Assembly (NCBI GenBank): GCA_027067855.1
Contig: JAMOUX010000036.1
Location: forward strand, 1 to 64,000
Source of the DNA: Candidatus Fermentibacteraceae bacterium
GTDB lineage: Bacteria > Fermentibacterota > Fermentibacteria > Fermentibacterales > JCC-6
Reading direction: 5' to 3'
DNA length: 64,000 bases
This document shows positions 1-64,000 of this stretch, one piece after another. The notes beneath the pieces were generated by a model. That model worked only from the letters and a program-made list of their open reading frames with translations. It had not been told where the DNA came from and ran no database searches. Made by a program: the position numbers and the translations under genes. Within the stretch, counting starts at the first letter, position 1; the number at the start of each line of letters is the position of its first letter.

Positions 1-396
1 AGCGATGGGGGGATCGTAGGTGACTACGGTTGCCGCATCGCTCACGACTCCTTCGACGACGTCATCTTTCTTCTTCTCACCGGGAGCGGAGTTGTCCTCG
101 TTGCTTGTCCAGAGTTCCAGGGTTGCGTCTTCGGTATCCCAGGGAAGTTGGGAATGATGGTAGAACCACCACTCGACGGACTCGACCTCGAAACCGCCGG
201 CGGAGGAAGAGAAGTCCTGGACATCGAACCAGGTCCCGTAGGCCTTGGCATTGTAAATGATCCAGTAGGGGGTTCCGTCGTCATACTGCAGCATATCATC
301 GGTTCCGGGAACGGTAGTAAGCCCTTCGATCCTTACGGAATCAAAGGCAAACGATGCGGCAGCTGCAAGAGCGAGTACTATAAGTACCTTTTTCAT
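1..396 (-). CDS. Secreted protein, N-terminal part (3' end beyond window)
   Basis: The gene runs off the left edge, so only the first 132 codons are visible. It starts at ATG 396, preceded by an AAAGGAG ribosome site. The N-terminus MKKVLIVLALAAAASFA is a clear signal peptide: two lysines, a hydrophobic core and a small-residue cleavage region. The visible mature part is acidic and aromatic (it includes the stretches YWIIYNAKAYGTWFD and VEWWFYHHSQLPWD). This suggests a beta-sandwich extracellular domain, but I do not recognise a family. It lies 43 bases downstream of uvrB and has its own strong promoter embedded in the 3' end of uvrB. Independent, perhaps high, expression is therefore likely. 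Confidence 0.8.
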   Translation of the reverse strand, partial: MKKVLIVLALAAAASFAFDSVRIEGLTTVPGTDDMLQYDDGTPYWIIYNAKAYGTWFDVQDFSSSAGGFEVESVEWWFYHHSQLPWDTEDATLELWTSNEDNSAPGEKKKDDVVEGVVSDAATVVTYDPPIA

Positions 397-439
397 CTGC
401 TCTCCTTTCTGTTAGAGATACAAACAGCACCAAAGTATG

Positions 440-2448
<2,009 letters not shown>

Positions 2449-2449
<1 letters not shown>

Positions 2450-4110
2450 CAACCTCCCAGTGAATCCAGGCGGATCTCGAAAGCGGCGACCGGCCTGGTT
2501 ATCCCCCAGGCCTCCAGCACCGCCGGGTGAACTTCGCCCACGACCCCGGAATCCCGTCCGTCCATGACGATGCCGGCGCACCTCCCCGGAACGAACCTGG
2601 GGTCATCCCCCGGTTTCAACTCCAGGGTCACGTCCCTGGCCAGGCACAGGTGACCCAACACGGAATGGACGTCCCCGAAATTCGCTTCGTTACCGCAGAC
2701 AACCCCGGCGAGGAATATCTCGGTGGCGCATACACCTTCGTCATCGGCCCGGAGCACCTCGCCCACTTCGAATATCCTGTGGGGATACCAGGCGTAGGCG
2801 CTGGTGCTCTCCACTTCCAGCAACCCGGGAACCAGGGAGTTCCGCACCACGCCGTACTCCGCGGTCATGGGATTGGCCAACGCCACCGGCGGCTCCGGGG
2901 CCCTCGTGCGCACGGCGGCCTTCTCCATGCCGGTGAGCACCGGCCTGAGTATCTCCTCGAACCCGGCCCCGACCATCAGCAGGCGCACGGCATCGGCCAG
3001 GTCGGCCAGGGGGGAAGACCGACCCCTGGTAAACCCGCCGGGCAGAAGCGGTTCGAAGCTGCCGTAACCGAGTGAGACGGCGATGTCCTCCACCATGTCC
3101 GCCATGTGTATCCCGTCGTGCCTGTAGGGGGGCATCACGCCGGTCACCGAGTTTCCATCGATCCGGACTTCCGGGTAGTCCATGGCCCTGAGAGCATCCG
3201 CGACTTCCCCGGGCTCCAATTTCACCCCCAGGATGGATTCGATATCGTCCATAGTCGCCGTCATCCCGTCGGCGAAACGAACCGGACACAACCCGGTCCT
3301 CCCGGGATGTCCATCGGGGTAGACGACCCTTATCGGCGTTATCACGGCGCCCCTGTCCTCCAGGTTGCACGCCAGGATGGTCGCCATGAGCTGAACCGTG
3401 TTCCAGTCCGTCCCGGTCACCTCGCAGAAAAGGTTGGAATCCCCGGGACGCACCCTGCCGGTGCCCCGGCTGTTCAGTATGGGCGGAAAGGACAGTATGC
3501 CGCCCGACGAGTCCTCGATGACCGGGTATACCGACGCCCCTTCCAGTATGTGGGCGTACTCCCTGCCCGTATCGGTCTTCCCGAGAACTTCCCGCAGGGA
3601 CATTTCCCCATCCTCGCCCAAGGGAACGTACCTGGTGTCCGGCGACGCCCCGCGGTACTTCACCGGAAAAACGATCTCGTCCAGCCTGTAAAAACCGGCG
3701 GCGGCCGTTTTCCTGTTCCTTCCGAAGGATGACGCGAGCTTTTCCTGGACCTGTATCAGGGATTCCAGGCCCTTTTCGTCAGGCGCCCAACCGCAAGCCG
3801 TGAAGGCGGCCACGAAGGGTCTGACTTCCTCCAGCGATCCGTCCACGCGAATCTCCAGGTCCGTCCGGTTTGCTGACGAGAGGTGCTTTTCGGGACCCCG
3901 GGCATGGCATCTCAACGCCCTGGCGATTCCCTCGGTGCACCAAAGGTCCGGCCTGTTCGTGTCGTTGAGTTCAATCTTGAGCCGGTCGCCGTCCGAGTTA
4001 TCTATTTCTCCCTTGACCAGCGACAGGAGGTCGGCCAGGGCGGCGTCGCCGGGATCGTCGATCCCGGCCAGGGTAAACAGGTCCTTCCTGCTCAGGTCCA
4101 CCTTGGGCAT
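2449..4110 (-). CDS. pheT: Phenylalanyl-tRNA synthetase beta subunit, archaeal/eukaryotic type
   Basis: This is the beta chain of the (alpha-beta)2 enzyme that charges tRNA-Phe. At 553 residues it is much shorter than the usual bacterial PheT of about 800. It lacks the N-terminal tRNA-binding (EMAP-like) and C-terminal anticodon-binding domains of that form. The segment NDTNRPDLWCTEGIARALR near residue 50 is the signature of the archaeal/eukaryotic short form. B3/B4, B5 and a catalytic-like core follow. It begins one base after pheS ends, giving the order pheS-pheT-uvrB. A bacterial lineage using this form is unusual; it is known in spirochaetes. Confidence 0.95.
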
Positions 4111-4111
4111 C

Positions 4112-5680
4112 TCATTCCTCCCTTCCCGTGAGGAGCCGGTCGGGCTTGACCTTCATGGAGCGGAGCCTGGAGAGGTCCGGGGTTACCAGGTCCCTTATAT
4201 CATCCAGGCCCATCGCCAGCATGGCCATTCTGTCCAGACCGAGCCCCCACGCGATAACCGGGACGTCTATCCCCAGGGGGAGACGCACTTCCGGCCTGAA
4301 GAGCCCCGCGCCGCCGCCTTCGATCCAGCCCAGCCTCGGATGGAGGATGTGCATCTCCACCGACGGTTCCGTGAATGGGAAGTACCCCGGCAGGAACTTG
4401 TAATCCCGGGCGCCGGCTATCTCCCGGGCGAAAAGCCCCAGGAGACCCATGAGATGTCTGAGCGTCATGTCCCTTCCCAGGACTATCCCCTCCACCTGGA
4501 AGAAGTCCGGCAGGTGGGTGGAATCCACCTGGTCGTACCTGAAACAACGGGCCATGCCGAAATACTTGCCCGGAATCTCCGGCCCGGAAGCCAGGGTCCT
4601 GGCGGAAAGAGCGGTGCCCTGGGAACGCATCACCGCCTTCAGCGCCATCTTCCTGTCGAACGGATATCCCCATCCCCTGCCGCCGGTACCTTCACCGTTC
4701 TCGTGGGCCGAGGCCACGTTTTCCAGGAGATCCCGCGGCGGAGGCGGCACGGTGTAACCCTCCCGGAGATGGTAAACATCGTGAATGTCCCTGGCCGGAT
4801 GGAACTGCGGCATGAACAGCGCGTCATTGTTCCAGAACTCGCTCTCGGCGACGGAACCTTCCATCTCGGTGAATCCGAGGGAAACGAATCTCTTCCTCAC
4901 CGTGTCCAGGAACTGTTTGTACGGATGCAGCCTTCCGGTGTGTATCCTGGCCGGTGGTATGTCCAGGGCGTATTTCCGGAAATCGGCGTCCTTCCAGGAG
5001 CCCTTCGACAGGACCTCGGGAGTGATGGCGCCTATCGTCGTCCTGCCCGACGCCTCCTCCAGGGCTTTCCTGCCCTCGCCGGTTATCTCCAGGCTTCGTT
5101 CCACCACCGTGACCACCTGGAACTCGGCCTTCCCCCTGCCTCTTTTCGGGCTTCTCTCCCTCACCAGTCCGGCCACGTCCTCCGGCAGCGTGGAGATCTC
5201 CAGTTCCTTCTCACCTTCCCGCAGCGGCAGGTACACGTGTTTCCATACCCTGCTGAACACATCTTCATGCATTCCGGGGACGAGTTCCACCCCGTCGCCG
5301 TCCTTCCTGACCAGGCCGTCCTTCAGCAGGGCTCCGAATGCGCTTCCCCACCGTCCCCTGTCGAAAGTAACGTCTTCCTGTGCTTCGCGGAGCGTCCTGA
5401 CGCCGTCGGTCAACTTTCGGAGCAACGCCGTCTCCGGTGTGCTTCCGACGTCCAGGTTGGCCCGGCCCACCGGACCCAGGCGGACGAATTCCCTCTCGGT
5501 CCTGTCCACCTCCCTCACCAGTCCCCTGGAGAGGAGCCACTCCACGGCTCTCCTGTAAGAGCCCTCGTCGGGAAGCCCGCTGCGTTCCAGTATCTCTTTC
5601 TCGGTGGATTTTCCGTTCTTACCGAGGAAGGAGAGCAGAATCACCTCCAGCGGATGGAGGTTCCGTTCTTCAGCAGTCAT
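4112..5680 (-). CDS. pheS: Phenylalanyl-tRNA synthetase alpha subunit, archaeal/eukaryotic type
   Basis: This catalytic class II aminoacyl-tRNA synthetase subunit has 522 residues, against about 340 for the normal bacterial form. The first 200 or so residues form winged-helix-like segments (for example LHPLEVILLSFLGKNGKS), as in archaeal and eukaryotic PheRS. The class II core follows, with motif 2 near MARCFRYDQVDSTHLPDFFQ and motif 3 GLGLDRMAMLAMGL near the C-terminus. The ATG at 5680 overlaps the stop of the upstream caspase gene as ATGA, so translation is probably coupled to it. Together with pheT this is a complete archaeal-type enzyme, and no bacterial-type copy is present in the window. 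Confidence 0.95.
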   Translation of the reverse strand: MTAEERNLHPLEVILLSFLGKNGKSTEKEILERSGLPDEGSYRRAVEWLLSRGLVREVDRTEREFVRLGPVGRANLDVGSTPETALLRKLTDGVRTLREAQEDVTFDRGRWGSAFGALLKDGLVRKDGDGVELVPGMHEDVFSRVWKHVYLPLREGEKELEISTLPEDVAGLVRERSPKRGRGKAEFQVVTVVERSLEITGEGRKALEEASGRTTIGAITPEVLSKGSWKDADFRKYALDIPPARIHTGRLHPYKQFLDTVRKRFVSLGFTEMEGSVAESEFWNNDALFMPQFHPARDIHDVYHLREGYTVPPPPRDLLENVASAHENGEGTGGRGWGYPFDRKMALKAVMRSQGTALSARTLASGPEIPGKYFGMARCFRYDQVDSTHLPDFFQVEGIVLGRDMTLRHLMGLLGLFAREIAGARDYKFLPGYFPFTEPSVEMHILHPRLGWIEGGGAGLFRPEVRLPLGIDVPVIAWGLGLDRMAMLAMGLDDIRDLVTPDLSRLRSMKVKPDRLLTGREE

Positions 5681-8043
5681 CGTATCCCTTCTCCTCGTTG
5701 ATTCACCTTCCAGAGCAGGATGTCCCCGTCGAGGAACATTCCCTGTTCGGGACCGGGAACCGCACCATTTCCCTCCAGGACGGCGCCGCAGGAAGGACAG
5801 ATCCCGACGCCTTCCCCGGCTTCCGTTCCGCATTCCGGGCAAAAATCCCGCAGCCTGCGGTCCACGTAATTCATGAGTTCGATCGCGGAAACATAACCGT
5901 CGCCGTCGAAATCCGCATCTCCCCCGGAACCCCGGAGCAATATCGGGGTGAGCACTCTTTCGGAAACTTCCAGGTCCTCTCCGGCCGCGGTGAGTATCAT
6001 CACTCCGTCTCCCGGACCGAAATCGTCGACGAATCCCCCTGAATGGCAGGCGTCGATGAAGAGGAACACCGGGGCCTCCGCCAGGGAATCCACCGCCGCC
6101 GCCACCCGGTCGTCGGAGACGTCACCGTCATACAGGCAAATGTATTCGTTGGCCGAGTCCTCTTCTTCCGAGCCGCCGGAACCGGGGTGGGAACGCTTGC
6201 CGTGACCGCTGAAAAAGATCACGACCCTGTCCTCGGGCCCCGCGCGTTCCAGGAGCCGGCGCATTACCGAAAGGAACCTCTCCGTGGTGCTCATGCCGTC
6301 CACCATGAGTACCACGTGGTCAGCCGGCACACCCTGATCTTCAACCAGGAAATCGTAAAACTCAACGGCGTCCATGCCGGCCCTGTTCAGAACATCGGCG
6401 GACGACGGGTATCCGCTGATACCCACGGCCATCGCCCAGATCTCCCCATCCGGAGAAGGCCCGGCCAGCCGGGTTTCCCTTATCCGGTTCACTTCCAATT
6501 CGTAATCCGTCGCGCCTTTCCTGTCGTAAAGATAAACGGTTATCCCGTACTCGGCCTCATCCCCGGAATAGACTTCCACCGTCTCATCCCCGGCGGCATC
6601 GAAGGAATTCATATATCCCGCCGCCATCAGGTCCACTCCCGGCCCGGACACGAAAAGGTCCAGGTCCACCTTCCCGTTCTTCCCGGAAAGGGAAATGTCC
6701 AGTATGGTTCCCGGCTCGGCCGTGATCCTGTGGAAAGCCACCGGGTGTTCCGTATCTATCCGGCCGGAATGAAAATCTCCCGTTGCAACGGCTCCCGGGG
6801 GACTCAACTCCAACCCGGCCTCGCCGGAAATTTCCGACGAGGAATAAAACGGGTCTATCCACACCGTGTCACCGGCGGAAACGTACAGCAGGAACGCCTC
6901 CTCTCCCCTGGGGTCGGCAAAGGTCACCGCGGCCTCGCCCTGGTTTCTGAAGACCCTCACATCACCGTCCCGCTTCTTTTCGAAGGCCACGCTCACCACG
7001 TAGAGTCCGTCCCGCGGGGGAGAAAAACCCACGGGACGGAGAGAACCGTCCCCCACCCGCAGGGTCCTTCCGGCATGCGCCGCCCTCCAGACGTCTCCCG
7101 CCTCCCGGAGACGGAGGGTGTAAGCCGCTTCTTCCCCGTCACCTATGTCGTAGGGCAACACCTCGACCACCCTGTTCCCATCACAGGGTTCCAGCATCAA
7201 CGTTTCCGGGGAGGTGTACGACCTGCCGGAAGCCAGGTAACCTCCCCCGCCGTCCCTGACCACCAGGTCCAGGTCGGCCCGGGTATCCGGTACGACCAGG
7301 TCCACGAAGGTCACGACGCCACTTGGCGGTATCATGTACCTGTGAACCCGGGACAGTCCTATAGACCCGGACCCGCCCGTGGGCCCCAACGCGGGAAACG
7401 CGCCGGAAGACTCGACCATCAGCCGGTAAACGCCGGAGCCGGTCTTGCCGTACCTGTTCACCACCAGGGTCACCGTCTCGCCTGCCAGCACCGGGACCGT
7501 AACCGCTTCCCGTCCCTCCCGAGACATTCCGCTGTTCCACAAGTTCATGTCCGTTCCGTAAACGTCCAGACCCAGGTCGGTGTCATCCTTTCCCTCCAGC
7601 ACGAAAGTCCACCGGCCGTCCCCGGCGGGAGTGAATGTGTACGTTTCGGCCATGACGTTTCCGGCCAGCTTCCCGCGCACCCCGGCCCCCGGATCCAGTT
7701 CCCCGGGAAGAACGGTGTCCAGGAACACGGTGACGGGTTCATTCCCGTAATCAGACAGCGCTTTAAGTTTGATGTAGAACCAGTAACCGGTGAACGCCGA
7801 AAGAACCAGGGGCTTACCGGGATCGGCGGTGCAGACGCGGGAACCTTCATCATCGTAAGCCCGCATTTCGACCGCGGGAGAGGATTCCAGCTTCAGGCAG
7901 ACGTAATCGTCCTCCAGTATCCTGAACCATCCCTCACCGTCTCTCATCACGATCACGGCTTCGTCGCCGGCTTCCAGCGTGGGTATGTCCACGGCATCGG
8001 GAAGCGCGGCCATAACGAGGGCGATGCACAACGGGGAGAACAT
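5677..8043 (-). CDS. Exported caspase-like (C14/metacaspase) protease with EF-hand loop and zinc ribbon
   Basis: The protein has 788 residues. It begins with a hydrophobic, probably cleaved signal segment (FSPLCIALVMAALPDA). A long beta-rich region to about residue 525 follows, with repeats resembling bacterial pre-peptidase C-terminal (PPC) domains. The caspase domain starts at IWAMAVGISGYP and carries the dyad His614 in FFSGHGKR and Cys666 in IDACHSGG. A textbook EF-hand/dockerin loop DFDGDGYVSAIE lies at 711-722. A four-cysteine zinc ribbon (C735, C738, C749, C752) follows. ATG 8043 has an AAGGTGG ribosome site; a GTG 30 bases upstream is a poorer choice. The stop overlaps pheS as ATGA. 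Calcium dependence and substrates are unknown. The signal segment lacks a basic N-region, so export is probable but not certain. Confidence 0.9.
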   Translation of the reverse strand: MFSPLCIALVMAALPDAVDIPTLEAGDEAVIVMRDGEGWFRILEDDYVCLKLESSPAVEMRAYDDEGSRVCTADPGKPLVLSAFTGYWFYIKLKALSDYGNEPVTVFLDTVLPGELDPGAGVRGKLAGNVMAETYTFTPAGDGRWTFVLEGKDDTDLGLDVYGTDMNLWNSGMSREGREAVTVPVLAGETVTLVVNRYGKTGSGVYRLMVESSGAFPALGPTGGSGSIGLSRVHRYMIPPSGVVTFVDLVVPDTRADLDLVVRDGGGGYLASGRSYTSPETLMLEPCDGNRVVEVLPYDIGDGEEAAYTLRLREAGDVWRAAHAGRTLRVGDGSLRPVGFSPPRDGLYVVSVAFEKKRDGDVRVFRNQGEAAVTFADPRGEEAFLLYVSAGDTVWIDPFYSSSEISGEAGLELSPPGAVATGDFHSGRIDTEHPVAFHRITAEPGTILDISLSGKNGKVDLDLFVSGPGVDLMAAGYMNSFDAAGDETVEVYSGDEAEYGITVYLYDRKGATDYELEVNRIRETRLAGPSPDGEIWAMAVGISGYPSSADVLNRAGMDAVEFYDFLVEDQGVPADHVVLMVDGMSTTERFLSVMRRLLERAGPEDRVVIFFSGHGKRSHPGSGGSEEEDSANEYICLYDGDVSDDRVAAAVDSLAEAPVFLFIDACHSGGFVDDFGPGDGVMILTAAGEDLEVSERVLTPILLRGSGGDADFDGDGYVSAIELMNYVDRRLRDFCPECGTEAGEGVGICPSCGAVLEGNGAVPGPEQGMFLDGDILLWKVNQRGEGIR

Positions 8044-8057
8044 GGGAAAACCACCTT

Positions 8058-8079
8058 CCACGAATCCGACCACGAATCC
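8058..8079 (-). repeat. Short tandem direct repeat upstream of the caspase gene
   Basis: The 10-base word GGATTCGTGG occurs twice with a 12-base period (8079-8070 and 8067-8058). It lies just upstream of the ribosome site of the caspase gene, in an 87-base gap. It could be a regulator site in the leader or chance. No convincing promoter was found in the gap. Confidence 0.4.
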
Positions 8080-8130
8080 CCATGGAAACGTACAATAAAT
8101 AAAGGAGGACCGCGGCGGGTATGCCGGGGG

Positions 8131-8835
8131 TCAGTTCTCCTTCCCGGATTCCATGAAATCCGAAACGAAGGAAGCGAAATCCGGATAGAGCAGGCTCACG
8201 TTTTCGCGATCCCTGAGTCTTACGGCCATGTCCCAGCAACACAGAAGAATGTAACCCAGGAGCCTCCGACGGAGCAGCATGACGGCCGGAACGGCTTGAC
8301 CGGGAAATCCCAGCCTCAGGATGAAGGATTCCTCGGGAATCACGGGAGGCGGCCAGGGAGAGACCGAGAACTCCAGGCTCGCGTCGGGAAAACTCCCGGT
8401 TCTCATCATGGCCCGGAACAATTCGAAATCACCTCCGACGTGATGGAGGGCGCTTCTTACCTGGTTTTCCGTTCTTATGGAATTCGCGGCGGGCGAAGGA
8501 AAAGAGGCGGTGAACACGACGGGTTCGTCCCTGGGACAACCGAGTTCCAACAACGCCCCGGATTCGGCCAGGCAAGCCTCGAAAAGCCTGGTGGCGGTAT
8601 CGGGTGGAACGGGTACGCCGGCGCGGCCCATGCCGTGAATCGTGTTGACGTACCTGGCCAGCTTCTCCACCCGCCCGCCGGAAGGGGTTCTCGTTATTTC
8701 ATTGACATGCATCCTGAGGGAGTCCAGGCCTTTTACCATCACTTCCGGCTTCCTCCCTCCCCCCCAGACAGTCGCGTAATACAGCAGCCCGGCCACCTGG
8801 GCTCCGTTCCGGAAATTCGACGGGAATCTTTTCAT
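8131..8835 (-). CDS. Hypothetical protein, 234 aa
   Basis: I do not recognise a family. The ATG at 8835 overlaps the stop of the Xer recombinase as ATGA, so it is an operon member. The sequence looks globular and mixed alpha/beta, with no signal peptide. One moderately hydrophobic helix lies near the C-terminus (AVMLLRRRLLGYILLCCWDM). The N-terminal half contains LYYATVWGGGRKPEV. Codon use matches the neighbours. Placement between xer and the caspase gene gives no clear functional hint. Confidence 0.85.
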   Translation of the reverse strand: MKRFPSNFRNGAQVAGLLYYATVWGGGRKPEVMVKGLDSLRMHVNEITRTPSGGRVEKLARYVNTIHGMGRAGVPVPPDTATRLFEACLAESGALLELGCPRDEPVVFTASFPSPAANSIRTENQVRSALHHVGGDFELFRAMMRTGSFPDASLEFSVSPWPPPVIPEESFILRLGFPGQAVPAVMLLRRRLLGYILLCCWDMAVRLRDRENVSLLYPDFASFVSDFMESGKEN

Positions 8836-9722
8836 TGCAGGGATCTCGGGTGATACCTGTCCACCACCGACCTCAGCCGGGAACAGTCCACCCCCGTATA
8901 TATCTCCGTGGTACTGATGTCGGAATGACCCAGGAGTTCCTGGATCACCCTCAGGTCGGCTCCTCCCTGGAGAAGATGAGTGGCGAAGGAATGCCTCAAG
9001 GTATGCGGGTGCACCGCGGTTTTTATACCGGCCTTCTCCGCCGATGTCCTGACGATGTTCCAGACAGTCATCCTGGAAAGCGGATTTCCCCTGTAGGTCA
9101 GGAACAGCACGGGCGTGACGGAACCCCGGGCCAGCAGCGGCCTGGCTTCGTCCACGTACAGTGACAGCCACCTGACGGCTTCGCCGCCGACTGGAACTAC
9201 CCGCTCCTTGGCCCCTTTTCCCAGGGGACGCACCATATGCTGGTCCAGGTGAACTCTTGCCACGGTCATCCCGGTTATCTCGCTCTCCCTCAGGCCCGCC
9301 CCGTAAGCCAGTTCCAGGAGCGCCCTGTTCCTGACGGAAAGAGGATCACCCTCCCGCCAGACTTCCAGCATGGCCTTCACCGCCTTCACGCTCAACGCGT
9401 GGGGGAGCCGTACCCCCTTTCCGGGAGACGGGAGCAGCATCGCCGGGTTGTCTTCCCGCAGGCCGGTTACCTGCAGGAACCTGTAGTAGCCCCTCAAGGC
9501 AGAAAGCTTCCTCCTGACGCTGGAAGGCGATAATCCCGAAGATGAGAGGTGGAATACGTAATCCGCCAGAACATCCCTGGAAGCACCCTTCACATCGATC
9601 CCCGCCGGGGACGCCCAGGACAGGAAATCCTCAAGATCGCCACGGTACGCCTCCAGGGTGGTCAAAGCCAGTTTTCGCTCCAGGGCACAGTATTCCAGGA
9701 ACGCCTCCGACGTCTCATCCAT
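8832..9722 (-). CDS. xerD: Site-specific tyrosine recombinase, XerC/XerD family
   Basis: Xer recombinases resolve chromosome dimers at dif. The 296-residue protein has the N-terminal SAM-like core-binding domain (about 1-85) and a C-terminal catalytic domain. All active-site residues are present: Arg145 (GAGLRESE), a lysine in GKGAKER (169 or 172), His240 and Arg243 (HPHTLRHSFATHLL), His266 (LLGHSDIS) and the nucleophile Tyr275 (TTEIYT). Length and neighbours suit a housekeeping Xer rather than a phage integrase; no att-like repeats flank it. It overlaps the upstream gene by 8 bases. XerC versus XerD cannot be decided from sequence alone. Confidence 0.93.
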   Translation of the reverse strand: MDETSEAFLEYCALERKLALTTLEAYRGDLEDFLSWASPAGIDVKGASRDVLADYVFHLSSSGLSPSSVRRKLSALRGYYRFLQVTGLREDNPAMLLPSPGKGVRLPHALSVKAVKAMLEVWREGDPLSVRNRALLELAYGAGLRESEITGMTVARVHLDQHMVRPLGKGAKERVVPVGGEAVRWLSLYVDEARPLLARGSVTPVLFLTYRGNPLSRMTVWNIVRTSAEKAGIKTAVHPHTLRHSFATHLLQGGADLRVIQELLGHSDISTTEIYTGVDCSRLRSVVDRYHPRSLQ

Positions 9723-10902
9723 TTCTGGCGAGCCACGCTTTCAGATCCTCGCCCCCGCCACGCCGCAACCCCCTGGGAGGAAGCCTGCGGTCCAGGGAGA
9801 CGGTGACACCCCTGGATTCAAGCTGGTGAGCCGCAAGGACGGCGTCCGTATGATCATCGTACTCCCGGAGCATGACCGGGGCCTTCTTTACTGTCTCCAT
9901 CGCTTCCAGGCGGGACATGCCCAGCACTTCCTTCAGGGCCCGGGCCACGTTATTCTCGCTATCCCTGCCGGGCTTGCAGAGAAACAGGCCCAGGAAACCA
10001 TCCGGAATCCCGCCGTCTTTCCCGGAACCGCTTTCCGAGTCATCTAGGACCGGGGGCGTCAAGCTTTCGTCTCCCGGCATCGGGGACGGCGACCGGGAAG
10101 ACTCCCGTACTCCCGGAACCTCCTCCGGGGCGAGCACCGGGGGTTTCCCGGCCATGCCTTCCGGTAACCGAATTTCCGGAACTCCCGGAGTAAAACGCAG
10201 AGGCGGTTGGAAAAACAGGACGCCGTCTTCCGTTTCCATTCTGTCCCGGGGAGGCGGGCCGGTCATGTAACCATCGGGAAACTCCACGACCGGCGGCTCA
10301 TCGACCGTGGGACCGGCGGCGGTCTTCTCCGGCTTCCCGCCGGTGGAGGAAACCGCGCTTACCCGGGTCACGCGACGTTTACGGGACGAATCCGCAGCGA
10401 ATACCGCACCGGATTTCCGCCTGGGGGTAACGGCTCCCGGAATAGCGGCTTCCATCTCGATCCTGACTATTCCACCGGCCCCGGCCACCAGGCTTTCCAC
10501 CTTCCTGGCCGTTTCCAGATTCACTCTCCTGCTCAACGCGAACGGCATCCTGGACAACCACCCCACCACATGATCCTGGGGCAGCCTGGTGAGTTCCTGA
10601 AGCTTGCGCCTGAGCCTGGTCCTGTAGCCGGGTTTGTAATTGACCAGTATGACCCTGTACAGCTGTGGGGGGCCGAGCCCGGGACTATCGTCGGGCAGCA
10701 CCCTGCAGGTGAGCCCCCTGTCCCTTTTGATTCCGTCGGCCAGTTCCTGAGCCTCGGCCTCGGTCAGGCCGCCGCACACGAACCCACGTCCACCGGCGAA
10801 TTTCCCGAGGATCTCCACCGGATCGAGACCCGTCCGAAGCGACAGCAACCGGACAGTTTCCCTGGAAGGCTCGGTCCCCAGGATTTTGACCTTCCACTTC
10901 AT
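9715..10902 (-). CDS. Protein with three ribosomal L7/L12 C-terminal-like modules
   Basis: No named family is recognised for the 395-residue whole. Three segments follow the beta-alpha-alpha-beta-alpha-beta pattern of the L7/L12 C-terminal domain: about 3-70, 80-150 and 313-388. The middle one (VILVNYKPG, then RRKLQELTRLPQDHVVGWLS, then ETARKVESLVAGAGGIVRIE) parallels L7/L12's VILKAAG, KAVRGATGLGLKEAKDLVE and EALKKALEEAGAEVEV segments. The third has NVARALKEVLGMSRLEAME. Between modules 2 and 3 lies a basic-to-proline-rich linker of about 150 residues. There is no signal peptide. It sits 24 bases after the LysM gene and overlaps xer by 8 bases. The function is unknown; binding of another protein is an inference. 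Confidence 0.85.
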   Translation of the reverse strand: MKWKVKILGTEPSRETVRLLSLRTGLDPVEILGKFAGGRGFVCGGLTEAEAQELADGIKRDRGLTCRVLPDDSPGLGPPQLYRVILVNYKPGYRTRLRRKLQELTRLPQDHVVGWLSRMPFALSRRVNLETARKVESLVAGAGGIVRIEMEAAIPGAVTPRRKSGAVFAADSSRKRRVTRVSAVSSTGGKPEKTAAGPTVDEPPVVEFPDGYMTGPPPRDRMETEDGVLFFQPPLRFTPGVPEIRLPEGMAGKPPVLAPEEVPGVRESSRSPSPMPGDESLTPPVLDDSESGSGKDGGIPDGFLGLFLCKPGRDSENNVARALKEVLGMSRLEAMETVKKAPVMLREYDDHTDAVLAAHQLESRGVTVSLDRRLPPRGLRRGGGEDLKAWLARNG

Positions 10903-10926
10903 CTCATCGCAGTTCCGGACAGCCTT

Positions 10927-11946
10927 TCAGATCTGTTCCCTGACCAGTTCCACCTTGTCGCCCACGGCTACCAGGTCAGGTGTGGAAACGGAGAATATCA
11001 ACACCGCCGATGTCTTGTCACGGGTGTCGAGAACTATCATATCGGCCACTTTGACGTCAGCGGCGGAACTCTCGTCGGACCGGTCCTCCGCCCGGGTTTC
11101 CTCGTACATCGAGAAAATGTCACCAACCTCGAGCCCGTCTTCGGAACCCCTGTCTATGTAGACCACGTCGTAGGAATAGGCCCTCTTCATGCAGGGATCC
11201 TTGAAGGCCACCACGCAGGCGTCGAGTCCGTTCACCGTTTCCGAAGTCACCACGGGCACCGGGTCGGCGGCGCTGTAGGGCAGAACCATGTCACCGACGT
11301 TGACGGGAAGGTAGGAATGTTCCAGGAGAACCACGCATGAACCCTCGTCCACCGACATGACCCTGCAGATACCCGCCACCCGGTATACCCTTCCCATTTT
11401 CTCGCCGGTCTCGGGATGACGTACCTCTTCACCCGCTTCCATCAGCCTGTAGAGCCGTCCTTCCCGCACTCCGTCATTCTCGCCGATGTCCAGGGCCAGG
11501 AGGTCCCCTGTGTACGAATTGACATCATGGAAAGGATCATCGTCTTCGACATCGATCTCAACGACGTAACCCAGGGGGGAAGGAGGAACCTGTGATATGA
11601 AACCGGCGGTCTCCAGCACCATCCTGCTTATCTGGGGAGTACTGTCGAGATCCGAAAACAATATCAAATCCTGCTCGGGGTCCGCCGGCCGGGAAACTCC
11701 GGCCTCGGCTTCCAGGTCGGGAATGACTATGACGTCTCCGGGAGTCAGGCATTCCACTCCCCGAAGCGACGGATTGGCAGCAAGTATCTCCTCCCAGTGG
11801 AAAGGAGTTCCGTAGTACCGGATGGAAAGGTCCCAGAGCGTATCTCCATACGCTATCTCGTGAGTCCTGTCGCAACCGAAGAGCACGGTGGCCGGCCCGG
11901 CGGCGAGCAGGGCCAGCATCGGCAGCACGAAAGTCAAATGCTTCAT
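10927..11946 (-). CDS. LysM-domain envelope protein
   Basis: The 339-residue protein starts with a signal peptide (MKHLTFVLPMLALLAAGPA) and a cysteine in VLFGC that may be a non-ideal lipobox. A single LysM domain follows (AYGDTLWDLSIRYYGTPFHW to TPGDVIVIP), which binds peptidoglycan glycan strands. The C-terminal part contains beta-rich blocks such as VGDMVLPY, VEVGD-like turns and VAVGDKVELV. These resemble LysM proteins with a flagellar FlgT-C-like tail common in uncultured Gram-negatives. ATG 11946 is chosen because the GGGAGG site is 9 bases upstream; ATG 11952 would leave 3 bases. It has its own strong promoter and leads an operon toward xer. Confidence 0.88.
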   Translation of the reverse strand: MKHLTFVLPMLALLAAGPATVLFGCDRTHEIAYGDTLWDLSIRYYGTPFHWEEILAANPSLRGVECLTPGDVIVIPDLEAEAGVSRPADPEQDLILFSDLDSTPQISRMVLETAGFISQVPPSPLGYVVEIDVEDDDPFHDVNSYTGDLLALDIGENDGVREGRLYRLMEAGEEVRHPETGEKMGRVYRVAGICRVMSVDEGSCVVLLEHSYLPVNVGDMVLPYSAADPVPVVTSETVNGLDACVVAFKDPCMKRAYSYDVVYIDRGSEDGLEVGDIFSMYEETRAEDRSDESSAADVKVADMIVLDTRDKTSAVLIFSVSTPDLVAVGDKVELVREQI

Positions 11947-12005
11947 TTTCATCGACCTCCCGGATGGTCCCATTGATGAATGATTGAACTTCATAACTTC
12001 ATAAT

Positions 12006-12034
12006 ATTCTAACTTCGAGAATTGAGCAAGTCAA
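12006..12034 (-). promoter_or_regulatory. Sigma70-type promoter for the LysM gene operon
   Basis: TTGACT (12034-12029), a 17-base spacer and TAGAAT (12011-12006) lie on the minus strand. Both boxes match 5 of 6. The leader to the ATG at 11946 would be about 50 bases. Confidence 0.78.
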
Positions 12035-12058
12035 ACACCCCTTTTAGCATGCCGGATT

Positions 12059-12793
12059 CTACCAGTTTGGAGAAAGGTAGAGAGTGGGATAACCCACAAC
12101 TCCCGGGGTTTCCACGACCTCGACGACATAGAATCCTCCGACCCCCGCCACGGATTCGCGGTTGGGCCTGTTGACGGCAAGCATCAGTTCCCCGTCTTCG
12201 GTCACCTCCCCGGTCCAACCGGATCCCACGGCAACCGGTGCGTCGTCATTCACCCTCATCACCAGCTGTCCGTTGGTGGCTCCGGGAACCAGGGCCATGG
12301 CCGTGGAAAAGTAGTCTATCCCATCGGGGCCGCAGGTCCCGGTCTCCATGGATACCGATCCCTTCGCCCGTATCACCAGCATTTCACCCGCGGTAACCCT
12401 CAATCCCGTGTCCACCCATCCGGCCGACGCGGGCACTTTCACCTCGATTCTCCGTTCCGTCGATGCCGGACTCCAAACCACCGACGCGACATCTCCGGCA
12501 TCGAAGACCGATTCGCCTTCCCCGGTGAGCACCACGAATTCTCCATCGTGGAACTCCACGCGTCCCCTGCAGCCCGCCGAATTCTCCCTGGGGAAAAGCC
12601 TGGCCTCCTCCGTCGGAAGCATCCGCTCTCCGGTATCCATCACCACCCTGGCGCCGTCCACGAGTTCCAGGCGGCCCGACAGGATGTCGCCGTCGGGCAT
12701 CACGAGCCTGTCGGGCTTTCTTTTACAACCGGCGGCAAACAGCACGGCCAGCCCCAGGATGAACATCCATCTCCGGTGTTCATGGAAGTTCAT
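12059..12793 (-). CDS. Lipoprotein with PA-IL (LecA)-like C-terminal domain
   Basis: The N-terminus MFILGLAVLFAAGCKRK is a signal peptide with lipobox AAGC. Residues of about 30-110 form an SH3-like small beta region (MPDGDILSGRLELVDGARVV). From about 118 on, the segment VDTGLRVTAGEMLVIRAKGS through ELMLAVNRP matches the pattern of PA-IL-like galactose-binding domains found attached to bacterial lipoproteins. The 244-residue protein starts at ATG 12793, overlapping the lon stop as ATGA. Sugar binding is inferred from the fold only. It is the last gene of the TonB/PEGA-hsp20-lon operon. Confidence 0.85.
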   Translation of the reverse strand: MNFHEHRRWMFILGLAVLFAAGCKRKPDRLVMPDGDILSGRLELVDGARVVMDTGERMLPTEEARLFPRENSAGCRGRVEFHDGEFVVLTGEGESVFDAGDVASVVWSPASTERRIEVKVPASAGWVDTGLRVTAGEMLVIRAKGSVSMETGTCGPDGIDYFSTAMALVPGATNGQLVMRVNDDAPVAVGSGWTGEVTEDGELMLAVNRPNRESVAGVGGFYVVEVVETPGVVGYPTLYLSPNW

Positions 12794-15129
12794 TCGGTCA
12801 CCTCCAGGCCGGGTATGAATTCACGGACCACCTCTTCAACCGTATCCACGAGCCTGAACTCCATCGACTTTCTCGTCGTCTCGGGAACCTCGTCCAGGCT
12901 CCTGGAATTCTCACGGGGGAGAAATACGGTTTTCACACCCGCCGCCAATGCGCCCAGGATTTTTTCTTTTATGCCTCCCACCGGCATCACCCTGCCCTGA
13001 AGGCTCACCTCGCCGGTTACGGCCATGTCCGGCGTCACAGGCTTACCGGTAAGAGCGGACAGCAGTGAAACCAGGATGGCCACGCCCGCCGACGGGCCGT
13101 CCTTGGGAGTCGCTCCCGCCGGAACATGTATGTGAATATCGATGTCATTGAAATCTCTGTCGATCCCGTAATCGGAACAGTGAGACCTTATCCAGGACAG
13201 CGCGGTCTTCGCCGACTCCTGCATGACGTCTCCAAGCTGACCGGTAAGCATGAGCCGCCCCTTGCCCTTCATGATGGTCGTCTCCACCAGGAGCACCTCG
13301 CCGCCGGCCGGAGTCCATGCCAGGCCGGTACACACCCCTACCGCAGGCTTATCCATACCCTTTTCCCGGGTAAAGATCCGCGCTCCGAGGAATTCCGGCA
13401 GCCTGCCCGGAGTCACCACCACGGTTTTCTCCTCCCCCTCGGCGACTTTCACCGCTACCTTCCTGCATACCTTTCCTATGGTACGTTCCAGCTCCCTGAC
13501 CCCGGCTTCCCTGGTATAACCTTCTATTATGGCGCTCAACCCTTTTCTGCGGAACCTCAGGTGCACACCGGTCAACCCGGCATTCTTCATTTGCCTGGGC
13601 ACCAGGTACCTGGAAGCTATTTCCAGCTTCTCGTCGTGGGTATATCCGGGAATGCGTATTATCTCCATCCTGTCCCTGAGGGGGGAAGGAATGGTATCCA
13701 GGCTGTTGGCGGTGGTAATGAACTGGACCTTGCTCAGGTCGAAGGGTAAGTTGAGATAGTTGTCCCTGAAGGAAAAGTTCTGTTCGGGGTCCAGCACTTC
13801 CAGGAGAGCGGAGGTGGGATCCCCCCTGAAATCCCTTCCTATCTTGTCCACTTCGTCCAGCATGAAGACCGGATTATTGCTCCCGGCCTCCTTAAGTCCG
13901 TGGATTATCTTCCCTGGCATGGCCCCTATATACGTCCTCCTGTGTCCCCTTATCTCCGCCTCGTCGTGGATACCGCCCAGGGACACCCTTACGAACTTTC
14001 TTCCTATGGCCCCGGCTATACTCCTGCCGAGCGAAGTCTTGCCAACGCCCGGAGGCCCCACGAAACAGAGTATCGGAGCCTTGCCCCCGGGATTGAGCTT
14101 CCGCACGGCCAGGAACTCCCGTATTCTCTCCTTGACGTCCTTCAGATCGTAATGGTCCCTTTCCAGAATCCTCCCGGCCCTCTCCATGTCCAGCTTGTCC
14201 TTCGTGCTCTCCAGCCAGGGAAGGTTGAGCACCCATTCGAGATAGGTCCTTATCACCGCCACTTCGGGTATGCCGGGATTCATTCTCTCCAGCCTCTTCA
14301 GTTCCTCCATGGCCGCCTGGTAGACCTGCTCGGGGAGTTTCTTCTTTTCGAGCTTCTCCCTGAGTTCCACTGCCTCGGGATTCTCGACGTCGTGGCCCAG
14401 TTCCTTCTGGATCGCCTTCATCTGCTCCTTGAGGATGTACTCTTTCTGGTCCTTTTCTATCTCGCTCCTTACCTGCCCCTGTATCTTGTTCCGCAGGCGA
14501 AGGATCTTGATCTCCTTCTCCAGGATTCCCGAGAGATACTTCAGCCGCCGTAACACGTTGTCCGTCTCCAGTATCTTCTGTTTCTCCCCGATTCCCGTTT
14601 CCAGGCTGCCGGCCGCCAGGAAACTCAGCTTGTCGGGATCGTCGGAGAGTTCCATGAACTGGGTATCGTCGGGTATCGACCTGCTGAGTTCGAATACCTG
14701 CCTGAGCTGGACAGCCACGGTGTTGCGCCACGCTTCGAGTTCTATATCATCCCCGGGAACCACCGATTCCAGCTTTTCCACCCTGGCCAGCATGTACGGT
14801 TTGGAGGATTCCACGAACTCCAGTATCCTGAATCTCACCAAACCTCTCAGGTGCAGTCTTATGATGTTTCCCGGAAATCTGTACAACCTGTCGATACCGG
14901 TGACCGTTCCCACCCGGTACAGATCGGACTGGGTCACGTAGTTGTCGACCTCGCCCTTCAACGCCACCATGCCTATCAGCTTGTCGCCCCGCACGGCGTC
15001 GTCTATCATCTCCGCCACTTCGCCCCCGGCTATGGTCCGCGGGACCACAGTGTAGGGAAAGACCACCCCCTCCGGACTGGGAAGCACCGGCAACACCTCA
15101 GGCAGCTTGAAATCATCCATAACGTTCAT
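12790..15129 (-). CDS. lon: ATP-dependent protease Lon
   Basis: Lon is a cytoplasmic AAA+ serine protease that degrades misfolded and regulatory proteins. The 779-residue protein has the Lon N-terminal domain (LPVLPSPEGVVFPYTVVPRT), a coiled-coil linker, Walker A (GPPGVGKTS), Walker B (VFMLDEVDKIG) and the protease domain with catalytic Ser in KDGPSAG and Lys in LTGKPVTPD. Adjacent ATGs lie at 15132 and 15129; the second is better spaced from GGAGGGG and overlaps the hsp20 stop by one base. A long frame extension further upstream is antisense to nothing real and is discarded. Operon with hsp20 makes this a proteostasis pair. Confidence 0.97.
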   Translation of the reverse strand: MNVMDDFKLPEVLPVLPSPEGVVFPYTVVPRTIAGGEVAEMIDDAVRGDKLIGMVALKGEVDNYVTQSDLYRVGTVTGIDRLYRFPGNIIRLHLRGLVRFRILEFVESSKPYMLARVEKLESVVPGDDIELEAWRNTVAVQLRQVFELSRSIPDDTQFMELSDDPDKLSFLAAGSLETGIGEKQKILETDNVLRRLKYLSGILEKEIKILRLRNKIQGQVRSEIEKDQKEYILKEQMKAIQKELGHDVENPEAVELREKLEKKKLPEQVYQAAMEELKRLERMNPGIPEVAVIRTYLEWVLNLPWLESTKDKLDMERAGRILERDHYDLKDVKERIREFLAVRKLNPGGKAPILCFVGPPGVGKTSLGRSIAGAIGRKFVRVSLGGIHDEAEIRGHRRTYIGAMPGKIIHGLKEAGSNNPVFMLDEVDKIGRDFRGDPTSALLEVLDPEQNFSFRDNYLNLPFDLSKVQFITTANSLDTIPSPLRDRMEIIRIPGYTHDEKLEIASRYLVPRQMKNAGLTGVHLRFRRKGLSAIIEGYTREAGVRELERTIGKVCRKVAVKVAEGEEKTVVVTPGRLPEFLGARIFTREKGMDKPAVGVCTGLAWTPAGGEVLLVETTIMKGKGRLMLTGQLGDVMQESAKTALSWIRSHCSDYGIDRDFNDIDIHIHVPAGATPKDGPSAGVAILVSLLSALTGKPVTPDMAVTGEVSLQGRVMPVGGIKEKILGALAAGVKTVFLPRENSRSLDEVPETTRKSMEFRLVDTVEEVVREFIPGLEVTE

Positions 15130-15494
15130 CATGTCCCCTCCGCATTTCCGTCTCCGCCGCCTTTTATTTCTATCCGCCTGCGGGCCGGATGCTTGCGGGG
15201 GAGGACTATCGCGAGCAAACCGTTCTTCATCGCAGCCTTCACATCTTCCACCCTCACCTTGCCCGGAAGAACCACCTTGCGCCTGAACCAGCCGGTGTAT
15301 ATCTCTATGCTCTGAGCCAGTTCCCTGGCAGGCGGTTTTTTCATCCCTTTCAACACTATGCTGTCGGTGAAGACCGTAAGATCGACGTCGTCCCTGGTCA
15401 TACCGGGAAGTTCCACGAAAACCAGCCAGTTGTCGGCGGTCTCGTATATGTCCACCGCCGGCGTCCATTCCATTCCGGTATACCTGGACTGCAT
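15129..15494 (-). CDS. Small heat-shock protein, Hsp20/alpha-crystallin family
   Basis: This ATP-independent holdase chaperone has 121 residues. The alpha-crystallin domain runs from AVDIYETADNWLVFVELPG to KNGLLAIVLPRK, with the family pattern of P-G then beta strands and GLL-x-I-x-L-P near the end. It is followed by a short basic tail. It lies between the PEGA/TonB protein (7-base gap) and lon (1-base overlap), so it is co-expressed with Lon. No CIRCE-like inverted repeat was seen upstream. The ribosome site before ATG 15494 is weak, which suggests re-initiation after the preceding gene. Confidence 0.93.
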   Translation of the reverse strand: MQSRYTGMEWTPAVDIYETADNWLVFVELPGMTRDDVDLTVFTDSIVLKGMKKPPARELAQSIEIYTGWFRRKVVLPGKVRVEDVKAAMKNGLLAIVLPRKHPARRRIEIKGGGDGNAEGT

Positions 15495-15501
15495 GGAAAT
15501 G

Positions 15502-17544
15502 CTACTCTATGTCGAATCGTACTGAAACCGTGGTGGTGGCTTCCACCGGCCTGTCGCCCTGCATGGCCGGCTGGAAGACCCAATTCATGACGGCGTCTCT
15601 GGCCGCCCGGCCGCATCCGAGGCCCAGCGGATCGTCCACGATGGTCACGTCCTTCACCTTGCCGTCGGCGCCCACCACCACCGAAAGGGTCACGAACCCG
15701 TGTATGTCTCCCCTGGCCCTGGCCTGGGAAGGAATCGTCGGTGTGGTCTGGGAAACGGGGAACGGCTGCGACACGGGAAGCTCCTCCCGGGCCTCCTCCC
15801 GCTCCGGAACCACGGCGTTGAATTGTATCCTGGTGGTTTCGCCCGCGGCTATCTCCACCTGGTGCACGTCGTCCAGGAAATCGGGATTCTTGAGTGTAAC
15901 GGTATAGGTTCCGGGTTCCAGGTCCACACCGCCGAAGGGCGTGGTACCCACGTGCCTGCCGTCGATGTAAACATCAGACCACGGTTCCGGACCCACCACC
16001 AACCGCCCGGTTTCCACGGTCTTCCGGAGGGAGACGGTCCTGTCATACCCTTCTTCTCCCAGGTTCACCGTGAAAACGTAATCGTCATAACCGGGTGCCG
16101 AAATCCGGATACTGTGCCCGCCCAGGGGAAATGCCTCGCTCATGCGCCTGCCCGTAGCCACCCTATCGCCGTCTACGTAGAACATCGCGTTTCCGGGAGT
16201 GTCATCGGAAAGCCGAATGGTTATCTGTGATTGCTCCGCCGGCATCACGTTGTGCACATGAGTAAAATTCTCGGGTTCGACTACCAGTATCGACTCCGGC
16301 AGGGTCCTGTATCCCTCCGCCACCGCCTCGAAAACGTGATGTCCCGTTTTCAGGCTCATCGTATCGCCCTCAACGGGTTCGCCGTCCACCAGGTAACTCA
16401 CCGCTTCCGGCCCCGGGGCTTCCATCCCCTGGGGTACCCTGTAGTCAAAGGTCACCTTTACCGTGGAGGTGCCCAGGGTATCCAGCATCACGGTATCCGT
16501 GGATATGACGCCCTCCGTGAAAGCTTTTCGCCATATCCTGGTCTCGTACCCAGGGGCCGATATGGTGAAGGATCTCTCCCCGAACAGGGTATCGCTGATT
16601 ACGAAAACGCCTTTCAGCCCTTCCGCCACCGGCTCGCCGTCGCAAATAACCGAAACGTCGTCTATCCCTGGAACCACCAGGGTCTCCGTATAGGGTTCGG
16701 GAGGCTGCGGGGCCGGAATCCCGACATCTTCCCCGCCGCCTCCGAAAATACTGATACCGGCTATGACGGCAACAGCCGCCAGCAACACTGCGCTCGCGAC
16801 CATGAATACCTTCTTGCCGCCGCCCTTCTTCCTTTCGCGCCTCCGTGTGCTTCGCATGGGTTTCACCGTCGAAACAGGGGCCGACTTAGCCGGGGCGAAG
16901 GTTTTCTTCCGTTCCGGTTCTCCGGATGTCTTCTTTTCCGGAACAGCGGCGGGAACCGGTGTTTCGGCGGGGGAATCCTGCCGTTCTTTTACAACCGCCG
17001 CCGTCGTTCCGCCATACTCCTCGACCAGATCCAGCAACTCGCCGAGCACGAGCGCGGAGGGCATGATGTCGAAAATCTTTCTGAGGTTTTCGACGGCGGC
17101 GACAGGGTCATCGGATTTCAGTGAATTTCGAACGGCGTCTTCCAGCTTCTCCGTCAGGATCAACGACCGCACGTGCTCTATCCTGGCGGTCACCCTCTCG
17201 TTGTCCGGGTCGTGACGCTTCGCCCGCTCAAGCTCCTGCATGGCCCTGACGGTGTCTCCTTCTTCGAGGGCTTCCCTGGATCTCTCCAGGCATTCTTCCA
17301 CGAAACTCGAAGAGGATATGCTGCGACCCGCGCTGTGGACTCTGCTGGTCCTGCTCTTATAGAACTTCTCCATGGCGGCGATTTCCCGTTCGAGCGCGTT
17401 GATCCGTTCCCGGATCTGCTTGTCGCCCGGACTCAGTTCCAGGGCCTTGCGATAATTCTCCAGGGCTTCCTGCCGCTTACCGCGCCGGACAAGTTCCTTC
17501 GCAGCCTGCAGTAACTCGTTGAGACTCTCGGGTCCTGCGCTCAT
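15502..17544 (-). CDS. TPR - transmembrane - PEGA repeats - TonB C-terminal protein
   Basis: The 680-residue single-pass membrane protein has an unusual architecture. A TPR-rich N-terminus (about 1-190, for example RGKRQEALENYRKALELSPG) is predicted to be cytoplasmic. A lysine/arginine-rich linker precedes one membrane helix (VFMVASAVLLAAVAVIAGIS, about 250-270). Four PEGA-type beta modules follow, ending in blocks such as SAPGYETR, SAPGYDDYV and DVYIDGRHVGTTPFGGVDLE. The C-terminus is a TonB_C-like domain (GFVTLSVVVGADGKVKDVTI and AVMNWVFQPA). ATG 17544 is preferred to an upstream TTG. It leads the operon with hsp20 and lon. A role in envelope sensing or energy transduction is only an inference. 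Confidence 0.9.
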   Translation of the reverse strand: MSAGPESLNELLQAAKELVRRGKRQEALENYRKALELSPGDKQIRERINALEREIAAMEKFYKSRTSRVHSAGRSISSSSFVEECLERSREALEEGDTVRAMQELERAKRHDPDNERVTARIEHVRSLILTEKLEDAVRNSLKSDDPVAAVENLRKIFDIMPSALVLGELLDLVEEYGGTTAAVVKERQDSPAETPVPAAVPEKKTSGEPERKKTFAPAKSAPVSTVKPMRSTRRRERKKGGGKKVFMVASAVLLAAVAVIAGISIFGGGGEDVGIPAPQPPEPYTETLVVPGIDDVSVICDGEPVAEGLKGVFVISDTLFGERSFTISAPGYETRIWRKAFTEGVISTDTVMLDTLGTSTVKVTFDYRVPQGMEAPGPEAVSYLVDGEPVEGDTMSLKTGHHVFEAVAEGYRTLPESILVVEPENFTHVHNVMPAEQSQITIRLSDDTPGNAMFYVDGDRVATGRRMSEAFPLGGHSIRISAPGYDDYVFTVNLGEEGYDRTVSLRKTVETGRLVVGPEPWSDVYIDGRHVGTTPFGGVDLEPGTYTVTLKNPDFLDDVHQVEIAAGETTRIQFNAVVPEREEAREELPVSQPFPVSQTTPTIPSQARARGDIHGFVTLSVVVGADGKVKDVTIVDDPLGLGCGRAARDAVMNWVFQPAMQGDRPVEATTTVSVRFDIE

Positions 17545-17581
17545 ATCAAACCTGCTCCCTCTGAATGCAATCGCAGGCAAT

Positions 17582-17609
17582 ATGCTATCAATCGATGTAC
17601 GGGTGTCAA
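17582..17609 (-). promoter_or_regulatory. Promoter for the TPR-PEGA-TonB / hsp20 / lon operon
   Basis: TTGACA (17609-17604) is perfect. After a 16-base spacer comes TAGCAT (17587-17582), 4 of 6 matches. The leader to ATG 17544 is about 30 bases. Confidence 0.6.
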
Positions 17610-17639
17610 GTACCTCCGCACCCGAAACATTTTTTCGCC

Positions 17640-17652
17640 ATCTTTGAAAGAT
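17640..17652. promoter_or_regulatory. 13-base palindrome between recG and the TPR-PEGA-TonB promoter
   Basis: ATCTTTGAAAGAT is a perfect inverted repeat around a central base, about 30 bases upstream of the -35 box of the hsp20-lon operon. It may be an operator, but a short AT-rich palindrome can arise by chance. Confidence 0.3.
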
Positions 17653-17694
17653 AGATATTGAAGGCCGTTCATGGCAACCTTTTCGGCCAGGAAT

Positions 17695-19713
17695 TCACGC
17701 GCCACCTTCGATAAATCCGCTGAAACGACGCATATACTCCCGGGGCAACCCTTTCCATGCCCCCTCCCCGGCCGCGAGCCCGGCCGCCCGGGCCAGAAGA
17801 TCTCCGTCCCGGGCAAGATCGGCTATCCTGAATTCCGGAAGGCCGTGCTGCCTGGTTCCCGCAACGTCGCCGGGCCCCCTGAGCAGCAGATCCTGCTCGG
17901 CTATCTCGAATCCATCGGACGTGGAAGCCATTATTTCCAGTCTTTTCATTCCATCGGGGCCGGTCTTCTCGCTCTTCACCAGGAAACACCAAGAATCCCC
18001 GCGGCCTCTTCCAACCCGCCCCCTGAGTTGATGAAGCTGGCTGAGGCCGAAACGATCCGCATGGGCCACCACCATAACCGTGGCTTCGGGAACGTCTATT
18101 CCCACTTCTATAACCGTGGTGCTCACGAGTACCGATATTTCTCCCGAAACGAACTTTCCGGTGACATCCAGTTTTTCTCCCGGCTTCATGGCCCCGGTCA
18201 GCAACCCCACGCCGTACCTGCCCAGCGGACCGTTCTTCAGCACCCGGCAGGCCGAGGCCGCGTCCCTCACATCGAGATCCTGCGACGTCTCCCTGAGGGG
18301 GTATACCACGAAAGCCCGCTCCCCACCGGAAACCCTGTCCGACATGAAGCCGTACACCCCGCTCCTCTCATTCCGCCCCACTATCCTGGTCACGGTCCTG
18401 CCGCGACCCGGGGGCATCTCGTCCAGCACCGAAAGATCCAGGTCACCGTAGAGACTCATGACCATAGTCCTCGGAATGGGGGTGGCGGACATGAGAAGAA
18501 GGTGCGGAGCAGGGTTCCTGGAAGCCAGCAGCCTGTTTCTCTGCTCCACCCCGAACTTGTGCTGCTCGTCTATTACGCACAGACCCAGGCCGGGAATCTC
18601 CACGTCATCCTCGAATACGGCGTGGGTTCCCACGAGCACCATGGGACGACGGGAAACCAGCCTGTTGCGCAATTCCCTTCTCGCCGCCCTGCCGGTACCA
18701 CCGGTAAGCAGACCGGTTTCGATTCCCATGGGTTCCAGCAATTTCTTGAAGTTCCTGTGATGCTGCACCGCCAGCACCTCCGTGGGAGCGACTATCACGG
18801 CCTGGTACCCGGCGGAGGCGCACACCAGGCACGCAGCCGCGGCCACCACCGTTTTTCCGGAACCCACGTCACCCTGGAGGAGCCTTCTCATGGGATTCAC
18901 GCCGGAAACGTCCGCGATCACCTCGTCGATTACCCGGACCTGGGCACCGGTCAGACGGAACGGAAGTGTCTCCCGGAATTCCTTCACCGCCGGAATTCCG
19001 TCCTTCATGGATATTCCCCGCTTCAAGCGGAACTTCTTTCGTATACGCGCCAGCAGGGACTGGTGCACATAGAACTCTTCCAGCGCCAGTACCCGTCTCG
19101 CCCTCTCACCGGCTTCCGGCGAGGAGGGAAAATGCATCGTGCGCACCGTTTCCCCGCGACTTTCAAAACCCATTGCACGCAGGACATCCCCGGGAAGCAC
19201 TTCTTCCATCGCTCCGCAGGCCGTTTCGATGGCGTTTCGCACGAGGTTTCTCAACACGGCCTGGCTGATGCCCGCCGTGAGCCTGTAGACCGGCAGAACC
19301 AGTTCCCCGGCCCCCGCTCCGGAAAAAATCAGTTCCGGGTGGACCATGGAGAATCCGCCGTAGTATTTAACCTTCCCGCAAGCCGTCACCCGGGTTCCTG
19401 GGGAGAGTTTTCCCGATATGAACCTGTGGTTGAAGAACGTCAGCCTGATTTCGCCGGTACCGTCGGAAAGCAGTGCCTGGAACCTCCTGCTTTTGCCGAA
19501 GCCCACGAACCCGGTATCCACTATCCTGCCCGAAACGTTCGCCTCGGAACCGGGAACCAGGTTTCCGACCAAGGTGATGGTGCGCCTGTCCCTGTATTCC
19601 CTGGGCGGCGTCAGGAGCAGGTCCCACACCGTTTCGACGCCGAGGCGCTTCAACTGCCCGGCCCTGGCGGGTCCCACTCCTCTCAGGCTAGTTATGCTAT
19701 CTTTCAGCTCCAC
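17695..19713 (-). CDS. recG: ATP-dependent DNA helicase RecG
   Basis: RecG remodels stalled forks and Holliday junctions. The 672-residue protein has the N-terminal wedge/OB domain (SLRGVGPARAGQLKRLGVET, later MVHPELIFSGAG) and two helicase lobes with Walker A (LLQGDVGSGKTVVA), a DEQH box (CVIDEQHKFGVEQR), motif III (LLMSATPIPRTM) and motif VI (QLRGRVGRGRGDSWC). It ends with the family's usual FSGFIEGGA-like tail. The start is GTG 19713, with GGGAGG directly against it, so the ribosome site is not ideal. It is divergent from the TPR gene at 19853. Confidence 0.96.
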   Translation of the reverse strand: MELKDSITSLRGVGPARAGQLKRLGVETVWDLLLTPPREYRDRRTITLVGNLVPGSEANVSGRIVDTGFVGFGKSRRFQALLSDGTGEIRLTFFNHRFISGKLSPGTRVTACGKVKYYGGFSMVHPELIFSGAGAGELVLPVYRLTAGISQAVLRNLVRNAIETACGAMEEVLPGDVLRAMGFESRGETVRTMHFPSSPEAGERARRVLALEEFYVHQSLLARIRKKFRLKRGISMKDGIPAVKEFRETLPFRLTGAQVRVIDEVIADVSGVNPMRRLLQGDVGSGKTVVAAAACLVCASAGYQAVIVAPTEVLAVQHHRNFKKLLEPMGIETGLLTGGTGRAARRELRNRLVSRRPMVLVGTHAVFEDDVEIPGLGLCVIDEQHKFGVEQRNRLLASRNPAPHLLLMSATPIPRTMVMSLYGDLDLSVLDEMPPGRGRTVTRIVGRNERSGVYGFMSDRVSGGERAFVVYPLRETSQDLDVRDAASACRVLKNGPLGRYGVGLLTGAMKPGEKLDVTGKFVSGEISVLVSTTVIEVGIDVPEATVMVVAHADRFGLSQLHQLRGRVGRGRGDSWCFLVKSEKTGPDGMKRLEIMASTSDGFEIAEQDLLLRGPGDVAGTRQHGLPEFRIADLARDGDLLARAAGLAAGEGAWKGLPREYMRRFSGFIEGGA

Positions 19714-19740
19714 CTCCCGGTTCGTGTCGACGCCAATGCA

Positions 19741-19769
19741 AAATTACTCTTCCGGGCATTCCGATGCAA
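19741..19769 (-). promoter_or_regulatory. Possible recG promoter
   Basis: TTGCAT (19769-19764), a 17-base spacer and TAATTT (19746-19741) lie on the minus strand. Each box matches only 3 of 6, but the spacing and position (about 28 bases before the GTG) fit. Confidence 0.35.
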
Positions 19770-19783
19770 GAAAAAGCAAAGAC

Positions 19784-19812
19784 TTGACGAAAGGTCGTTC
19801 CGTAAGTAAACA
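19784..19812 (+). promoter_or_regulatory. Possible promoter for the TPR protein at 19853
   Basis: TTGACG (19784-19789), a 17-base spacer and TAAACA (19807-19812) lie in the 140-base divergent gap. The -35 is good and the -10 weak. Confidence 0.4.
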
Positions 19813-19852
19813 AGGCCAAACGTTGAGATCATCCGCGGAGGTAAGAAGTCAC

Positions 19853-20362
19853 ATGGAGTCCAGTACCAGAGAACGACTCGAGGAGAAAATCAGGGCCAAC
19901 CCGGACGACATCGACTCCCGGCTCGGCCTGGCGGACATAATCCGGGAAGACCGGAGTCCCGGTGAAGCCCTGGAAATGTACGACGGCGTTCTGAAGCTCG
20001 ACCCGGACAACGCCCTGGCGTACCTGGGAAAAGGATTGTGCTATGCCATGTCTCTCCTGGAAAACATACCCACCAGGGAACTCTGGGAAAGAGAGCTGGA
20101 CGAACAGGATATGATAGACAACGCAGTGGAGAACCTGGAGCAGGCTGCGGAGCTGGACCCGGAGCTGACCGAGGCATATAACGCTATGGGCAGGCTATTC
20201 TCCATTACCGGCCAGGAGGAGGAGGCCGTGGAGATGTTCAAGCAGTCGCTGCTGGTGGACCCTTCCCAACTGGACGTACTGGAAGACCTTCAGGAAATAA
20301 CCGGAAAACCCGTCTGGGAAATACTTGACAAGGAAACCTGGATGGGTGAGGACGACGACTGA
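19853..20362 (+). CDS. Tetratricopeptide repeat protein, 169 aa
   Basis: This small soluble protein is made of three to four TPR units: the first near DSRLGLADIIREDRSPGEAL, then DPDNALAYLGKGLCYAM, DPELTEAYNAMGRLFSITGQ and DPSQLDVLEDLQEITGK. It has no signal peptide and is acidic at the C-terminus. ATG 19853 follows GGAGG at a slightly long 11 bases. The frame is open far upstream into the recG antisense, which is discarded because the ribosome site and promoter lie just before 19853. It converges on panE with a 3-base gap. TPRs bind partner proteins; the partner is unknown. Confidence 0.88.
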   Translation: MESSTRERLEEKIRANPDDIDSRLGLADIIREDRSPGEALEMYDGVLKLDPDNALAYLGKGLCYAMSLLENIPTRELWERELDEQDMIDNAVENLEQAAELDPELTEAYNAMGRLFSITGQEEEAVEMFKQSLLVDPSQLDVLEDLQEITGKPVWEILDKETWMGEDDD

Positions 20363-20365
20363 GAC

Positions 20366-21220
20366 CTAGCCTCGCGAAACAGCCCTTACCAGGTCGGAAA
20401 CGAACGACGCAAGGGAACGGCGGCCTCCCGAGAGAGCGTCCGCCGACCCGGTGAGGAAGTCTATCTCGGTGGGGCGGCCGGCCTTGATGTCCTGGAGCAT
20501 GCTGCACTCGTTAGCCGACGACGCGAGCAGTTCCTTCAACATGGCATCCGCCATGAAACGAGCCTCTTCCCGGAATTTTCCGGGAACCGCCCGGACCAGT
20601 TCGCGGAAAAGGGACTCCACGCAATCCTCCAGCCCGGCCGACAGCAACTCGTCGTTCCTGAGCCCGGTCAGCGCTCCCAGGGGATTGATCACGCCGTTCA
20701 CGATCCACTTGGCCCACCTGGCGGGTTCGATGGAATCCACGGGATGCACGGGAATCCGCGAAATTCCGAAAAGTTTTTCAGCCGCACCCCCGGATTCCGC
20801 CAGTAACGCTCCTCCCACCGTGTGAACCACGAATGGACCGTTCTTTCTGAAACCGGCAGTGAGAACGGCCGTTTCCATCATGTCCTCCCTGCCTTTCCAG
20901 AACCTTTCCAGGCCCATGCCGTTGCAAACGCACACGCAAGGGCCCCGGGACGAATCCAGGACGGCATCGATCACTTCCCCAAGATGATACGCCTTCACCG
21001 CCAGTATGCACGGGCCTCCCCGGAAAACGTCGCCGTCTTCCGCCTTTTCCACGGTGACCTTCCCCGGAAAAGCTCCGGCGGCCTCCAGGACGATCCGGCC
21101 CCTGCCGCTCCCGGGCGGCCCTACCAGAAGCAAGCCGCCCGGGTAACGGGAAAAGGCGACGGCAAGCCCGCAACCAACGGCGCCGTCGCCCCAGATGACC
21201 AGTTTTCCGTCGGTCTCCAC
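20366..21220 (-). CDS. panE: 2-dehydropantoate 2-reductase (ketopantoate reductase)
   Basis: The enzyme makes pantoate from ketopantoate with NADPH, for pantothenate and CoA synthesis. The 284-residue protein starts with a dinucleotide-binding loop (IWGDGAVGCGLA) and has the family's catalytic lysine region KWIVNGVINPLGALTG. The C-terminal ApbA_C domain carries SSANECSMLQDIKAGRPTEI, including the conserved Asn, Ser and Asp/Glu. GTG 21220 starts the frame 10 bases after the YtxH-like gene; its ribosome site is poor, so expression may rely on coupling. The PanE/ApbA superfamily also includes related reductases, so substrate is inferred. Confidence 0.88.
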   Translation of the reverse strand: METDGKLVIWGDGAVGCGLAVAFSRYPGGLLLVGPPGSGRGRIVLEAAGAFPGKVTVEKAEDGDVFRGGPCILAVKAYHLGEVIDAVLDSSRGPCVCVCNGMGLERFWKGREDMMETAVLTAGFRKNGPFVVHTVGGALLAESGGAAEKLFGISRIPVHPVDSIEPARWAKWIVNGVINPLGALTGLRNDELLSAGLEDCVESLFRELVRAVPGKFREEARFMADAMLKELLASSANECSMLQDIKAGRPTEIDFLTGSADALSGGRRSLASFVSDLVRAVSRG

Positions 21221-21230
21221 TTTACCCGAT

Positions 21231-21656
21231 TTACTCGTCGTCCTTTACCCGGACCTTCCCGGTTTTCACGGTTTTTCCGCTTCCGCCGGCAGGTTTGCTT
21301 TCCCCTTTCGCGGGAATCTTCTCTTTGAGTACCTGGAATTTCTCTTTACCCGCGTCCGCGAACTTCTCCAGTTTCTCCCGGCTTTCCTCCAGCAACCTGA
21401 CCACTTCATCCAGCTTCCCGCGGCCGGTCTCACCCGCTTCTTTCATCAACCTGTCGCTGTCGGCCAGCAACTTTTCAGCCTTGACCTTGAGATCCTGGTA
21501 GAGGTCCTCTCCCTTGTCATAGAACTCGCTGGATTTCCCGTATACCTTTTTCCTGGTCTCCTCGCCCTTGTCCGGCGCGTAGAGAATGGCGAGAATACCG
21601 CCGACCAGCCCTCCGGCAAGGAAGGCCCAGAATCCGCTCTTCCCCTCGTCAGCCAT
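21231..21656 (-). CDS. YtxH-like membrane-anchored protein
   Basis: The 141-residue protein has one N-terminal membrane helix (FWAFLAGGLVGGILAILYAP) directly followed by DKGEETRKKV, the hallmark of YtxH-domain proteins ('GLLFAPKSGKETR'-like). A long amphipathic, lysine/glutamate-rich coiled coil follows to about 110, then a basic Gly/Lys tail. ATG 21656 has an excellent AAGGAGG site. It lies 15 bases after secA, in an operon with panE. The biochemical role of YtxH proteins is not known; a stress-related membrane role is often suggested. Confidence 0.88.
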   Translation of the reverse strand: MADEGKSGFWAFLAGGLVGGILAILYAPDKGEETRKKVYGKSSEFYDKGEDLYQDLKVKAEKLLADSDRLMKEAGETGRGKLDEVVRLLEESREKLEKFADAGKEKFQVLKEKIPAKGESKPAGGSGKTVKTGKVRVKDDE

Positions 21657-21671
21657 TCCATCGACCTCCTT

Positions 21672-24600
21672 TCATCTTCCGCAACATTTCTTGTACTTCC
21701 TGCCGCTGCCGCACGGGCAGGGATCGTTCCTTCCCACTTTGGGCTCGCCCCTGGTCACGGTGGCGCGATCCCGACCCCCGGAACCGCTTCCCGCCGGGGA
21801 TGAAGAGCCCGTTCCGGCCGGATCCGGACGAAAGGCCCTTCCCTGCACCGCACCGCTCCGGGGCATGTCTCCGGCTACGTTCCTGGGCCAAAGGGAAAGC
21901 ACCTGCCTCACCACCATCCTGTCTATCCTGTCCAGAAGTTCCTCGAAAAGTTCGAAAGCCTCTTTCTTGAATTCCACCAGCGGATCTCTTTGGGCGTAGG
22001 CCCGGAGGCTTATCCCCGACTTGAGGTGATCTATCCCGTAAAGGTGTTCCCTCCACATGGAATCTATCGCTACCAGCACCGCCCTCTTCTCCAGTTGCGC
22101 CGAGAGTTCCGGCCCGATCCTCTCCTTCTTCTTCGCGTAGTAATCCAGGACGATCTTCACTCCCCCGGACCGCACCTTCTCCACCGTGGTCCCCGGAACG
22201 GCGAGGGAAGCCAGATCGAACCTGGTTCCGGACAGCTCTCCGATAAGAATCGCGGCCCTGTCCAGGTTCCATTCCTCCATCTCCGTGTCGTCGGGAACGG
22301 TTTGCCTGAAGATATCCTCAGCCACGGCGGAAACCATGTCCAGGACTTCCTCTTCCAGGCCTTCCCCGGTGAGGGCCTGCTTCCTCCTGGCGTAGATCAC
22401 TTCTCTCTGCTTGTTCACCACGTCGTCGTATTCCAGCAGGTGTTTCCTGATGCCGAAGTTGTATTCTTCCACCCTCTTCTGGGCTTTCTCGATGGCTTTC
22501 GTAAGCAGGGAATGCTCCACGGGTTCACCTTCGCCGCCGCTGCTCTTCTTCATGAAATCGATGAGCTTCTCCGAGGCGAACAACCTGAACAGATCGTCCT
22601 CCAGGGAAAGGTAGAACCTGCTGGCCCCGGGGTCACCCTGCCGGCCGCTCCGACCCCGGAGCTGCCTGTCAATACGCCTGGATTCGTGGCGTTCGGTGCC
22701 TATAACGAACAGACCTCCCGGCACTTTCTCCCCACGTTCATCCAGTAATTCCTTCACCTCCGGGGCAAGCTTGATGTCCGTTCCCCTTCCCGCCATGTTG
22801 GTGGCGATGGTCACGGCTCCGCGCTGCCCGGCCCTGGATATTATTTCCGCTTCCTTCCGATGGTGTTTCGCGTTCAGGACACTGTGAGGTATCTTTCTTG
22901 CTTTCAATAACTTAGATAATAATTCCGAAACTTCGACGGAAACGGTGCCCACGAGTATCGGCTGACCCATGGAATGAAGCCGCCGTATCTCGTTTATTAT
23001 GGCGTTGTACTTTTCCCGGCGGGTCTTGTAAACCTGGTCGTCGTAATCCTTCCTTATCACCGGCACGTTCGTGGGAATCACCACCACGTCCAATCCGTAG
23101 ATGCTCTCGAACTCGTCGGCCTCCGTCTCGGCGGTTCCGGTCATCCCGGCCAGTTTGTCATACATGCGGAAGTAGTTCTGAATCGTTATGGTGGCCAAAG
23201 TCTGGGTTTCGGACCTTATCTCAACGCCTTCCTTGGCTTCCAGGGCCTCGTGAAGCCCGTCGCTGAAACGCCTTCCGGGCATGAGCCTGCCGGTGAACTG
23301 GTCCACTATAACCACGCGCCCGTCCTGGACGACGTATTCCACGTCCTTCTCGTAAAGCTGGAACGCCCGGAGCAACTGGTCTATGTTGTGAAGGGCCTCA
23401 GCCTTCCGGGAATGCTCGTGATACGCCTTTCTTTTCAGCTCCAGCTTCTCTTCTCCGGGAACGTCCATCACCTCTATCGCCGCTATTTCCTCCCCGATGT
23501 CGGTCAGAAGGAAAAAATCCGGATCTCCCGGAGACAGCAGTTTTCGGCCTTCCTCGGAGAGGGATACGGATTTCTCTTTTTCGTCCAGGGCGAAAAGCAA
23601 TCCCTCTTCCAACTCGTGAAGCTTCTTCTCACGAAGGAACACCCCCTCCATCCTCTGCACCGCCTGCAACCTGTCGGGATCCTGCAGCGCCTTGAGCAGC
23701 TTCCTTTGTTTAGGGGCGCCTTTCCTCGCCTTGAGGTAGAGTTCCGCCGCCTCTTCGCGCCGGCCCTCGTTCCACAGCCGGTCCGCCTCGGCGACTATTC
23801 CGTTCACGATGAGAGACTGCTTCCTGACCAATCCGGCCACGGCGTCCCTGTATTCCTTGTACCTGTTGGTCGACCTGGGAACCGGTCCGCTGATGATCAG
23901 CGGGGTCCTGGCTTCGTCGATGAGTACGCTGTCCACCTCGTCCACTATAACGTAATGGTGCCCCCTCTGGACGATCCCCTCGGGGCTTACGGCCATATTA
24001 TCCCTGAGATAATCGAAACCAAACTGGTTGTTAGTACCGTAGGTAACGTCGCAACAATACTGCTCGGCCCTCTCCCCGGGGGACATTTCCATCTGGATGC
24101 AACCTATGCTGAGACCCAGATACTCGTATACGCCACCCATCCATTGAGCGTCACGCTTCGCCAGGTAATCGTTCACGGTGACCAGATGGGCCCCACGACC
24201 CGGCGGCTCGCCGTCTATGGGAGAGAAATCCCATTTCTCGGGATCCTCTCCGAACTTCCCACGGGCCAGTTCAACCCATTTTTCGCTGAGTTCCAGGGCA
24301 TTCAGGTACATCGGCATTACAGCGACCAGGGTCTTGCCCTCCCCGGTGGCCATTTCGGCTATCTTGCCCTGGTGCAGGACCACGGCTCCCATGATCTGTA
24401 CATCGAAGGGCACCATGTTCCACTCCTGCAGGTTGTCCGCCACCTTCCAGCTTCTGCCCGACAGGCGCCTGCAGGCTTCCTTCACCACGGCGAAGGCTTC
24501 GCACATCATGTCGTCGGCGGTCTCACCCTTGGCAAGCCTCACCCTGAACTTCCTGGTCATGTCCCTGAACTCATCCTCCGGCATGTCCTTCAACGTCTCG

Positions 24601-24695
24601 AAGTACTTGTTGACTTTTTCGACGTAAGGGCGGAGTTCGCCGACCTTTTTGGCCTGCCTGTCACCCAAGATCGATTTGACCAGCTTTTTCAGCAA
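21672..24695 (-). CDS. secA: Preprotein translocase ATPase SecA
   Basis: SecA drives Sec-dependent protein export through SecYEG. The 1007-residue protein has Walker A (ATGEGKTLV), the DEAD motif region (YVIVDEVDSVLIDEARTPLI), the preprotein-crosslinking domain, helicase motif VI (DRQLRGRSGRQGDPG) and the C-terminal zinc/SecB-binding motif (NDPCPCGSGRKYKKCCG). A charged insertion of about 120 residues after the DEAD region (GRREEAAELYLKARK and following) resembles long SecAs of the FCB group. The start is TTG 24695, 8 bases after GGGGAGG; no ATG/GTG fits. The many exported proteins nearby depend on it. Confidence 0.96.
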   Translation of the reverse strand: MLKKLVKSILGDRQAKKVGELRPYVEKVNKYFETLKDMPEDEFRDMTRKFRVRLAKGETADDMMCEAFAVVKEACRRLSGRSWKVADNLQEWNMVPFDVQIMGAVVLHQGKIAEMATGEGKTLVAVMPMYLNALELSEKWVELARGKFGEDPEKWDFSPIDGEPPGRGAHLVTVNDYLAKRDAQWMGGVYEYLGLSIGCIQMEMSPGERAEQYCCDVTYGTNNQFGFDYLRDNMAVSPEGIVQRGHHYVIVDEVDSVLIDEARTPLIISGPVPRSTNRYKEYRDAVAGLVRKQSLIVNGIVAEADRLWNEGRREEAAELYLKARKGAPKQRKLLKALQDPDRLQAVQRMEGVFLREKKLHELEEGLLFALDEKEKSVSLSEEGRKLLSPGDPDFFLLTDIGEEIAAIEVMDVPGEEKLELKRKAYHEHSRKAEALHNIDQLLRAFQLYEKDVEYVVQDGRVVIVDQFTGRLMPGRRFSDGLHEALEAKEGVEIRSETQTLATITIQNYFRMYDKLAGMTGTAETEADEFESIYGLDVVVIPTNVPVIRKDYDDQVYKTRREKYNAIINEIRRLHSMGQPILVGTVSVEVSELLSKLLKARKIPHSVLNAKHHRKEAEIISRAGQRGAVTIATNMAGRGTDIKLAPEVKELLDERGEKVPGGLFVIGTERHESRRIDRQLRGRSGRQGDPGASRFYLSLEDDLFRLFASEKLIDFMKKSSGGEGEPVEHSLLTKAIEKAQKRVEEYNFGIRKHLLEYDDVVNKQREVIYARRKQALTGEGLEEEVLDMVSAVAEDIFRQTVPDDTEMEEWNLDRAAILIGELSGTRFDLASLAVPGTTVEKVRSGGVKIVLDYYAKKKERIGPELSAQLEKRAVLVAIDSMWREHLYGIDHLKSGISLRAYAQRDPLVEFKKEAFELFEELLDRIDRMVVRQVLSLWPRNVAGDMPRSGAVQGRAFRPDPAGTGSSSPAGSGSGGRDRATVTRGEPKVGRNDPCPCGSGRKYKKCCGR

Positions 24696-24744
24696 GGCGG
24701 AATCCTCCCCTGATTTTGTGGTTAAGGAACAGAAGGAACAGGAT

Positions 24745-24750
24745 ACTATA
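24745..24750 (-). promoter_or_regulatory. Possible -10 box of a secA promoter
   Basis: TATAGT (5 of 6) lies 50 bases before the TTG start, with TG four bases upstream but no recognisable -35. The rest of the 189-base gap between secA and the TPR gene at 24885 (24696-24884) shows nothing else I can name. Confidence 0.35.
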
Positions 24751-24884
24751 AGCAACCGGTGGGGCGGGAGGGATTCGTGCCGGGATATGCCGCCCTGTCG
24801 GTGACATCCTTGGTTCCATCGCCGGCTCCCGGCCAGGGCGGCCTTCCCGCGCACCGGGATACCGCCAACAAGGCCAGGAGGATG

Positions 24885-25823
24885 CTAACGACCGCCAGCA
24901 GCCCTGTTTTCGAGTTCACGAATCAGCTTCGACACGGAATCGGCCTTCCGCACGAAAAGTTCCGAGGAATCTCCCAGTTCCGGGATCATGTCCATCCTCT
25001 CGGCACAAAGCACCGTATTCCCCTCTCGCAGAGCCTCCAACCCGTACCCGAACAGCGCCCATCCCAGGTTCCTGCGTGACTCCGGGCAATCCCTCAATTC
25101 CAGTGCCCTGGAAAAAGCCCAAACCCTTCTGCGGGTATCATTCTCCGCCTTCGCCAATCCGGCCATGGCCCGCCAGTACGAGTAACCGGTATATCCCCGA
25201 AGCCTCAGGCGCCGGAGCAACTCTCCCGCTTCCTCGACACAGCCCGAATCGGCCAGCATTCCCGCCAGGAGGCACCGGTAGAACGAATCGTCCGGCCGTA
25301 AGGCCACGGCCCTCCGGGCCATCGACACGGCTGCGCCCGGATCACCTTCGTTCCTGTACAGTATGGCCAACCACGCGGAAGCATCGGCCGCCGCGGAATC
25401 ATCTCCACGCGACGACGTGGAGAGCAGGTAGTTCCACGAATCCCCGTGAACCGGGCCGGTTATCCTCTCGCAGTCGGCCAGGTAATACCTGCAGACCCCT
25501 CCTCCCCTGACGTACACTTCTTCGGCAAGAGCTTCCCGGTACAGGCCGAGATCCCTGAGCGCTCTGAGATACTCCGCGAGAAATCTCTCCGAGGATGGCT
25601 TCATGGTCCAAGCGGCCCTGGCGGGACCCAGCGCTTCTCCGGGCATTTCCATCCTGTTCGCGGTCCACGCCGTTGCGTAGAGCAGCCATGGATCCGAGGG
25701 GGTTTCTTCCACTTCCCGGAGAAGAACCGGGAGCGCCGCCGGAAGATTGCCGGAACGCCTCAGGGAATCCCCGGTCGAAAAAGCGCCTGCCGTCAGTACC
25801 AGTATTGCAAGAATGGGATGCAG
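24885..25823 (-). CDS. Exported TPR-like protein with apparent CTG start
   Basis: From the GTG at 25712 the protein lacks a proper N-terminus. Reading the same frame upstream gives a convincing signal peptide (HPILAILVLTAGAFS) that starts right after the in-frame TGA of the upstream gene at 25829-25827. The only start candidates there are CTG 25823 (9 bases after GGAAGG) or ATT/ATA codons, so I propose CTG. The 312-residue product is alpha-helical with TPR-like repeats (ADASAWLAILYRNEGDPGAA, RPDDSFYRCLLAGMLADSG, SRRNLGWALFGYGLEALREG). It is translationally linked to the small envelope protein before it. Confidence 0.75.
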   Translation of the reverse strand: MHPILAILVLTAGAFSTGDSLRRSGNLPAALPVLLREVEETPSDPWLLYATAWTANRMEMPGEALGPARAAWTMKPSSERFLAEYLRALRDLGLYREALAEEVYVRGGGVCRYYLADCERITGPVHGDSWNYLLSTSSRGDDSAAADASAWLAILYRNEGDPGAAVSMARRAVALRPDDSFYRCLLAGMLADSGCVEEAGELLRRLRLRGYTGYSYWRAMAGLAKAENDTRRRVWAFSRALELRDCPESRRNLGWALFGYGLEALREGNTVLCAERMDMIPELGDSSELFVRKADSVSKLIRELENRAAGGR

Positions 25824-25826
25824 CTG

Positions 25827-26213
25827 TCAGAACCTTCCCACGAACGAAGAATCGGGCATCGAACCGTCAAAATGCAACTGCAGGGTGAAATCGTCGGAGG
25901 GTTTCCACCTCAGGTCCACTCCGCCCAGGATCCTGCCGGAAGAGAAACCCCGGAAGTCGTAGAGCCTGGAATACCCCAGGTCCAGGGACATCGTCCAGTC
26001 CTCGTGCAACGGGAAGGTCATTCTGCCCACGGAAGTTCCCCGAGCCAGGGTCCGCCCGCCGCCGGTTGCCATGCTGAGACCGGCATAACCGGAAAAAACA
26101 GGAGTCATCCGGCTGCCCGCCGGCTCCACGAGCGAGAAAGAAGAAGGTTCCAGGCCCGCAGCCCGGACCTGCATGGTAACCAGAAGCAGTACGACCGCCG
26201 CAAGTACTTTCAT
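25827..26213 (-). CDS. Small exported beta-rich protein, probable outer-membrane-like
   Basis: The 128-residue protein has a signal peptide (MKVLAAVVLLLVTMQVRAAG). The mature part is made of alternating amphipathic beta strands (TFPLHEDWTMSLDLGYSRLY, GRILGGVDLRWKPSDDFTLQ). It ends in phenylalanine (SSFVGRF), as many outer-membrane beta-barrels do. It is too short for a large barrel, and no family is recognised. It is first in an operon with the TPR protein at 24885. ATG 26213 has GGAG nine bases upstream. Confidence 0.75.
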   Translation of the reverse strand: MKVLAAVVLLLVTMQVRAAGLEPSSFSLVEPAGSRMTPVFSGYAGLSMATGGGRTLARGTSVGRMTFPLHEDWTMSLDLGYSRLYDFRGFSSGRILGGVDLRWKPSDDFTLQLHFDGSMPDSSFVGRF

Positions 26214-26258
26214 TGCATCATACTCCAGGGTTCTTGGCCTATCCGTTCATTGTTGACA

Positions 26259-26287
26259 TACATATACTATCCCAATCACGGGGTCAA
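26259..26287 (-). promoter_or_regulatory. Promoter for the small envelope protein at 26213
   Basis: TTGACC (26287-26282), a 17-base spacer and TATGTA (26264-26259) lie on the minus strand. A 15-base spacer would give TATATG instead. The leader is about 40 bases. Confidence 0.55.
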
Positions 26288-26376
26288 TGTTCCGGAAGGT
26301 TTCGGAGGCATAAAAAATCTCGTGCCCGGAAAACATGGTCTTCATAAAGGAACCCGGCGGCGGCCATGCCGTTAGA

Positions 26377-26399
26377 CCCGGTAAGATATCCTCACCGGG
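26377..26399 (-). terminator. Hairpin after the YbhN-like gene
   Basis: Seven bases after the stop at 26406, a 9-base-pair stem (CCCGGTGAG / CTTACCGGG, one G-U pair) closes a 5-base loop. No run of U follows, so it may be a factor-dependent end or an RNA-stabilising 3' hairpin. The remaining bases to 26290 show nothing recognisable. Confidence 0.45.
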
Positions 26400-26405
26400 C
26401 GATCG

Positions 26406-27353
26406 TCACTTCACGACGGACCCGTCCCGGACTTCCCCTTTTCTGACGAACGCGAAGACCACGGCTCCCAGGGCCACCGCGAACCACAGGGTGGCAAATC
26501 TCATCAGCAGCGTGACCGCCGTGGCGTCCGGTCCGGACATGTAGCTCCCCAGAATCGCTCCTATCGTCACTTCCGTGAGACCGAGCCCCCCGGGTATCAT
26601 GGAAACGGCTCCCGCGATGGTTCCGGAAGAATGCGCCAGCAAAGCCGCTCCCACGGGCAACCCGGGTTCCACTCCCAGGGAAACGGACACCAGGCACAGG
26701 ATCATGGCCTCGGTTCCCCACGCAAGGACTCCCAGGGGCACCGACACCGCGAGACTGGAAATATCCAGGAGTCCCGAACAGTGAACGCGGAAATTCTCCA
26801 GGCCGTCCCTGCGGGAACGAAAGAAACGGATCTTCAACAGTATTCTCTCCAGCAGGCGGAACGCCGGCTCCCACGCCAGGAAAACAATGATGATCGCGGT
26901 CATCCCGCCACCCGCCACAACCGCCGCAAAAGCACTGCGATGCCCGGTCATGACAAGACCCGCGAGCGCTATGATCATCATGCTGAGCAGGTCCGTCACC
27001 CTTTCCATAACCACCACCGGAGAGGTTCTCGATACCGGTATCCCCCTCCTGCGCTTGAGCATGTAGCATTTGAGCAATTCGCCCAGCTTGCCCGGAGACA
27101 CCGTCATCGAAAACCCAGCGAGGAAAATCCCCAGGCTCTCCCGGACCGGCACTCTTACGCCCACTCTTTCCAGGAAATACCACCACTTAAGGAATCTGAA
27201 GAAATAGCTGACCAGGGACAGACCCAGGAAAAGGGGCACCATGGCGGTTTTCATCGAGGAGACGGCCTCCCCCACGGATCCGGCGTCGGAGAATAAGAGC
27301 ATGGCCGTGTAAATCACCACGGCCAGAGCCGGCACCCAAGCGGTCTTCTTCAA
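26406..27353 (-). CDS. YbhN/LPG-synthase-type (UPF0104) membrane protein
   Basis: The 315-residue integral membrane protein has about eight helices (for example VPLFLGLSLVSYFFRFLKWW, IGIFLAGFSMTVSPGKLGEL). It has the family hallmarks SPGKLGELLKCYML near residue 90 and MIPGGLGLTEVTI near 255. These belong to the membrane region of lysylphosphatidylglycerol synthases and to stand-alone YbhN-like flippase-fold proteins. The catalytic aminoacyl-transfer domain is absent, so it is not a full MprF. The start is TTG 27353, 1 base after the TPR gene. A role in moving or modifying a lipid is inferred from family. Confidence 0.9.
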   Translation of the reverse strand: MKKTAWVPALAVVIYTAMLLFSDAGSVGEAVSSMKTAMVPLFLGLSLVSYFFRFLKWWYFLERVGVRVPVRESLGIFLAGFSMTVSPGKLGELLKCYMLKRRRGIPVSRTSPVVVMERVTDLLSMMIIALAGLVMTGHRSAFAAVVAGGGMTAIIIVFLAWEPAFRLLERILLKIRFFRSRRDGLENFRVHCSGLLDISSLAVSVPLGVLAWGTEAMILCLVSVSLGVEPGLPVGAALLAHSSGTIAGAVSMIPGGLGLTEVTIGAILGSYMSGPDATAVTLLMRFATLWFAVALGAVVFAFVRKGEVRDGSVVK

Positions 27354-27354
27354 G

Positions 27355-28161
27355 TTAACGGTCGTTTCCGTGTTCTTTTACGCCCGCGACCATCTTCTCC
27401 AGGGTACTGACCAGTTCCTCCGTTCCCGGAAGATTCCTCACGAGCTTCAGCGCCTTGGAGGCCAGCTTGGAGGCTTCCTCCCCGTCGCCCTGCATGGCGC
27501 ATGCCCTGGATGCCAGAGCGAGGACATTGGCCCTGCTCACGTTCAGCAGGGAGGAGCCGGAGGGAATGAGTTCGTAAGCGGTCATTGCATGAACCCTGGC
27601 GTCCACCGGCCGTTTCAGCTTCATGTAGAGCATCGCCAGGTTGGCGTGAATCCCGCTGCGGCCGGCTCCCTCTCTGAGTTCCATGGCTTCAAACAGGAGT
27701 TTCTCAGCTTCGTCCAGCCGCTGCCCGGTTTCAATGAGCATGCCGGCTATGTTGACGTTCATGGTGGGTTTCAGGGATTCGTCCAGATCCATGGCTTTCC
27801 TGTAGTACACCTCGGACTCGGCGTACTCTTTCCTTCCACCGGCCACATATCCCATTTGGGCCAGGGCCAAGGCGGTCTCGCCCCCTCTTTTCATCGCCCC
27901 GAGTATTATCTTTTCCGCATCGTCGAATCTTCCGGCCTTCATGTAAAAATAAACCAGCGCATTGGTAACCGGGTCGCCGAGGTCTCCGGGATTGATGTTG
28001 CGCCGGAGGTACCTGAGCATATCGTCGGTCCTGCCGGCGGCGGCCATCGCGGCAGCCTTTCTGAGCTGCAGCTGTTTCCACGTCCTGGAACCCAGGAAGC
28101 GCCATGCAAGAAAACCGAATACCAACACCAGGAAAACCGCCGTCGTGAACCAGTGACTCAC
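27355..28161 (-). CDS. Membrane-anchored TPR protein, 268 aa
   Basis: One N-terminal membrane helix (WFTTAVFLVLVFGFLAWRFL) is followed by TPR units (VTNALVYFYMKAGRFDDAEK, ALALAQMGYVAGGRKEYAES, HANLAMLYMKLKRPVDARVH). GTG 28161 overlaps the PBP stop as GTGA. The topology without a cleavage site suggests an anchored adaptor. Coupling to the class A penicillin-binding protein suggests a role in wall synthesis, but that is inference. Confidence 0.88.
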   Translation of the reverse strand: MSHWFTTAVFLVLVFGFLAWRFLGSRTWKQLQLRKAAAMAAAGRTDDMLRYLRRNINPGDLGDPVTNALVYFYMKAGRFDDAEKIILGAMKRGGETALALAQMGYVAGGRKEYAESEVYYRKAMDLDESLKPTMNVNIAGMLIETGQRLDEAEKLLFEAMELREGAGRSGIHANLAMLYMKLKRPVDARVHAMTAYELIPSGSSLLNVSRANVLALASRACAMQGDGEEASKLASKALKLVRNLPGTEELVSTLEKMVAGVKEHGNDR

Positions 28162-30377
28162 CGGCCACCCCTTCCATTCGTGAAATTCACATCGAACTCG
28201 GTAAAATCGGGAACGGTGGTATCCCTCAGGAACGGCTGCTCTCCCATGTCATGCAGGTTGCAGTATTCCGTGGGAGCGGTGCCCTGCCAGAATTCCTCCA
28301 TCCTGGCGTTTTCACCGCAGGATTCCAGGGCGAGCTTCCCGGACACGGTACAGATTACCGTCGTATCCACCGAGTTCGGGGAAGGTCCGGGGAAATCCAT
28401 CAACGAACCCGCCGGATTTTCGGCGAAGACTTTCCTCATGAACACGTTCCAGATTGGAAGAGCGATGCTGCTTCCCGACTGCCCCCTGCCGTTCCGCAGG
28501 CGCATTCTCACCACGTGATTATCGTACCCCACCCACACGCTCGCCACCATATCGGGAGTAAACCCAACGAACCAGGCATCGGCGTAATCGCTGGTGGTTC
28601 CCGTTTTTCCACCGGCCATCCTTCCTGAGAACGGTCCTCCCCGGTACCAGTGCGCACTCACCCCGGTCCCCTCCTTCAGTACCGATTGGAGCATGGAATT
28701 CATGAAGTAAGCCCCCGTTTCGGACAACACTCTCCTACCCGAAGACGGCACACTGTTGTCTTCCAGCACGCTTCCGTACCTGTCCTCGACCCTCATCACG
28801 GCAACGGCATCCCTGGCGATTCCGCCGGTAACAAAGGGAATATACGCCTGCGCCATTTCCAGAGGATTCACCATACAGCTTCCCAGGGGCAGCGAGTGCA
28901 CCACCGGAATCCTGGATTTCATACCCATGGCCTTGGCCCTGGCGGCGGCGGCCTCCACTCCCACGGCCATGCCCAACCGGACCGCGGAAACGTTAAACGA
29001 CCTGGCCAGCGCCGTCCTCAGGGTAACCATGCCATGGAACTTCCGGTCGTAGTTCCTGGGCCTCCACGTACCGGGATCAAGATCCACCACCACCGGCTGA
29101 TCCAGTATCATGTTGCCCGGCGACCAGCCCTGCTCCACGGCTTCAGCGTACACGAAAGGTTTGAAGGCGCTGCCGGGCTGCCTCCTGGCCTGTACGGCCC
29201 TGTTGAATTCACTGTCCCTGAAATCCCTTCCGCCCACCATGGCCTTGACGTATCCCGTAGCCGGGTCCAGGGCGACCAGAGCGCCCTGGACGTAATCCGG
29301 AGCACCGGAAACGGTGTCCCCGACCGCCTGCCAGTACGAGTAGGAACTTTCGTACCGCAATCTCTCCGGATCCGGCACGAACGTCCCCGTAACGGAATCC
29401 CAAACGGGTTCTTTCATGGTGAGTATGCTGTCCACCGCATCTTCGGCCATCGCCTGGATTTCCGGGTCCAGGGTGGTATACACCTTGAGCCCCTGTTCGT
29501 ACACCACGGACCAACCGTACCTGTTCACCAGATATTGGCGCACGTACTCAGAAAAATAGTCCCACTTCTGTTCTATTTCCGGCCTGTGCACGTCCACGGC
29601 CAGGGGAGCCGCCATGGCCTCCTCGGCCTGCTCCCTGGTGAGACACCCCATCTCCGCCATGGCGGCCAGAGCCACGTTCCTCTGCACCAGGCATCTTTCC
29701 GGATTCCTGAGAGGGTTGAAACCGCTCGGGTTCTTCACCATTCTCACAAGCATGGCGGCCTGGGCCAGCGAAAGCTCCGAAGCCGAGAGGCCGCCGAAAT
29801 AAGTCCTGGCCGCAGCCTCGATTCCGTAGGCCCCGGAACCGAAATAAACGTGGTTCAGATACATCTCCAGTATTTCGTCCTTCTCGAACTGCCGCTCCAT
29901 CTCCACGGCGATGAAGGCCTCCTGGATCTTCCTCTGGATCGTCTGGTCGGGTACCAGGAAGAGGCCCCGGGCCAGCTGCTGGGTGATTGTGGAGGCGCCG
30001 TGCCGCTCCCCGGTCAGAACGTCGTGTACGGCCGCCCTGAAAATACTTTTCAAGCTGACTCCGCCGTGCCGGTAGAAAGACCTGTCCTCGGTTGCAATGA
30101 ACCCCTCGATCACCCACGGGGTCACCTGATCCAGGGTGACCGGGTACCTGTTCTCGACGCACGCCGTAGCCAGAAGGTTGCCCCTGCTGTCGTATATCTC
30201 CGTGGCAGCGGCGGGCTCGTGCCCTCTCAGCCCGGCCACCAGCAAGTTTACTCTTGCCCGGGAAAACGCCTTGCTGCAATCCCGGTACGTTCTGAAAACG
30301 AACCCCGCTCCGAAGGAAAGACCTACCACTCCGGCTATCAACGCCCAGGCCAGCAGAACCCTGATCCGACCTCGCAT
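28158..30377 (-). CDS. mrcA: Class A penicillin-binding protein (PBP1A-type)
   Basis: This bifunctional peptidoglycan glycosyltransferase/transpeptidase is anchored by one N-terminal helix (VLLAWALIAGVVGLSFGAGF). The GT51 domain has the catalytic Glu in ATEDRSFYRHGG, followed by ASTITQQLARGLFL and RKIQEAFIAVEME. The transpeptidase domain has SXXK in RQPGSAFKPF, SXN in ARSFNVSAVR and KTG in GGKTGTTSDYADAW. The 739-residue length is typical. ATG 30377 shares one base with the stop of the upstream lipoprotein gene (TGATG). Its operon partners are a lipoprotein upstream and a TPR protein downstream; outer-membrane lipoproteins activate class A PBPs in other bacteria. Confidence 0.95.
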   Translation of the reverse strand: MRGRIRVLLAWALIAGVVGLSFGAGFVFRTYRDCSKAFSRARVNLLVAGLRGHEPAAATEIYDSRGNLLATACVENRYPVTLDQVTPWVIEGFIATEDRSFYRHGGVSLKSIFRAAVHDVLTGERHGASTITQQLARGLFLVPDQTIQRKIQEAFIAVEMERQFEKDEILEMYLNHVYFGSGAYGIEAAARTYFGGLSASELSLAQAAMLVRMVKNPSGFNPLRNPERCLVQRNVALAAMAEMGCLTREQAEEAMAAPLAVDVHRPEIEQKWDYFSEYVRQYLVNRYGWSVVYEQGLKVYTTLDPEIQAMAEDAVDSILTMKEPVWDSVTGTFVPDPERLRYESSYSYWQAVGDTVSGAPDYVQGALVALDPATGYVKAMVGGRDFRDSEFNRAVQARRQPGSAFKPFVYAEAVEQGWSPGNMILDQPVVVDLDPGTWRPRNYDRKFHGMVTLRTALARSFNVSAVRLGMAVGVEAAAARAKAMGMKSRIPVVHSLPLGSCMVNPLEMAQAYIPFVTGGIARDAVAVMRVEDRYGSVLEDNSVPSSGRRVLSETGAYFMNSMLQSVLKEGTGVSAHWYRGGPFSGRMAGGKTGTTSDYADAWFVGFTPDMVASVWVGYDNHVVRMRLRNGRGQSGSSIALPIWNVFMRKVFAENPAGSLMDFPGPSPNSVDTTVICTVSGKLALESCGENARMEEFWQGTAPTEYCNLHDMGEQPFLRDTTVPDFTEFDVNFTNGRGGR

Positions 30378-31756
30378 CAGTTAGAACCGCTCTCCCCCCC
30401 GGGTACGCTGGCATCCTTTCGTATCCTTCTGAAGAGTGGAACGTCTTCGTCCGAATATCCCAGGAAGTAATCGTACCCGCCGCCCACTCCGGTGAACGTG
30501 ATTTCACGGCACCCGGGCCTTCCGGCGGGCTGTGAAACGAAATCGGCGTGGTAATCGCTGTCGTATCCCTCGAAGGTTCTCCATACCAGCCTGTAACCCG
30601 TCGGGGTTCCCTGGAAGAGGTAAAGATTGCCCGCCCAGTAGACCACCCTTTCGGGATCGTCGTCACCGTTCATCTCCACGGCCAGTGCCCTCCAGACCGC
30701 GAGTCCCAGGTCGTTCTCGCTTCTCTGGTCCACCTGGTGGGGATCCAGGTCTATCTCGATCTGACCCAGGGGTTCGCCGGACCCGGCGGTGAGAAGCACC
30801 GGCCATGTACGGGAAAGAGTATCCCTGGCTTCCACCAGGTTGCTCACCCCCAGGAAGAAATTTCTGAACCCGGCCAGACGCGTCGCGTCCTCGGAAATGT
30901 CCGGTTCCACCCATTCACCGGTCACGTAGAGCTGCTGCACGGCCTCGTGCCGGGCGCGAAGGACGGATTTGGACAGGTAGGCCATCTCCTTGATTATGTT
31001 CATCATGGAAATCAGGTCCGGAGGCAGGCCCTGGACGGATATCTCCGCCCTGTCCTTCATTATCTGGTACTTACCGGCTCTCCTGATGTTGCACTGGGCC
31101 AGTACCGCGTAACTTTCATCCCGGAGATCCATCACGAAATCCCGGAAATCGGTTCCGACCGAAATCGCGGCATTCATGGAAGCATAATTCTGCACCGAGT
31201 CCATGATGCAGTCGTCATAAAGCATCCTGGCAACGTGAAGTTCCCGCCTGATCCGGGGATAACGGAGCGCCAACTCGGCTATCTGTTCCACGGTCAGGGA
31301 ATCTTCGGTTTTCCTGGGAAGCTCCACACCGAATCCGTCTATAAGCCACCGGTCTCCCGCCAACAGGAAGTCGATGCGGTTTATCGCCGGCATTTCCATT
31401 CTTCTGATGGTACAATAGTAGGATGTGCGTTTGCCGCGGGGGGTTTCGTCTATCGCCGTCAGGCGGCCGCCGGCATCGAAGGCCCTCCACCTTCCGAAAA
31501 CCTGCTGCGGGGACAGGCTGTCCAGGGGGAGAGTGTCGGTGAAATCCGTGGAAAGCAAGTCGATACAGGAAGGATCGTTCATTCTCAACCGGTTGGAAAA
31601 ATCCAGGGCCACTTCCATGGGGCTCCTGGGAAGAACCACTATGGAATCCGCCACGGAAACGGAATCGGTATCCGCCGGAGCCTCCCGGACATCCTCACCG
31701 CCGCAGCCCAACATCAGCAGGACCGGTAAAACCATCGCGAGAATCTTCGTCTTCAT
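30377..31756 (-). CDS. Lipoprotein of unknown function, 459 aa
   Basis: A signal peptide with lipobox (MVLPVLLMLGCGG) is followed by an acidic Ser/Asp linker. An NTF2/DUF4878-like start follows (SPMEVALDFSNRLRMNDPSC to GDRWLIDGFGVE), then a helical middle and a C-terminal beta-rich part. I do not recognise the whole. ATG 31756 overlaps the PilB stop as ATGA, and the stop overlaps the PBP start, so it sits inside a tightly coupled envelope operon. Acting as a partner of the class A PBP is a reasonable but untested guess. Confidence 0.85.
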   Translation of the reverse strand: MKTKILAMVLPVLLMLGCGGEDVREAPADTDSVSVADSIVVLPRSPMEVALDFSNRLRMNDPSCIDLLSTDFTDTLPLDSLSPQQVFGRWRAFDAGGRLTAIDETPRGKRTSYYCTIRRMEMPAINRIDFLLAGDRWLIDGFGVELPRKTEDSLTVEQIAELALRYPRIRRELHVARMLYDDCIMDSVQNYASMNAAISVGTDFRDFVMDLRDESYAVLAQCNIRRAGKYQIMKDRAEISVQGLPPDLISMMNIIKEMAYLSKSVLRARHEAVQQLYVTGEWVEPDISEDATRLAGFRNFFLGVSNLVEARDTLSRTWPVLLTAGSGEPLGQIEIDLDPHQVDQRSENDLGLAVWRALAVEMNGDDDPERVVYWAGNLYLFQGTPTGYRLVWRTFEGYDSDYHADFVSQPAGRPGCREITFTGVGGGYDYFLGYSDEDVPLFRRIRKDASVPGGESGSN

Positions 31757-33462
31757 TCCGCCCCCAATGTGACTTTCAGCATCTCCTCGGGAGTCGTTAT
31801 CCCCTCGACGACCTTGGAGAGGGTATTCTCCCGCAGCGTTACCATCCCATTTCTCACGGCTATCCGCCTGATCTCATCCATAGTGGCGTTCGAGGTCATG
31901 GCGTTCCGCAACTCTTCGGTCATTTCCAGCACCTCGAAAACCCCGGCCCTCCCGCGGTACCCGGTTCCCCTGCAATTCCTGCAGCCCCTGCCCCGCTTGA
32001 GAGGTACTTTCCTCTTCAATCCTATCGACCTGTAAACCGAATCGGGGGCGATGTAATCTTCCGCACAGCTGCCGCAAACCTTCCTTACAAGCCTCTGGGC
32101 CACTACCCCCACCAGCGTGGTGGTAAGCAGGTAGGGTTCCACGCCCATGTCGATCAGCCTTATCGCGGCTGAAACCGAGTCGTTGGTGTGGAGGGTGCTG
32201 AGCACCAGGTGACCGGTAAGAGCGCACCGCATCGCGCTCCTGGCGGTTTCGGTATCCCTTATCTCGCCCACCATGATTATGTCCGGATCCTGTCTGAGCA
32301 CGTACTTCAGCGCATTGGAGAACGTGAGATCCACATGGGGCTGCACCGCTATCTGGTTGAACTCGTCGGTGACGAACTCTATGGGATCCTCTATGGTGGT
32401 GATGTTTTTCTCCTTGGTGGCCAGCATGGTCAGGGAGGAGTAGAGAGTGGTGGTCTTGCCGCTTCCGGTGGGGCCGGTCACAAGTACCAGGCCGTTGGTT
32501 CTCTGGATCGCGTTCTTGTACCGTGGCAGATCCCTTCCCCTGAACCCCAACATGCCGATATCCTGTAACAGCATCGCCGGATCGAGGATTCTCAGCACCA
32601 GCTTCTCTCCGAAAGCAACCGGTACCGTGGAGGTCCTTATCTCCACCGGTTTGCCGTCAAAAAGCGTTCTTATCCTGCCGTCCTGGGGTCTCCTCTTCTC
32701 CGCTATGTTCAAACCGGCTATCATCTTTATCCTGGAAACTATTGGAGGATGGAGTTTCCTGGGAATCTTGTAAACATCGTGCAGCACGCCGTCTATCCTC
32801 AACCTGACCACCGTGACCATCCTATGAGGTTCCAGGTGTATGTCGCTGGCCCTCTCCTCGAAGGCGTACTGCAGCAAGTGATTGACGGCGTTGACGATGG
32901 GCCTGTCCGTGGGTTCTACTTTCTTATCCGTTTCGCTGGATACGAACCTTTCCAGGTTCCCCAGGTCGACGGTGCTTTTGGAATCCATTTCCTTCACGGC
33001 GGCCTCTATGGAGCCGTGGAGACCGTAGAACTGGCGTATGACCCTGCTTATTTCGGAAGGTCTTCCCACGTATAACTCGATGTTTCTGCCCAGGAGATGG
33101 CTGAGTTCCTCCAGGAAACCCATTTCCACGAGTTCGCTCGTGGCCACTTTCAACCCATCGGGTCCGTCTTCGAAAATGACCAGATGATGTTTCTGGGCGA
33201 AAGCCCCGGGGAGGAGTTCGGTCACCACCCTGTAATCCAGTTCCAGAGGATCCAGAACTTTATAGGGCAGTCCCATCAACCTTGCCAGGTACTTGTAGAG
33301 GGTCTCCTCGGGAACCAGTCCCCGGCTGACCAGAAGGTTAAGCAGGTCGTCGCCAACGTTATCGAACCTGGAAAGTCTTTCAAGACCCTCGGCGCTCAAT
33401 ATTCCAGCCTCGTTGAGCAGGCGAGGCAGAGCTTCAATGTCTAGACCGGTATACGTATTCAT
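31753..33462 (-). CDS. Type II secretion / type IV pilus assembly ATPase (GspE/PilB)
   Basis: This is the cytoplasmic hexameric ATPase that drives pilus or pseudopilus assembly. The 569-residue protein has the N-terminal MshEN-type domain (LLNLLVSRGLVPEETLYKYL), Walker A (GPTGSGKTTTLYSSL), the Asp box, Walker B (IIMVGEIRDTETA), the His box (GHLVLSTLHTNDS) and a four-cysteine zinc motif (CGSC ... CRNC). ATG 33462 overlaps the thymidine phosphorylase stop as ATGA; an upstream frame extension lies inside that gene. No pilin, PilC/GspF or secretin gene is in the window, so PilB versus GspE is undecided. Confidence 0.94.
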   Translation of the reverse strand: MNTYTGLDIEALPRLLNEAGILSAEGLERLSRFDNVGDDLLNLLVSRGLVPEETLYKYLARLMGLPYKVLDPLELDYRVVTELLPGAFAQKHHLVIFEDGPDGLKVATSELVEMGFLEELSHLLGRNIELYVGRPSEISRVIRQFYGLHGSIEAAVKEMDSKSTVDLGNLERFVSSETDKKVEPTDRPIVNAVNHLLQYAFEERASDIHLEPHRMVTVVRLRIDGVLHDVYKIPRKLHPPIVSRIKMIAGLNIAEKRRPQDGRIRTLFDGKPVEIRTSTVPVAFGEKLVLRILDPAMLLQDIGMLGFRGRDLPRYKNAIQRTNGLVLVTGPTGSGKTTTLYSSLTMLATKEKNITTIEDPIEFVTDEFNQIAVQPHVDLTFSNALKYVLRQDPDIIMVGEIRDTETARSAMRCALTGHLVLSTLHTNDSVSAAIRLIDMGVEPYLLTTTLVGVVAQRLVRKVCGSCAEDYIAPDSVYRSIGLKRKVPLKRGRGCRNCRGTGYRGRAGVFEVLEMTEELRNAMTSNATMDEIRRIAVRNGMVTLRENTLSKVVEGITTPEEMLKVTLGAE

Positions 33463-34751
33463 ACCACTTCCATTACCAGGGGGGGTACGGGCATGTCCCA
33501 TAACAACGAGGATGAAAACCTGTCCGCCGCCATCCGGGCATCCTCGTCGGAACCGGCGTGAACAAGTCCCACCACGGTACCATGGGTCACTTCTTCATCA
33601 CGCCGGGCAAGCCTCTCCCAACCCACCAGGGGATCGATATCATCTTCCATGGTATACCTTCCGCCTCCCATAGCCCTGACGGTTTCTCCGGCAACGTACG
33701 CGTCCAGTCCGCAGAACACCCCGGAACGCGGCGCCTTCACCGAAGCCACCACCGGGGCGTGAGGCAGTTTCCCGAAAGCTTCCAAGTCTCCTCCCTGATA
33801 TTTCACCATGCGCACGAACCTTTCCATGGCCGAACCGTCATCCAGCTTCTCCCGGCAGAACGCGACGGCTCCGTCCGGAACGGGATGACTCTCCGGATCC
33901 GCACATACCAGCATGTATGCAGTGAGCAGAACGGCCAGTTCCCTGACATCTCCGGGGCCACCGCCCCGGAGAACCTCCAGGGATTCCCTGACTTCCAGGG
34001 CGTTACCCACCGTTTTTCCCAGGGGTCTGTCCATCGATGTGACCAACGCCCTGGATTCGACTCCCGAGTCCCCGGCCACCCGGGTGAGTGAGCGGGCCAG
34101 TTCAAGGGCTTCGCCGCGAGTCTTCATGAATGCGCCTCTTCCCGCCTTGACGTCGAAAACGATGGCATCCGTGTTCTCGGCCAGTTTCTTGCCCATGATG
34201 CTCGCCGTTATGAGGGGTATGGACTCTACGGTGGCCGTGGCGTCCCTCAGGGCGTAGAGCTTCCTGTCCGCGGGGGCGAGGTCGGAAGTCTGTCCTATCA
34301 TCGAAACGCCGATTTCATCCACCTGGCCCATGAATTTCTCTACCGAGAGGCGCACATCGAACCCGGGAATGGACTCGAGCTTGTCCAGAGTACCGCCGGT
34401 ATGTCCCAGGCTCCTTCCGCTTACCATGGGAACCCTCAACCCGCATGCCGCAGCCAGCGGCGCCAGCACCAACGAAATCTTGTCTCCCACACCGCCGGTA
34501 CTATGCTTGTCCGCCAGTGGAGGACCTTCTCCCCATCTCATTACCGTACCGCTGTCCCTGACGGCATGGGCGAAGGCCATGGTCTCCTCAGCGGAGAGGC
34601 CGTTGAGGTAAACCGCCATAAGCCACGCCGCAACCTGGTAATCGGGCACTCCGCCCGATCCTATGGAAGAAGCGAACCGGTACAGGTCGTCCCTGCTCAC
34701 CTTCCTGCCGTCCCTGGCGGAGGCGATCAACTCGAGAACGTTCAATGTCAT
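33459..34751 (-). CDS. deoA: Thymidine / pyrimidine-nucleoside phosphorylase
   Basis: The enzyme splits thymidine (and maybe uridine) with phosphate to base and (deoxy)ribose-1-phosphate, for pyrimidine salvage. The 430-residue protein begins with the helical N-domain (ARDGRKVSRDDLYRFASSIG). It carries the family signature SGRSLGHTGGTLDKLESIPG and the phosphate-binding KHSTGGVGDK. The C-terminal PYNP_C domain has KAPRSGVFCGLDA. ATG 34751 overlaps the preceding gene's stop as ATGA. Whether it is specific for thymidine cannot be read here. Confidence 0.94.
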   Translation of the reverse strand: MTLNVLELIASARDGRKVSRDDLYRFASSIGSGGVPDYQVAAWLMAVYLNGLSAEETMAFAHAVRDSGTVMRWGEGPPLADKHSTGGVGDKISLVLAPLAAACGLRVPMVSGRSLGHTGGTLDKLESIPGFDVRLSVEKFMGQVDEIGVSMIGQTSDLAPADRKLYALRDATATVESIPLITASIMGKKLAENTDAIVFDVKAGRGAFMKTRGEALELARSLTRVAGDSGVESRALVTSMDRPLGKTVGNALEVRESLEVLRGGGPGDVRELAVLLTAYMLVCADPESHPVPDGAVAFCREKLDDGSAMERFVRMVKYQGGDLEAFGKLPHAPVVASVKAPRSGVFCGLDAYVAGETVRAMGGGRYTMEDDIDPLVGWERLARRDEEVTHGTVVGLVHAGSDEDARMAADRFSSSLLWDMPVPPLVMEVV

Positions 34752-35788
34752 CTCTTCCAGATAAGCCTGACGGCGAACACCACGGCCATCACCAGGGACG
34801 TGCCTCCCCCTATGAGCATCCACTGTTCACCTTCCTCGAAGAAGAGGAAGATGCCTGCGGCGGCGGCCGCGGCGAAAACGCCGGTCAGAATTCCGGTTAC
34901 GATCCCGGACCCCCGGGGCAGATATTCCTTCACGAATTCACTCACGAACATCCTGCCGCCGGGAAGATCCGGGTGACGCACCTCGTCGAAACCGTTTATC
35001 CTTCTGTTCTTCAGTAGTCTGCGGATCTCGCCCGGATCATCCAGAACGAAATCATTACCGTACGAAGTCGATATCCTGTAAAAGCCGTCTTTCTCCTCTA
35101 TATTATTGCCTTCCACATATTTCCTATCGGGCGTTTTCACGGCAGCGGCCGGTGCGTCGATACCCGGCGAAGCGGCGGACGGCACCGGCGGCCCGTCTTT
35201 CCGGAGTGTTTCCCCGGGGTCGTTCACGGGCCAAATATCACGTGAGAAGTAACCGCTCTCCAGGATGGGCTGCCAGTTATCCCCGTCTATGAGAACCTGA
35301 GCCTCCATGGGGATCCTCGACTCCTTTATCCATTTTCTAATGGTCTCCATATCACCCGGAACGTATACTTTGCCGTCGAACCTGACCTTCACGGGTTTCT
35401 TCCCCTGCTCATCGTACATCCGGTTCCTGAGGTAGGGTGAGAGTTCCGGCGAAGCCTTGCCCAGGATTCCTCCCGGCGGTGTTTTGGGTCCTTCCACCTG
35501 GACGTCGGATGAGAGCCTTCCCTCGTGAGCCCAGACCACTATGGTATCCCAGTCGGGAGCGACGTAGGTCTTGCCTCCCATTTTCACCTTCCACCAGTTC
35601 TCGGGGTTCAGCAAGGCACGAAGTTCCTTGTGCGCGGTAACGGGAATCCACTTGCCGGATCCCGCGACACGGTAACTGTCATCACCGGAAATCCTGTGTT
35701 CCCTCGCCCACCTGAAAAACACCTTGCGGTTGGGCGCCCTGTAAATCTTGCCATCGTGTCTCAGCTCAACGGCCCTTTCCTCGCCCAT
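34748..35788 (-). CDS. Membrane protein with four GYF_2-like (DUF4339-like) repeats
   Basis: The 346-residue protein contains four modules of the pattern 'x-V-x-hydrophobic-x-G-K-x-Y-x-x-P ... W-x-x-x-x-R-I-x-x-D'. They start near residues 6 (VELRHDGKIYRAPNRKVFFR), 66 (WKVKMGGKTYVAPDWDTIVV), 134 (VKVRFDGKVYVPGDMETIRK) and 233 (YRISTSYGNDFVLDDPGEIR). Two membrane helices close the protein (GILTGVFAAAAAAGIFLFF and LIGGGTSLVMAVVFAVRLIW), giving a C-terminal hairpin anchor. The modules resemble GYF_2 domains, which bind peptides. ATG 35788 is favoured over ATG 35791 by spacing from AGGGGG. It is first in the long envelope operon. Confidence 0.85.
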   Translation of the reverse strand: MGEERAVELRHDGKIYRAPNRKVFFRWAREHRISGDDSYRVAGSGKWIPVTAHKELRALLNPENWWKVKMGGKTYVAPDWDTIVVWAHEGRLSSDVQVEGPKTPPGGILGKASPELSPYLRNRMYDEQGKKPVKVRFDGKVYVPGDMETIRKWIKESRIPMEAQVLIDGDNWQPILESGYFSRDIWPVNDPGETLRKDGPPVPSAASPGIDAPAAAVKTPDRKYVEGNNIEEKDGFYRISTSYGNDFVLDDPGEIRRLLKNRRINGFDEVRHPDLPGGRMFVSEFVKEYLPRGSGIVTGILTGVFAAAAAAGIFLFFEEGEQWMLIGGGTSLVMAVVFAVRLIWKR

Positions 35789-35808
35789 CATACCCCCTGG
35801 ATTCGAGT

Positions 35809-35837
35809 TTCACCACGCACAGCGTATTATATACAAT
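35809..35837 (+). promoter_or_regulatory. Possible plus-strand promoter facing pyrF
   Basis: TTCACC (4 of 6), a 17-base spacer and TACAAT (5 of 6) lie on the plus strand, overlapping the minus-strand -10. A transcript would start near 35844 and run antisense into the pyrF 3' end. See the small frame at 35867. Confidence 0.35.
35826..35831 (-). promoter_or_regulatory. Consensus -10 box upstream of the GYF_2-like operon
   Basis: A perfect TATAAT lies 38 bases before ATG 35788 on the minus strand, in an AT-rich patch. No good -35 is seen at 16-18 bases. A TG lies 4 bases upstream of the hexamer. Confidence 0.5.
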
Positions 35838-35866
35838 ACTAAAGGCCGGACCTTCGGGAAAAAATC

Positions 35867-36154
35867 ATGCTGTCCACGGACGGATGGAAAGGATCGCCGT
35901 TCCGGTTAAGGGACGCATTCATCGAGCACGATGCCCCCGGAGGAAAGGTGAGGGTCATGAAGAACAACGACGTCACGGGAAAGTCCGCGGTTCATCGAGC
36001 TGAGGATCGCCGGGTCTTCAGAGCCTCGTCTATTTCATCCAGGATCGACATGACCGCAAGCCGGGGGTTCTCCGCCATGGTGACCGGCCGCCCTACCACC
36101 AATGCCGTGGCACCGGCTTCAATGGCCCTTCCGGGGGTGGAAACCCTGCGCTGA
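35867..36154 (+). other. Possible small plus-strand reading frame or antisense transcript (95 codons)
   Basis: The frame starts at ATG 35867, about 23 bases after the predicted start of the plus-strand promoter. The first 43 codons (to about 35995) lie in the pyrF-GYF_2 gap and use G/C-ending codons like real genes (LSTDGWKGSPFRLRDAFIEH). The rest is antisense to pyrF. The ribosome site is weak (GGGA). It may be a short gene, a remnant, or an antisense RNA; no homology is recognised. The 200-base gap 35792-35991 holds nothing else that I can name. Confidence 0.2.
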
Positions 36155-36705
36155 TCGTCCATTCCACTTCCCAAAGGTCTTATCCCCGGCGTCACCACGC
36201 AGAAACCGGGATCGGTAACCCTTCTCACGGCCGCCGCCTCCATGGGAGAGCAGACCACGCCGTCCAGACCCGCATCCATGGCCGCCTTCGCCATGCGCGG
36301 CACCATGTCTCCCGGGTTCCCCGCCAGGCCCACTTCCGCCAGATCTTCCGTCCCGAGGCTGGTGAGCACCGTGACCGCCAACACCCTGGTACCGCCATCA
36401 ACCGCCCCGGCCGCTTCCCTCATCATCTCAACGCCTCCCGACGCATGAACGTTGATAATGCTCGGGGAGTACCTGCAGGCCGCCCTGACCGCTCCGGCCA
36501 CGGTAAAGGGTATGTCGTGGAACTTCAGGTCGAGAAACAACGGGAAACCCGCTGAAACGATTTTTTTCAGCAATCCGGGGCCGTGTCCCACGAAAATCTC
36601 CAGGCCCACCTTTATTCCCACCGGAAGTCCCGCCAGGCCGGACAGGAAGTCTCCCGGGGACGCCATCTCCCTGCTGGTGACGGCAATGTAAAGCCTCGTC
36701 TCCAT
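35992..36705 (-). CDS. pyrF: Orotidine 5'-phosphate decarboxylase
   Basis: PyrF is the last step of UMP synthesis. The 237-residue TIM-barrel protein has the group I catalytic motif FLDLKFHDIPFTV with the D-K-D constellation, then INVHASGG and the phosphate-gripping VTPGIRPLG and VVGRPVTMAENP. ATG 36705 follows GGAAGGA by 10 bases. An in-frame TTG at 36726 overlaps the RlpA stop (TTGA), but its ribosome site is worse. It is the last gene of the pyrimidine operon. Confidence 0.94.
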   Translation of the reverse strand: METRLYIAVTSREMASPGDFLSGLAGLPVGIKVGLEIFVGHGPGLLKKIVSAGFPLFLDLKFHDIPFTVAGAVRAACRYSPSIINVHASGGVEMMREAAGAVDGGTRVLAVTVLTSLGTEDLAEVGLAGNPGDMVPRMAKAAMDAGLDGVVCSPMEAAAVRRVTDPGFCVVTPGIRPLGSGMDDQRRVSTPGRAIEAGATALVVGRPVTMAENPRLAVMSILDEIDEALKTRRSSAR

Positions 36706-36722
36706 ACCGGATCCGTCCTTCC

Positions 36723-37130
36723 TCAACGATTTTCCGATCCCAGGGAAGTCAACCTGACCCTGGCGGTACCGGTCTCCAGCATTCCCAATCTCTCCGCCGC
36801 CCCGTAGGAAAGGTCCACTATCCGCCCCTCCACGTAGGGTCCGCGGTCGTTGACCCTCACCGTGACCGTCCTGCCGTTATCCAGGTTCTCCACACGGAGC
36901 AACGTACCCAGGGGCAATGTGCGGTGGGCGCACGTCATCGCGTACATATCGAAGGTTTCACCGCTGGCCGTGGTCTTCCCGTGAAACGCCCGGCCGTAAT
37001 AGGAAGCCGTGCCCACCTGTACGAAACCGGCTACCCCTGTTCCCGCCGAGACCCCGGAAGACCTGTACGCCGGGGCGGACGTCATACATCCCAGCAACGA
37101 AACGAGCACCGGTACCAGCAGGATCCTCAT
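36723..37130 (-). CDS. rlpA: RlpA-like lipoprotein (double-psi beta-barrel)
   Basis: The 135-residue exported protein has signal and lipobox MRILLVPVLVSLLGC. The double-psi beta-barrel runs from VGTASYYGRAFHGKTTASGE to the C-terminus and keeps the residues typical of septal lytic transglycosylase RlpA: the His in CAHRTLPLG and the Asp in VNDRGPYVEGRIVDLS. It lacks the C-terminal SPOR domain of E. coli RlpA, so septal targeting to denuded glycans may be missing. ATG 37130 overlaps the pyrD stop as ATGA. An envelope gene between pyrD and pyrF is odd. Confidence 0.92.
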   Translation of the reverse strand: MRILLVPVLVSLLGCMTSAPAYRSSGVSAGTGVAGFVQVGTASYYGRAFHGKTTASGETFDMYAMTCAHRTLPLGTLLRVENLDNGRTVTVRVNDRGPYVEGRIVDLSYGAAERLGMLETGTARVRLTSLGSENR

Positions 37131-38002
37131 TCCGCCCCGGGGGAAATGAGATCGAGGATGCCTTTCATGAGTTCCGATCCGGCTCCCGGTCTCCTCATAA
37201 GCCATGTTCCCACCTGCACCATCGCAGCACCCGCCGCAAGCAGTTCCAGAACGTCTTCCGGTCCGCTGACTCCTCCCGAGGCCAGTACCGGGATATTCAC
37301 GGCCTCCGACACCAGATGCACCCTGGCCACCGTGAGCGGCAGCAAGGCCGGTGACGAGTAGCCTCCCACTTTGCGGAGCAGCGCCGGCCTGCCCGTTCTC
37401 CAGTCCAGCTTCATTCCCAGGAACGTGTTACTCACCGTTACGGCCCCGGCGCCCCCTTCCTCCGCCGCCGAAGCCGATTCCGTGATATCACCCTCGTTCG
37501 GCGTGAGTTTTACGCTGAAGGGCCGCGAAGAAACACCGGCCACCAGGCGGGATACACTCTCCACCACCTCCGGTGAGGCTCCGAAGGCCTTACCTCCCTC
37601 CGCTACGTTCGGACACGAAACATTCACCTCGTAGGCCATCGGCACCGGGGAGGTCTCCAGCCTCTCCACCACCGCGGCGAATTCTTCCCGGGCCTCGCCG
37701 GCCACGTTCACCAGCAGGGGGACGGGCAGCCCGGCGGCCATGGGAAGGATCTCATCCACCACGTATTCCACTCCGGGGTTTGCAAGGCCCACCGAATTAA
37801 GTATGCCGAACCCGGTCTCCACTATTCTGGGAGGAGGGTTGCCGTCCCTGGGAGCCAGAGTCGTGGCTTTGGACACCACCGCAGCCACTCCGTCCAGCAT
37901 TCCCATCTTCATCAACTCGAGGCCGAAACCGGCGGTACCCGAAGCGAGCATGAGGGGAGAATCGAATTTCCTGCCCCACAACGACCACGTAACCTTCTTC
38001 AA
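37127..38002 (-). CDS. pyrD: Dihydroorotate dehydrogenase, class 1B catalytic subunit
   Basis: PyrD oxidises dihydroorotate to orotate using FMN, passing electrons to PyrK and NAD+. The 291-residue barrel has the class 1 signature: ASGTAGFG at the N-terminus, the catalytic cysteine in YEVNVSCPNV, FSVKLTPNEGDI and the FMN-phosphate site IPVLASGGVSGPEDVLELLA. The start is TTG 38002, 7 bases after GGAGG. It overlaps the pyrK stop as TTGA, matching the coupling style of the operon; an earlier TTG at 38017 lacks a ribosome site. Confidence 0.95.
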   Translation of the reverse strand: MKKVTWSLWGRKFDSPLMLASGTAGFGLELMKMGMLDGVAAVVSKATTLAPRDGNPPPRIVETGFGILNSVGLANPGVEYVVDEILPMAAGLPVPLLVNVAGEAREEFAAVVERLETSPVPMAYEVNVSCPNVAEGGKAFGASPEVVESVSRLVAGVSSRPFSVKLTPNEGDITESASAAEEGGAGAVTVSNTFLGMKLDWRTGRPALLRKVGGYSSPALLPLTVARVHLVSEAVNIPVLASGGVSGPEDVLELLAAGAAMVQVGTWLMRRPGAGSELMKGILDLISPGAE

Positions 38003-38760
38003 TCCGTCTCCTCCCAACGGGACCAGTCGATATCACCGGCCGGGACCACCGGACCCGCGGTACAACACTTGAAATACCCGCCGGCGGCGGCGGGTATGGA
38101 GCAACACTCGCAGGCACCCCATCCGCAACCCATTCTCGCTTCCGTGGAAACCTGGATTCTTTCCCGGATTCCGGGCGGGACCGCTTTAATCACCGCTTTC
38201 ATCATGGCCACCGGCCCACACAGGGCCACGTTGGAATACTCATGCCAATCCACGTCGGGAAGCAGGTCCGTCACCAGGCCCCGGATTCCGACCGATCCGT
38301 CCTCGGTAGCCACCCTGGTATCCGCGACACCGGCATCCGGCAGGTCATCCGAGGACGATGCTCCCAATAACGCCGTCCCACTCTCGATCCTGGCCGCCAG
38401 GAAGGGAAACCCGGCCGCTCCGAGTCCGCCTCCCACAAGCAGCCACCTCCCGCCGGCAAGACGGTATCCGCGACCCAGGGGACCCAGTACCCTGAGCGTA
38501 TCTCCGGAGGATACCTCCGAAATCTTCCGGGTACCCCGCCCCTTCACCCGGAACAGGATGGAAAAAGCGCCGTCTTCCACCCGGTGCAGAGTGAACGGCC
38601 GCCTGAGCACGGGAAAGATCCCGCCGGGCGCCTCGACCTGGATAAACCGCCCGGGCGCCGCCTCTTCCAGAAATTCATCACCGGCCTCCATGGTGATCCT
38701 TACGATTCCCGGGAGAACTTCCTCGCGCGCCAGGACCACGGCAGGCATATCGATACTCAT
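37999..38760 (-). CDS. pyrK: Dihydroorotate dehydrogenase electron-transfer subunit
   Basis: PyrK carries FAD and a 2Fe-2S cluster and links PyrD to NAD+. The 253-residue protein has the ferredoxin-reductase-like FAD domain (RRPFTLHRV, with RVKGRGTRKISEVSSGDTLR), the NAD-binding segment (WLLVGGGLGAAGF, later VALCGPVAMMKAV), and a cysteine-rich C-terminus (RMGCGWGACECCSIP and KCCTAGPVV) holding the cluster. Two extra cysteines, in CECC and CC, are present beyond the usual four. ATG 38760 overlaps the upstream stop as ATGA, and its ribosome site is provided by the poly-Glu codons of that gene. Confidence 0.95.
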   Translation of the reverse strand: MSIDMPAVVLAREEVLPGIVRITMEAGDEFLEEAAPGRFIQVEAPGGIFPVLRRPFTLHRVEDGAFSILFRVKGRGTRKISEVSSGDTLRVLGPLGRGYRLAGGRWLLVGGGLGAAGFPFLAARIESGTALLGASSSDDLPDAGVADTRVATEDGSVGIRGLVTDLLPDVDWHEYSNVALCGPVAMMKAVIKAVPPGIRERIQVSTEARMGCGWGACECCSIPAAAGGYFKCCTAGPVVPAGDIDWSRWEETD

Positions 38761-40430
38761 TCCTCCTCTTCTTCCTCCTCTTCCTCCGTTTCCCCGCCGT
38801 AGAGCCTGGACTCCGCAGCCCGGGCATACTCATGGTCCGGGTATCTCTCCACAAGCATATTCAGGTAATCTTCCAGGATACCGTCATCCACCCTCGCTCC
38901 TTCACCGGCTACGTACGCCGCCCAGAGAAGTTCCGGACCCGATATCCTTCCACGGGGTGATTTCACTACCCTGTCCAGCATCTCCCAAGCTTTCCGGAAT
39001 CCGGATTTTCCAATGATCTCCCATGCTCTTTCCAGCACGACGGAGGGCCGCCCTGCGTAGTCAGACCTCCTGGGCAGTCCCAATTTATCCTCTATTTCCG
39101 TTGCGATATCGCTGGAATCGCTAAGGGCATATGCTTCCAGGAGCAGCGACTCCACGGAGTCCGGAGGCACCGGCAATACCTGGGAAAGAATTACCAGGGA
39201 AGCGGCTTTCTCCAGGGGAGGAGCATCTTCCCGCACATGGAACAGATGCTCCAGCGCCAGGGAATCACCCGGACCGTACAGGTCCATTCGCTTCTCCGCC
39301 ACCATTATTTCCCTCAGCCACCGTTCCTCTTCTCCCGCGTCCTCCATATCTTTCATGTATTCCAGCAACAAACGGAGATCCCTGCTCCTGTCGGTCGCCA
39401 GTCTTATCCACATGTAATCACCGGTCCTGGCGGCCAGTTCATTCAGGTCCGACAGCGCATCCTCCAGCCTGCCCTCCTTTTCCAGGAGCAGCGCCCTTCG
39501 GTAAAGCGCCTCGGCCCCCTGGGCACGGTACGGATCCAGGTCCGCCGCCGAACGGTACGACTCCAGGGCGCCTGTGATATCTCCGGAAAGTTCCTTGGCC
39601 TTACCATCAAGGAGCGCCACCGCCGCCGTTTCGAAGTTCGAGCGGTATCCCGCCAGGAGTCTGTCGAGAACTTCGACGGCGTCTTCCGGGCGGTTTTCTT
39701 CCAGGTAGGCCTCCGCAGCGGTGATCATGGCCCTGTAGTAACCTTCCCCCCTGCCGAATCGCCGGGCGGCCTCCAGGGCCAGAACGGCGCCGGTGTCGGC
39801 CCTGCCTTCTTCCATGAATACCATGCCCTTCATGAGTATCATCTCGGCCGCGAGACTGTCGTCTCCGGGGACCGTCATGCTGTCCGCCACGGCCAGGGCG
39901 TCCCCGGGACGTCCGGCCTTCAACAGGGCGTCCATGAGGTGGATCCTGGACATAGAATACAAACGTTCATCCCTCCGTGATACATTCCCGAAAAAAGCCG
40001 AGGCATCCCCATACCGACCCAGTTCCATCGCGGCCAGCCCCATTCCCATAGCCGCCCTGTCCGTTATCTCCGGATCATCAGACATCACCGCGGCCGAGGC
40101 GTAGGCCATCATGGCTTCCGCGAAGTCGGAGGTTCCGCTTCCGGTCAAGGTTCTCTTGCCGGATTGAAGAAACGCATCCCCCAGGAGAAGTTGCGCATCG
40201 TCGGCCCATTTGCTGTCGGGGTAGAGCGCCAGAACTTTGGCGGCGCCGTCTATGGCCCGATCCAGCAGGATCTCCTCGGCGGAAACCGGATTATCGGGAT
40301 TCTCGTCCGCCAGTTCCATCGCCTCCTCGTAGCTTTTCCTGGCATTGTAGAAGGTATTGTAGTACACGCAAGACAGGCCGGCGACCGACAACAGCAACGC
40401 GAGCATGAACATGATCCCGGTCATCTTCAT
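38757..40430 (-). CDS. TPR lipoprotein with poly-glutamate tail
   Basis: The 557-residue protein has a signal peptide and lipobox (MFMLALLLSVAGLSC) followed directly by VYYNTFYNARKSYEEA. This start is seen in TPR lipoproteins of the FCB group and in BamD-like envelope proteins. Many TPR units fill the rest (PDSKWADDAQLLLGDAFLQ, TAAEAYLEENRPEDAVEVLD, AEALYRRALLLEKEGRLEDA). The C-terminus ends in nine consecutive glutamates, whose GAG/GAA codons act as the pyrK ribosome site. ATG 40430 overlaps the pyrC stop as ATGA. Its place between pyrC and pyrK is unexpected. Confidence 0.9.
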   Translation of the reverse strand: MKMTGIMFMLALLLSVAGLSCVYYNTFYNARKSYEEAMELADENPDNPVSAEEILLDRAIDGAAKVLALYPDSKWADDAQLLLGDAFLQSGKRTLTGSGTSDFAEAMMAYASAAVMSDDPEITDRAAMGMGLAAMELGRYGDASAFFGNVSRRDERLYSMSRIHLMDALLKAGRPGDALAVADSMTVPGDDSLAAEMILMKGMVFMEEGRADTGAVLALEAARRFGRGEGYYRAMITAAEAYLEENRPEDAVEVLDRLLAGYRSNFETAAVALLDGKAKELSGDITGALESYRSAADLDPYRAQGAEALYRRALLLEKEGRLEDALSDLNELAARTGDYMWIRLATDRSRDLRLLLEYMKDMEDAGEEERWLREIMVAEKRMDLYGPGDSLALEHLFHVREDAPPLEKAASLVILSQVLPVPPDSVESLLLEAYALSDSSDIATEIEDKLGLPRRSDYAGRPSVVLERAWEIIGKSGFRKAWEMLDRVVKSPRGRISGPELLWAAYVAGEGARVDDGILEDYLNMLVERYPDHEYARAAESRLYGGETEEEEEEEEE

Positions 40431-41716
40431 GATACGCCTTCCCGGTAGACCGGCCCGCCTATCCATACCATTTCCACCCTGCCCCTGAGGAGCCTCCCGG
40501 CGAACGGAGTGTTACGGGACCTTGAATACATGTTCTCGTCCTTCAGGAAATATTCCCGTGCGGGATCGAAGAGAACGCACTCCGCCCGCCCGCCGTGAAC
40601 GATCGCCGGGGCATCGATACCCAGGATGGAAGCGGGACCGGTGGTGAGCAGGGCCAGGATCTCGAGGGGTTGCATTCCGGCGTTTCCCAGGATCTCCAGG
40701 GTTACCGGCAACAGTGTTTCCAGGCCCGTTATCCCGAAAGCCGCCTCCGGCATCGGCAGATCCTTCTTCCCCGGAAAATGGGGAGCGTGGTCGGAGGCCA
40801 CCGCGTTCACCATTCCCTTCGCCACCATCTCAACCAGTTCCTTCCTGTCCTCCGGTGACCTCAGGGGAGGATTCATCTTGGCCATGGAACCGGATTCCTC
40901 CACCGCCCTCTCGTCCAGGGCCATGTGATGAGGGGTCACGTCCACGGTCGCTCCGGCGCTTCGGAACGGATCGGAACGAGCCAGCTCCACGCTTCTCGGA
41001 AGAGAAAGATGAGTCAGGTGCAACCGCCCGGGAGCCCCGGAGGCCAGCTCCAGGCACCTCGCCACGTCCACGGTTTCGGATTTGGACGGAATACCGGTCA
41101 ATCCCATTCGACGCGCCGTCCCGCCGGCGTTCATGCATCCTCCGGATAATCTCTTATCCTCGGGATGCTCTATCACCACTCCGTTCACCGCCGCCACGGC
41201 GTCAAGGGCCGCCAGCAGGATGCGGGGATCCTGGATGGGATCTCCATCATCCGAGAAAGCCTTAACGCCCATTTCCATCATGGCCCTGAGATCGGTCGGT
41301 TCAATACCCGCCCTGCCCATGGTTACGCAGGGTATCGGCACCACTGTAACAGGCGAGACCTTTGCGGCCCGATCCAGAAGTTCCTCCACCCTGGACGGGG
41401 AATCCATCGGAGGATCGGTGTTGGGCATAACACCCACGGTGGTCACTCCCCCGGCCAGGGCCGCCGCCAGGCCGGTTTTCACCGTTTCCGATTCTTCGTC
41501 ACCGGGTTCCCGCAGATGAACATGCATGTCCACCAGGCCGGGAAACAGCCACTTCCCCCCGCCGTCCACCCTCGTGGCGTCCTCCGGAACCGGAGAAGTA
41601 CCGTCCACGAACTCCAGTCCGCCTCCGGCCAGCAATACGTCGCGGATCCCGTCCAGCCCCGAAACGGGATCCAGCACCCTGACTCCGGTAACCAGGATAC
41701 TTTCCAGCAGCTTCAC
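40427..41716 (-). CDS. pyrC: Dihydroorotase
   Basis: The zinc amidohydrolase interconverts carbamoyl-aspartate and dihydroorotate. The 429-residue class I (PyrC-2 type) protein has the metal motif DMHVHLREPG with both His, GVTTVGVMPNTDPP, later metal ligands in VIEHPED and HLTHLS, and the catalytic Asp in ASDHAPHFPGKK. The start is GTG 41716; the codon two before it is a stop, so it is the first possible start. The class I dihydroorotase seen with aspartate carbamoyltransferase in other bacteria is here without pyrB in the window. Confidence 0.95.
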   Translation of the reverse strand: MKLLESILVTGVRVLDPVSGLDGIRDVLLAGGGLEFVDGTSPVPEDATRVDGGGKWLFPGLVDMHVHLREPGDEESETVKTGLAAALAGGVTTVGVMPNTDPPMDSPSRVEELLDRAAKVSPVTVVPIPCVTMGRAGIEPTDLRAMMEMGVKAFSDDGDPIQDPRILLAALDAVAAVNGVVIEHPEDKRLSGGCMNAGGTARRMGLTGIPSKSETVDVARCLELASGAPGRLHLTHLSLPRSVELARSDPFRSAGATVDVTPHHMALDERAVEESGSMAKMNPPLRSPEDRKELVEMVAKGMVNAVASDHAPHFPGKKDLPMPEAAFGITGLETLLPVTLEILGNAGMQPLEILALLTTGPASILGIDAPAIVHGGRAECVLFDPAREYFLKDENMYSRSRNTPFAGRLLRGRVEMVWIGGPVYREGVS

Positions 41717-41743
41717 CTCTCAATCACCGGGAGAGCCTGGGAA

Positions 41744-43009
41744 TCAATCGGAATAGTCCTTCCCGTCCGATGAGGACATGCCGCCGTCGGGGGCATTCTC
41801 CCGGGTAAAGTCTTTCCTGTCCGCAATTATCCGGCGTTCCGGCGCGGAGTTCCAGTCCCCCCGCGCGAGAATGGATTCCACCACCTTCGTCGCCGTTCCG
41901 CCGGAGTTGAAGGCTTCGAAAAATTTCACCGCCCATCTCTCCGTCTCGTCGACTATCCTGTTCCTGTATTTCTCCGGCAGGGCCATTATCTTGTGATGGA
42001 ACGGAAGGTTGGCCCTCTTGTAATCGCCGGAGTTCCTGGAATATCCACGGGAATCCGCCCACCGGACTATCTCGTTCCAGAGATCCATGGGAACTCCCTT
42101 GTCGGGATTTTTAACGTACGACCCGTTCTCGATGATCGCGTTACCGCTCCGCGGGTCCATCTCCAGGCCGAAAACCACGTTCTGCCACAGGGTCCCCACG
42201 TTACCCTTGTTTATACCGTACTCCCTGAACATCCCCACCTTGTCCAGGGGCGTACCGCTTATACCGTGCTGGGCTATGACGACTCCGTACGGGGAAATGG
42301 CCCGGGCTATTTCACCGGTCCTTCCCAGGTCTATTCCCTCTCCCTCTCCCTTGGACGAATCATAGGTTCCATGCTTCGAACCGTTCGAAATGGCGAGAAA
42401 GTCGGGGAAGACGCCCCAGGAGTTCAAGCCTCCCACGAAGTACCGGGCTTCCTGAACGGTGGTGAGTACCCCGGCGCCCCTTATTTCCCCCACCTCGGCC
42501 TCAAGGCCGAGGTACGGCGGTATGTGCATGGCCAGATCCCTGGTGAACACCAGGTTCTCGTAGTCGGGGTTATGGGACGCGTCCACCGCCACCGATGTCC
42601 AACCCTTCGATATCGCCCAGGGAACCGTGACCACCGCCTCATCCCTGTCCGCCTCCGATTTTATTACGTAGTGATCCATGTGAAGAGCGTATACAACGCC
42701 GTCCCCCAGCATGCTGGAGTATTCCATGGCGAACCAGGGCAAATTTTCGAAATTGACGCCGGTGTACCCCGATTCGGTTTTCGAGAGTTCGAGAATGACG
42801 AAGGAATCGGTGTTCTTGGCCGCCCGCATAACACCCAGAGCGGTATAGGGATTCCTAACGTTGACGGCCAGGGCTATCGCCTTCTCCCCGACGGCCGCCG
42901 CCGCTATGTCTCTCACGCTCACGAGACCGCACCTGCTCCCGGGAAGGGCCTTTCTTACATTCAGAGGTCTCAGTTCCAGGAACCTTTCGTAATCCCGTAT
43001 ATTCACCAT
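41744..43009 (-). CDS. fba: Class II fructose-bisphosphate aldolase family protein
   Basis: This zinc-dependent aldolase, of glycolysis/gluconeogenesis, has 421 residues, longer than the 300-360 usual for the class. Recognisable motifs include the active-site Asp and zinc His in ALHMDHYVIKS, WTSVAVDASHNPDYENLV, the glutamate region LGLEAEVGEIRG, the zinc His in SNGSKHGTYD and VVIAQHGISGTP. A charged tail of about 30 residues closes it. ATG 43009 follows GAGGA by 8 bases. It leads the pyr operon with a 27-base gap to pyrC. A related aldolase (tagatose or ketose-bisphosphate) cannot be excluded. Confidence 0.88.
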   Translation of the reverse strand: MVNIRDYERFLELRPLNVRKALPGSRCGLVSVRDIAAAAVGEKAIALAVNVRNPYTALGVMRAAKNTDSFVILELSKTESGYTGVNFENLPWFAMEYSSMLGDGVVYALHMDHYVIKSEADRDEAVVTVPWAISKGWTSVAVDASHNPDYENLVFTRDLAMHIPPYLGLEAEVGEIRGAGVLTTVQEARYFVGGLNSWGVFPDFLAISNGSKHGTYDSSKGEGEGIDLGRTGEIARAISPYGVVIAQHGISGTPLDKVGMFREYGINKGNVGTLWQNVVFGLEMDPRSGNAIIENGSYVKNPDKGVPMDLWNEIVRWADSRGYSRNSGDYKRANLPFHHKIMALPEKYRNRIVDETERWAVKFFEAFNSGGTATKVVESILARGDWNSAPERRIIADRKDFTRENAPDGGMSSSDGKDYSD

Positions 43010-43035
43010 GTTTTCATTCCTCGCATCAGGGGTGT

Positions 43036-43064
43036 TTGACCGTAACTTCCAGGAATGTTAATAT
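43036..43064 (+). promoter_or_regulatory. Promoter for ktrB-ktrA
   Basis: TTGACC (43036-43041), a 17-base spacer and TAATAT (43059-43064) lie in the 78-base divergent gap with the aldolase gene. The -10 overlaps an upstream ATG at 43055, which rules that ATG out as the start. Confidence 0.7.
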
Positions 43065-43087
43065 GCTTCAAACCACGGGGGAGAGGA

Positions 43088-44872
43088 ATGGCGGAAAAGG
43101 CCGGGGGATTCCCGGGCGACAGGAATACAAGGTTGGTACTCGCGATCCTGGTTTTCGCGGTGCTGATCGTACGCTTCGGGTTCCTGCCCGGTTCACGTAA
43201 CGTCGAAACGATATCAGAATGGTTGATATCGGTGACCTCCGTGCTGTACCTGGCAGGCATCCTCCTGCCTCCGGGCAAACGGTCCATACGCGACAAATAC
43301 TCGGATGAGAAGTGGCTCTTCCTGTTCTCGTTCCTGTACCTCGCCTCGCTGGTACTGATACTGGCCTGGAGCCGGGCGAACGGGCGAGGCGCGGCCGCCT
43401 TCGAGGGTCCGTTCATGGTTGTCACAACCCTCTATACGATTTTCTGCTCCGCGAGGATATTCCTGGCCAGGTTCGGATCCTGGGCCGTGGGAACACTGGC
43501 TCCGTGGGCCGTTCTGCCGGTTTCCTTCGCCATAGTAATAGCCTTCGGAACCTTCATGCTCATGCTTCCCGCCTCCACCCCGGAGGGGGGGTTGAACCTG
43601 GTGGATTCCGCTTTCACCTCCACGTCCGCCACATGCGTCACCGGATTGATCGTACGTAACACCGCCACGGAGTTCACCCTGTTCGGACAGGTTGTAATCC
43701 TCATCCTGATCCAGGTGGGCGGCCTGGGCATCATGACCTTCGCCGCTTTTTTCGCCCTTTTCCTGGGACACAGTGCGGGACTCCGGGAATCAGCTTCCCT
43801 TACGAGGCTCATGGACAGCGACTTCATCAACGATCTGAAAAAGATGATGGGTTCCATCATAGGCTGGACCCTCACGATAGAAACAGTGGGAGCTTTCGTC
43901 CTCTACCTGATATGGAACGGCCAACCGGTGAATTGGTCCACCAGGATGAAGATATGGCAGAGCGTCTTCCACAGCGTATCAGCTTTCTGCAACGCCGGTT
44001 TCAGCCTGAACCCCGCGCCGGTGAACTCATCCGCGGGATTTTTCAGCAGCCCGGAGAACCTGGAAGGCTTCGCGCATACCCCCGGAATCCCCCTGACCAT
44101 CGGCATCCTCATAGTCCTGGGAGGCATCGGATTCATGGTCCTGACGACACTGGGTACCCACATGCTTCACAGGCTGCGCACCGGGACCAGGATGCGGATG
44201 TCCGTCCAGGTCAAACTGGTGCTCCTGATCACGGGAATCCTTATTATCGCCGGAATGGCGGCGTTTCTGGCGGCGGAGTGGAACGGCTCCCTGGCAGGCA
44301 TGTCCCCGGGACAGAAGCTGGCCAACTCTTTCCTCGGCTCGGTGACTCCCAGGACCGCGGGTTTCAACACCGTGCCCACCCGGATCCTGGCGCCGTCCCT
44401 GCTGTGGTTCTACGTAATCCTGATGTTCATAGGCGCATCACCCGGGGGAACCGGCGGGGGAATCAAGACCAGTACTCTCGGCGTGCTCTGGATGACCACG
44501 ATCTCGTTGCTCAGGCACAAGCCCGCCACCGAGATATGGAAGAGACGGATATCCGTCCACGACATCAAGAGGACCGCCGCGGTCTTCCTATTGGCATCAA
44601 TCACCTTCTGCCTGTCCGCCGGCATGCTCCTGGTATCCGAGAGCGGCGGATCGGGATTCGGACCCTTCGACTACATCTTCGAGGCCATGAGCGCCTTCGG
44701 AACCGTGGGACTGTCAACCGGAGTCACGCCTCATTTGACCTGGACGGGAAAGGTGATAATCATATTGACCATGTTCGCTGGGAGAATAGGACCGGCCGCA
44801 TTAGCTGCGGCCACGGGGGGAAGATACGTGATGCACTACAAGTACCCCGAGACCAGGATAACCATGGGCTGA
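43088..44872 (+). CDS. ktrB: Potassium uptake channel subunit, KtrB/TrkH family
   Basis: The potassium-translocating membrane subunit has 594 residues and about ten helices. The four selectivity-loop segments are visible: TSATCVTGLIV, FCNAGFSL, TPRTAGFNT and SAFGTVGLSTG. GGLGIMTFA is also typical. An N-terminal extension of two to three helices precedes the core. ATG 43088 has AGAGGA just upstream and follows the promoter; ATG 43055 lies inside the -10 box. It works with KtrA, encoded 18 bases downstream. Confidence 0.94.
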   Translation: MAEKAGGFPGDRNTRLVLAILVFAVLIVRFGFLPGSRNVETISEWLISVTSVLYLAGILLPPGKRSIRDKYSDEKWLFLFSFLYLASLVLILAWSRANGRGAAAFEGPFMVVTTLYTIFCSARIFLARFGSWAVGTLAPWAVLPVSFAIVIAFGTFMLMLPASTPEGGLNLVDSAFTSTSATCVTGLIVRNTATEFTLFGQVVILILIQVGGLGIMTFAAFFALFLGHSAGLRESASLTRLMDSDFINDLKKMMGSIIGWTLTIETVGAFVLYLIWNGQPVNWSTRMKIWQSVFHSVSAFCNAGFSLNPAPVNSSAGFFSSPENLEGFAHTPGIPLTIGILIVLGGIGFMVLTTLGTHMLHRLRTGTRMRMSVQVKLVLLITGILIIAGMAAFLAAEWNGSLAGMSPGQKLANSFLGSVTPRTAGFNTVPTRILAPSLLWFYVILMFIGASPGGTGGGIKTSTLGVLWMTTISLLRHKPATEIWKRRISVHDIKRTAAVFLLASITFCLSAGMLLVSESGGSGFGPFDYIFEAMSAFGTVGLSTGVTPHLTWTGKVIIILTMFAGRIGPAALAAATGGRYVMHYKYPETRITMG

Positions 44873-44890
44873 CGCCCAGGGGGAGGCACT

Positions 44891-45550
44891 TTGAAAGCGC
44901 AGAAATTCGCAGTCATCGGGCTTGGATCCTTCGGTTTCAGCCTGGCTACCAAGTTGGAGGAATTGGGAGCCGAAGTTCTGGCCATCGACCGCAACGAACG
45001 CATAATCCAGGAAATAAGCAATTCGGTTTCCGCAGCCGTGGCCTTCGATTGCACCGACGAAAAGATGCTGGAAGCCCATGGTCTGGCTAACATGGACCTG
45101 GTCATCGTCGCCATCGGGGAAGATTTCGGCTCCAATGTGCTGGTAACCAAGATTCTCAAGGATATGGACCGGATAGTGCACAGCAGGGCCACCAGCAAGC
45201 GGGAGGCCAGGATACTGAAAGCCGTGGGGGCCGACCATATCTACACTCCCGAGCAGACCCAGGGCCTGACCGAGGCCAGGCGGCTGACTCTCCAGGGAGT
45301 GGAGTCGTACATACCCCTCTCAGGCGGAATAGTCTTCGCTCATGTGGAGGTCAAACCGGCGATGGTCGGCAAGATGCTGCGGGATCTTGATATCCGGAGA
45401 ATTTTCGGCCTCAACATAGCATACATCGGACGAATGACGGAAGACGGAAGAAAGTACCGTATACCCAGACCGGATGATGTCTTCAGGGAAGACGATCACA
45501 TCTTCATCATGGGCACCCAGGAAGACATAAAGAGATTCCTCCAGAGCTGA
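44891..45550 (+). CDS. ktrA: Potassium uptake regulatory subunit, KtrA/TrkA family (RCK)
   Basis: The cytoplasmic gating ring subunit has 219 residues: an RCK_N Rossmann domain (FAVIGLGSFGFSLATKLEEL, acidic LAIDRNE, AFDCTDEKMLEAHGLANMD) and an RCK_C domain (ARRLTLQGVESYIPLSGGIV to EDDHIFIMGTQEDIKRF). It binds nucleotides (ATP/ADP or NAD) and opens KtrB. The start is TTG 44891, 4 bases after GGGGGAGG. It converges with the gene at 45554, with only 3 bases between stops. Confidence 0.94.
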   Translation: MKAQKFAVIGLGSFGFSLATKLEELGAEVLAIDRNERIIQEISNSVSAAVAFDCTDEKMLEAHGLANMDLVIVAIGEDFGSNVLVTKILKDMDRIVHSRATSKREARILKAVGADHIYTPEQTQGLTEARRLTLQGVESYIPLSGGIVFAHVEVKPAMVGKMLRDLDIRRIFGLNIAYIGRMTEDGRKYRIPRPDDVFREDDHIFIMGTQEDIKRFLQS

Positions 45551-45553
45551 GCC

Positions 45554-46504
45554 TCACTCATCATTCATCAAATCCGACAGCCCCACGGAGTTCAGAGCAT
45601 GTCTCTGGTCCTTGTTCACCTTACGGAAAACTTCCAGGCATTGATCGGGATTCCTGTGCCTCTCCGATATCGAGGTCACCAGGGTCGCGATGACCTCCGG
45701 AAGTCTCTGAGGATCGTCGAAGGACCCTTTCTGCTGTAATCCCTCGTCGGGGATCAGGGCCATCCTGTCGAGGAGAGGACATTCCTGCCTCAGGGTACCG
45801 AATACGTTGACGGATTCCATGAAACAATCCGACCACGTGTCCATCAAGGTCGTATACCACTTGTTGAAGGCGGACAGGAGGAGGGATATCTCGTCCAGGC
45901 CTATACCGGACAGGGATGGGGTCTCGCCCGGGTAGAAGAAACCCACGCCGCTTTTTGCGGCTTCACCGTACAAAACCTCTTCCACTCCGGTTGTATCCAA
46001 CACCCTTCCGGGCATCCATCCGACTTCGACTCTTCCTTCGATCACGGGAATGAGGACCATTTCGTCTTGTACGTCAATCCTGAGAAGACCCGTTTTCCCC
46101 TTGTCCAGGAGCTTCTCGAAGAGTTCCGAAATCTGGCCCTCCGGACCCTGGAGCCGCCGCAGGACCGGCTCCTCGGTCCAACATCTCATCAGATATTTCA
46201 GGGTGCCCTCTTCCAGGAAGTAATAGGAGATGAACAACTCCTTGACTTCTTTCTCCAGCCACTTGATGAAATCCCCCAGGCCCTTGACGTCCCTGCCTAT
46301 GAACCTGTACGGCGTACCGTTCTTTATCGCATGGTACGCCACCGTACCGTCGCTGTCCGTTATCTTCCAGTAACCGTCACGATGAAGTTCACGGCTGTCC
46401 AGGGCACCCCTGGCGAGTTCCCTCAGGTTTATGTACCTGACGGAAACATTCTCGAAATACTTCACCGAGTACGGAAGGGTTCCTGGGAACAAAACATCGC
46501 TCAT
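45554..46504 (-). CDS. Hypothetical cytoplasmic protein, 316 aa
   Basis: No family is recognised. It has no signal peptide or membrane helix. The N-terminus reads like a beta-rich module (DGYWKITDSDGTVAYHAIKN). A central segment (GKTGLLRIDVQDEMVLIPVI then EGRVEVGW) resembles the small sensor domains of DUF4388/PATAN-like regulators. The C-terminal half is helical. ATG 46504 overlaps the lepB stop as ATGA, so it is translated with signal peptidase I. The function is unknown. Confidence 0.82.
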   Translation of the reverse strand: MSDVLFPGTLPYSVKYFENVSVRYINLRELARGALDSRELHRDGYWKITDSDGTVAYHAIKNGTPYRFIGRDVKGLGDFIKWLEKEVKELFISYYFLEEGTLKYLMRCWTEEPVLRRLQGPEGQISELFEKLLDKGKTGLLRIDVQDEMVLIPVIEGRVEVGWMPGRVLDTTGVEEVLYGEAAKSGVGFFYPGETPSLSGIGLDEISLLLSAFNKWYTTLMDTWSDCFMESVNVFGTLRQECPLLDRMALIPDEGLQQKGSFDDPQRLPEVIATLVTSISERHRNPDQCLEVFRKVNKDQRHALNSVGLSDLMNDE

Positions 46505-47235
46505 CTTATCAGCCTCGCTATCCTGTCAAACTTCGGCAAACCGTGACCGGGAACCCAGGACCAGTAAGTAACCAGCGCCTCTCCCTTGACCAGGTCCACC
46601 GGAAGGGCCCCCCAGACCCTGCTGTCGCTGGAGTGATCCCTGTTGTCTCCCATCATGAACACGTGGCCGCCGGGGACGACGTAAGCCGTGTGACCGCCGC
46701 GGGTGGAAACACAGCCTTCTTTTATCTGCCAGTAGGCCAGGTCGGCGACCCTTCCGTGCAACCCGTCGATACAGCCGGGCCAATCCTCGTCCAGGGGACT
46801 TTGCTCATACGGATCCTGGAAACACAGGGACCATTCCCCCTGGGGCTTACCGTTGACGTAAAGAGTATCGTTGCTCACCCTGACGGTGTCTCCCGGCAGA
46901 GCCACGAGCCTCTTGACGAAATCCCTGTCTAAGGTGACCGGGTATCTGAATACCAGAATCTCCCCCACTTCCGGATCCCCCGAAGCCGGCATCAACAGGT
47001 TGTACACTCCTCCGCGAAACCCGTGAAAAGGCGGCTCCATCCTGTCGGTCCACGGAATCTGCTGCCCTTCCTCCACTTTCAACACCAGGAGGTGGTCTCC
47101 TACCAGCATCGTCCTCTCCATGCTCGGAGTGGGAATCCTGAAAGCCTCTATGACGTACGGCCTCAAAAAACCGAAAAAAATTATAAGCGCCAGAGAGAGT
47201 TGCAGGGCCCAGTCCTTTATCTTGGCGATATTCAA
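46501..47235 (-). CDS. lepB: Signal peptidase I
   Basis: This membrane serine protease removes signal peptides after Sec or Tat export. The 244-residue protein has one N-terminal helix (LALIIFFGFLRPYVIEAFRI), the catalytic Ser in PTPSMERTM, the general-base Lys in RDFVKRLVALPGD, and box E GDNRDHSSDSRVWG. A long insertion of about 55 residues separates the Lys box from box E. The start is TTG 47235, 4 bases after GGAGG. In the upstream gap a TTGACA lies at 47297-47292, without a fitting -10. Confidence 0.95.
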   Translation of the reverse strand: MNIAKIKDWALQLSLALIIFFGFLRPYVIEAFRIPTPSMERTMLVGDHLLVLKVEEGQQIPWTDRMEPPFHGFRGGVYNLLMPASGDPEVGEILVFRYPVTLDRDFVKRLVALPGDTVRVSNDTLYVNGKPQGEWSLCFQDPYEQSPLDEDWPGCIDGLHGRVADLAYWQIKEGCVSTRGGHTAYVVPGGHVFMMGDNRDHSSDSRVWGALPVDLVKGEALVTYWSWVPGHGLPKFDRIARLIR

Positions 47236-47341
47236 TTTACCTCCAGAATATTCTTACGGCAGCTGAATGAATTGCACGAAGCCCGCCGCCTTGTCAATAG
47301 TGCGGACAGGGAAAGGGCATGGCCTGCGGTTCTACGTCGGC

Positions 47342-47349
47342 TATATTAT
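47342..47349 (+). promoter_or_regulatory. Possible -10 region for mscS-radC
   Basis: The stretch TATATTAT contains two overlapping 5-of-6 matches to TATAAT about 90 bases before ATG 47437. No -35 is seen. The rest of the divergent gap 47236-47436 shows nothing I can name. Confidence 0.3.
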
Positions 47350-47436
47350 ACGGACTTTCAGCAGTTTCGACCCGAGGACGGTTTCAGCAACCGGGAAAAC
47401 CGTAACCCGTCCCGCGGAAACTTCCGGAGGAGCGAC

Positions 47437-48492
47437 ATGCCGGATCGGTTCAACGAAGCCTACGGTTACAGTTGGGAGGGCATCCCCGTTGGCGGTGCGG
47501 CCCTTTCCCTCCTGATCGTCCTTCTCTCCATAGTCCTCAAAATGTTCCTGGCCTATACGATGAAAAAGATGAGCCGGAGGAGCACCGGATTCCTGGGCGC
47601 CCTGGCACTGGACGTTTCCAGGCCCGTCTCGTTCCTCGTCGTAACGTCGGGCATCTATATGGCTTTGAAAGTGCACGACCTTCCCGGTTCCCTGGAAAAC
47701 ACTTTCGTGAAGGTATTTCTTTTCCTTTTCACCACCGAGGTAATATGGCTCCTGCTGAAATCCATAGATACGGTGGCCGGGAGTATGGCCAAGGTTGCTC
47801 AGGGTACCGAATCACGAATGGACGACCAACTCATTCCGATACTGAGCAAGCTCACCAAGTTCCTGTTGGTAATGGTGGGCATCGTCTTCTACATGCAATC
47901 GAACGGGTATCCCGTAAGCAGCATCCTCGCAGGAATGGGAATAGGCGGCCTGGCCATGGCCCTTGCGGCCCAGGACTCCATAGCCGGAATCTTCGCATCG
48001 GTGGTCATATTCCTGGATAAACCCTTTATGATCAATGATTTTGTTGAGATAAACGGTGTAGTCGGGACGGTGGAAGAAATAGGAATAAGATCCACCAGGA
48101 TCAGGACCCTGGAGCAAACCCTGGTCACCATACCAAACAAGGAGATAATGGATTCCAAGATAAATAATTTCTCCCTGCGATCCATGAGGAGAACCGAGAC
48201 CAGGATCGGTGTAACGTACGACACCACTCCCGGAAAAATGCGGCTTCTGCTGCAAAGGCTCCGGCAAATGCTCGAGGAAGACGATATGGTGGACGACGAA
48301 GCGGTGTACGTGTACTTTGCCGGCTTCGGTGATTCCTCCCTGGACGTGGATATGAAGTATTTCGTCAAGACCGCGGACTACAGGACCTGGCTGGAGCGCA
48401 GGGAAGCGATAAACCTCAAGATAATGGACGTGGTCCATGACCTGGGTCTCGATTTCGCCTTCCCCACCACCACGGTCTACCTGGAACAATGA
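47437..48492 (+). CDS. mscS: Small-conductance mechanosensitive channel, MscS family
   Basis: The 351-residue membrane protein has about four helices before the MscS core. The pore helix and beta domain begin at SSILAGMGIGGLAMALAAQD, followed by FLDKPFMINDFVEINGVVGT and EEIGIRSTRIRTLEQTLVTI with PNKEIMDSKINNFS. These are family hallmarks. The C-terminal alpha-beta domain ends in PTTTVYLEQ. ATG 47437 has GGAGG 6 bases upstream; the frame is open for 400 bases before it without merit. It protects against osmotic downshift and overlaps radC as ATGA. Confidence 0.94.
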   Translation: MPDRFNEAYGYSWEGIPVGGAALSLLIVLLSIVLKMFLAYTMKKMSRRSTGFLGALALDVSRPVSFLVVTSGIYMALKVHDLPGSLENTFVKVFLFLFTTEVIWLLLKSIDTVAGSMAKVAQGTESRMDDQLIPILSKLTKFLLVMVGIVFYMQSNGYPVSSILAGMGIGGLAMALAAQDSIAGIFASVVIFLDKPFMINDFVEINGVVGTVEEIGIRSTRIRTLEQTLVTIPNKEIMDSKINNFSLRSMRRTETRIGVTYDTTPGKMRLLLQRLRQMLEEDDMVDDEAVYVYFAGFGDSSLDVDMKYFVKTADYRTWLERREAINLKIMDVVHDLGLDFAFPTTTVYLEQ

Positions 48493-49163
48493 CGGTACCC
48501 AGGGAAGGCCACAGGAAAAGGTTGCGTGAAAGATATCTGCAGGGCGGCATACGTGGTTTCTCCGACAGGGACGCCCTGGAATTGCTGCTTACATACGCCC
48601 TGTCCAGGCAGGATACCAAGGAACTCGCCCACAGGCTCCTCGAGAAATTCGGCTCTCTCCGATCCGTACTCTCCCAGCCACCGTCCATGCTCCAGACAGT
48701 TCCCGGAGTGGGTCCGGCCATATCGGTACTCATCAGCCTGTCCACGGCCATAACCGCGAAAGCCCTCAAACCCCCCAGGGGAACCCAGGTAATGGACAGT
48801 TCGGAAAAGGTCCGGAAATACCTCCTCGCGAGCATGGGAACCCTGCGAAAGGAAAGACTGACCGCTCTGCTCCTGGATTCGGGGAACAGGCTCCTGGACG
48901 AGTGCGTTCTCGAATTCGGCACGGTGGACCGCACGACGGTTCACCCCAGGAACCTGCTGGAAAAGGTAATAGCCACCGGCGCAACGGCGGTGATACTGGT
49001 GCACAACCATCCCGGCGGAACCGCCCGGGCCAGCCGGGAAGACGTGGAATTGACTTCCCGGCTCAGCGATATCGGCAGGACAGTGGGATTCAGGGTGCTG
49101 GACCATATGATAGTAGCGGGGGAAAAGGTTCTCAGCCTGCGGGAAGAGGGTGTAAACTGGTAG
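48489..49163 (+). CDS. radC: RadC family (UPF0758/JAMM) protein
   Basis: The 224-residue protein has an N-terminal helix-hairpin-helix part (ALELLLTYALSRQDTKELAH, TVPGVGPAISVLISL) and a C-terminal JAB/MPN domain with the metal motif HNHPGGTARASREDVE (H-x-H-P-x-G-x4-S-x2-D). ECVLEFGTVDRTTVHPRNLL holds the family glutamate/structural segment. Despite the name, a DNA-repair role is not established. ATG 48489 overlaps the mscS stop as ATGA. Its end is 3 bases from the stop of the convergent phosphoesterase gene. Confidence 0.93.
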   Translation: MTVPREGHRKRLRERYLQGGIRGFSDRDALELLLTYALSRQDTKELAHRLLEKFGSLRSVLSQPPSMLQTVPGVGPAISVLISLSTAITAKALKPPRGTQVMDSSEKVRKYLLASMGTLRKERLTALLLDSGNRLLDECVLEFGTVDRTTVHPRNLLEKVIATGATAVILVHNHPGGTARASREDVELTSRLSDIGRTVGFRVLDHMIVAGEKVLSLREEGVNW

Positions 49164-49166
49164 GAG

Positions 49167-49955
49167 TCAGGACCGGAAGATATTCGGCCAACTCTGCCTG
49201 CGGGCTATGTCTCCACCCAGCCACGGTCCCCTGGGATCCCTGCCCAGTTCCATGCACCTGAGGAATATTTCGGGCAGACCGGCTTTCCTGTACTTCTCCG
49301 CATAAGCTTCGAAGTCATAGGGCACCCTGTGCCAAGCGACCGAAACCACTCCGTTCTCTTCGTCCGCCTCCAGGACCGAAACGGTCGATTCCCGGGGCAG
49401 AGTACCTCCCCCGACACTTCCGGGATTCACTATCATTCCGCTATCCAGGGAACGCAGGAAAAGTCTGTGGGTATGCCCCAGGAGAAGCACGTCGCAACCG
49501 TTGCGCCGCAGCATGAATTCGTAGACCTCGTTGGAATATTCCTCCCTCGCTCCACCCCTGACGTTTCCGGGCAGACCGTGCACGCACAGTATCTCCCGCC
49601 GGCCCACCAGGTACCTCCTGTCCGCCGGAAGCTTCCTGAGGAACCTCATTTTCTCCTTATCCAGGCGTTCCACGGTCCATTTCATGGATTCTGCGGCCAG
49701 TTCCTTCCAGTACACGTTCTCGAACTCGTCACCGGGATCCCCGCCTCCCCTGGAAACCGCCCGGTCGCAGTCCCCCTGGATGCACTGCATATCGTGTTCG
49801 ATTACAAAATCCATCACTTCCGCGGGGTACGGACCATACTGGACCAGGTCTCCGAGGCACACCGTGATATCGACACCGAGAGACGTCAACTCGTCCCGGC
49901 ACGCTTCAAGTGCCGGAAGGTTGCCGTGGATGTCGGACAAAACGCCTATCCTCAT
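49167..49955 (-). CDS. Calcineurin-like metallophosphoesterase (YfcE/MJ0936-like)
   Basis: The 262-residue cytoplasmic protein has the metal-binding blocks in order: SDIHGNLPALEA, CLGDLVQYGPYP, QGDCDRA (in place of the usual GN(H/C)D), CVHGLPG and LGHTHRLFL, then VNPGSVGGG. The C-terminal 40 residues are an extension. The substrate is unknown; family members cleave phosphodiesters and dinucleotides. ATG 49955 overlaps the NamZ-like stop as ATGA, making it the last gene of the alr operon. Confidence 0.92.
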   Translation of the reverse strand: MRIGVLSDIHGNLPALEACRDELTSLGVDITVCLGDLVQYGPYPAEVMDFVIEHDMQCIQGDCDRAVSRGGGDPGDEFENVYWKELAAESMKWTVERLDKEKMRFLRKLPADRRYLVGRREILCVHGLPGNVRGGAREEYSNEVYEFMLRRNGCDVLLLGHTHRLFLRSLDSGMIVNPGSVGGGTLPRESTVSVLEADEENGVVSVAWHRVPYDFEAYAEKYRKAGLPEIFLRCMELGRDPRGPWLGGDIARRQSWPNIFRS

Positions 49956-51130
49956 ACCCTGAACTTCCTTTCGTAGAGAAGGATGTCACCTGCGGCGGCG
50001 GAGTGTTCCACCGGGTCGCCCCGGGACAGCTCCATCAGCGTACCCGCATCACCCGCCGAGACGGCTTTCCTGACGCAACTTCCACCCGCCAGTATGTCTA
50101 TGGGCATCAACCGGTACTCGTACTCGTAGGGCGGTTCCCTCCACCTGGTTTCCGGAAAGCGGAACGCCTCCAGCAATATTCCGAACGCCGCCCTGAGAGG
50201 CCGGAACCTCCCGGCATCGACGACATGAATTTCGCAGCCGTCGCACAATTCACCGCAGTGCTTGTTGAAAGTAGGTATGAATGCATGGGGACGCAGCACC
50301 GCTCCCTCCATCCATGGTGAATCGTTCAGTTTTTCGGCCATGACCTCCCCATCGAGCCACGGCGCCCCGAAAATGTGGAACGGCTTTGTGGTTCCCCGGC
50401 CTTCCGACAGGTTCGTACCTTCCAGGAGACACATGCCGACATACACCAGCGCCGTTTCAGGGGTGGGCATGTTCGGCGACGGATGCACCCACTGGTAATC
50501 GTCCGGAAGGGCCGAGCCGTCCCAGCCTTCCAGCTTCACCACGACGGGCCGCTCCAGGGAATCGACGGAAGCGAACAGCCCGGCCGACTCGCCTATTGTA
50601 AGGCCATGGCGCACCGGCAGCCGGTAAAGACCCACGAAGGAACGGTAGTCCGGGTCCAGGGGCCGGCCTTCCACAACCTCCAGTCCCACGGGGTTCGGCC
50701 TGTCGAGAATGACCACCGGGACACCCGCGGCATTGCACGACCTGAGACAATACGCCATGGTATAAATATATGTGTAGTATCGTGATCCCACGTCCTGAAG
50801 ATCGACCACCAAGCAATCCAGTCCCCGAAAAACCGACGGGTCGGGCTCCCTGGTGGAACCGTAAAGGCTGAGTACCGGGATGCCGTAACCGGGATGGATG
50901 TAACTTTCCCACTCGATCATGTTGTCCTGGGTTTCACCACGAAAACCGTGTTGCGGCCCCAGGAGCATTTTCAGTTCGACACCGTCCATTTCCCGAAGCA
51001 CCGTGGCCGCGGACCGGTACTTGCGGTCCACCGCGGCGTAATGGGATAACAGGGCCACCGACGGCCCCGGGAGCATACCGGGCTCCAGGAGATCCAGTCC
51101 CGTCTTCATCCTCCGGCAGGACCCGTCCAT
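49952..51130 (-). CDS. namZ: DUF1343 / NamZ-type exo-beta-N-acetylmuramidase, no signal peptide
   Basis: NamZ enzymes (DUF1343) remove terminal MurNAc from glycan ends during wall recycling. The roughly 392-residue protein shows the family motifs GPQHGFRGETQDNMIEWESY, SLYGSTREPDPSVF, CLVVDLQDVGSRYYTYIYTM, PVVILDRPNPVG, WVHPSPNMPTPETALVYVGM and LSEGRGTTKPF. The N-terminus has no hydrophobic stretch, so it should be cytoplasmic. Start options are GTG 51145, ATG 51130 and ATG 51109; none has a well-placed ribosome site, and 51130 leaves 1 base after the MBL stop. Co-transcribed with alr. Confidence 0.9.
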   Translation of the reverse strand: MDGSCRRMKTGLDLLEPGMLPGPSVALLSHYAAVDRKYRSAATVLREMDGVELKMLLGPQHGFRGETQDNMIEWESYIHPGYGIPVLSLYGSTREPDPSVFRGLDCLVVDLQDVGSRYYTYIYTMAYCLRSCNAAGVPVVILDRPNPVGLEVVEGRPLDPDYRSFVGLYRLPVRHGLTIGESAGLFASVDSLERPVVVKLEGWDGSALPDDYQWVHPSPNMPTPETALVYVGMCLLEGTNLSEGRGTTKPFHIFGAPWLDGEVMAEKLNDSPWMEGAVLRPHAFIPTFNKHCGELCDGCEIHVVDAGRFRPLRAAFGILLEAFRFPETRWREPPYEYEYRLMPIDILAGGSCVRKAVSAGDAGTLMELSRGDPVEHSAAAGDILLYERKFRV

Positions 51131-51131
51131 A

Positions 51132-51896
51132 TCAGAACTCGACACGGTCCCCGCGACGCAATACGGTTACGGCATCCCCGAACCCGGCGGCGACCTCTTC
51201 CTTTATTTCGCGCCTGTTCCAGGGTTTCAGGTGGAAGGCGTATACCGGTACTTCCGGCGAGCCCAGCTTCCTCAATTCGCTCCGGAGAAGCACGGGAGTA
51301 AGGTGGTCGCTGGCGATGGCGGTATCCGTCATGGAGTTCGGAAAAGAGATCTCCGCAATAACCGCCCTGAGATCATCAAGTTCCGAAGCCTTCTCCCACA
51401 GCGAGTAAGTGGGGCCGGTATCACCGGTATAGACGATGGATCCGGTTTCAGACCTGAATATGAAACCCCTGGCTCCCGCCCCGTGGCAAACCGGCTCGGA
51501 CCAGGCTTCCACCCCCCCGGGAAGCCGGGTCCACTCCCGGTCCCGTAACTCCATGTATACCAGAGAGGGACTTCCGGATATTCTGATCCTGCCGAAATCG
51601 GGCCATACCAGGTCGTTCATGTAATGTTTCCCGACCATATCCAGGCACGCCGCGCTGCCCGCCACCACCAGGGGTTCGCCCCTCGCGGCCACCGTGGCGT
51701 CCAACATGAAACCCAACTCCAGAACATGGTCCAGGTGCGCATGGGTCAACAGGACCGTTTTCACTTCTTCCTGCCGGCCGCCGGAAAGCATCGACGCCGA
51801 ACCGGCATCAAGAAGTACGTGCTCACCGAGCATCATGGAACATAAGTGACAGCCGTACTGCTTGGAACCGTCCACTCCTACGGCTTCCAGTATCAT
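51132..51896 (-). CDS. Metallo-beta-lactamase-fold hydrolase
   Basis: The 254-residue protein has the MBL-fold metal motif LLTHAHLDHVLELGF, the conserved Asp in VYTGDTGPTY, an SDH in IASDHLTPVLLRSELR and a C-terminal His in AFHLKPWNRREI. LLDAGSASML precedes the first motif. The opening LEAVGVDGSKQYGCHLCSML-like region and overall order resemble class II cyclic-nucleotide phosphodiesterases. That match is partial, so the substrate is left open. ATG 51896 overlaps the alr stop as ATGA. Confidence 0.88.
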   Translation of the reverse strand: MILEAVGVDGSKQYGCHLCSMMLGEHVLLDAGSASMLSGGRQEEVKTVLLTHAHLDHVLELGFMLDATVAARGEPLVVAGSAACLDMVGKHYMNDLVWPDFGRIRISGSPSLVYMELRDREWTRLPGGVEAWSEPVCHGAGARGFIFRSETGSIVYTGDTGPTYSLWEKASELDDLRAVIAEISFPNSMTDTAIASDHLTPVLLRSELRKLGSPEVPVYAFHLKPWNRREIKEEVAAGFGDAVTVLRRGDRVEF

Positions 51897-53038
51897 TCCT
51901 CGCCTCTCCCCGCGACCACCCTGGGCAGGAAAGGACTTATACGGGTTACGATCTCGTAGTTTATCGTACCCACCCACCCGGCCATCGTTTCCGCCGAAAT
52001 CCTTTCGTCTCCATCTCTTCCCAGGAGTACTACTTCATCCTCCAGACCCACCCCGGGTACATCGGTAAGATCGATCATGGTAAGGTTCATGCAGACCCTT
52101 CCCACAACCGGCGCCCTCTTCCCCTTCACGAGGACATGGGCCGTGTTTCCGCATCTTCTGTCGTAACCGTCCGCATATCCTACGGGAAGCACGCCCAGGA
52201 TGGTGCGCCTGTTGGTCCTGTACGAACAGCCGTATCCGATGTAACTGCCGGCAGGCAGTTCCTTCACCTGTACCACCCTGGTTTTCCATGACAGTACCGG
52301 TTTCAGGTCCGGTACCTCCCCTCTGAACTTGGCGGAGAGGTAGGTCTCCCTGGAAGGCCACAACCCGTAGATTCCTATTCCGACCCTGAGCATGTCGAAA
52401 TGCGTTTCCGGAAAGAGTATGGCGGCAGCGGTGCAAGCGGTATGCACCACCGGCGGCCTTTTTCCCCTGCGGTCCAGTTCTTCCAGCACGTCCGTGAAAA
52501 CAGCCATCTGGCGCTCGGCGTAATCATGGTTCAACGTGTCCTCTATGTTCGCGAAATGGGTGGAGATACCCTCGACCACCACTCCGGGAACCGCCTCCGC
52601 CGCGGCTATGAACCCCGGAACTTCTCCGGGCATGATGCCCTGTCTGCCGGTACCGGTTTCCACCTTTACGTGAATCCTCGATTCCCCGCCGGGTCCCAGG
52701 ACTTCACCGAGCCCGTCCAGCGTCTCGACGTTGTAGACCGTGAGAGACAGGCGGGCGTCCACCGCTTCCTTCAATCTATCCAGGAGAACGTGCCCGAGTA
52801 TCAGTACGGGCTTTTCGACACCCATCCCACGCAGTTCCAGCCCTTCTTCCAGCGAATTCACGGCAAACCAGTCGGCTGATGGAAGGAGGGGAACCATCCG
52901 GGAGACGCCATGACCGTAAGCATTGGATTTAACCACGGCGCAAACCTTGACGCCTCCACCGCCGGAACGTTCCCGGAGCTGCCCCAGGTTCCAATCCGGG
53001 GCCCGGGCGTCCAGCTCGACCCACTTGAGATATTTCAT
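51893..53038 (-). CDS. alr: Alanine racemase
   Basis: The PLP enzyme makes D-alanine for peptidoglycan. The 381-residue protein has the PLP lysine in CAVVKSNAYGHG, the barrel motifs VKVETGTGRQGIMPGEVP and GISTHFANIEDTL, MLRVGIGIYGLWPS, the second catalytic Tyr in GSYIGYGCSYRTNR, and VGRVCMNLTMIDLTD. ATG 53038 has no ribosome site. A -10 box ends 7 bases before it, which suggests a leaderless mRNA. It leads the operon alr-MBL-namZ-phosphoesterase. Confidence 0.95.
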   Translation of the reverse strand: MKYLKWVELDARAPDWNLGQLRERSGGGGVKVCAVVKSNAYGHGVSRMVPLLPSADWFAVNSLEEGLELRGMGVEKPVLILGHVLLDRLKEAVDARLSLTVYNVETLDGLGEVLGPGGESRIHVKVETGTGRQGIMPGEVPGFIAAAEAVPGVVVEGISTHFANIEDTLNHDYAERQMAVFTDVLEELDRRGKRPPVVHTACTAAAILFPETHFDMLRVGIGIYGLWPSRETYLSAKFRGEVPDLKPVLSWKTRVVQVKELPAGSYIGYGCSYRTNRRTILGVLPVGYADGYDRRCGNTAHVLVKGKRAPVVGRVCMNLTMIDLTDVPGVGLEDEVVLLGRDGDERISAETMAGWVGTINYEIVTRISPFLPRVVAGRGEE

Positions 53039-53045
53039 GGCACAA

Positions 53046-53074
53046 TCTATAAGCACCGTGTATTTTCCGGGCAA
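53046..53074 (-). promoter_or_regulatory. Promoter of alr with no room for a leader
   Basis: TTGCCC (53074-53069), a 17-base spacer and TATAGA (53051-53046) lie on the minus strand. Seven bases separate the -10 from ATG 53038, so the predicted +1 falls on the start codon itself. Confidence 0.5.
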
Positions 53075-53109
53075 GGAGACGCATCATCGAAACGAGAGGA
53101 TTGATATCT

Positions 53110-54195
53110 ATGGAGAACGTTCACTTCCTGCCCGCGGGAAAAATGGGAAAAAGCGGATCCATGGATAAACTGCTCGAACCCTTCACCGGGTGCGGAAACC
53201 TGGATCCGACGGACTTGATGGCGGTAAAAATACACCCCGGAGAAGAAGGAAATTCCTCCCACCTGAAACCCGGAGAAGTGACGGAAGTGATATCCGCCCT
53301 TCATCCCGGTACCTCCAGGATATTCCTCACGGACACCACGGTTCTTTACCCGGGAAAACGGATGAACGCTCCGGATTACCTGGTACTCGCGGCAAAACAC
53401 GGTTTTACGCCCCCTGACACACCTCCCTTCGTGGTGGCCGACGGGCTCCGCGGCTACGACGAATTGGAAGTACCGTTGCCCGGACGGGACGGCCGCACGG
53501 CTCACGTGGCATCCCTTATCGCCGAAGTGGACGCCCTGGTGGTGATAAGCCATTTCAAGGGCCATCTCCTCGCCGGGTTCGGCGGGGCCGTGAAAAACCT
53601 TGGCATGGGATGCGCATCCAAGGCGGGCAAGCTCATTCAGCATTCATCCGTAAAACCGGTCATTTCCGAAAACAGGTGCACCGGCTGCGGAATCTGCGCT
53701 GCGCACTGCCGTGCGGACGCCATATCCGTACGGAAGACGGCGCGAATAGATGCGGATTCATGCACCGGTTGCGGCGAATGCCTGGATCGTTGTCCCACAG
53801 GAGCGGTAAGGGTGAGTTGGAACCGGAACATGAACGCTTTCATGACGAGATTGGCTGAACACGCCTGGGCGGCCGCCTCGGTTTCCAGGCCGGTGCTTTT
53901 CGTCAATTTCGTCACGAGAATCGTACCGAATTGTGATTGCATGGCCGATACCGACCCGCCGCTGGTCGATGACGTAGGTATCCTGGCCTCCATAGATCCC
54001 GTGGCGCTGGACAAGGCTTCCCTGGACCTGGTTACCGCGGCGCCGCCTTCCGGGAATTCCCCAGTCCGGGCCGGGGCCGGAGAGGACAAATTCAGGGCCT
54101 TCAGACCCGACATCGACGGCGAACTCCAACTCAGACTGGCGGAATCCATGGGACTGGGCTCCCGGAATTACAGGCTTGCGGAAGTATCCCATTGA
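53110..54195 (+). CDS. DUF362-type protein with two 4Fe-4S motifs
   Basis: The 361-residue protein has a DUF362 N-terminal domain (LMAVKIHPGEEGNSSHLKPG, ISHFKGHLLAGFGGAVKNLG with MGCASKAGK). A bacterial ferredoxin-like insert follows with two CxxCxxCxxxC-type clusters (CTGCGICAAHC and CTGCGECLDRC, each followed by a cysteine or CP). The C-terminal part resumes DUF362 (NCDCMADTDPPLVDDVGILA, DPVALDKASLDLV). ATG 53110 follows GAGAGGA by 9 bases. Its role is unknown; DUF362-ferredoxin proteins are common in anaerobes and are predicted redox proteins. Confidence 0.9.
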   Translation: MENVHFLPAGKMGKSGSMDKLLEPFTGCGNLDPTDLMAVKIHPGEEGNSSHLKPGEVTEVISALHPGTSRIFLTDTTVLYPGKRMNAPDYLVLAAKHGFTPPDTPPFVVADGLRGYDELEVPLPGRDGRTAHVASLIAEVDALVVISHFKGHLLAGFGGAVKNLGMGCASKAGKLIQHSSVKPVISENRCTGCGICAAHCRADAISVRKTARIDADSCTGCGECLDRCPTGAVRVSWNRNMNAFMTRLAEHAWAAASVSRPVLFVNFVTRIVPNCDCMADTDPPLVDDVGILASIDPVALDKASLDLVTAAPPSGNSPVRAGAGEDKFRAFRPDIDGELQLRLAESMGLGSRNYRLAEVSH

Positions 54196-55070
54196 TCGCG
54201 TCTTCCCGCCACAGAGCCGTACTGTTCATGAGCGCGGGAGCGCTCTTCCTGTCCCTGGTTCCAGTCTTCGTCAAAATAATACCACCGGATTCCGGGGTTA
54301 CGACCGGGCAGAAACTTTTCGCCCGCGGATTGTTCAGCGCCCTGCTCACCGGTTCGATACTCGCCGCCGGAAACAGGAGAATGTTACCGGGAAACCGCCT
54401 CGTGGTCTGTATCCGTTCGGTCTTCGGGATAGCCGGAATGTTCGCGTACTTCAAAGCGGTGGAGGGACTTCCCGTACCAGAGGCCGTCACGATCAACAAA
54501 CTCAGCCCCTTCTTCGTGCTGCTGTTCTCGAGGATCTTCCTGGGTGAGAGATTCGGCAGACTACATGTCCTGGCCACCGCGACAGCCTTCGCCGGAGTGG
54601 TGGTGATACTAAGACCCGGAGTGACACCAGTGGGTCTGCCGGCGATCCTGGCCCTCCTCTCGGCCGTTTTCGCCGGAGCCGCATACACCACCCTGAGAGA
54701 ACTGAGAAAGTCGGACGGTCCCCTGGTGATAGTATTCTGGTTCTCTGCGGCCATGGCCCTGTTCTTCCTGCCGGCGGCCCTGTCCGGGCCGGTACCCGGC
54801 CCGGACAGCCTTCTTCCGTTGCTGGGCATCGGAATATCCGGAGCCACCGGCCAGTTGCTCATGACTCTCGCCTACAGATTCGCCCCCGGCGGTGAAGTGG
54901 CGGTATACGGCTACCTCACCGTGGTTTTCGCCATGGTATGGCAGGTGCTGTTGTTCCACTCGAGCCCGGAACCGCCGCTCCTGATCGGTTCCGTCATGGT
55001 CATGACAGGAGGATGGTTGATCTTTTACTCCGCCGCCTCCGAACGGGATACACGCATAAAACGGCCTTAG
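54192..55070 (+). CDS. EamA/DMT-superfamily transporter
   Basis: The 292-residue membrane protein has ten helices arranged as two EamA repeats. Hallmarks are LFARGLFSALLTGSI, EAVTINKLSPFFVLLFSRIF followed by LGERFG, AGVVVILRPGV, and in the second half LMTLAYRFAPGGEVAVYGYL. Members export or import metabolites such as amino acids; the substrate is unknown. TTG 54192 overlaps the DUF362 stop as TTGA, with GGAAG upstream; ATG 54228 is the alternative. Confidence 0.9.
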   Translation: MIASSRHRAVLFMSAGALFLSLVPVFVKIIPPDSGVTTGQKLFARGLFSALLTGSILAAGNRRMLPGNRLVVCIRSVFGIAGMFAYFKAVEGLPVPEAVTINKLSPFFVLLFSRIFLGERFGRLHVLATATAFAGVVVILRPGVTPVGLPAILALLSAVFAGAAYTTLRELRKSDGPLVIVFWFSAAMALFFLPAALSGPVPGPDSLLPLLGIGISGATGQLLMTLAYRFAPGGEVAVYGYLTVVFAMVWQVLLFHSSPEPPLLIGSVMVMTGGWLIFYSAASERDTRIKRP

Positions 55071-55094
55071 CCGCCGCAAATCCTACCAGGCGCC

Positions 55095-55113
55095 GTTCCC
55101 GGGCAACGGGAAC
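55095..55113 (+). terminator. Hairpin after the EamA gene
   Basis: A 7-base-pair perfect stem (GTTCCCG / CGGGAAC) with a GGCAA loop lies 25 bases after the stop. No U-run follows, so termination would be factor-assisted. Confidence 0.4.
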
Positions 55114-55195
55114 TCCCTGATCGACCGGATCACATTACCCGTCTCATGCTCTTATGCCGGTTCAACGGGAGGTGGCGAATCATACCGGATGTTCT

Positions 55196-55201
55196 TATAT
55201 T
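55196..55201 (+). promoter_or_regulatory. Possible -10 box for msrB-msrA
   Basis: TATATT (5 of 6) lies 35 bases before ATG 55236. The hexamer at the right distance upstream, TGGCGA, is only a 3-of-6 -35. Confidence 0.35.
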
Positions 55202-55235
55202 TTCATGGGTTAGCGAACGTGAAAGGATGTGAGAA

Positions 55236-56084
55236 ATGCCCGGGTTCAGACGGCTCTCTCCCCTTGAGGAGAAAGTGCTGGTGCACGGCGCCACGGAAGA
55301 GCCGTTCACCGGCAGGTACGTCAACGAATTCTCGCCGGGAACCTACTTCTGCAGGAGATGCGGACAACCCCTCTATTCATCGGACGAAAAACTCCATTCC
55401 GGTTGCGGGTGGCCCTCTTTCAATTCCGAGTCGGAAGGCGCGGTAAGGGCAAGACCGGAGCCGGATGGAAGAACGGAAATATCCTGTTCGAAATGCGGCG
55501 GACACCTGGGACACGTTTTTCCGGACGATGAGTTTCCTTCCGGCATCCGCCACTGCGTAAACTCCGCATCCCTCCTGTTCGTTCCTTCCGAGAGGCTGGA
55601 ACGAGCGGTCTTCGCGGGAGGTTGCTTCTGGGGAATGCAATACATGTTCCGGGAAATCGAAGGAGTAATTCACACCACGGCCGGATATGCCGGTCCGGAC
55701 AACGACGCTCCGCCCACGTACGAAGACGTATCCCTCGGTAACGGAGACTACGTGGAGGCGGTGGAAGTACTGTTCGACGGCTCCGTCGTTTCATACGAGG
55801 AACTCGCCAGGTTCTTCTTTGAAATCCACGATCCCACCACCGTGGACAGGCAGGGGCCCGACGTGGGGAAGCAGTATCGCTCCGCGGTCTTCTATGTTAA
55901 GGATTCACAGCGCGAGACAGCCATGGCCCTGGTCGACATCCTGAGGAAAAGGGGTTACGACGTGGTGACCGAGATAAAACCCCTGGAAAGTTTCCACCCG
56001 GCCGAGGATCATCACCAGGACTACTATCTCAGGAACGGCGCCGGGACTATCTGTCACACCAGGGTAAACCGTTTCTCAGACTGA
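55236..56084 (+). CDS. msrBA: Methionine sulfoxide reductase, MsrB-MsrA fusion
   Basis: The 282-residue cytoplasmic protein has MsrB first (about 5-118): a zinc site (CRRCGQPLY and CSKCGGHLGHVF) and the catalytic Cys in GIRHCVNSASL. MsrA follows (about 122-282): the catalytic Cys in FAGGCFWGMQYMF, TAGYAGPDND, and HDPTTVDRQGPDVGKQYRS with QDYY near the end. It repairs both R and S forms of oxidised methionine. The order is the reverse of the common MsrA-MsrB fusion. ATG 55236 follows AAAGGA by 8 bases. No signal peptide. Confidence 0.96.
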   Translation: MPGFRRLSPLEEKVLVHGATEEPFTGRYVNEFSPGTYFCRRCGQPLYSSDEKLHSGCGWPSFNSESEGAVRARPEPDGRTEISCSKCGGHLGHVFPDDEFPSGIRHCVNSASLLFVPSERLERAVFAGGCFWGMQYMFREIEGVIHTTAGYAGPDNDAPPTYEDVSLGNGDYVEAVEVLFDGSVVSYEELARFFFEIHDPTTVDRQGPDVGKQYRSAVFYVKDSQRETAMALVDILRKRGYDVVTEIKPLESFHPAEDHHQDYYLRNGAGTICHTRVNRFSD

Positions 56085-56098
56085 TTTCCGCGCAATCG

Positions 56099-56132
56099 TC
56101 CGGTGAATTCCACGGGAAATCGAATCACCGGA
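56099..56132. terminator. Inverted repeat between convergent msrBA and htpG
   Basis: An 8-base-pair perfect stem (TCCGGTGA / TCACCGGA) with an 18-base loop lies in the 53-base convergent gap. It would form in both transcripts. There is no U-run. Confidence 0.45.
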
Positions 56133-56137
56133 ACAAG

Positions 56138-57994
56138 TCACGACAGTAGCGATGCCACGCGTTTCCCGAATTCCGACGGGTTTTCGGGGCGGCCTCCGGC
56201 CATGACCGTTCCCAGGTCGAAGAGTATCATCACGCGGTTCTCCAGTTCACCGCCGGACCGGTCTTCAAGATACAGCTCCTGCAGCCTGTCCAACACGGGA
56301 TGGGCAGGGTTCAGCTCCAGTATCCTTTTTGCCTTGGGGACCTCGTGATCCAAGGTCTTCAGCACGTTCCTGAACATCTCTCCCGGGTCGTCCCTGTCAT
56401 TCACCAGTATGCAGGGCACGTCCCTGAGCCTTGGCGAGAACCTCACCGCTTCCACTCTTTCCCCAAGGACGTCTTTCATGAATTCCAGGAGTCCGGCGTA
56501 CGTTTCCCCGGCATGTTTCCTTTCGGCCTTCTCGGCCTCCGTAAGATCCTCGTCCCCAAGTTCCTTCATGAGGGAAACCAGCTTCCTGCCTCCGTACTCC
56601 CCGAGAACCCGTAGCATGAATTCGTCCATGGGACTGTCGAACAGGATAACCTCCCGGCCGGATCCCGCCGATTCGATATAGGGTGATGACGCCAGTTCCT
56701 TCCTGTCGTTACCGGTAACGTAGTACAATCGACCGGATTCCCCGGGTATTCCGTCCACGACTTCTTTCAGGGTCTTCCGGCCGTCTCCGCTCCGGGAGGT
56801 CCAGACCAGCAGAAGGTCCGCCAGGCGATCCCTGTTCTTCTCGTCGGAATAGATTCCCTCCTTGATGAGTTCGCCGAACGCATCGAAAAACTTTTCATAT
56901 TTCGCCCTGTCATTCGACAACATTTCCTCCAGCCGGGATATCACTTTCCCGGTCAGGGCGTTCCTTATCACCCGAATTATCCTGTTCTCCTGGAGGGTCT
57001 CCCTGGATATGTTGAGGGGCAGGTCGGAGGATTCCACCACTCCCCTGATGAAGCGCAGGTACCTCGGAAGCAGTTCATCCGCCTCTTCCTCTATCATGAC
57101 CTTCCTGACGAACAACCTGATCCCGGTCTTGTAATCCGGCAGCAGCATCTCAACGGTCCTGGAAGCCGGGATGTAAAGAAGGGCGTGGAACTCCGTGGTT
57201 CCCTCTCCGTGGAAAACGAGCCTGGACAGGGGCTTTTGAAGATCGAAACTCAGGCGCATGTAGAACTCGTCGTACTCCCGGTCCGTCACCTCTTCCTCCG
57301 GCTTCGTCCAGATGGGTTTCATGCTGTTGACCGGTTCGTTCTTCCACTTGTCGTCCTCGCCCGACTTCACGTATACCGGGTAGGAAATGAAATCGGAATA
57401 CCTGCGGACGATGCCGGCGAGCCTGACCGGGTCCAGGTACTCCTTCATGTTCCCCTTCAGGTAAAGAACGACGTCGGTGCCTTCCGGGAGATCTTTTTCC
57501 TCCTTCAACGTGAAGGTATCCTGTCCGGTCGACTCCCATACGTAGCCGGTATCACCGCCTACGGGCCTCGAGAGCACCCGTATCCTGTCGGCCACCATGA
57601 AACCCGAGTAGAAACCCACACCGAACTGCCCTATGAGTTCCGGCACGCCTTCCTCCCCGGCTTTCTGCAATTTCTTCAGGAAATTCCTGGTCCCGGATCC
57701 CGCTATCGTACCCAGTTCCCGGGTCATTTCGTCGCCGTCCATCCCTATGCCGTTGTCCCGCACCGTCAGAGTGCCGTTCACGACGTCGGGAATCACTTCT
57801 ATCCTGAACTCCCTGTCCCCGTCGAGTTCGGGAGAGGTGAGCATCTTGAAACGCAGCCTGTCCAGCGCATCCGAGGCGTTGGATATGAGTTCCCGGAGAA
57901 AGACGTCCGGGTGGGAATACAGGCTGTTTATCACTATGTCCAGGACTTTCCTGGTTTCCGCCTTGAACTTCAGTTTGCGTGTATCGTGAGACAT
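56138..57994 (-). CDS. htpG: Chaperone HtpG (Hsp90)
   Basis: The dimeric ATP-dependent chaperone has 618 residues. The GHKL ATPase domain has LRELISNASDALDRLRF, VRDNGIGMDGDEM, IGQFGVGFYSGFMVADR and TGQDTFTL; the middle domain has SDLPLNISRETLQENR. The C-terminal dimerisation domain is present. ATG 57994 has an ideal AAGGAGG site at 4 bases; the frame extends upstream into the gap without a ribosome site. It follows the phosphatase-superfamily gene by 34 bases. Confidence 0.97.
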   Translation of the reverse strand: MSHDTRKLKFKAETRKVLDIVINSLYSHPDVFLRELISNASDALDRLRFKMLTSPELDGDREFRIEVIPDVVNGTLTVRDNGIGMDGDEMTRELGTIAGSGTRNFLKKLQKAGEEGVPELIGQFGVGFYSGFMVADRIRVLSRPVGGDTGYVWESTGQDTFTLKEEKDLPEGTDVVLYLKGNMKEYLDPVRLAGIVRRYSDFISYPVYVKSGEDDKWKNEPVNSMKPIWTKPEEEVTDREYDEFYMRLSFDLQKPLSRLVFHGEGTTEFHALLYIPASRTVEMLLPDYKTGIRLFVRKVMIEEEADELLPRYLRFIRGVVESSDLPLNISRETLQENRIIRVIRNALTGKVISRLEEMLSNDRAKYEKFFDAFGELIKEGIYSDEKNRDRLADLLLVWTSRSGDGRKTLKEVVDGIPGESGRLYYVTGNDRKELASSPYIESAGSGREVILFDSPMDEFMLRVLGEYGGRKLVSLMKELGDEDLTEAEKAERKHAGETYAGLLEFMKDVLGERVEAVRFSPRLRDVPCILVNDRDDPGEMFRNVLKTLDHEVPKAKRILELNPAHPVLDRLQELYLEDRSGGELENRVMILFDLGTVMAGGRPENPSEFGKRVASLLS

Positions 57995-58028
57995 GTTCCT
58001 CCTTCCACCCGAAATCACCACGAATCCG

Positions 58029-58937
58029 TCAGCGAATTCTTCCCTCCAGGAACGGAACCTGGAAAACCTTCTCGTGAAACACCGGACCGTGACCGAAATA
58101 ACCACCCTCACCGAAAAGTTCACCGTGATCCGAGGTAACGGTTATGTAAGTACCCCGGGGAACCATGTCGAAGAGCTTTTCGAACACTCCGTCGAGGTAC
58201 CTGACGGCTTCCACCTGGCGGACCTTCAATCTTTCCAGTTGATCCCGGTCGAAGAACTTCGGCGACTCGCCGTCTTCCACCAGATTACCCCCCACCACGT
58301 GATCGTCCAAGTGTTTGAAAACCCCATGGACTCCGCTTATCCTGGGCCACCGGTTCTTCGGTTCCGATGGCAGGGCGTAGGGATAATGGGTCTCACCCAC
58401 GTTGAGCAGGTAGAAGGCGGGCCTCCCGTCACTGAAGGTCATCTCGTCAAGCATGGCGGCCATGTCGTTGTGTTCCGGCATGAGCTTCCACGAATCGAAA
58501 CCCCTGTTCACAGGAGTATGACTGTTGAGAACCGGAAGGGAGACCATGGCCCTGGTGCGGTAACCCAGGCTGCTCCTGAGAAAATCCGGAAGATAGAGCC
58601 TGGGAACCAGGCTCTTGAACTCTATTCCCTTCGCACCAAGCCTTTCATTGAACTTTACGAAATCATTCTTGTAATACTCCGAGGCGAACACGTGCCTCGG
58701 ACTTGTGTGGGGCATGAGCCCCATGAGGAGGTTGTAATGGGACGGCGCCGTCCAGGAGGCGTACGAGTACCTGCACTCCACTTCTCCGAGCTTCATTATC
58801 GTTTTCGGTGCGGCTTCCATGAAAGTATCGTACCTGCAACTGTCCAGGATGACCACGATGTAGTTCAGCAGACCGTCGGCAACCGGCGTTCCGTCACCCT
58901 TCGATTCATATCCTTCCTTGCCGCCCGAAGTGGTCAT
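58029..58937 (-). CDS. Alkaline phosphatase/sulfatase-superfamily protein
   Basis: The 302-residue protein has metal-ligand blocks of the superfamily: VILDSCRYDTF near the N-terminus, the nucleophile region SWTAPSHYNLLMG, PEHNDMAAML, NVGETHYPYAL, and VTSDHGELFGEGGYFGHGPV with a following HE. It lacks the sulfatase CxPSR motif, so formylglycine chemistry is unlikely; the Ser or Thr in TAPSH may be the nucleophile. There is no signal peptide, unlike most sulfatases, so a cytoplasmic phospho- or metalloenzyme is likely. ATG 58937 has GGAGG at 4 bases. Confidence 0.87.
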   Translation of the reverse strand: MTTSGGKEGYESKGDGTPVADGLLNYIVVILDSCRYDTFMEAAPKTIMKLGEVECRYSYASWTAPSHYNLLMGLMPHTSPRHVFASEYYKNDFVKFNERLGAKGIEFKSLVPRLYLPDFLRSSLGYRTRAMVSLPVLNSHTPVNRGFDSWKLMPEHNDMAAMLDEMTFSDGRPAFYLLNVGETHYPYALPSEPKNRWPRISGVHGVFKHLDDHVVGGNLVEDGESPKFFDRDQLERLKVRQVEAVRYLDGVFEKLFDMVPRGTYITVTSDHGELFGEGGYFGHGPVFHEKVFQVPFLEGRIR

Positions 58938-58980
58938 ACGGCCTCCAAGCCTGGTGTAAACTCCTTGTTTAAGCCCGAGA

Positions 58981-59607
58981 TCACCTGATGGGCGCGACGC
59001 TCGACGCCATATCGTTCATGACCTCTTCACACCATATGCCCACCAGGATGTCCATGGCCGATGCCAGTTCCGCGTAACCGGGGGAATCCAGCGTCCAGGT
59101 GAACCTGTAGTTCTCCTGGAACAGGAGAGCGTTCCCTTCACCTTCGAGCAGGGTGACGTCCACGTCCAGAACCGCTTCCCATCCATCTTCCGTGGCCCTG
59201 CCTCCCAGTTCCCTCACGTAACCCTCCACGACCAGATCGTCGTCCAACACCGTCGACCGTCGAAGCACGGCTCCCCACGCCCCGGTTTCCACCATGGCCT
59301 TCACAAGAATGTCCGGCAGGAATTCCGCGGGCCTGGCGAACCAGATGTTATCGCCGGAACGATTCAGGGTTCCATCCTCCAGTATTACCGTGATCCCCAT
59401 GCCTTCCACCGAAGCGGAAGAGGAAAAATCCTTGACCTTGACCACCAAACCGTTACAGGCGGCGGAAGGTCCGGGAGGATCCGGCTCCACCGTCCACACC
59501 GTCGCCCGGGCATCCGGACCGGCTCCTATGGGCACGTTCACCGTTATGCAAGATGAAAGTAACGACAATATGGAAACGAAGAATATGAAATGAGCCCTTT
59601 CGATCAC
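58981..59607 (-). CDS. ABC-transport auxiliary lipoprotein of the Mla/MCE system
   Basis: The 208-residue protein has a signal peptide with lipobox (FIFFVSILSLLSSC). The mature part has the pattern of PqiC/ABC_trans_aux lipoproteins (LVVKVKDFSSSASVEGMGIT, IWFARPAEFLPDILVKAMVE, DDDLVVEGYVRELGG, near the end a 'W-x-E-x-x' helix). These anchor the MCE bridge to the outer membrane. GTG 59607 overlaps the mlaD stop as GTGA and has AGGGGG at 7 bases; an upstream TTG at 59613 is less likely. Confidence 0.88.
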   Translation of the reverse strand: MIERAHFIFFVSILSLLSSCITVNVPIGAGPDARATVWTVEPDPPGPSAACNGLVVKVKDFSSSASVEGMGITVILEDGTLNRSGDNIWFARPAEFLPDILVKAMVETGAWGAVLRRSTVLDDDLVVEGYVRELGGRATEDGWEAVLDVDVTLLEGEGNALLFQENYRFTWTLDSPGYAELASAMDILVGIWCEEVMNDMASSVAPIR

Positions 59608-60473
59608 CGCCAAGCCCCCTCTCCCGAGGTTCCCACCAGGAGTTCCGAAAAATGGTTTCTCAACATTATCAGCAGCCCCGACAACTCTTCCGCCATCCTG
59701 GAGCCTTCCACCACGAATTCATCCAGCCTGCCCGACAACCTGCCGATGGGTTTCGAGAGAGCATTGAGTTCGATAACCAGGGAATCCAGATTCCCCGCCA
59801 ACCCGGGCGCCGTCTCTTCCAGCCTCCGGATCATCATGTCGATGTCCCTGCCCAGTTCGGTATACGTGGCGAGCAACGAGTCCAGGCGCTCCGTGTTCCG
59901 CAGGATGGAAGACACCACGCTGTCCACCACTCCATCTTCGAACAGGAGATTCAAGTTGTCCAGGAGCCTGTTCATCCTGGTTCCCATTGATGCCAGGTCC
60001 ATGTTGTCAAAGGTCTTGGTAAACCTGTAGAGTATGCCGCTCAGGGTCTGGATGGGCCCGGCGGAAACGGGAATTACCGGGTATTCCACCTGGAAACCAT
60101 AATCGCGGTCATAACGCTCCACGGTGGAATCGACGCTGAGATTTATGACCTGAAGGCCGGTTATCCCCACCAGCTGCAGCGTGGCGGTTATCGAGGAATC
60201 GACGGGAAAATCCGACCTGATTTCCATAAGAACTTCCACCATCCTTCCGTCGGGGGCTATTCTTATCCGGGAAACGCGGCCTACGGGTACACCGTTGTAC
60301 AACACGCCGCTACCCTCGTTCAAACCCTGGACGGACCATTGGAAATAACTCACGTACGTGGTGTTGTCGTCTTCCCTGAAGCCGCCTCCCAGCCAAACCA
60401 GGAGGATCACCAGGGCCATCACGCCCCCCAGGAAGAAAAGCCCCAACTTGAACCTGTTTCCCGTCATGGTCAT
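59604..60473 (-). CDS. mlaD: MCE-domain periplasmic lipid-binding protein (MlaD-like)
   Basis: The 289-residue protein has one N-terminal membrane anchor (LGLFFLGGVMALVILLVWLG) and a single MCE domain (FQWSVQGLNEGSGVLYNGVP, VGRVSRIRIAPDGRMVEVLM, TATLQLVGITGLQVINL). A long coiled-coil C-terminus follows (SILRNTERLDSLLATYTELG and further heptads). It forms a hexameric periplasmic ring or needle carrying phospholipids between membranes. It lies 1 base after mlaF. The long coiled coil suggests a needle-like extension, as in LetB/PqiB-type proteins. Confidence 0.94.
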   Translation of the reverse strand: MTMTGNRFKLGLFFLGGVMALVILLVWLGGGFREDDNTTYVSYFQWSVQGLNEGSGVLYNGVPVGRVSRIRIAPDGRMVEVLMEIRSDFPVDSSITATLQLVGITGLQVINLSVDSTVERYDRDYGFQVEYPVIPVSAGPIQTLSGILYRFTKTFDNMDLASMGTRMNRLLDNLNLLFEDGVVDSVVSSILRNTERLDSLLATYTELGRDIDMMIRRLEETAPGLAGNLDSLVIELNALSKPIGRLSGRLDEFVVEGSRMAEELSGLLIMLRNHFSELLVGTSGEGAWR

Positions 60474-60474
60474 T

Positions 60475-61230
60475 TCAGTCCGATTCCTCCCCGACGTTTC
60501 TCCTGAAGAATGCGCGAACCCTCGGATCGGTGCTCCCGTCCCTCAGTTCCCGGGCCGTCCCGGTGGCGATTATACCACGGGTTTCCGCATCAAGCATTAT
60601 CACCCTGTCGGAGATGGCAAATATACTGGCCAGTTCATGGGTAACAATGATGACCGTAGTTCCCAGCGACCTGTTTATACTTTTTATCAGGTTGTCCAGC
60701 TTCGCCGACGTGACCGGATCGAGACCCGCGGACGGTTCATCGAAGAACAGCACTTCCGGATCCAGGGCCATGGCCCTGGCAAGGCCCGCCCGCTTCTGCA
60801 TGCCTCCCGAAACCTCCATGGGGTTGGCGGTGGCGAATTCCGCGAGTCCCACCGTCTCCAGCTTGCTGAAAGCCACCGTGATCATCTCCCTTTCCGTCAG
60901 GTCGGTGTACTCTCTCAAGGGAAGCATCACGTTCTCCAGAATGGAAAGGTTCCCGAGGAGCGCCCCGGACTGGAATGTAACCCCCCATCTCCTTCTGGCA
61001 TTCAACATGGCATCGGGATTGGACCACACGTCAATTCCGCGGAACAATATACGCCCTGCCCACGGCTTGATGAGACCCAGCATGTGACGCATGAGCGTGC
61101 TTTTACCGCAACCGCTGCGCCCCACTATCATCAGGATCTCCCCCTCCATGACCCGGAAATCCACTCCATCCAGCACCGGCAAGCGGTCCCAGCCTCCGCG
61201 AAGCCCTTCGACCTTGATAACCGCATCCAT
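60475..61230 (-). CDS. mlaF: ABC transporter ATPase of the Mla lipid-transport system
   Basis: The cytoplasmic ATPase has 251 residues: Walker A (GRSGCGKSTLMRHM), Q-loop (VTFQSGALLGNLSILENVML), the signature NPMEVSGGMQKRAGLARAMA (SGGMQKR is typical of MlaF), Walker B (VLFFDEPSAGLDP) and the switch His (IVTHELASIF). It pairs with the MlaE permease immediately upstream and powers lipid transfer through MlaD. ATG 61230 directly follows the mlaE stop. Confidence 0.95.
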   Translation of the reverse strand: MDAVIKVEGLRGGWDRLPVLDGVDFRVMEGEILMIVGRSGCGKSTLMRHMLGLIKPWAGRILFRGIDVWSNPDAMLNARRRWGVTFQSGALLGNLSILENVMLPLREYTDLTEREMITVAFSKLETVGLAEFATANPMEVSGGMQKRAGLARAMALDPEVLFFDEPSAGLDPVTSAKLDNLIKSINRSLGTTVIIVTHELASIFAISDRVIMLDAETRGIIATGTARELRDGSTDPRVRAFFRRNVGEESD

Positions 61231-62358
61231 CTAGAAACTCAACCCGGGTCTTATGTGTACGAAAAGCAACGACAGCATGGCGTCGGCGAAAATCACCATA
61301 AAGATGCTCATCACCACCGCGGCCGTCGTCGCCCTTCCCACGGCTGAAGCCCCCCCCCTGACCCTCATTCCCATGTAGCTCCCTACCGTGGAGATGATCA
61401 CGGCGTACACAACGCTCTTGAGCATGCCCCAAAGGATGTCCAGGGGTATGACGGCTCCCCCCAGCTTCGAAACGAAGGTTCCGGCGGGAAGATCCAGGAA
61501 CATCATTCCCGAAACCATGCCCCCCAATACGCCTGAAATGTTGGCCAGGAGCACCAGGAAAGGCATGACGAACAGCAGCGCCATCATTTTGGGCACCACC
61601 AGGTAATTGAATATGTCGAAGCCCATGACACGCAATGCGTCCACTTCCTCCCGCACTTTCATGGTTCCTATTTCCGCGGCGTAGGCCGAACCCGACCTGC
61701 CCGCCACCAGCACCGCCGCCAGCATCGGACCTATCTCCCAGGTTATACTGTAGGCCAGGAGCGTAGGCATGAAATTCTCCGCTCCGAAAATCCTCATCTG
61801 GTATCCCGCCTGGTATCCCAGCACCACGCCCAGCAGCCAGTTAAGGGTGGCTACTATGGGAACCGCCTTGTAACCGGATTCCTCCATGTAGTAGAGGATC
61901 ATATGCCATCTTATCTTCATGGGGGTCAGCAGGACCTGAAGGAAAGCTCCCAGGGTTTCCAGGAGAAACCTTCCAAGCCCCGCCACCGTGGAGGCCATCT
62001 CGTACCAGCTTCTGCCTATGAACTCCAGGGTCTCGCCCAACGAGACGCGGTTTTTAAAGTCGGATGCGGCCGATTCGAATTTCGAAAGCGATTCGAAGAT
62101 TTCCATGACCGAGCGTGGAGTATTCTCGAAGGAAACACGCACTCCGGCTCTTCTCAACTCATTGCAGAAACCCTGCAGGACTACGGCGGTCACGGAATCT
62201 ATACCGGGACTGTCCCGGAAATCCACCACCAGTCTCCCGGAATCCAGAATACGGGACCGGTAACGCCTGAAAAAATTCCTCACGTAATCGACGTCGGTGT
62301 CCGCCAGGACTCCCCGGATCACCACCCTGGGCTCGTCGTACTCCAGCTTTCCGGACAA
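61231..62358 (-). CDS. mlaE: MlaE-family permease with N-terminal STAS domain
   Basis: The roughly 375-residue inner-membrane protein starts with a STAS-like domain of about 100 residues (RLVVDFRDSPGIDSVTAVVL), homologous to MlaB, fused to the MlaE permease. The permease has LGRFLLETLGAFLQVLLTP, the family motif AVLVAGRSGSAYAAEIGTMK followed by VREEVDALRVMG, and five or so helices. Fusion removes the need for a separate MlaB, and none is nearby. The start is uncertain: TTG 62358 has GGAAGG at 6 bases, while GTG 62364 and TTG 62376 are worse. Confidence 0.93.
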   Translation of the reverse strand: MSGKLEYDEPRVVIRGVLADTDVDYVRNFFRRYRSRILDSGRLVVDFRDSPGIDSVTAVVLQGFCNELRRAGVRVSFENTPRSVMEIFESLSKFESAASDFKNRVSLGETLEFIGRSWYEMASTVAGLGRFLLETLGAFLQVLLTPMKIRWHMILYYMEESGYKAVPIVATLNWLLGVVLGYQAGYQMRIFGAENFMPTLLAYSITWEIGPMLAAVLVAGRSGSAYAAEIGTMKVREEVDALRVMGFDIFNYLVVPKMMALLFVMPFLVLLANISGVLGGMVSGMMFLDLPAGTFVSKLGGAVIPLDILWGMLKSVVYAVIISTVGSYMGMRVRGGASAVGRATTAAVVMSIFMVIFADAMLSLLFVHIRPGLSF

Positions 62359-62431
62359 GGACACCCTTCCTTTCAAGAACGGGATACCGGATCGAAGGTT
62401 AATTTAATCCAGACGGGCTCCGGACGCTATG

Positions 62432-62454
62432 GTGAAAACAGGCGGGAATCCGCC
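62432..62454 (-). terminator. Weak intrinsic terminator after the ABC importer ATPase gene
   Basis: On the minus strand the stem GGCGG / CCGCC with an ATTC loop is followed by TGTTTTC. It separates the importer operon from the mla operon. I found no convincing mla promoter in 62359-62431. Confidence 0.5.
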
Positions 62455-62478
62455 GCCATGGTACCGTACCTCCGGAAA

Positions 62479-63255
62479 TCAACGCGGCTTCACCGGAACC
62501 GGTTCAGGTTCACCTGAAACCAGCTCTTCGAAGGTGCGCCTGAGGGAAACCAGGTACCCGGTGAATTCCTCGGACAACCTGGAGCGCGGTTCCGGTAGAT
62601 CGATGTTCTCGAACCTTACTATCCTGCCGGGCCTGTGTCCGAGTACTATCACCTTCCGGGCCAGGAAAACCGCTTCTTCGATGTTGTGAGTGACGAAAAC
62701 CACCGTGGTGGAAGATTCCTTCCACAAGGTTCTCAGGCTCCCCTGAAGCTCCTGGCTGGTCCTGGTGTCAAGGGAACTGAAGGGTTCATCGAGGAGGAGA
62801 ATGTCGGGGTTCACCACCAGGGAACGAGCCAGGGCCGTTCTCTGCCGCATCCCACCGGAGAGCTGATGGGGATAGGAATCCTCGAAACCGGACAGACCCA
62901 TCATATCCAGTATCTTCTCCGCTTCTTTCCGACGGCGGCTTTTGTCCATTCCCGCCGCCCTCAACGGAAACTCGACGTTGGAGCGGACAGACATCCATGG
63001 AAACAAGGCTCCCTGCTGGAATACGTAACCGATAACGGGACTAGCGCCTCCCGCTCCGGCGGGTAGTGATATGCCGCCCGAATCCGGCTTCTCCAATCCA
63101 GCCAGAAGTCTCAGCAACGTCGTCTTGCCGCATCCGGTAGGTCCCAGTATGCAAAGGAACGATCCCCGTTCCACCCGGAAGTCCACGGGACCCAAAGCAT
63201 GTACCACTCCTCCCGATTCGCGGTACGTGCGGGTGAGGCCGGTAACCTTCAACAC
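62479..63255 (-). CDS. ABC importer ATPase, nitrate/sulfonate/taurine type
   Basis: The 258-residue ATPase has Walker A (GPTGCGKTTLLRLLAGLEKP), Q-loop (IGYVFQQGALFPWMSVRSNV), signature (HQLSGGMRQRTALARSLV), Walker B (ILLLDEPFSSLD) and switch (FVTHNIEEAVFLA). FVTHNIEEAVFLA and VLGHRPGRIV mark the SsuB/TauB/NrtD family. It starts at GTG 63255, 7 bases after the permease gene. The substrate-binding protein is outside the window, so the substrate (sulfonate, nitrate, pyrimidine precursor or other) is unknown. Confidence 0.92.
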   Translation of the reverse strand: MLKVTGLTRTYRESGGVVHALGPVDFRVERGSFLCILGPTGCGKTTLLRLLAGLEKPDSGGISLPAGAGGASPVIGYVFQQGALFPWMSVRSNVEFPLRAAGMDKSRRRKEAEKILDMMGLSGFEDSYPHQLSGGMRQRTALARSLVVNPDILLLDEPFSSLDTRTSQELQGSLRTLWKESSTTVVFVTHNIEEAVFLARKVIVLGHRPGRIVRFENIDLPEPRSRLSEEFTGYLVSLRRTFEELVSGEPEPVPVKPR

Positions 63256-63262
63256 GGCGCGT

Positions 63263-64000
63263 TCACCTCTCCTTGCTTCTCAGAACGAGCGACTTCTCGC
63301 CCAAGTATTCCAGGCCCCGTGAGAACAGGGCGCCTATCAGGGCTACCACGATTATGCCCGCAATCATTATGTCGTACCTGGAAAGCTGGTACGAATAACG
63401 AATGAGATAACCTATGCCGGAATTCGTGCCGGGAAGCATCTCGGCGGCTATTATCACCATCCAGCACCTGCCTATACCCATTCTCAAACCATGGAAGATG
63501 TCCGGCAGCGCGGAAGGTATGATCACGTGTCTGAACGTGAAAAACCTCCCGGCTCCCAGGATATCGGCGACTTCCAGGTAGATCTTCCTGACGCTCCTGA
63601 CTCCCTGCATGGTCCCGAGGATTATGGGGAACACACCTCCCCAGAAGAGGATGAAGATCATTCCAAGCTGCAACTCGTTAAGAATGGACCTCCTGTACAC
63701 CAGGTAGTCCAGGCCAAGCAACCGGGTAAAGGTCTTCGCTTTGAATATCACGATGGACAGGGGAAGCAGGGCAATGGCGGAGAGCGGCCGCGCCATCTCC
63801 ACCATGAGGGTGAGAAAGTTCCTGGCATGTTTCGAATAACCCATGAACAAGCCCGTGGGTATACCTACCGCGACGGCCGCCATGAATCCCACTACGACCC
63901 TTACCAGGCTGACCTCCACGTTCCAGGCCAGGGATCCTACCGAAAGGAGTTCCTCGCCGGGATGGAGCAGGATGTTCAATACCTTTCCCGGGGAAGGAAG
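63263..64000 (-). CDS. ABC importer permease, SsuC/TauC type (5' end beyond window)
   Basis: The gene is cut by the right edge; 245 codons are visible. The frame is open to base 64000 and opens with LPSPGKVLNILLHPGEELLS, a typical near-N-terminal segment of SsuC/TauC permeases (LPSPxxV). About five membrane helices follow. The coupling loop region (EVADILGAGRFFTFRHVIIP and SALPDIFHGLRMGIGRCWMV) contacts the ATPase encoded downstream. Probably only 30-50 residues are missing. Confidence 0.9.
   Translation of the reverse strand, partial: LPSPGKVLNILLHPGEELLSVGSLAWNVEVSLVRVVVGFMAAVAVGIPTGLFMGYSKHARNFLTLMVEMARPLSAIALLPLSIVIFKAKTFTRLLGLDYLVYRRSILNELQLGMIFILFWGGVFPIILGTMQGVRSVRKIYLEVADILGAGRFFTFRHVIIPSALPDIFHGLRMGIGRCWMVIIAAEMLPGTNSGIGYLIRYSYQLSRYDIMIAGIIVVALIGALFSRGLEYLGEKSLVLRSKER

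Follow-up and report, generated by a model that had tools for sequence, protein, structure and literature searches.

The 64,000-nucleotide stretch of Candidatus Fermentibacteraceae DNA analysed here (the window) carries on its minus strand a complete gene for a caspase-fold peptidase of the C14 family (5677..8043; 788 aa), delimited by an open frame and recognized by the Peptidase_C14 profile. The gene starts with an ATG at 8043, 7 bases downstream of a Shine-Dalgarno-like ggaaggtgg (8051..8059, minus strand), and its stop codon at 5679-5677 forms an ATGA overlap with the ATG of pheS (5678..5680, minus strand). All conservation counts given below refer to 30 aligned family members.

The protein begins with a hydrophobic leader (residues 1-16; 7996..8043, minus strand) that contains no Lys or Arg and may be a signal peptide; pLDDT of residues 1-10 is about 39 in the AlphaFold2 model. 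Inspection of the n, h and c regions revealed a hydrophobic core and no clear cleavage site. A leader of this kind is present in all relatives with an intact N-terminus, while the basic n-region is absent from most of them. Thus, the probable signal segment proposed in the first-pass annotation stands as far as its hydrophobicity is concerned, and for the most part lacks the basic portion of a typical signal. Export of the caspase is no more than plausible, since the leader has no basic n-region in most members and no clear cleavage site. The leader is followed by five β-sandwich modules that resemble PPC and collagen-binding domains (residues 18-524; 6472..7992, minus strand; AlphaFold2 model). 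The top Foldseek match of these modules is the ColG s3a-s3b tandem (E 6.6e-10). Modelling agrees with the original description of several PPC-like modules; Pfam recognizes a single one of the five, and weakly (22.1 bits versus a cut-off of 25.9). A PPC profile match was obtained for 27 of the 30 family members.

The caspase-fold catalytic domain

The catalytic domain occupies residues 533-779 (5707..6447, minus strand) and was modelled with a pTM of 0.89 and a pLDDT of 88. A Foldseek search with this model retrieved the metacaspase 7qp1 (E 1.5e-10) and GSU0716 (3bij, E 6.7e-10), and TM values of about 0.55-0.58 to 7qp1, 3bij and 4f6o support a caspase-like fold. At the sequence level the Peptidase_C14 profile scores 39.0 bits against a cut-off of 21.4, which places the protein in this family, and it matches every family member (30/30). 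The match covers profile positions 3-139 of 233 and ends at residue 674. The p10 domain is therefore not picked up by the sequence profile, while a p10-like half is present in the structure model; with p10 undetected by sequence, the caspase would rank as an orthocaspase under the published scheme. NF047832, an NCBIfam C14 model for EACC1-associated caspases, also matches all 30 members, with the match spanning the EF loop described below; membership was rejected at 29.6 bits versus a cut-off of 140.

Both catalytic residues anticipated by the first-pass annotation, His614 (SGHG; 6202..6204, minus strand) and Cys666 (DACHSGG; 6046..6048, minus strand), are invariant (30/30) and align with the catalytic His and Cys of metacaspases, so the identification of a caspase homologue with an intact dyad is confirmed, and the residue numbers given there are correct. 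The domain closes with a tail (residues 759-779; 5707..5769, minus strand) that contains a conserved PxPEQG motif and, in the structure models, contributes the last β-strand of the caspase sheet (776-779).

The S1 pocket of TbMCA2 is formed by Cys92, Asp95, Ser156 and Asp211 (PMC4357240). Residues D558, S612 and D664 of the caspase align with S1 residues of TbMCA2, and the two acids, D558 and D664, are invariant in the alignment; their retention leads us to predict that the protease cuts after Arg or Lys. CgMCA-I and TbMCA2 have a metacaspase Ca2+ site, made up in the latter of Asp173, Asp189, Asp190 and Asp220 (PMC9622860, PMC4357240). Part of this site is retained: D644 and D645 occur in every member, and Asn (N632, N673) takes the places of Asp173 and Asp220 in 27 of the 30, with D674 invariant.

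An EF-hand and a zinc ribbon within the caspase fold

The p10-like half contains an EF-hand (residues 698-731; 5851..5952, minus strand; pLDDT 91-96 in the structure models), in which helices 698-709 and 720-731, corresponding to α4 and α5, embrace a canonical 12-residue Ca2+ loop (D711-E722, DFDGDGYVSAIE; 5878..5913, minus strand). Loop positions 1, 6 and 12 are D, G and E in 30/30 members, and either D or N fills positions 3 and 5 in each of them (30/30). The region thus has the helix-loop-helix arrangement, the ligands at positions 1, 3, 5 and 12 and the Gly at position 6 that define an EF-hand, while Pfam EF-hand models stay below their cut-off (11.7 versus 25.9 bits). Recognition of this loop in the first-pass annotation was correct; its assignment to a separate dockerin or EF-hand domain beyond the catalytic domain was not. 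The models place the loop inside the caspase fold, between two of its helices and ahead of the final strand.

A homologous loop is found at the same place in 9 of 36 sampled unrelated bacterial C14 proteins, with 0.04 expected from shuffling, and the caspase loop aligns with that of independent C14 proteins from other phyla (probability 99.9, E 6.5e-37). Its recurrence led us to reject the idea of a lineage-specific addition. EF-hand motifs have been reported in prokaryotic caspase homologues, namely in 7 archaeal orthocaspases (PMC6426788). Being single and unpaired, the EF-hand may bind Ca2+ weakly. It recurs at this location in C14 proteins of other phyla and is a candidate Ca2+ switch distinct from the metacaspase site.

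Between α5 and the last strand lies a C4 zinc ribbon (CPEC-x10-CPSC, residues 735-752; 5788..5841, minus strand), with knuckles at 735-738 (CPEC) and 749-752 (CPSC). The four cysteines are invariant (30/30), and the dyad, loop and ribbon residues are conserved together across the 30 members; the relatives share this architecture. Zn_Ribbon_1 matches the caspase with E 3.2e-5 (24.0 bits, just under the Pfam cut-off of 25.0) and gives a match in 24 of 30 family members. The first-pass annotation had called the ribbon unusual, and this holds: among 385 genomes searched, it is limited to Fermentibacterota and one small second phylum, and none of the other sampled C14 proteins has a zinc ribbon within its caspase fold. 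The zinc finger of type I metacaspases resides in the N-terminal prodomain (PMC6426788). The ribbon is the new feature of a known enzyme family.

Distribution and gene order

Scanning the contigs with a single sequence gave no match, while an alignment query revealed 58 loci. The caspase gene is present in 39 of 42 Fermentibacterota genomes, including all of the good-quality ones (24/24), as a rule in a single copy. Gene order across the phylum is fixed (lon ... xer-x-caspase-pheS-pheT-uvrB), with pheS immediately after the caspase gene throughout. In the second phylum the caspase gene is not near pheST. The gene block also includes a lipoprotein-like protein and a LysM protein. A search over open-licence papers returned no relevant literature on a Fermentibacteria caspase.

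Most discussion of caspase homologues in bacteria treats them as patchy, optional genes tied to stress or cell death. A fixed, syntenic and as a rule single-copy caspase across nearly a whole phylum points to a housekeeping role, and likely makes this protein a core enzyme of Fermentibacterota rather than an optional cell-death gene. Fermentibacterota may thus offer a clean system for studying caspase-fold proteases outside cell death.

Proposed function and relation to known caspase homologues

We consider it probable that the gene encodes an exported, Ca2+-requiring, Arg/Lys-specific C14 protease with five β-sandwich modules and a structural ribbon, engaged in constitutive processing of envelope proteins. 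Most likely, the hydrophobic leader would direct a metacaspase-like cysteine peptidase to the cell envelope or surface, where the N-terminal modules could position the protease or bind its substrate. The p10-like half would hold two metal sites, the EF-hand and the C4 zinc ribbon. Ca2+ bound in the loop most likely fixes α4-α5 and hence the substrate loops, and protease activity would thereby depend on extracellular Ca2+, while Zn most likely just staples the ribbon insert. Because the gene is present in nearly all genomes of the phylum, as a rule once, and is fixed in a housekeeping block, its product more likely processes or turns over envelope proteins constitutively than serves an optional function in cell death or defence. 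Domains, conservation, loop position, distribution and synteny are computed results, whereas export, metal occupancy, activity, specificity and role are inferred.

A more elaborate version is possible, and we put it forward tentatively. The EF-hand and the Zn ribbon, which flank α5, would together form a double-metal switch that sets the active-site loops; the enzyme would become active only once exported to a compartment that contains Ca2+, maturing surface proteins there as a caspase-fold counterpart of gingipain-like C25 peptidases and as a near-universal core protease of two phyla.

The leader could instead be an uncleaved anchor, with the protein at or in the membrane facing the cytoplasm and the ribbon having an intracellular task such as binding nucleic acid or protein, alongside the housekeeping genes that neighbour it (pheST, uvrB and lon). 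The absence of basic residues from the leader fits such an orientation, as do the ATGA overlap with pheS and the fact that zinc ribbons are mostly cytoplasmic. We nevertheless regard it as unlikely: PPC-like β-sandwich modules are typical of exported proteins, the gene block contains the lipoprotein-like and LysM proteins, and the gene is not next to pheST in the second phylum.

An effector caspase acting in cell death or phage defence is highly improbable. The fold itself would suit this function, and the PADLOC caspase model matches (47.2 bits, E 4.5e-13), with the p20 part only, a match that any C14 domain may give. Against it stand the near-universal, as a rule single-copy and syntenic occurrence in a housekeeping block across the phylum, the hydrophobic leader and the lack of any defence partner among scanned neighbour genes; assignment to a defence system was rejected, as the PADLOC match is restricted to p20 and the genomic context is unsupportive.

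Least credible of all is the tethering proposed in the first-pass annotation, by which the protease would be attached to a cohesin or another partner through a dockerin or a separate EF-hand; the ribbon would then belong to the docking arm. The loop is canonical and keeps all its ligands, but it is only one, whereas dockerins have two (duplicated calcium-binding repeats), it lies within the caspase fold and is homologous to other C14 loops, the Dockerin_1 profile has no match anywhere in this genome, and Cohesin has none in 42 Fermentibacterota genomes (0/42).

Among known C14 enzymes, orthocaspases and type I metacaspases (C14B; CgMCA-I 7qp1, Yca1 4f6o, TbMCA2 4af8) have in common with it the fold, the His/Cys dyad, the S1 acids and the Ca2+ site residues D644-D645; the Fermentibacterota caspase adds the α4-α5 EF-hand, the ribbon before the last strand, the β-sandwich modules and the leader. 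GSU0716 (PDB 3bij), a bacterial C14-like structure, is the best single-sequence PDB match (E 5.4e-8), covering caspase residues 569-690 only, with the EF loop and the ribbon outside the matched part. Tandem-PPC C14 proteins of one bacterial family (loci L163, L169 and L170) likewise have, in this order, PPC modules, a C14 domain and a Ca2+ loop at the same place, but lack the zinc ribbon, and their alignment ends at caspase residue 732; L169 is 32% identical to the caspase over 221 aa (E 3e-26).

Fold of the catalytic domain and placement of the calcium loop and zinc ribbon

The caspase gene lies on the minus strand and encodes 788 residues, from an ATG at 8043, served by a Shine-Dalgarno-like site (ggaaggtgg), to a TGA stop at 5679-5677 that overlaps the pheS ATG as ATGA. 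Modelled in full with AlphaFold2 (mean pLDDT 84, pTM 0.76), the protein begins with a short leader, followed by five beta-sandwich modules (residues about 18-112, 113-216, 217-316, 317-416 and 417-524; we drew the boundaries on the model) and then the catalytic domain. Its best Foldseek match is the ColG tandem collagen-binding domain, consistent with PPC-like modules. Residues 521-788 modelled alone (pLDDT 88, pTM 0.89) match the C. glabrata metacaspase, GSU0716, Yca1 and legumain. The parts of the protein as read in the first-pass annotation are borne out, and all its residue numbers are correct.

C-terminal of the catalytic Cys, the model runs through a strand (681-685), a helix (698-709), the Ca2+ loop (711-722), a second helix (720-731), the ribbon (735-752) and a last strand (776-779). 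A strand-helix-helix-strand order is that of the p10 half of caspases. Because of this match, the EF-hand is modelled as alpha4-loop-alpha5 of the caspase fold itself, and the ribbon is predicted to sit in the connection from alpha5 to the last strand. The earlier reading of the loop as a separate dockerin was wrong, given that it joins alpha4 and alpha5 in the model; so was the proposed tether through cohesins.

The loop also occurs in other C14 proteins. We searched after the catalytic Cys for the motif D.[DNS].[DNSG]G.[hydrophobic]...[ED] and found it in 9/36 C14 windows from other genomes with a recognisable dyad (shuffled: mean 0.04, maximum 1). The sample is not wholly independent, because it includes a few windows from related genomes. 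The motif typically stands in contexts such as 'GLFTYFFLKGLRGAADKDGDGWVTVGEAYDYL' and 'STFTHHLLQGLQGKADLNHDGKITLDELFDY'. It is also present in 20 of 23 mostly Burkholderiales loci, which were picked by likeness to the query and are therefore a non-independent sample. When 12 outside proteins were combined into a profile, it aligned with the family across residues 532-733 with the loops in register (probability 99.9, E 6.5e-37); these proteins were selected for the loop or a degenerate form, so the alignment speaks for positional homology, not frequency. The nearest relatives outside the two phyla that hold the family carry the loop along with a C14 domain and multiple PPC modules, and EF-hand motifs have been noted in seven archaeal orthocaspases (PMC6426788).

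The real novelty of the protein is the ribbon. Among the matches listed, only those from the two phyla extend to the profile end, and those from other phyla end at or before profile position 218, short of a complete ribbon. Type I metacaspases have a zinc finger in the N-terminal prodomain (PMC6426788), whereas here the ribbon lies inside the fold; our search of the open-licence literature turned up no C14 protein described as having a zinc ribbon inside its fold. Most simply, it would act as a structural staple.

Distribution and gene neighbourhood

The distribution of the family is notable. It was found in 39/42 Fermentibacterota genomes, mostly as one copy and in the majority full length, and in all 24 with completeness >=90% and contamination <=5%; the assemblies of the other three are incomplete, at 66-88%. 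The window's genome (1.86 Mb, 44 contigs) has Candidatus Aegiribacteria/Fermentibacteria (Hyd24-12) assemblies as its closest named relatives. Two caspase genes are disrupted, by assembly error or decay: one is broken across three frames (G035:C4:38343-40653), and a frame change shortens that of Candidatus Sabulitectum silens (L065:5980-7578). The family is also present in 4/4 genomes of a second small phylum, publicly labelled 'WOR-3' and 'Desulfuromonas sp. SDB'; records under both names (loci L064 and L066, genomes G060-G063) are placed in this one phylum, and the latter name is probably wrong.

At most loci on long-enough contigs the order lon, lipoprotein-like, LysM, L12-domain, xer, unknown gene, caspase, pheS, pheT, uvrB holds phylum-wide (440-15468 in the window). 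The flanks of the Aegiribacteria loci L034, L035, L038 and L042 did not yield the upstream genes, though pheS-pheT-uvrB still lie downstream; in the second phylum the caspase gene is located elsewhere. The neighbourhood pattern is that of a core gene. The gene directly upstream (8131-9171, minus) has no Pfam match and adjoins the caspase across the phylum at 32-60% identity. A 395-residue protein of the block (9715-10902, minus) carries, near its C-terminus and under the Pfam cut-off, a ribosomal L7/L12 C-terminal-like domain.

Active site, calcium control and role

Thirty members drawn from both phyla, 27-57% identical to the protein in the window, all share H614, C666, S612, D558, D664, D644, D645, C636, D711, G716, E722 and the four cysteines of the ribbon; at loop positions 713 and 715 they carry only Asp or Asn. 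Among the TbMCA2 S1 residues Cys92, Asp95, Ser156 and Asp211 (PMC4357240), the last three align with D558, S612 and D664, and Arg/Lys specificity is therefore expected from sequence; the Cys92 position is not kept. The metacaspase Ca2+ site (Asp173, Asp189, Asp190, Asp220; PMC9622860) is only half kept, as D644 and D645, the other two places being Asn in 27/30 members with D674 adjacent, which suggests that Ca2+ control may have shifted at least partly to the EF-hand.

The protein is probably exported, judging by its hydrophobic leader and beta-sandwich modules. The leader is atypical, a basic n-region being absent from most members. Signal-like helices at the N-terminus are already known from prokaryotic caspase homologues (PMC3501461). 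From the distribution, the likely role would be to process envelope or surface proteins constitutively. As context only, Peptidase_C25 (gingipain/PorU family) is expanded in 42/42 Fermentibacterota genomes (10-33 matches each; 12 in the window's own, e.g. C38:7812-8882 and C38:12320-13393), and clan CD proteolysis thus appears to be a central trait of the phylum.
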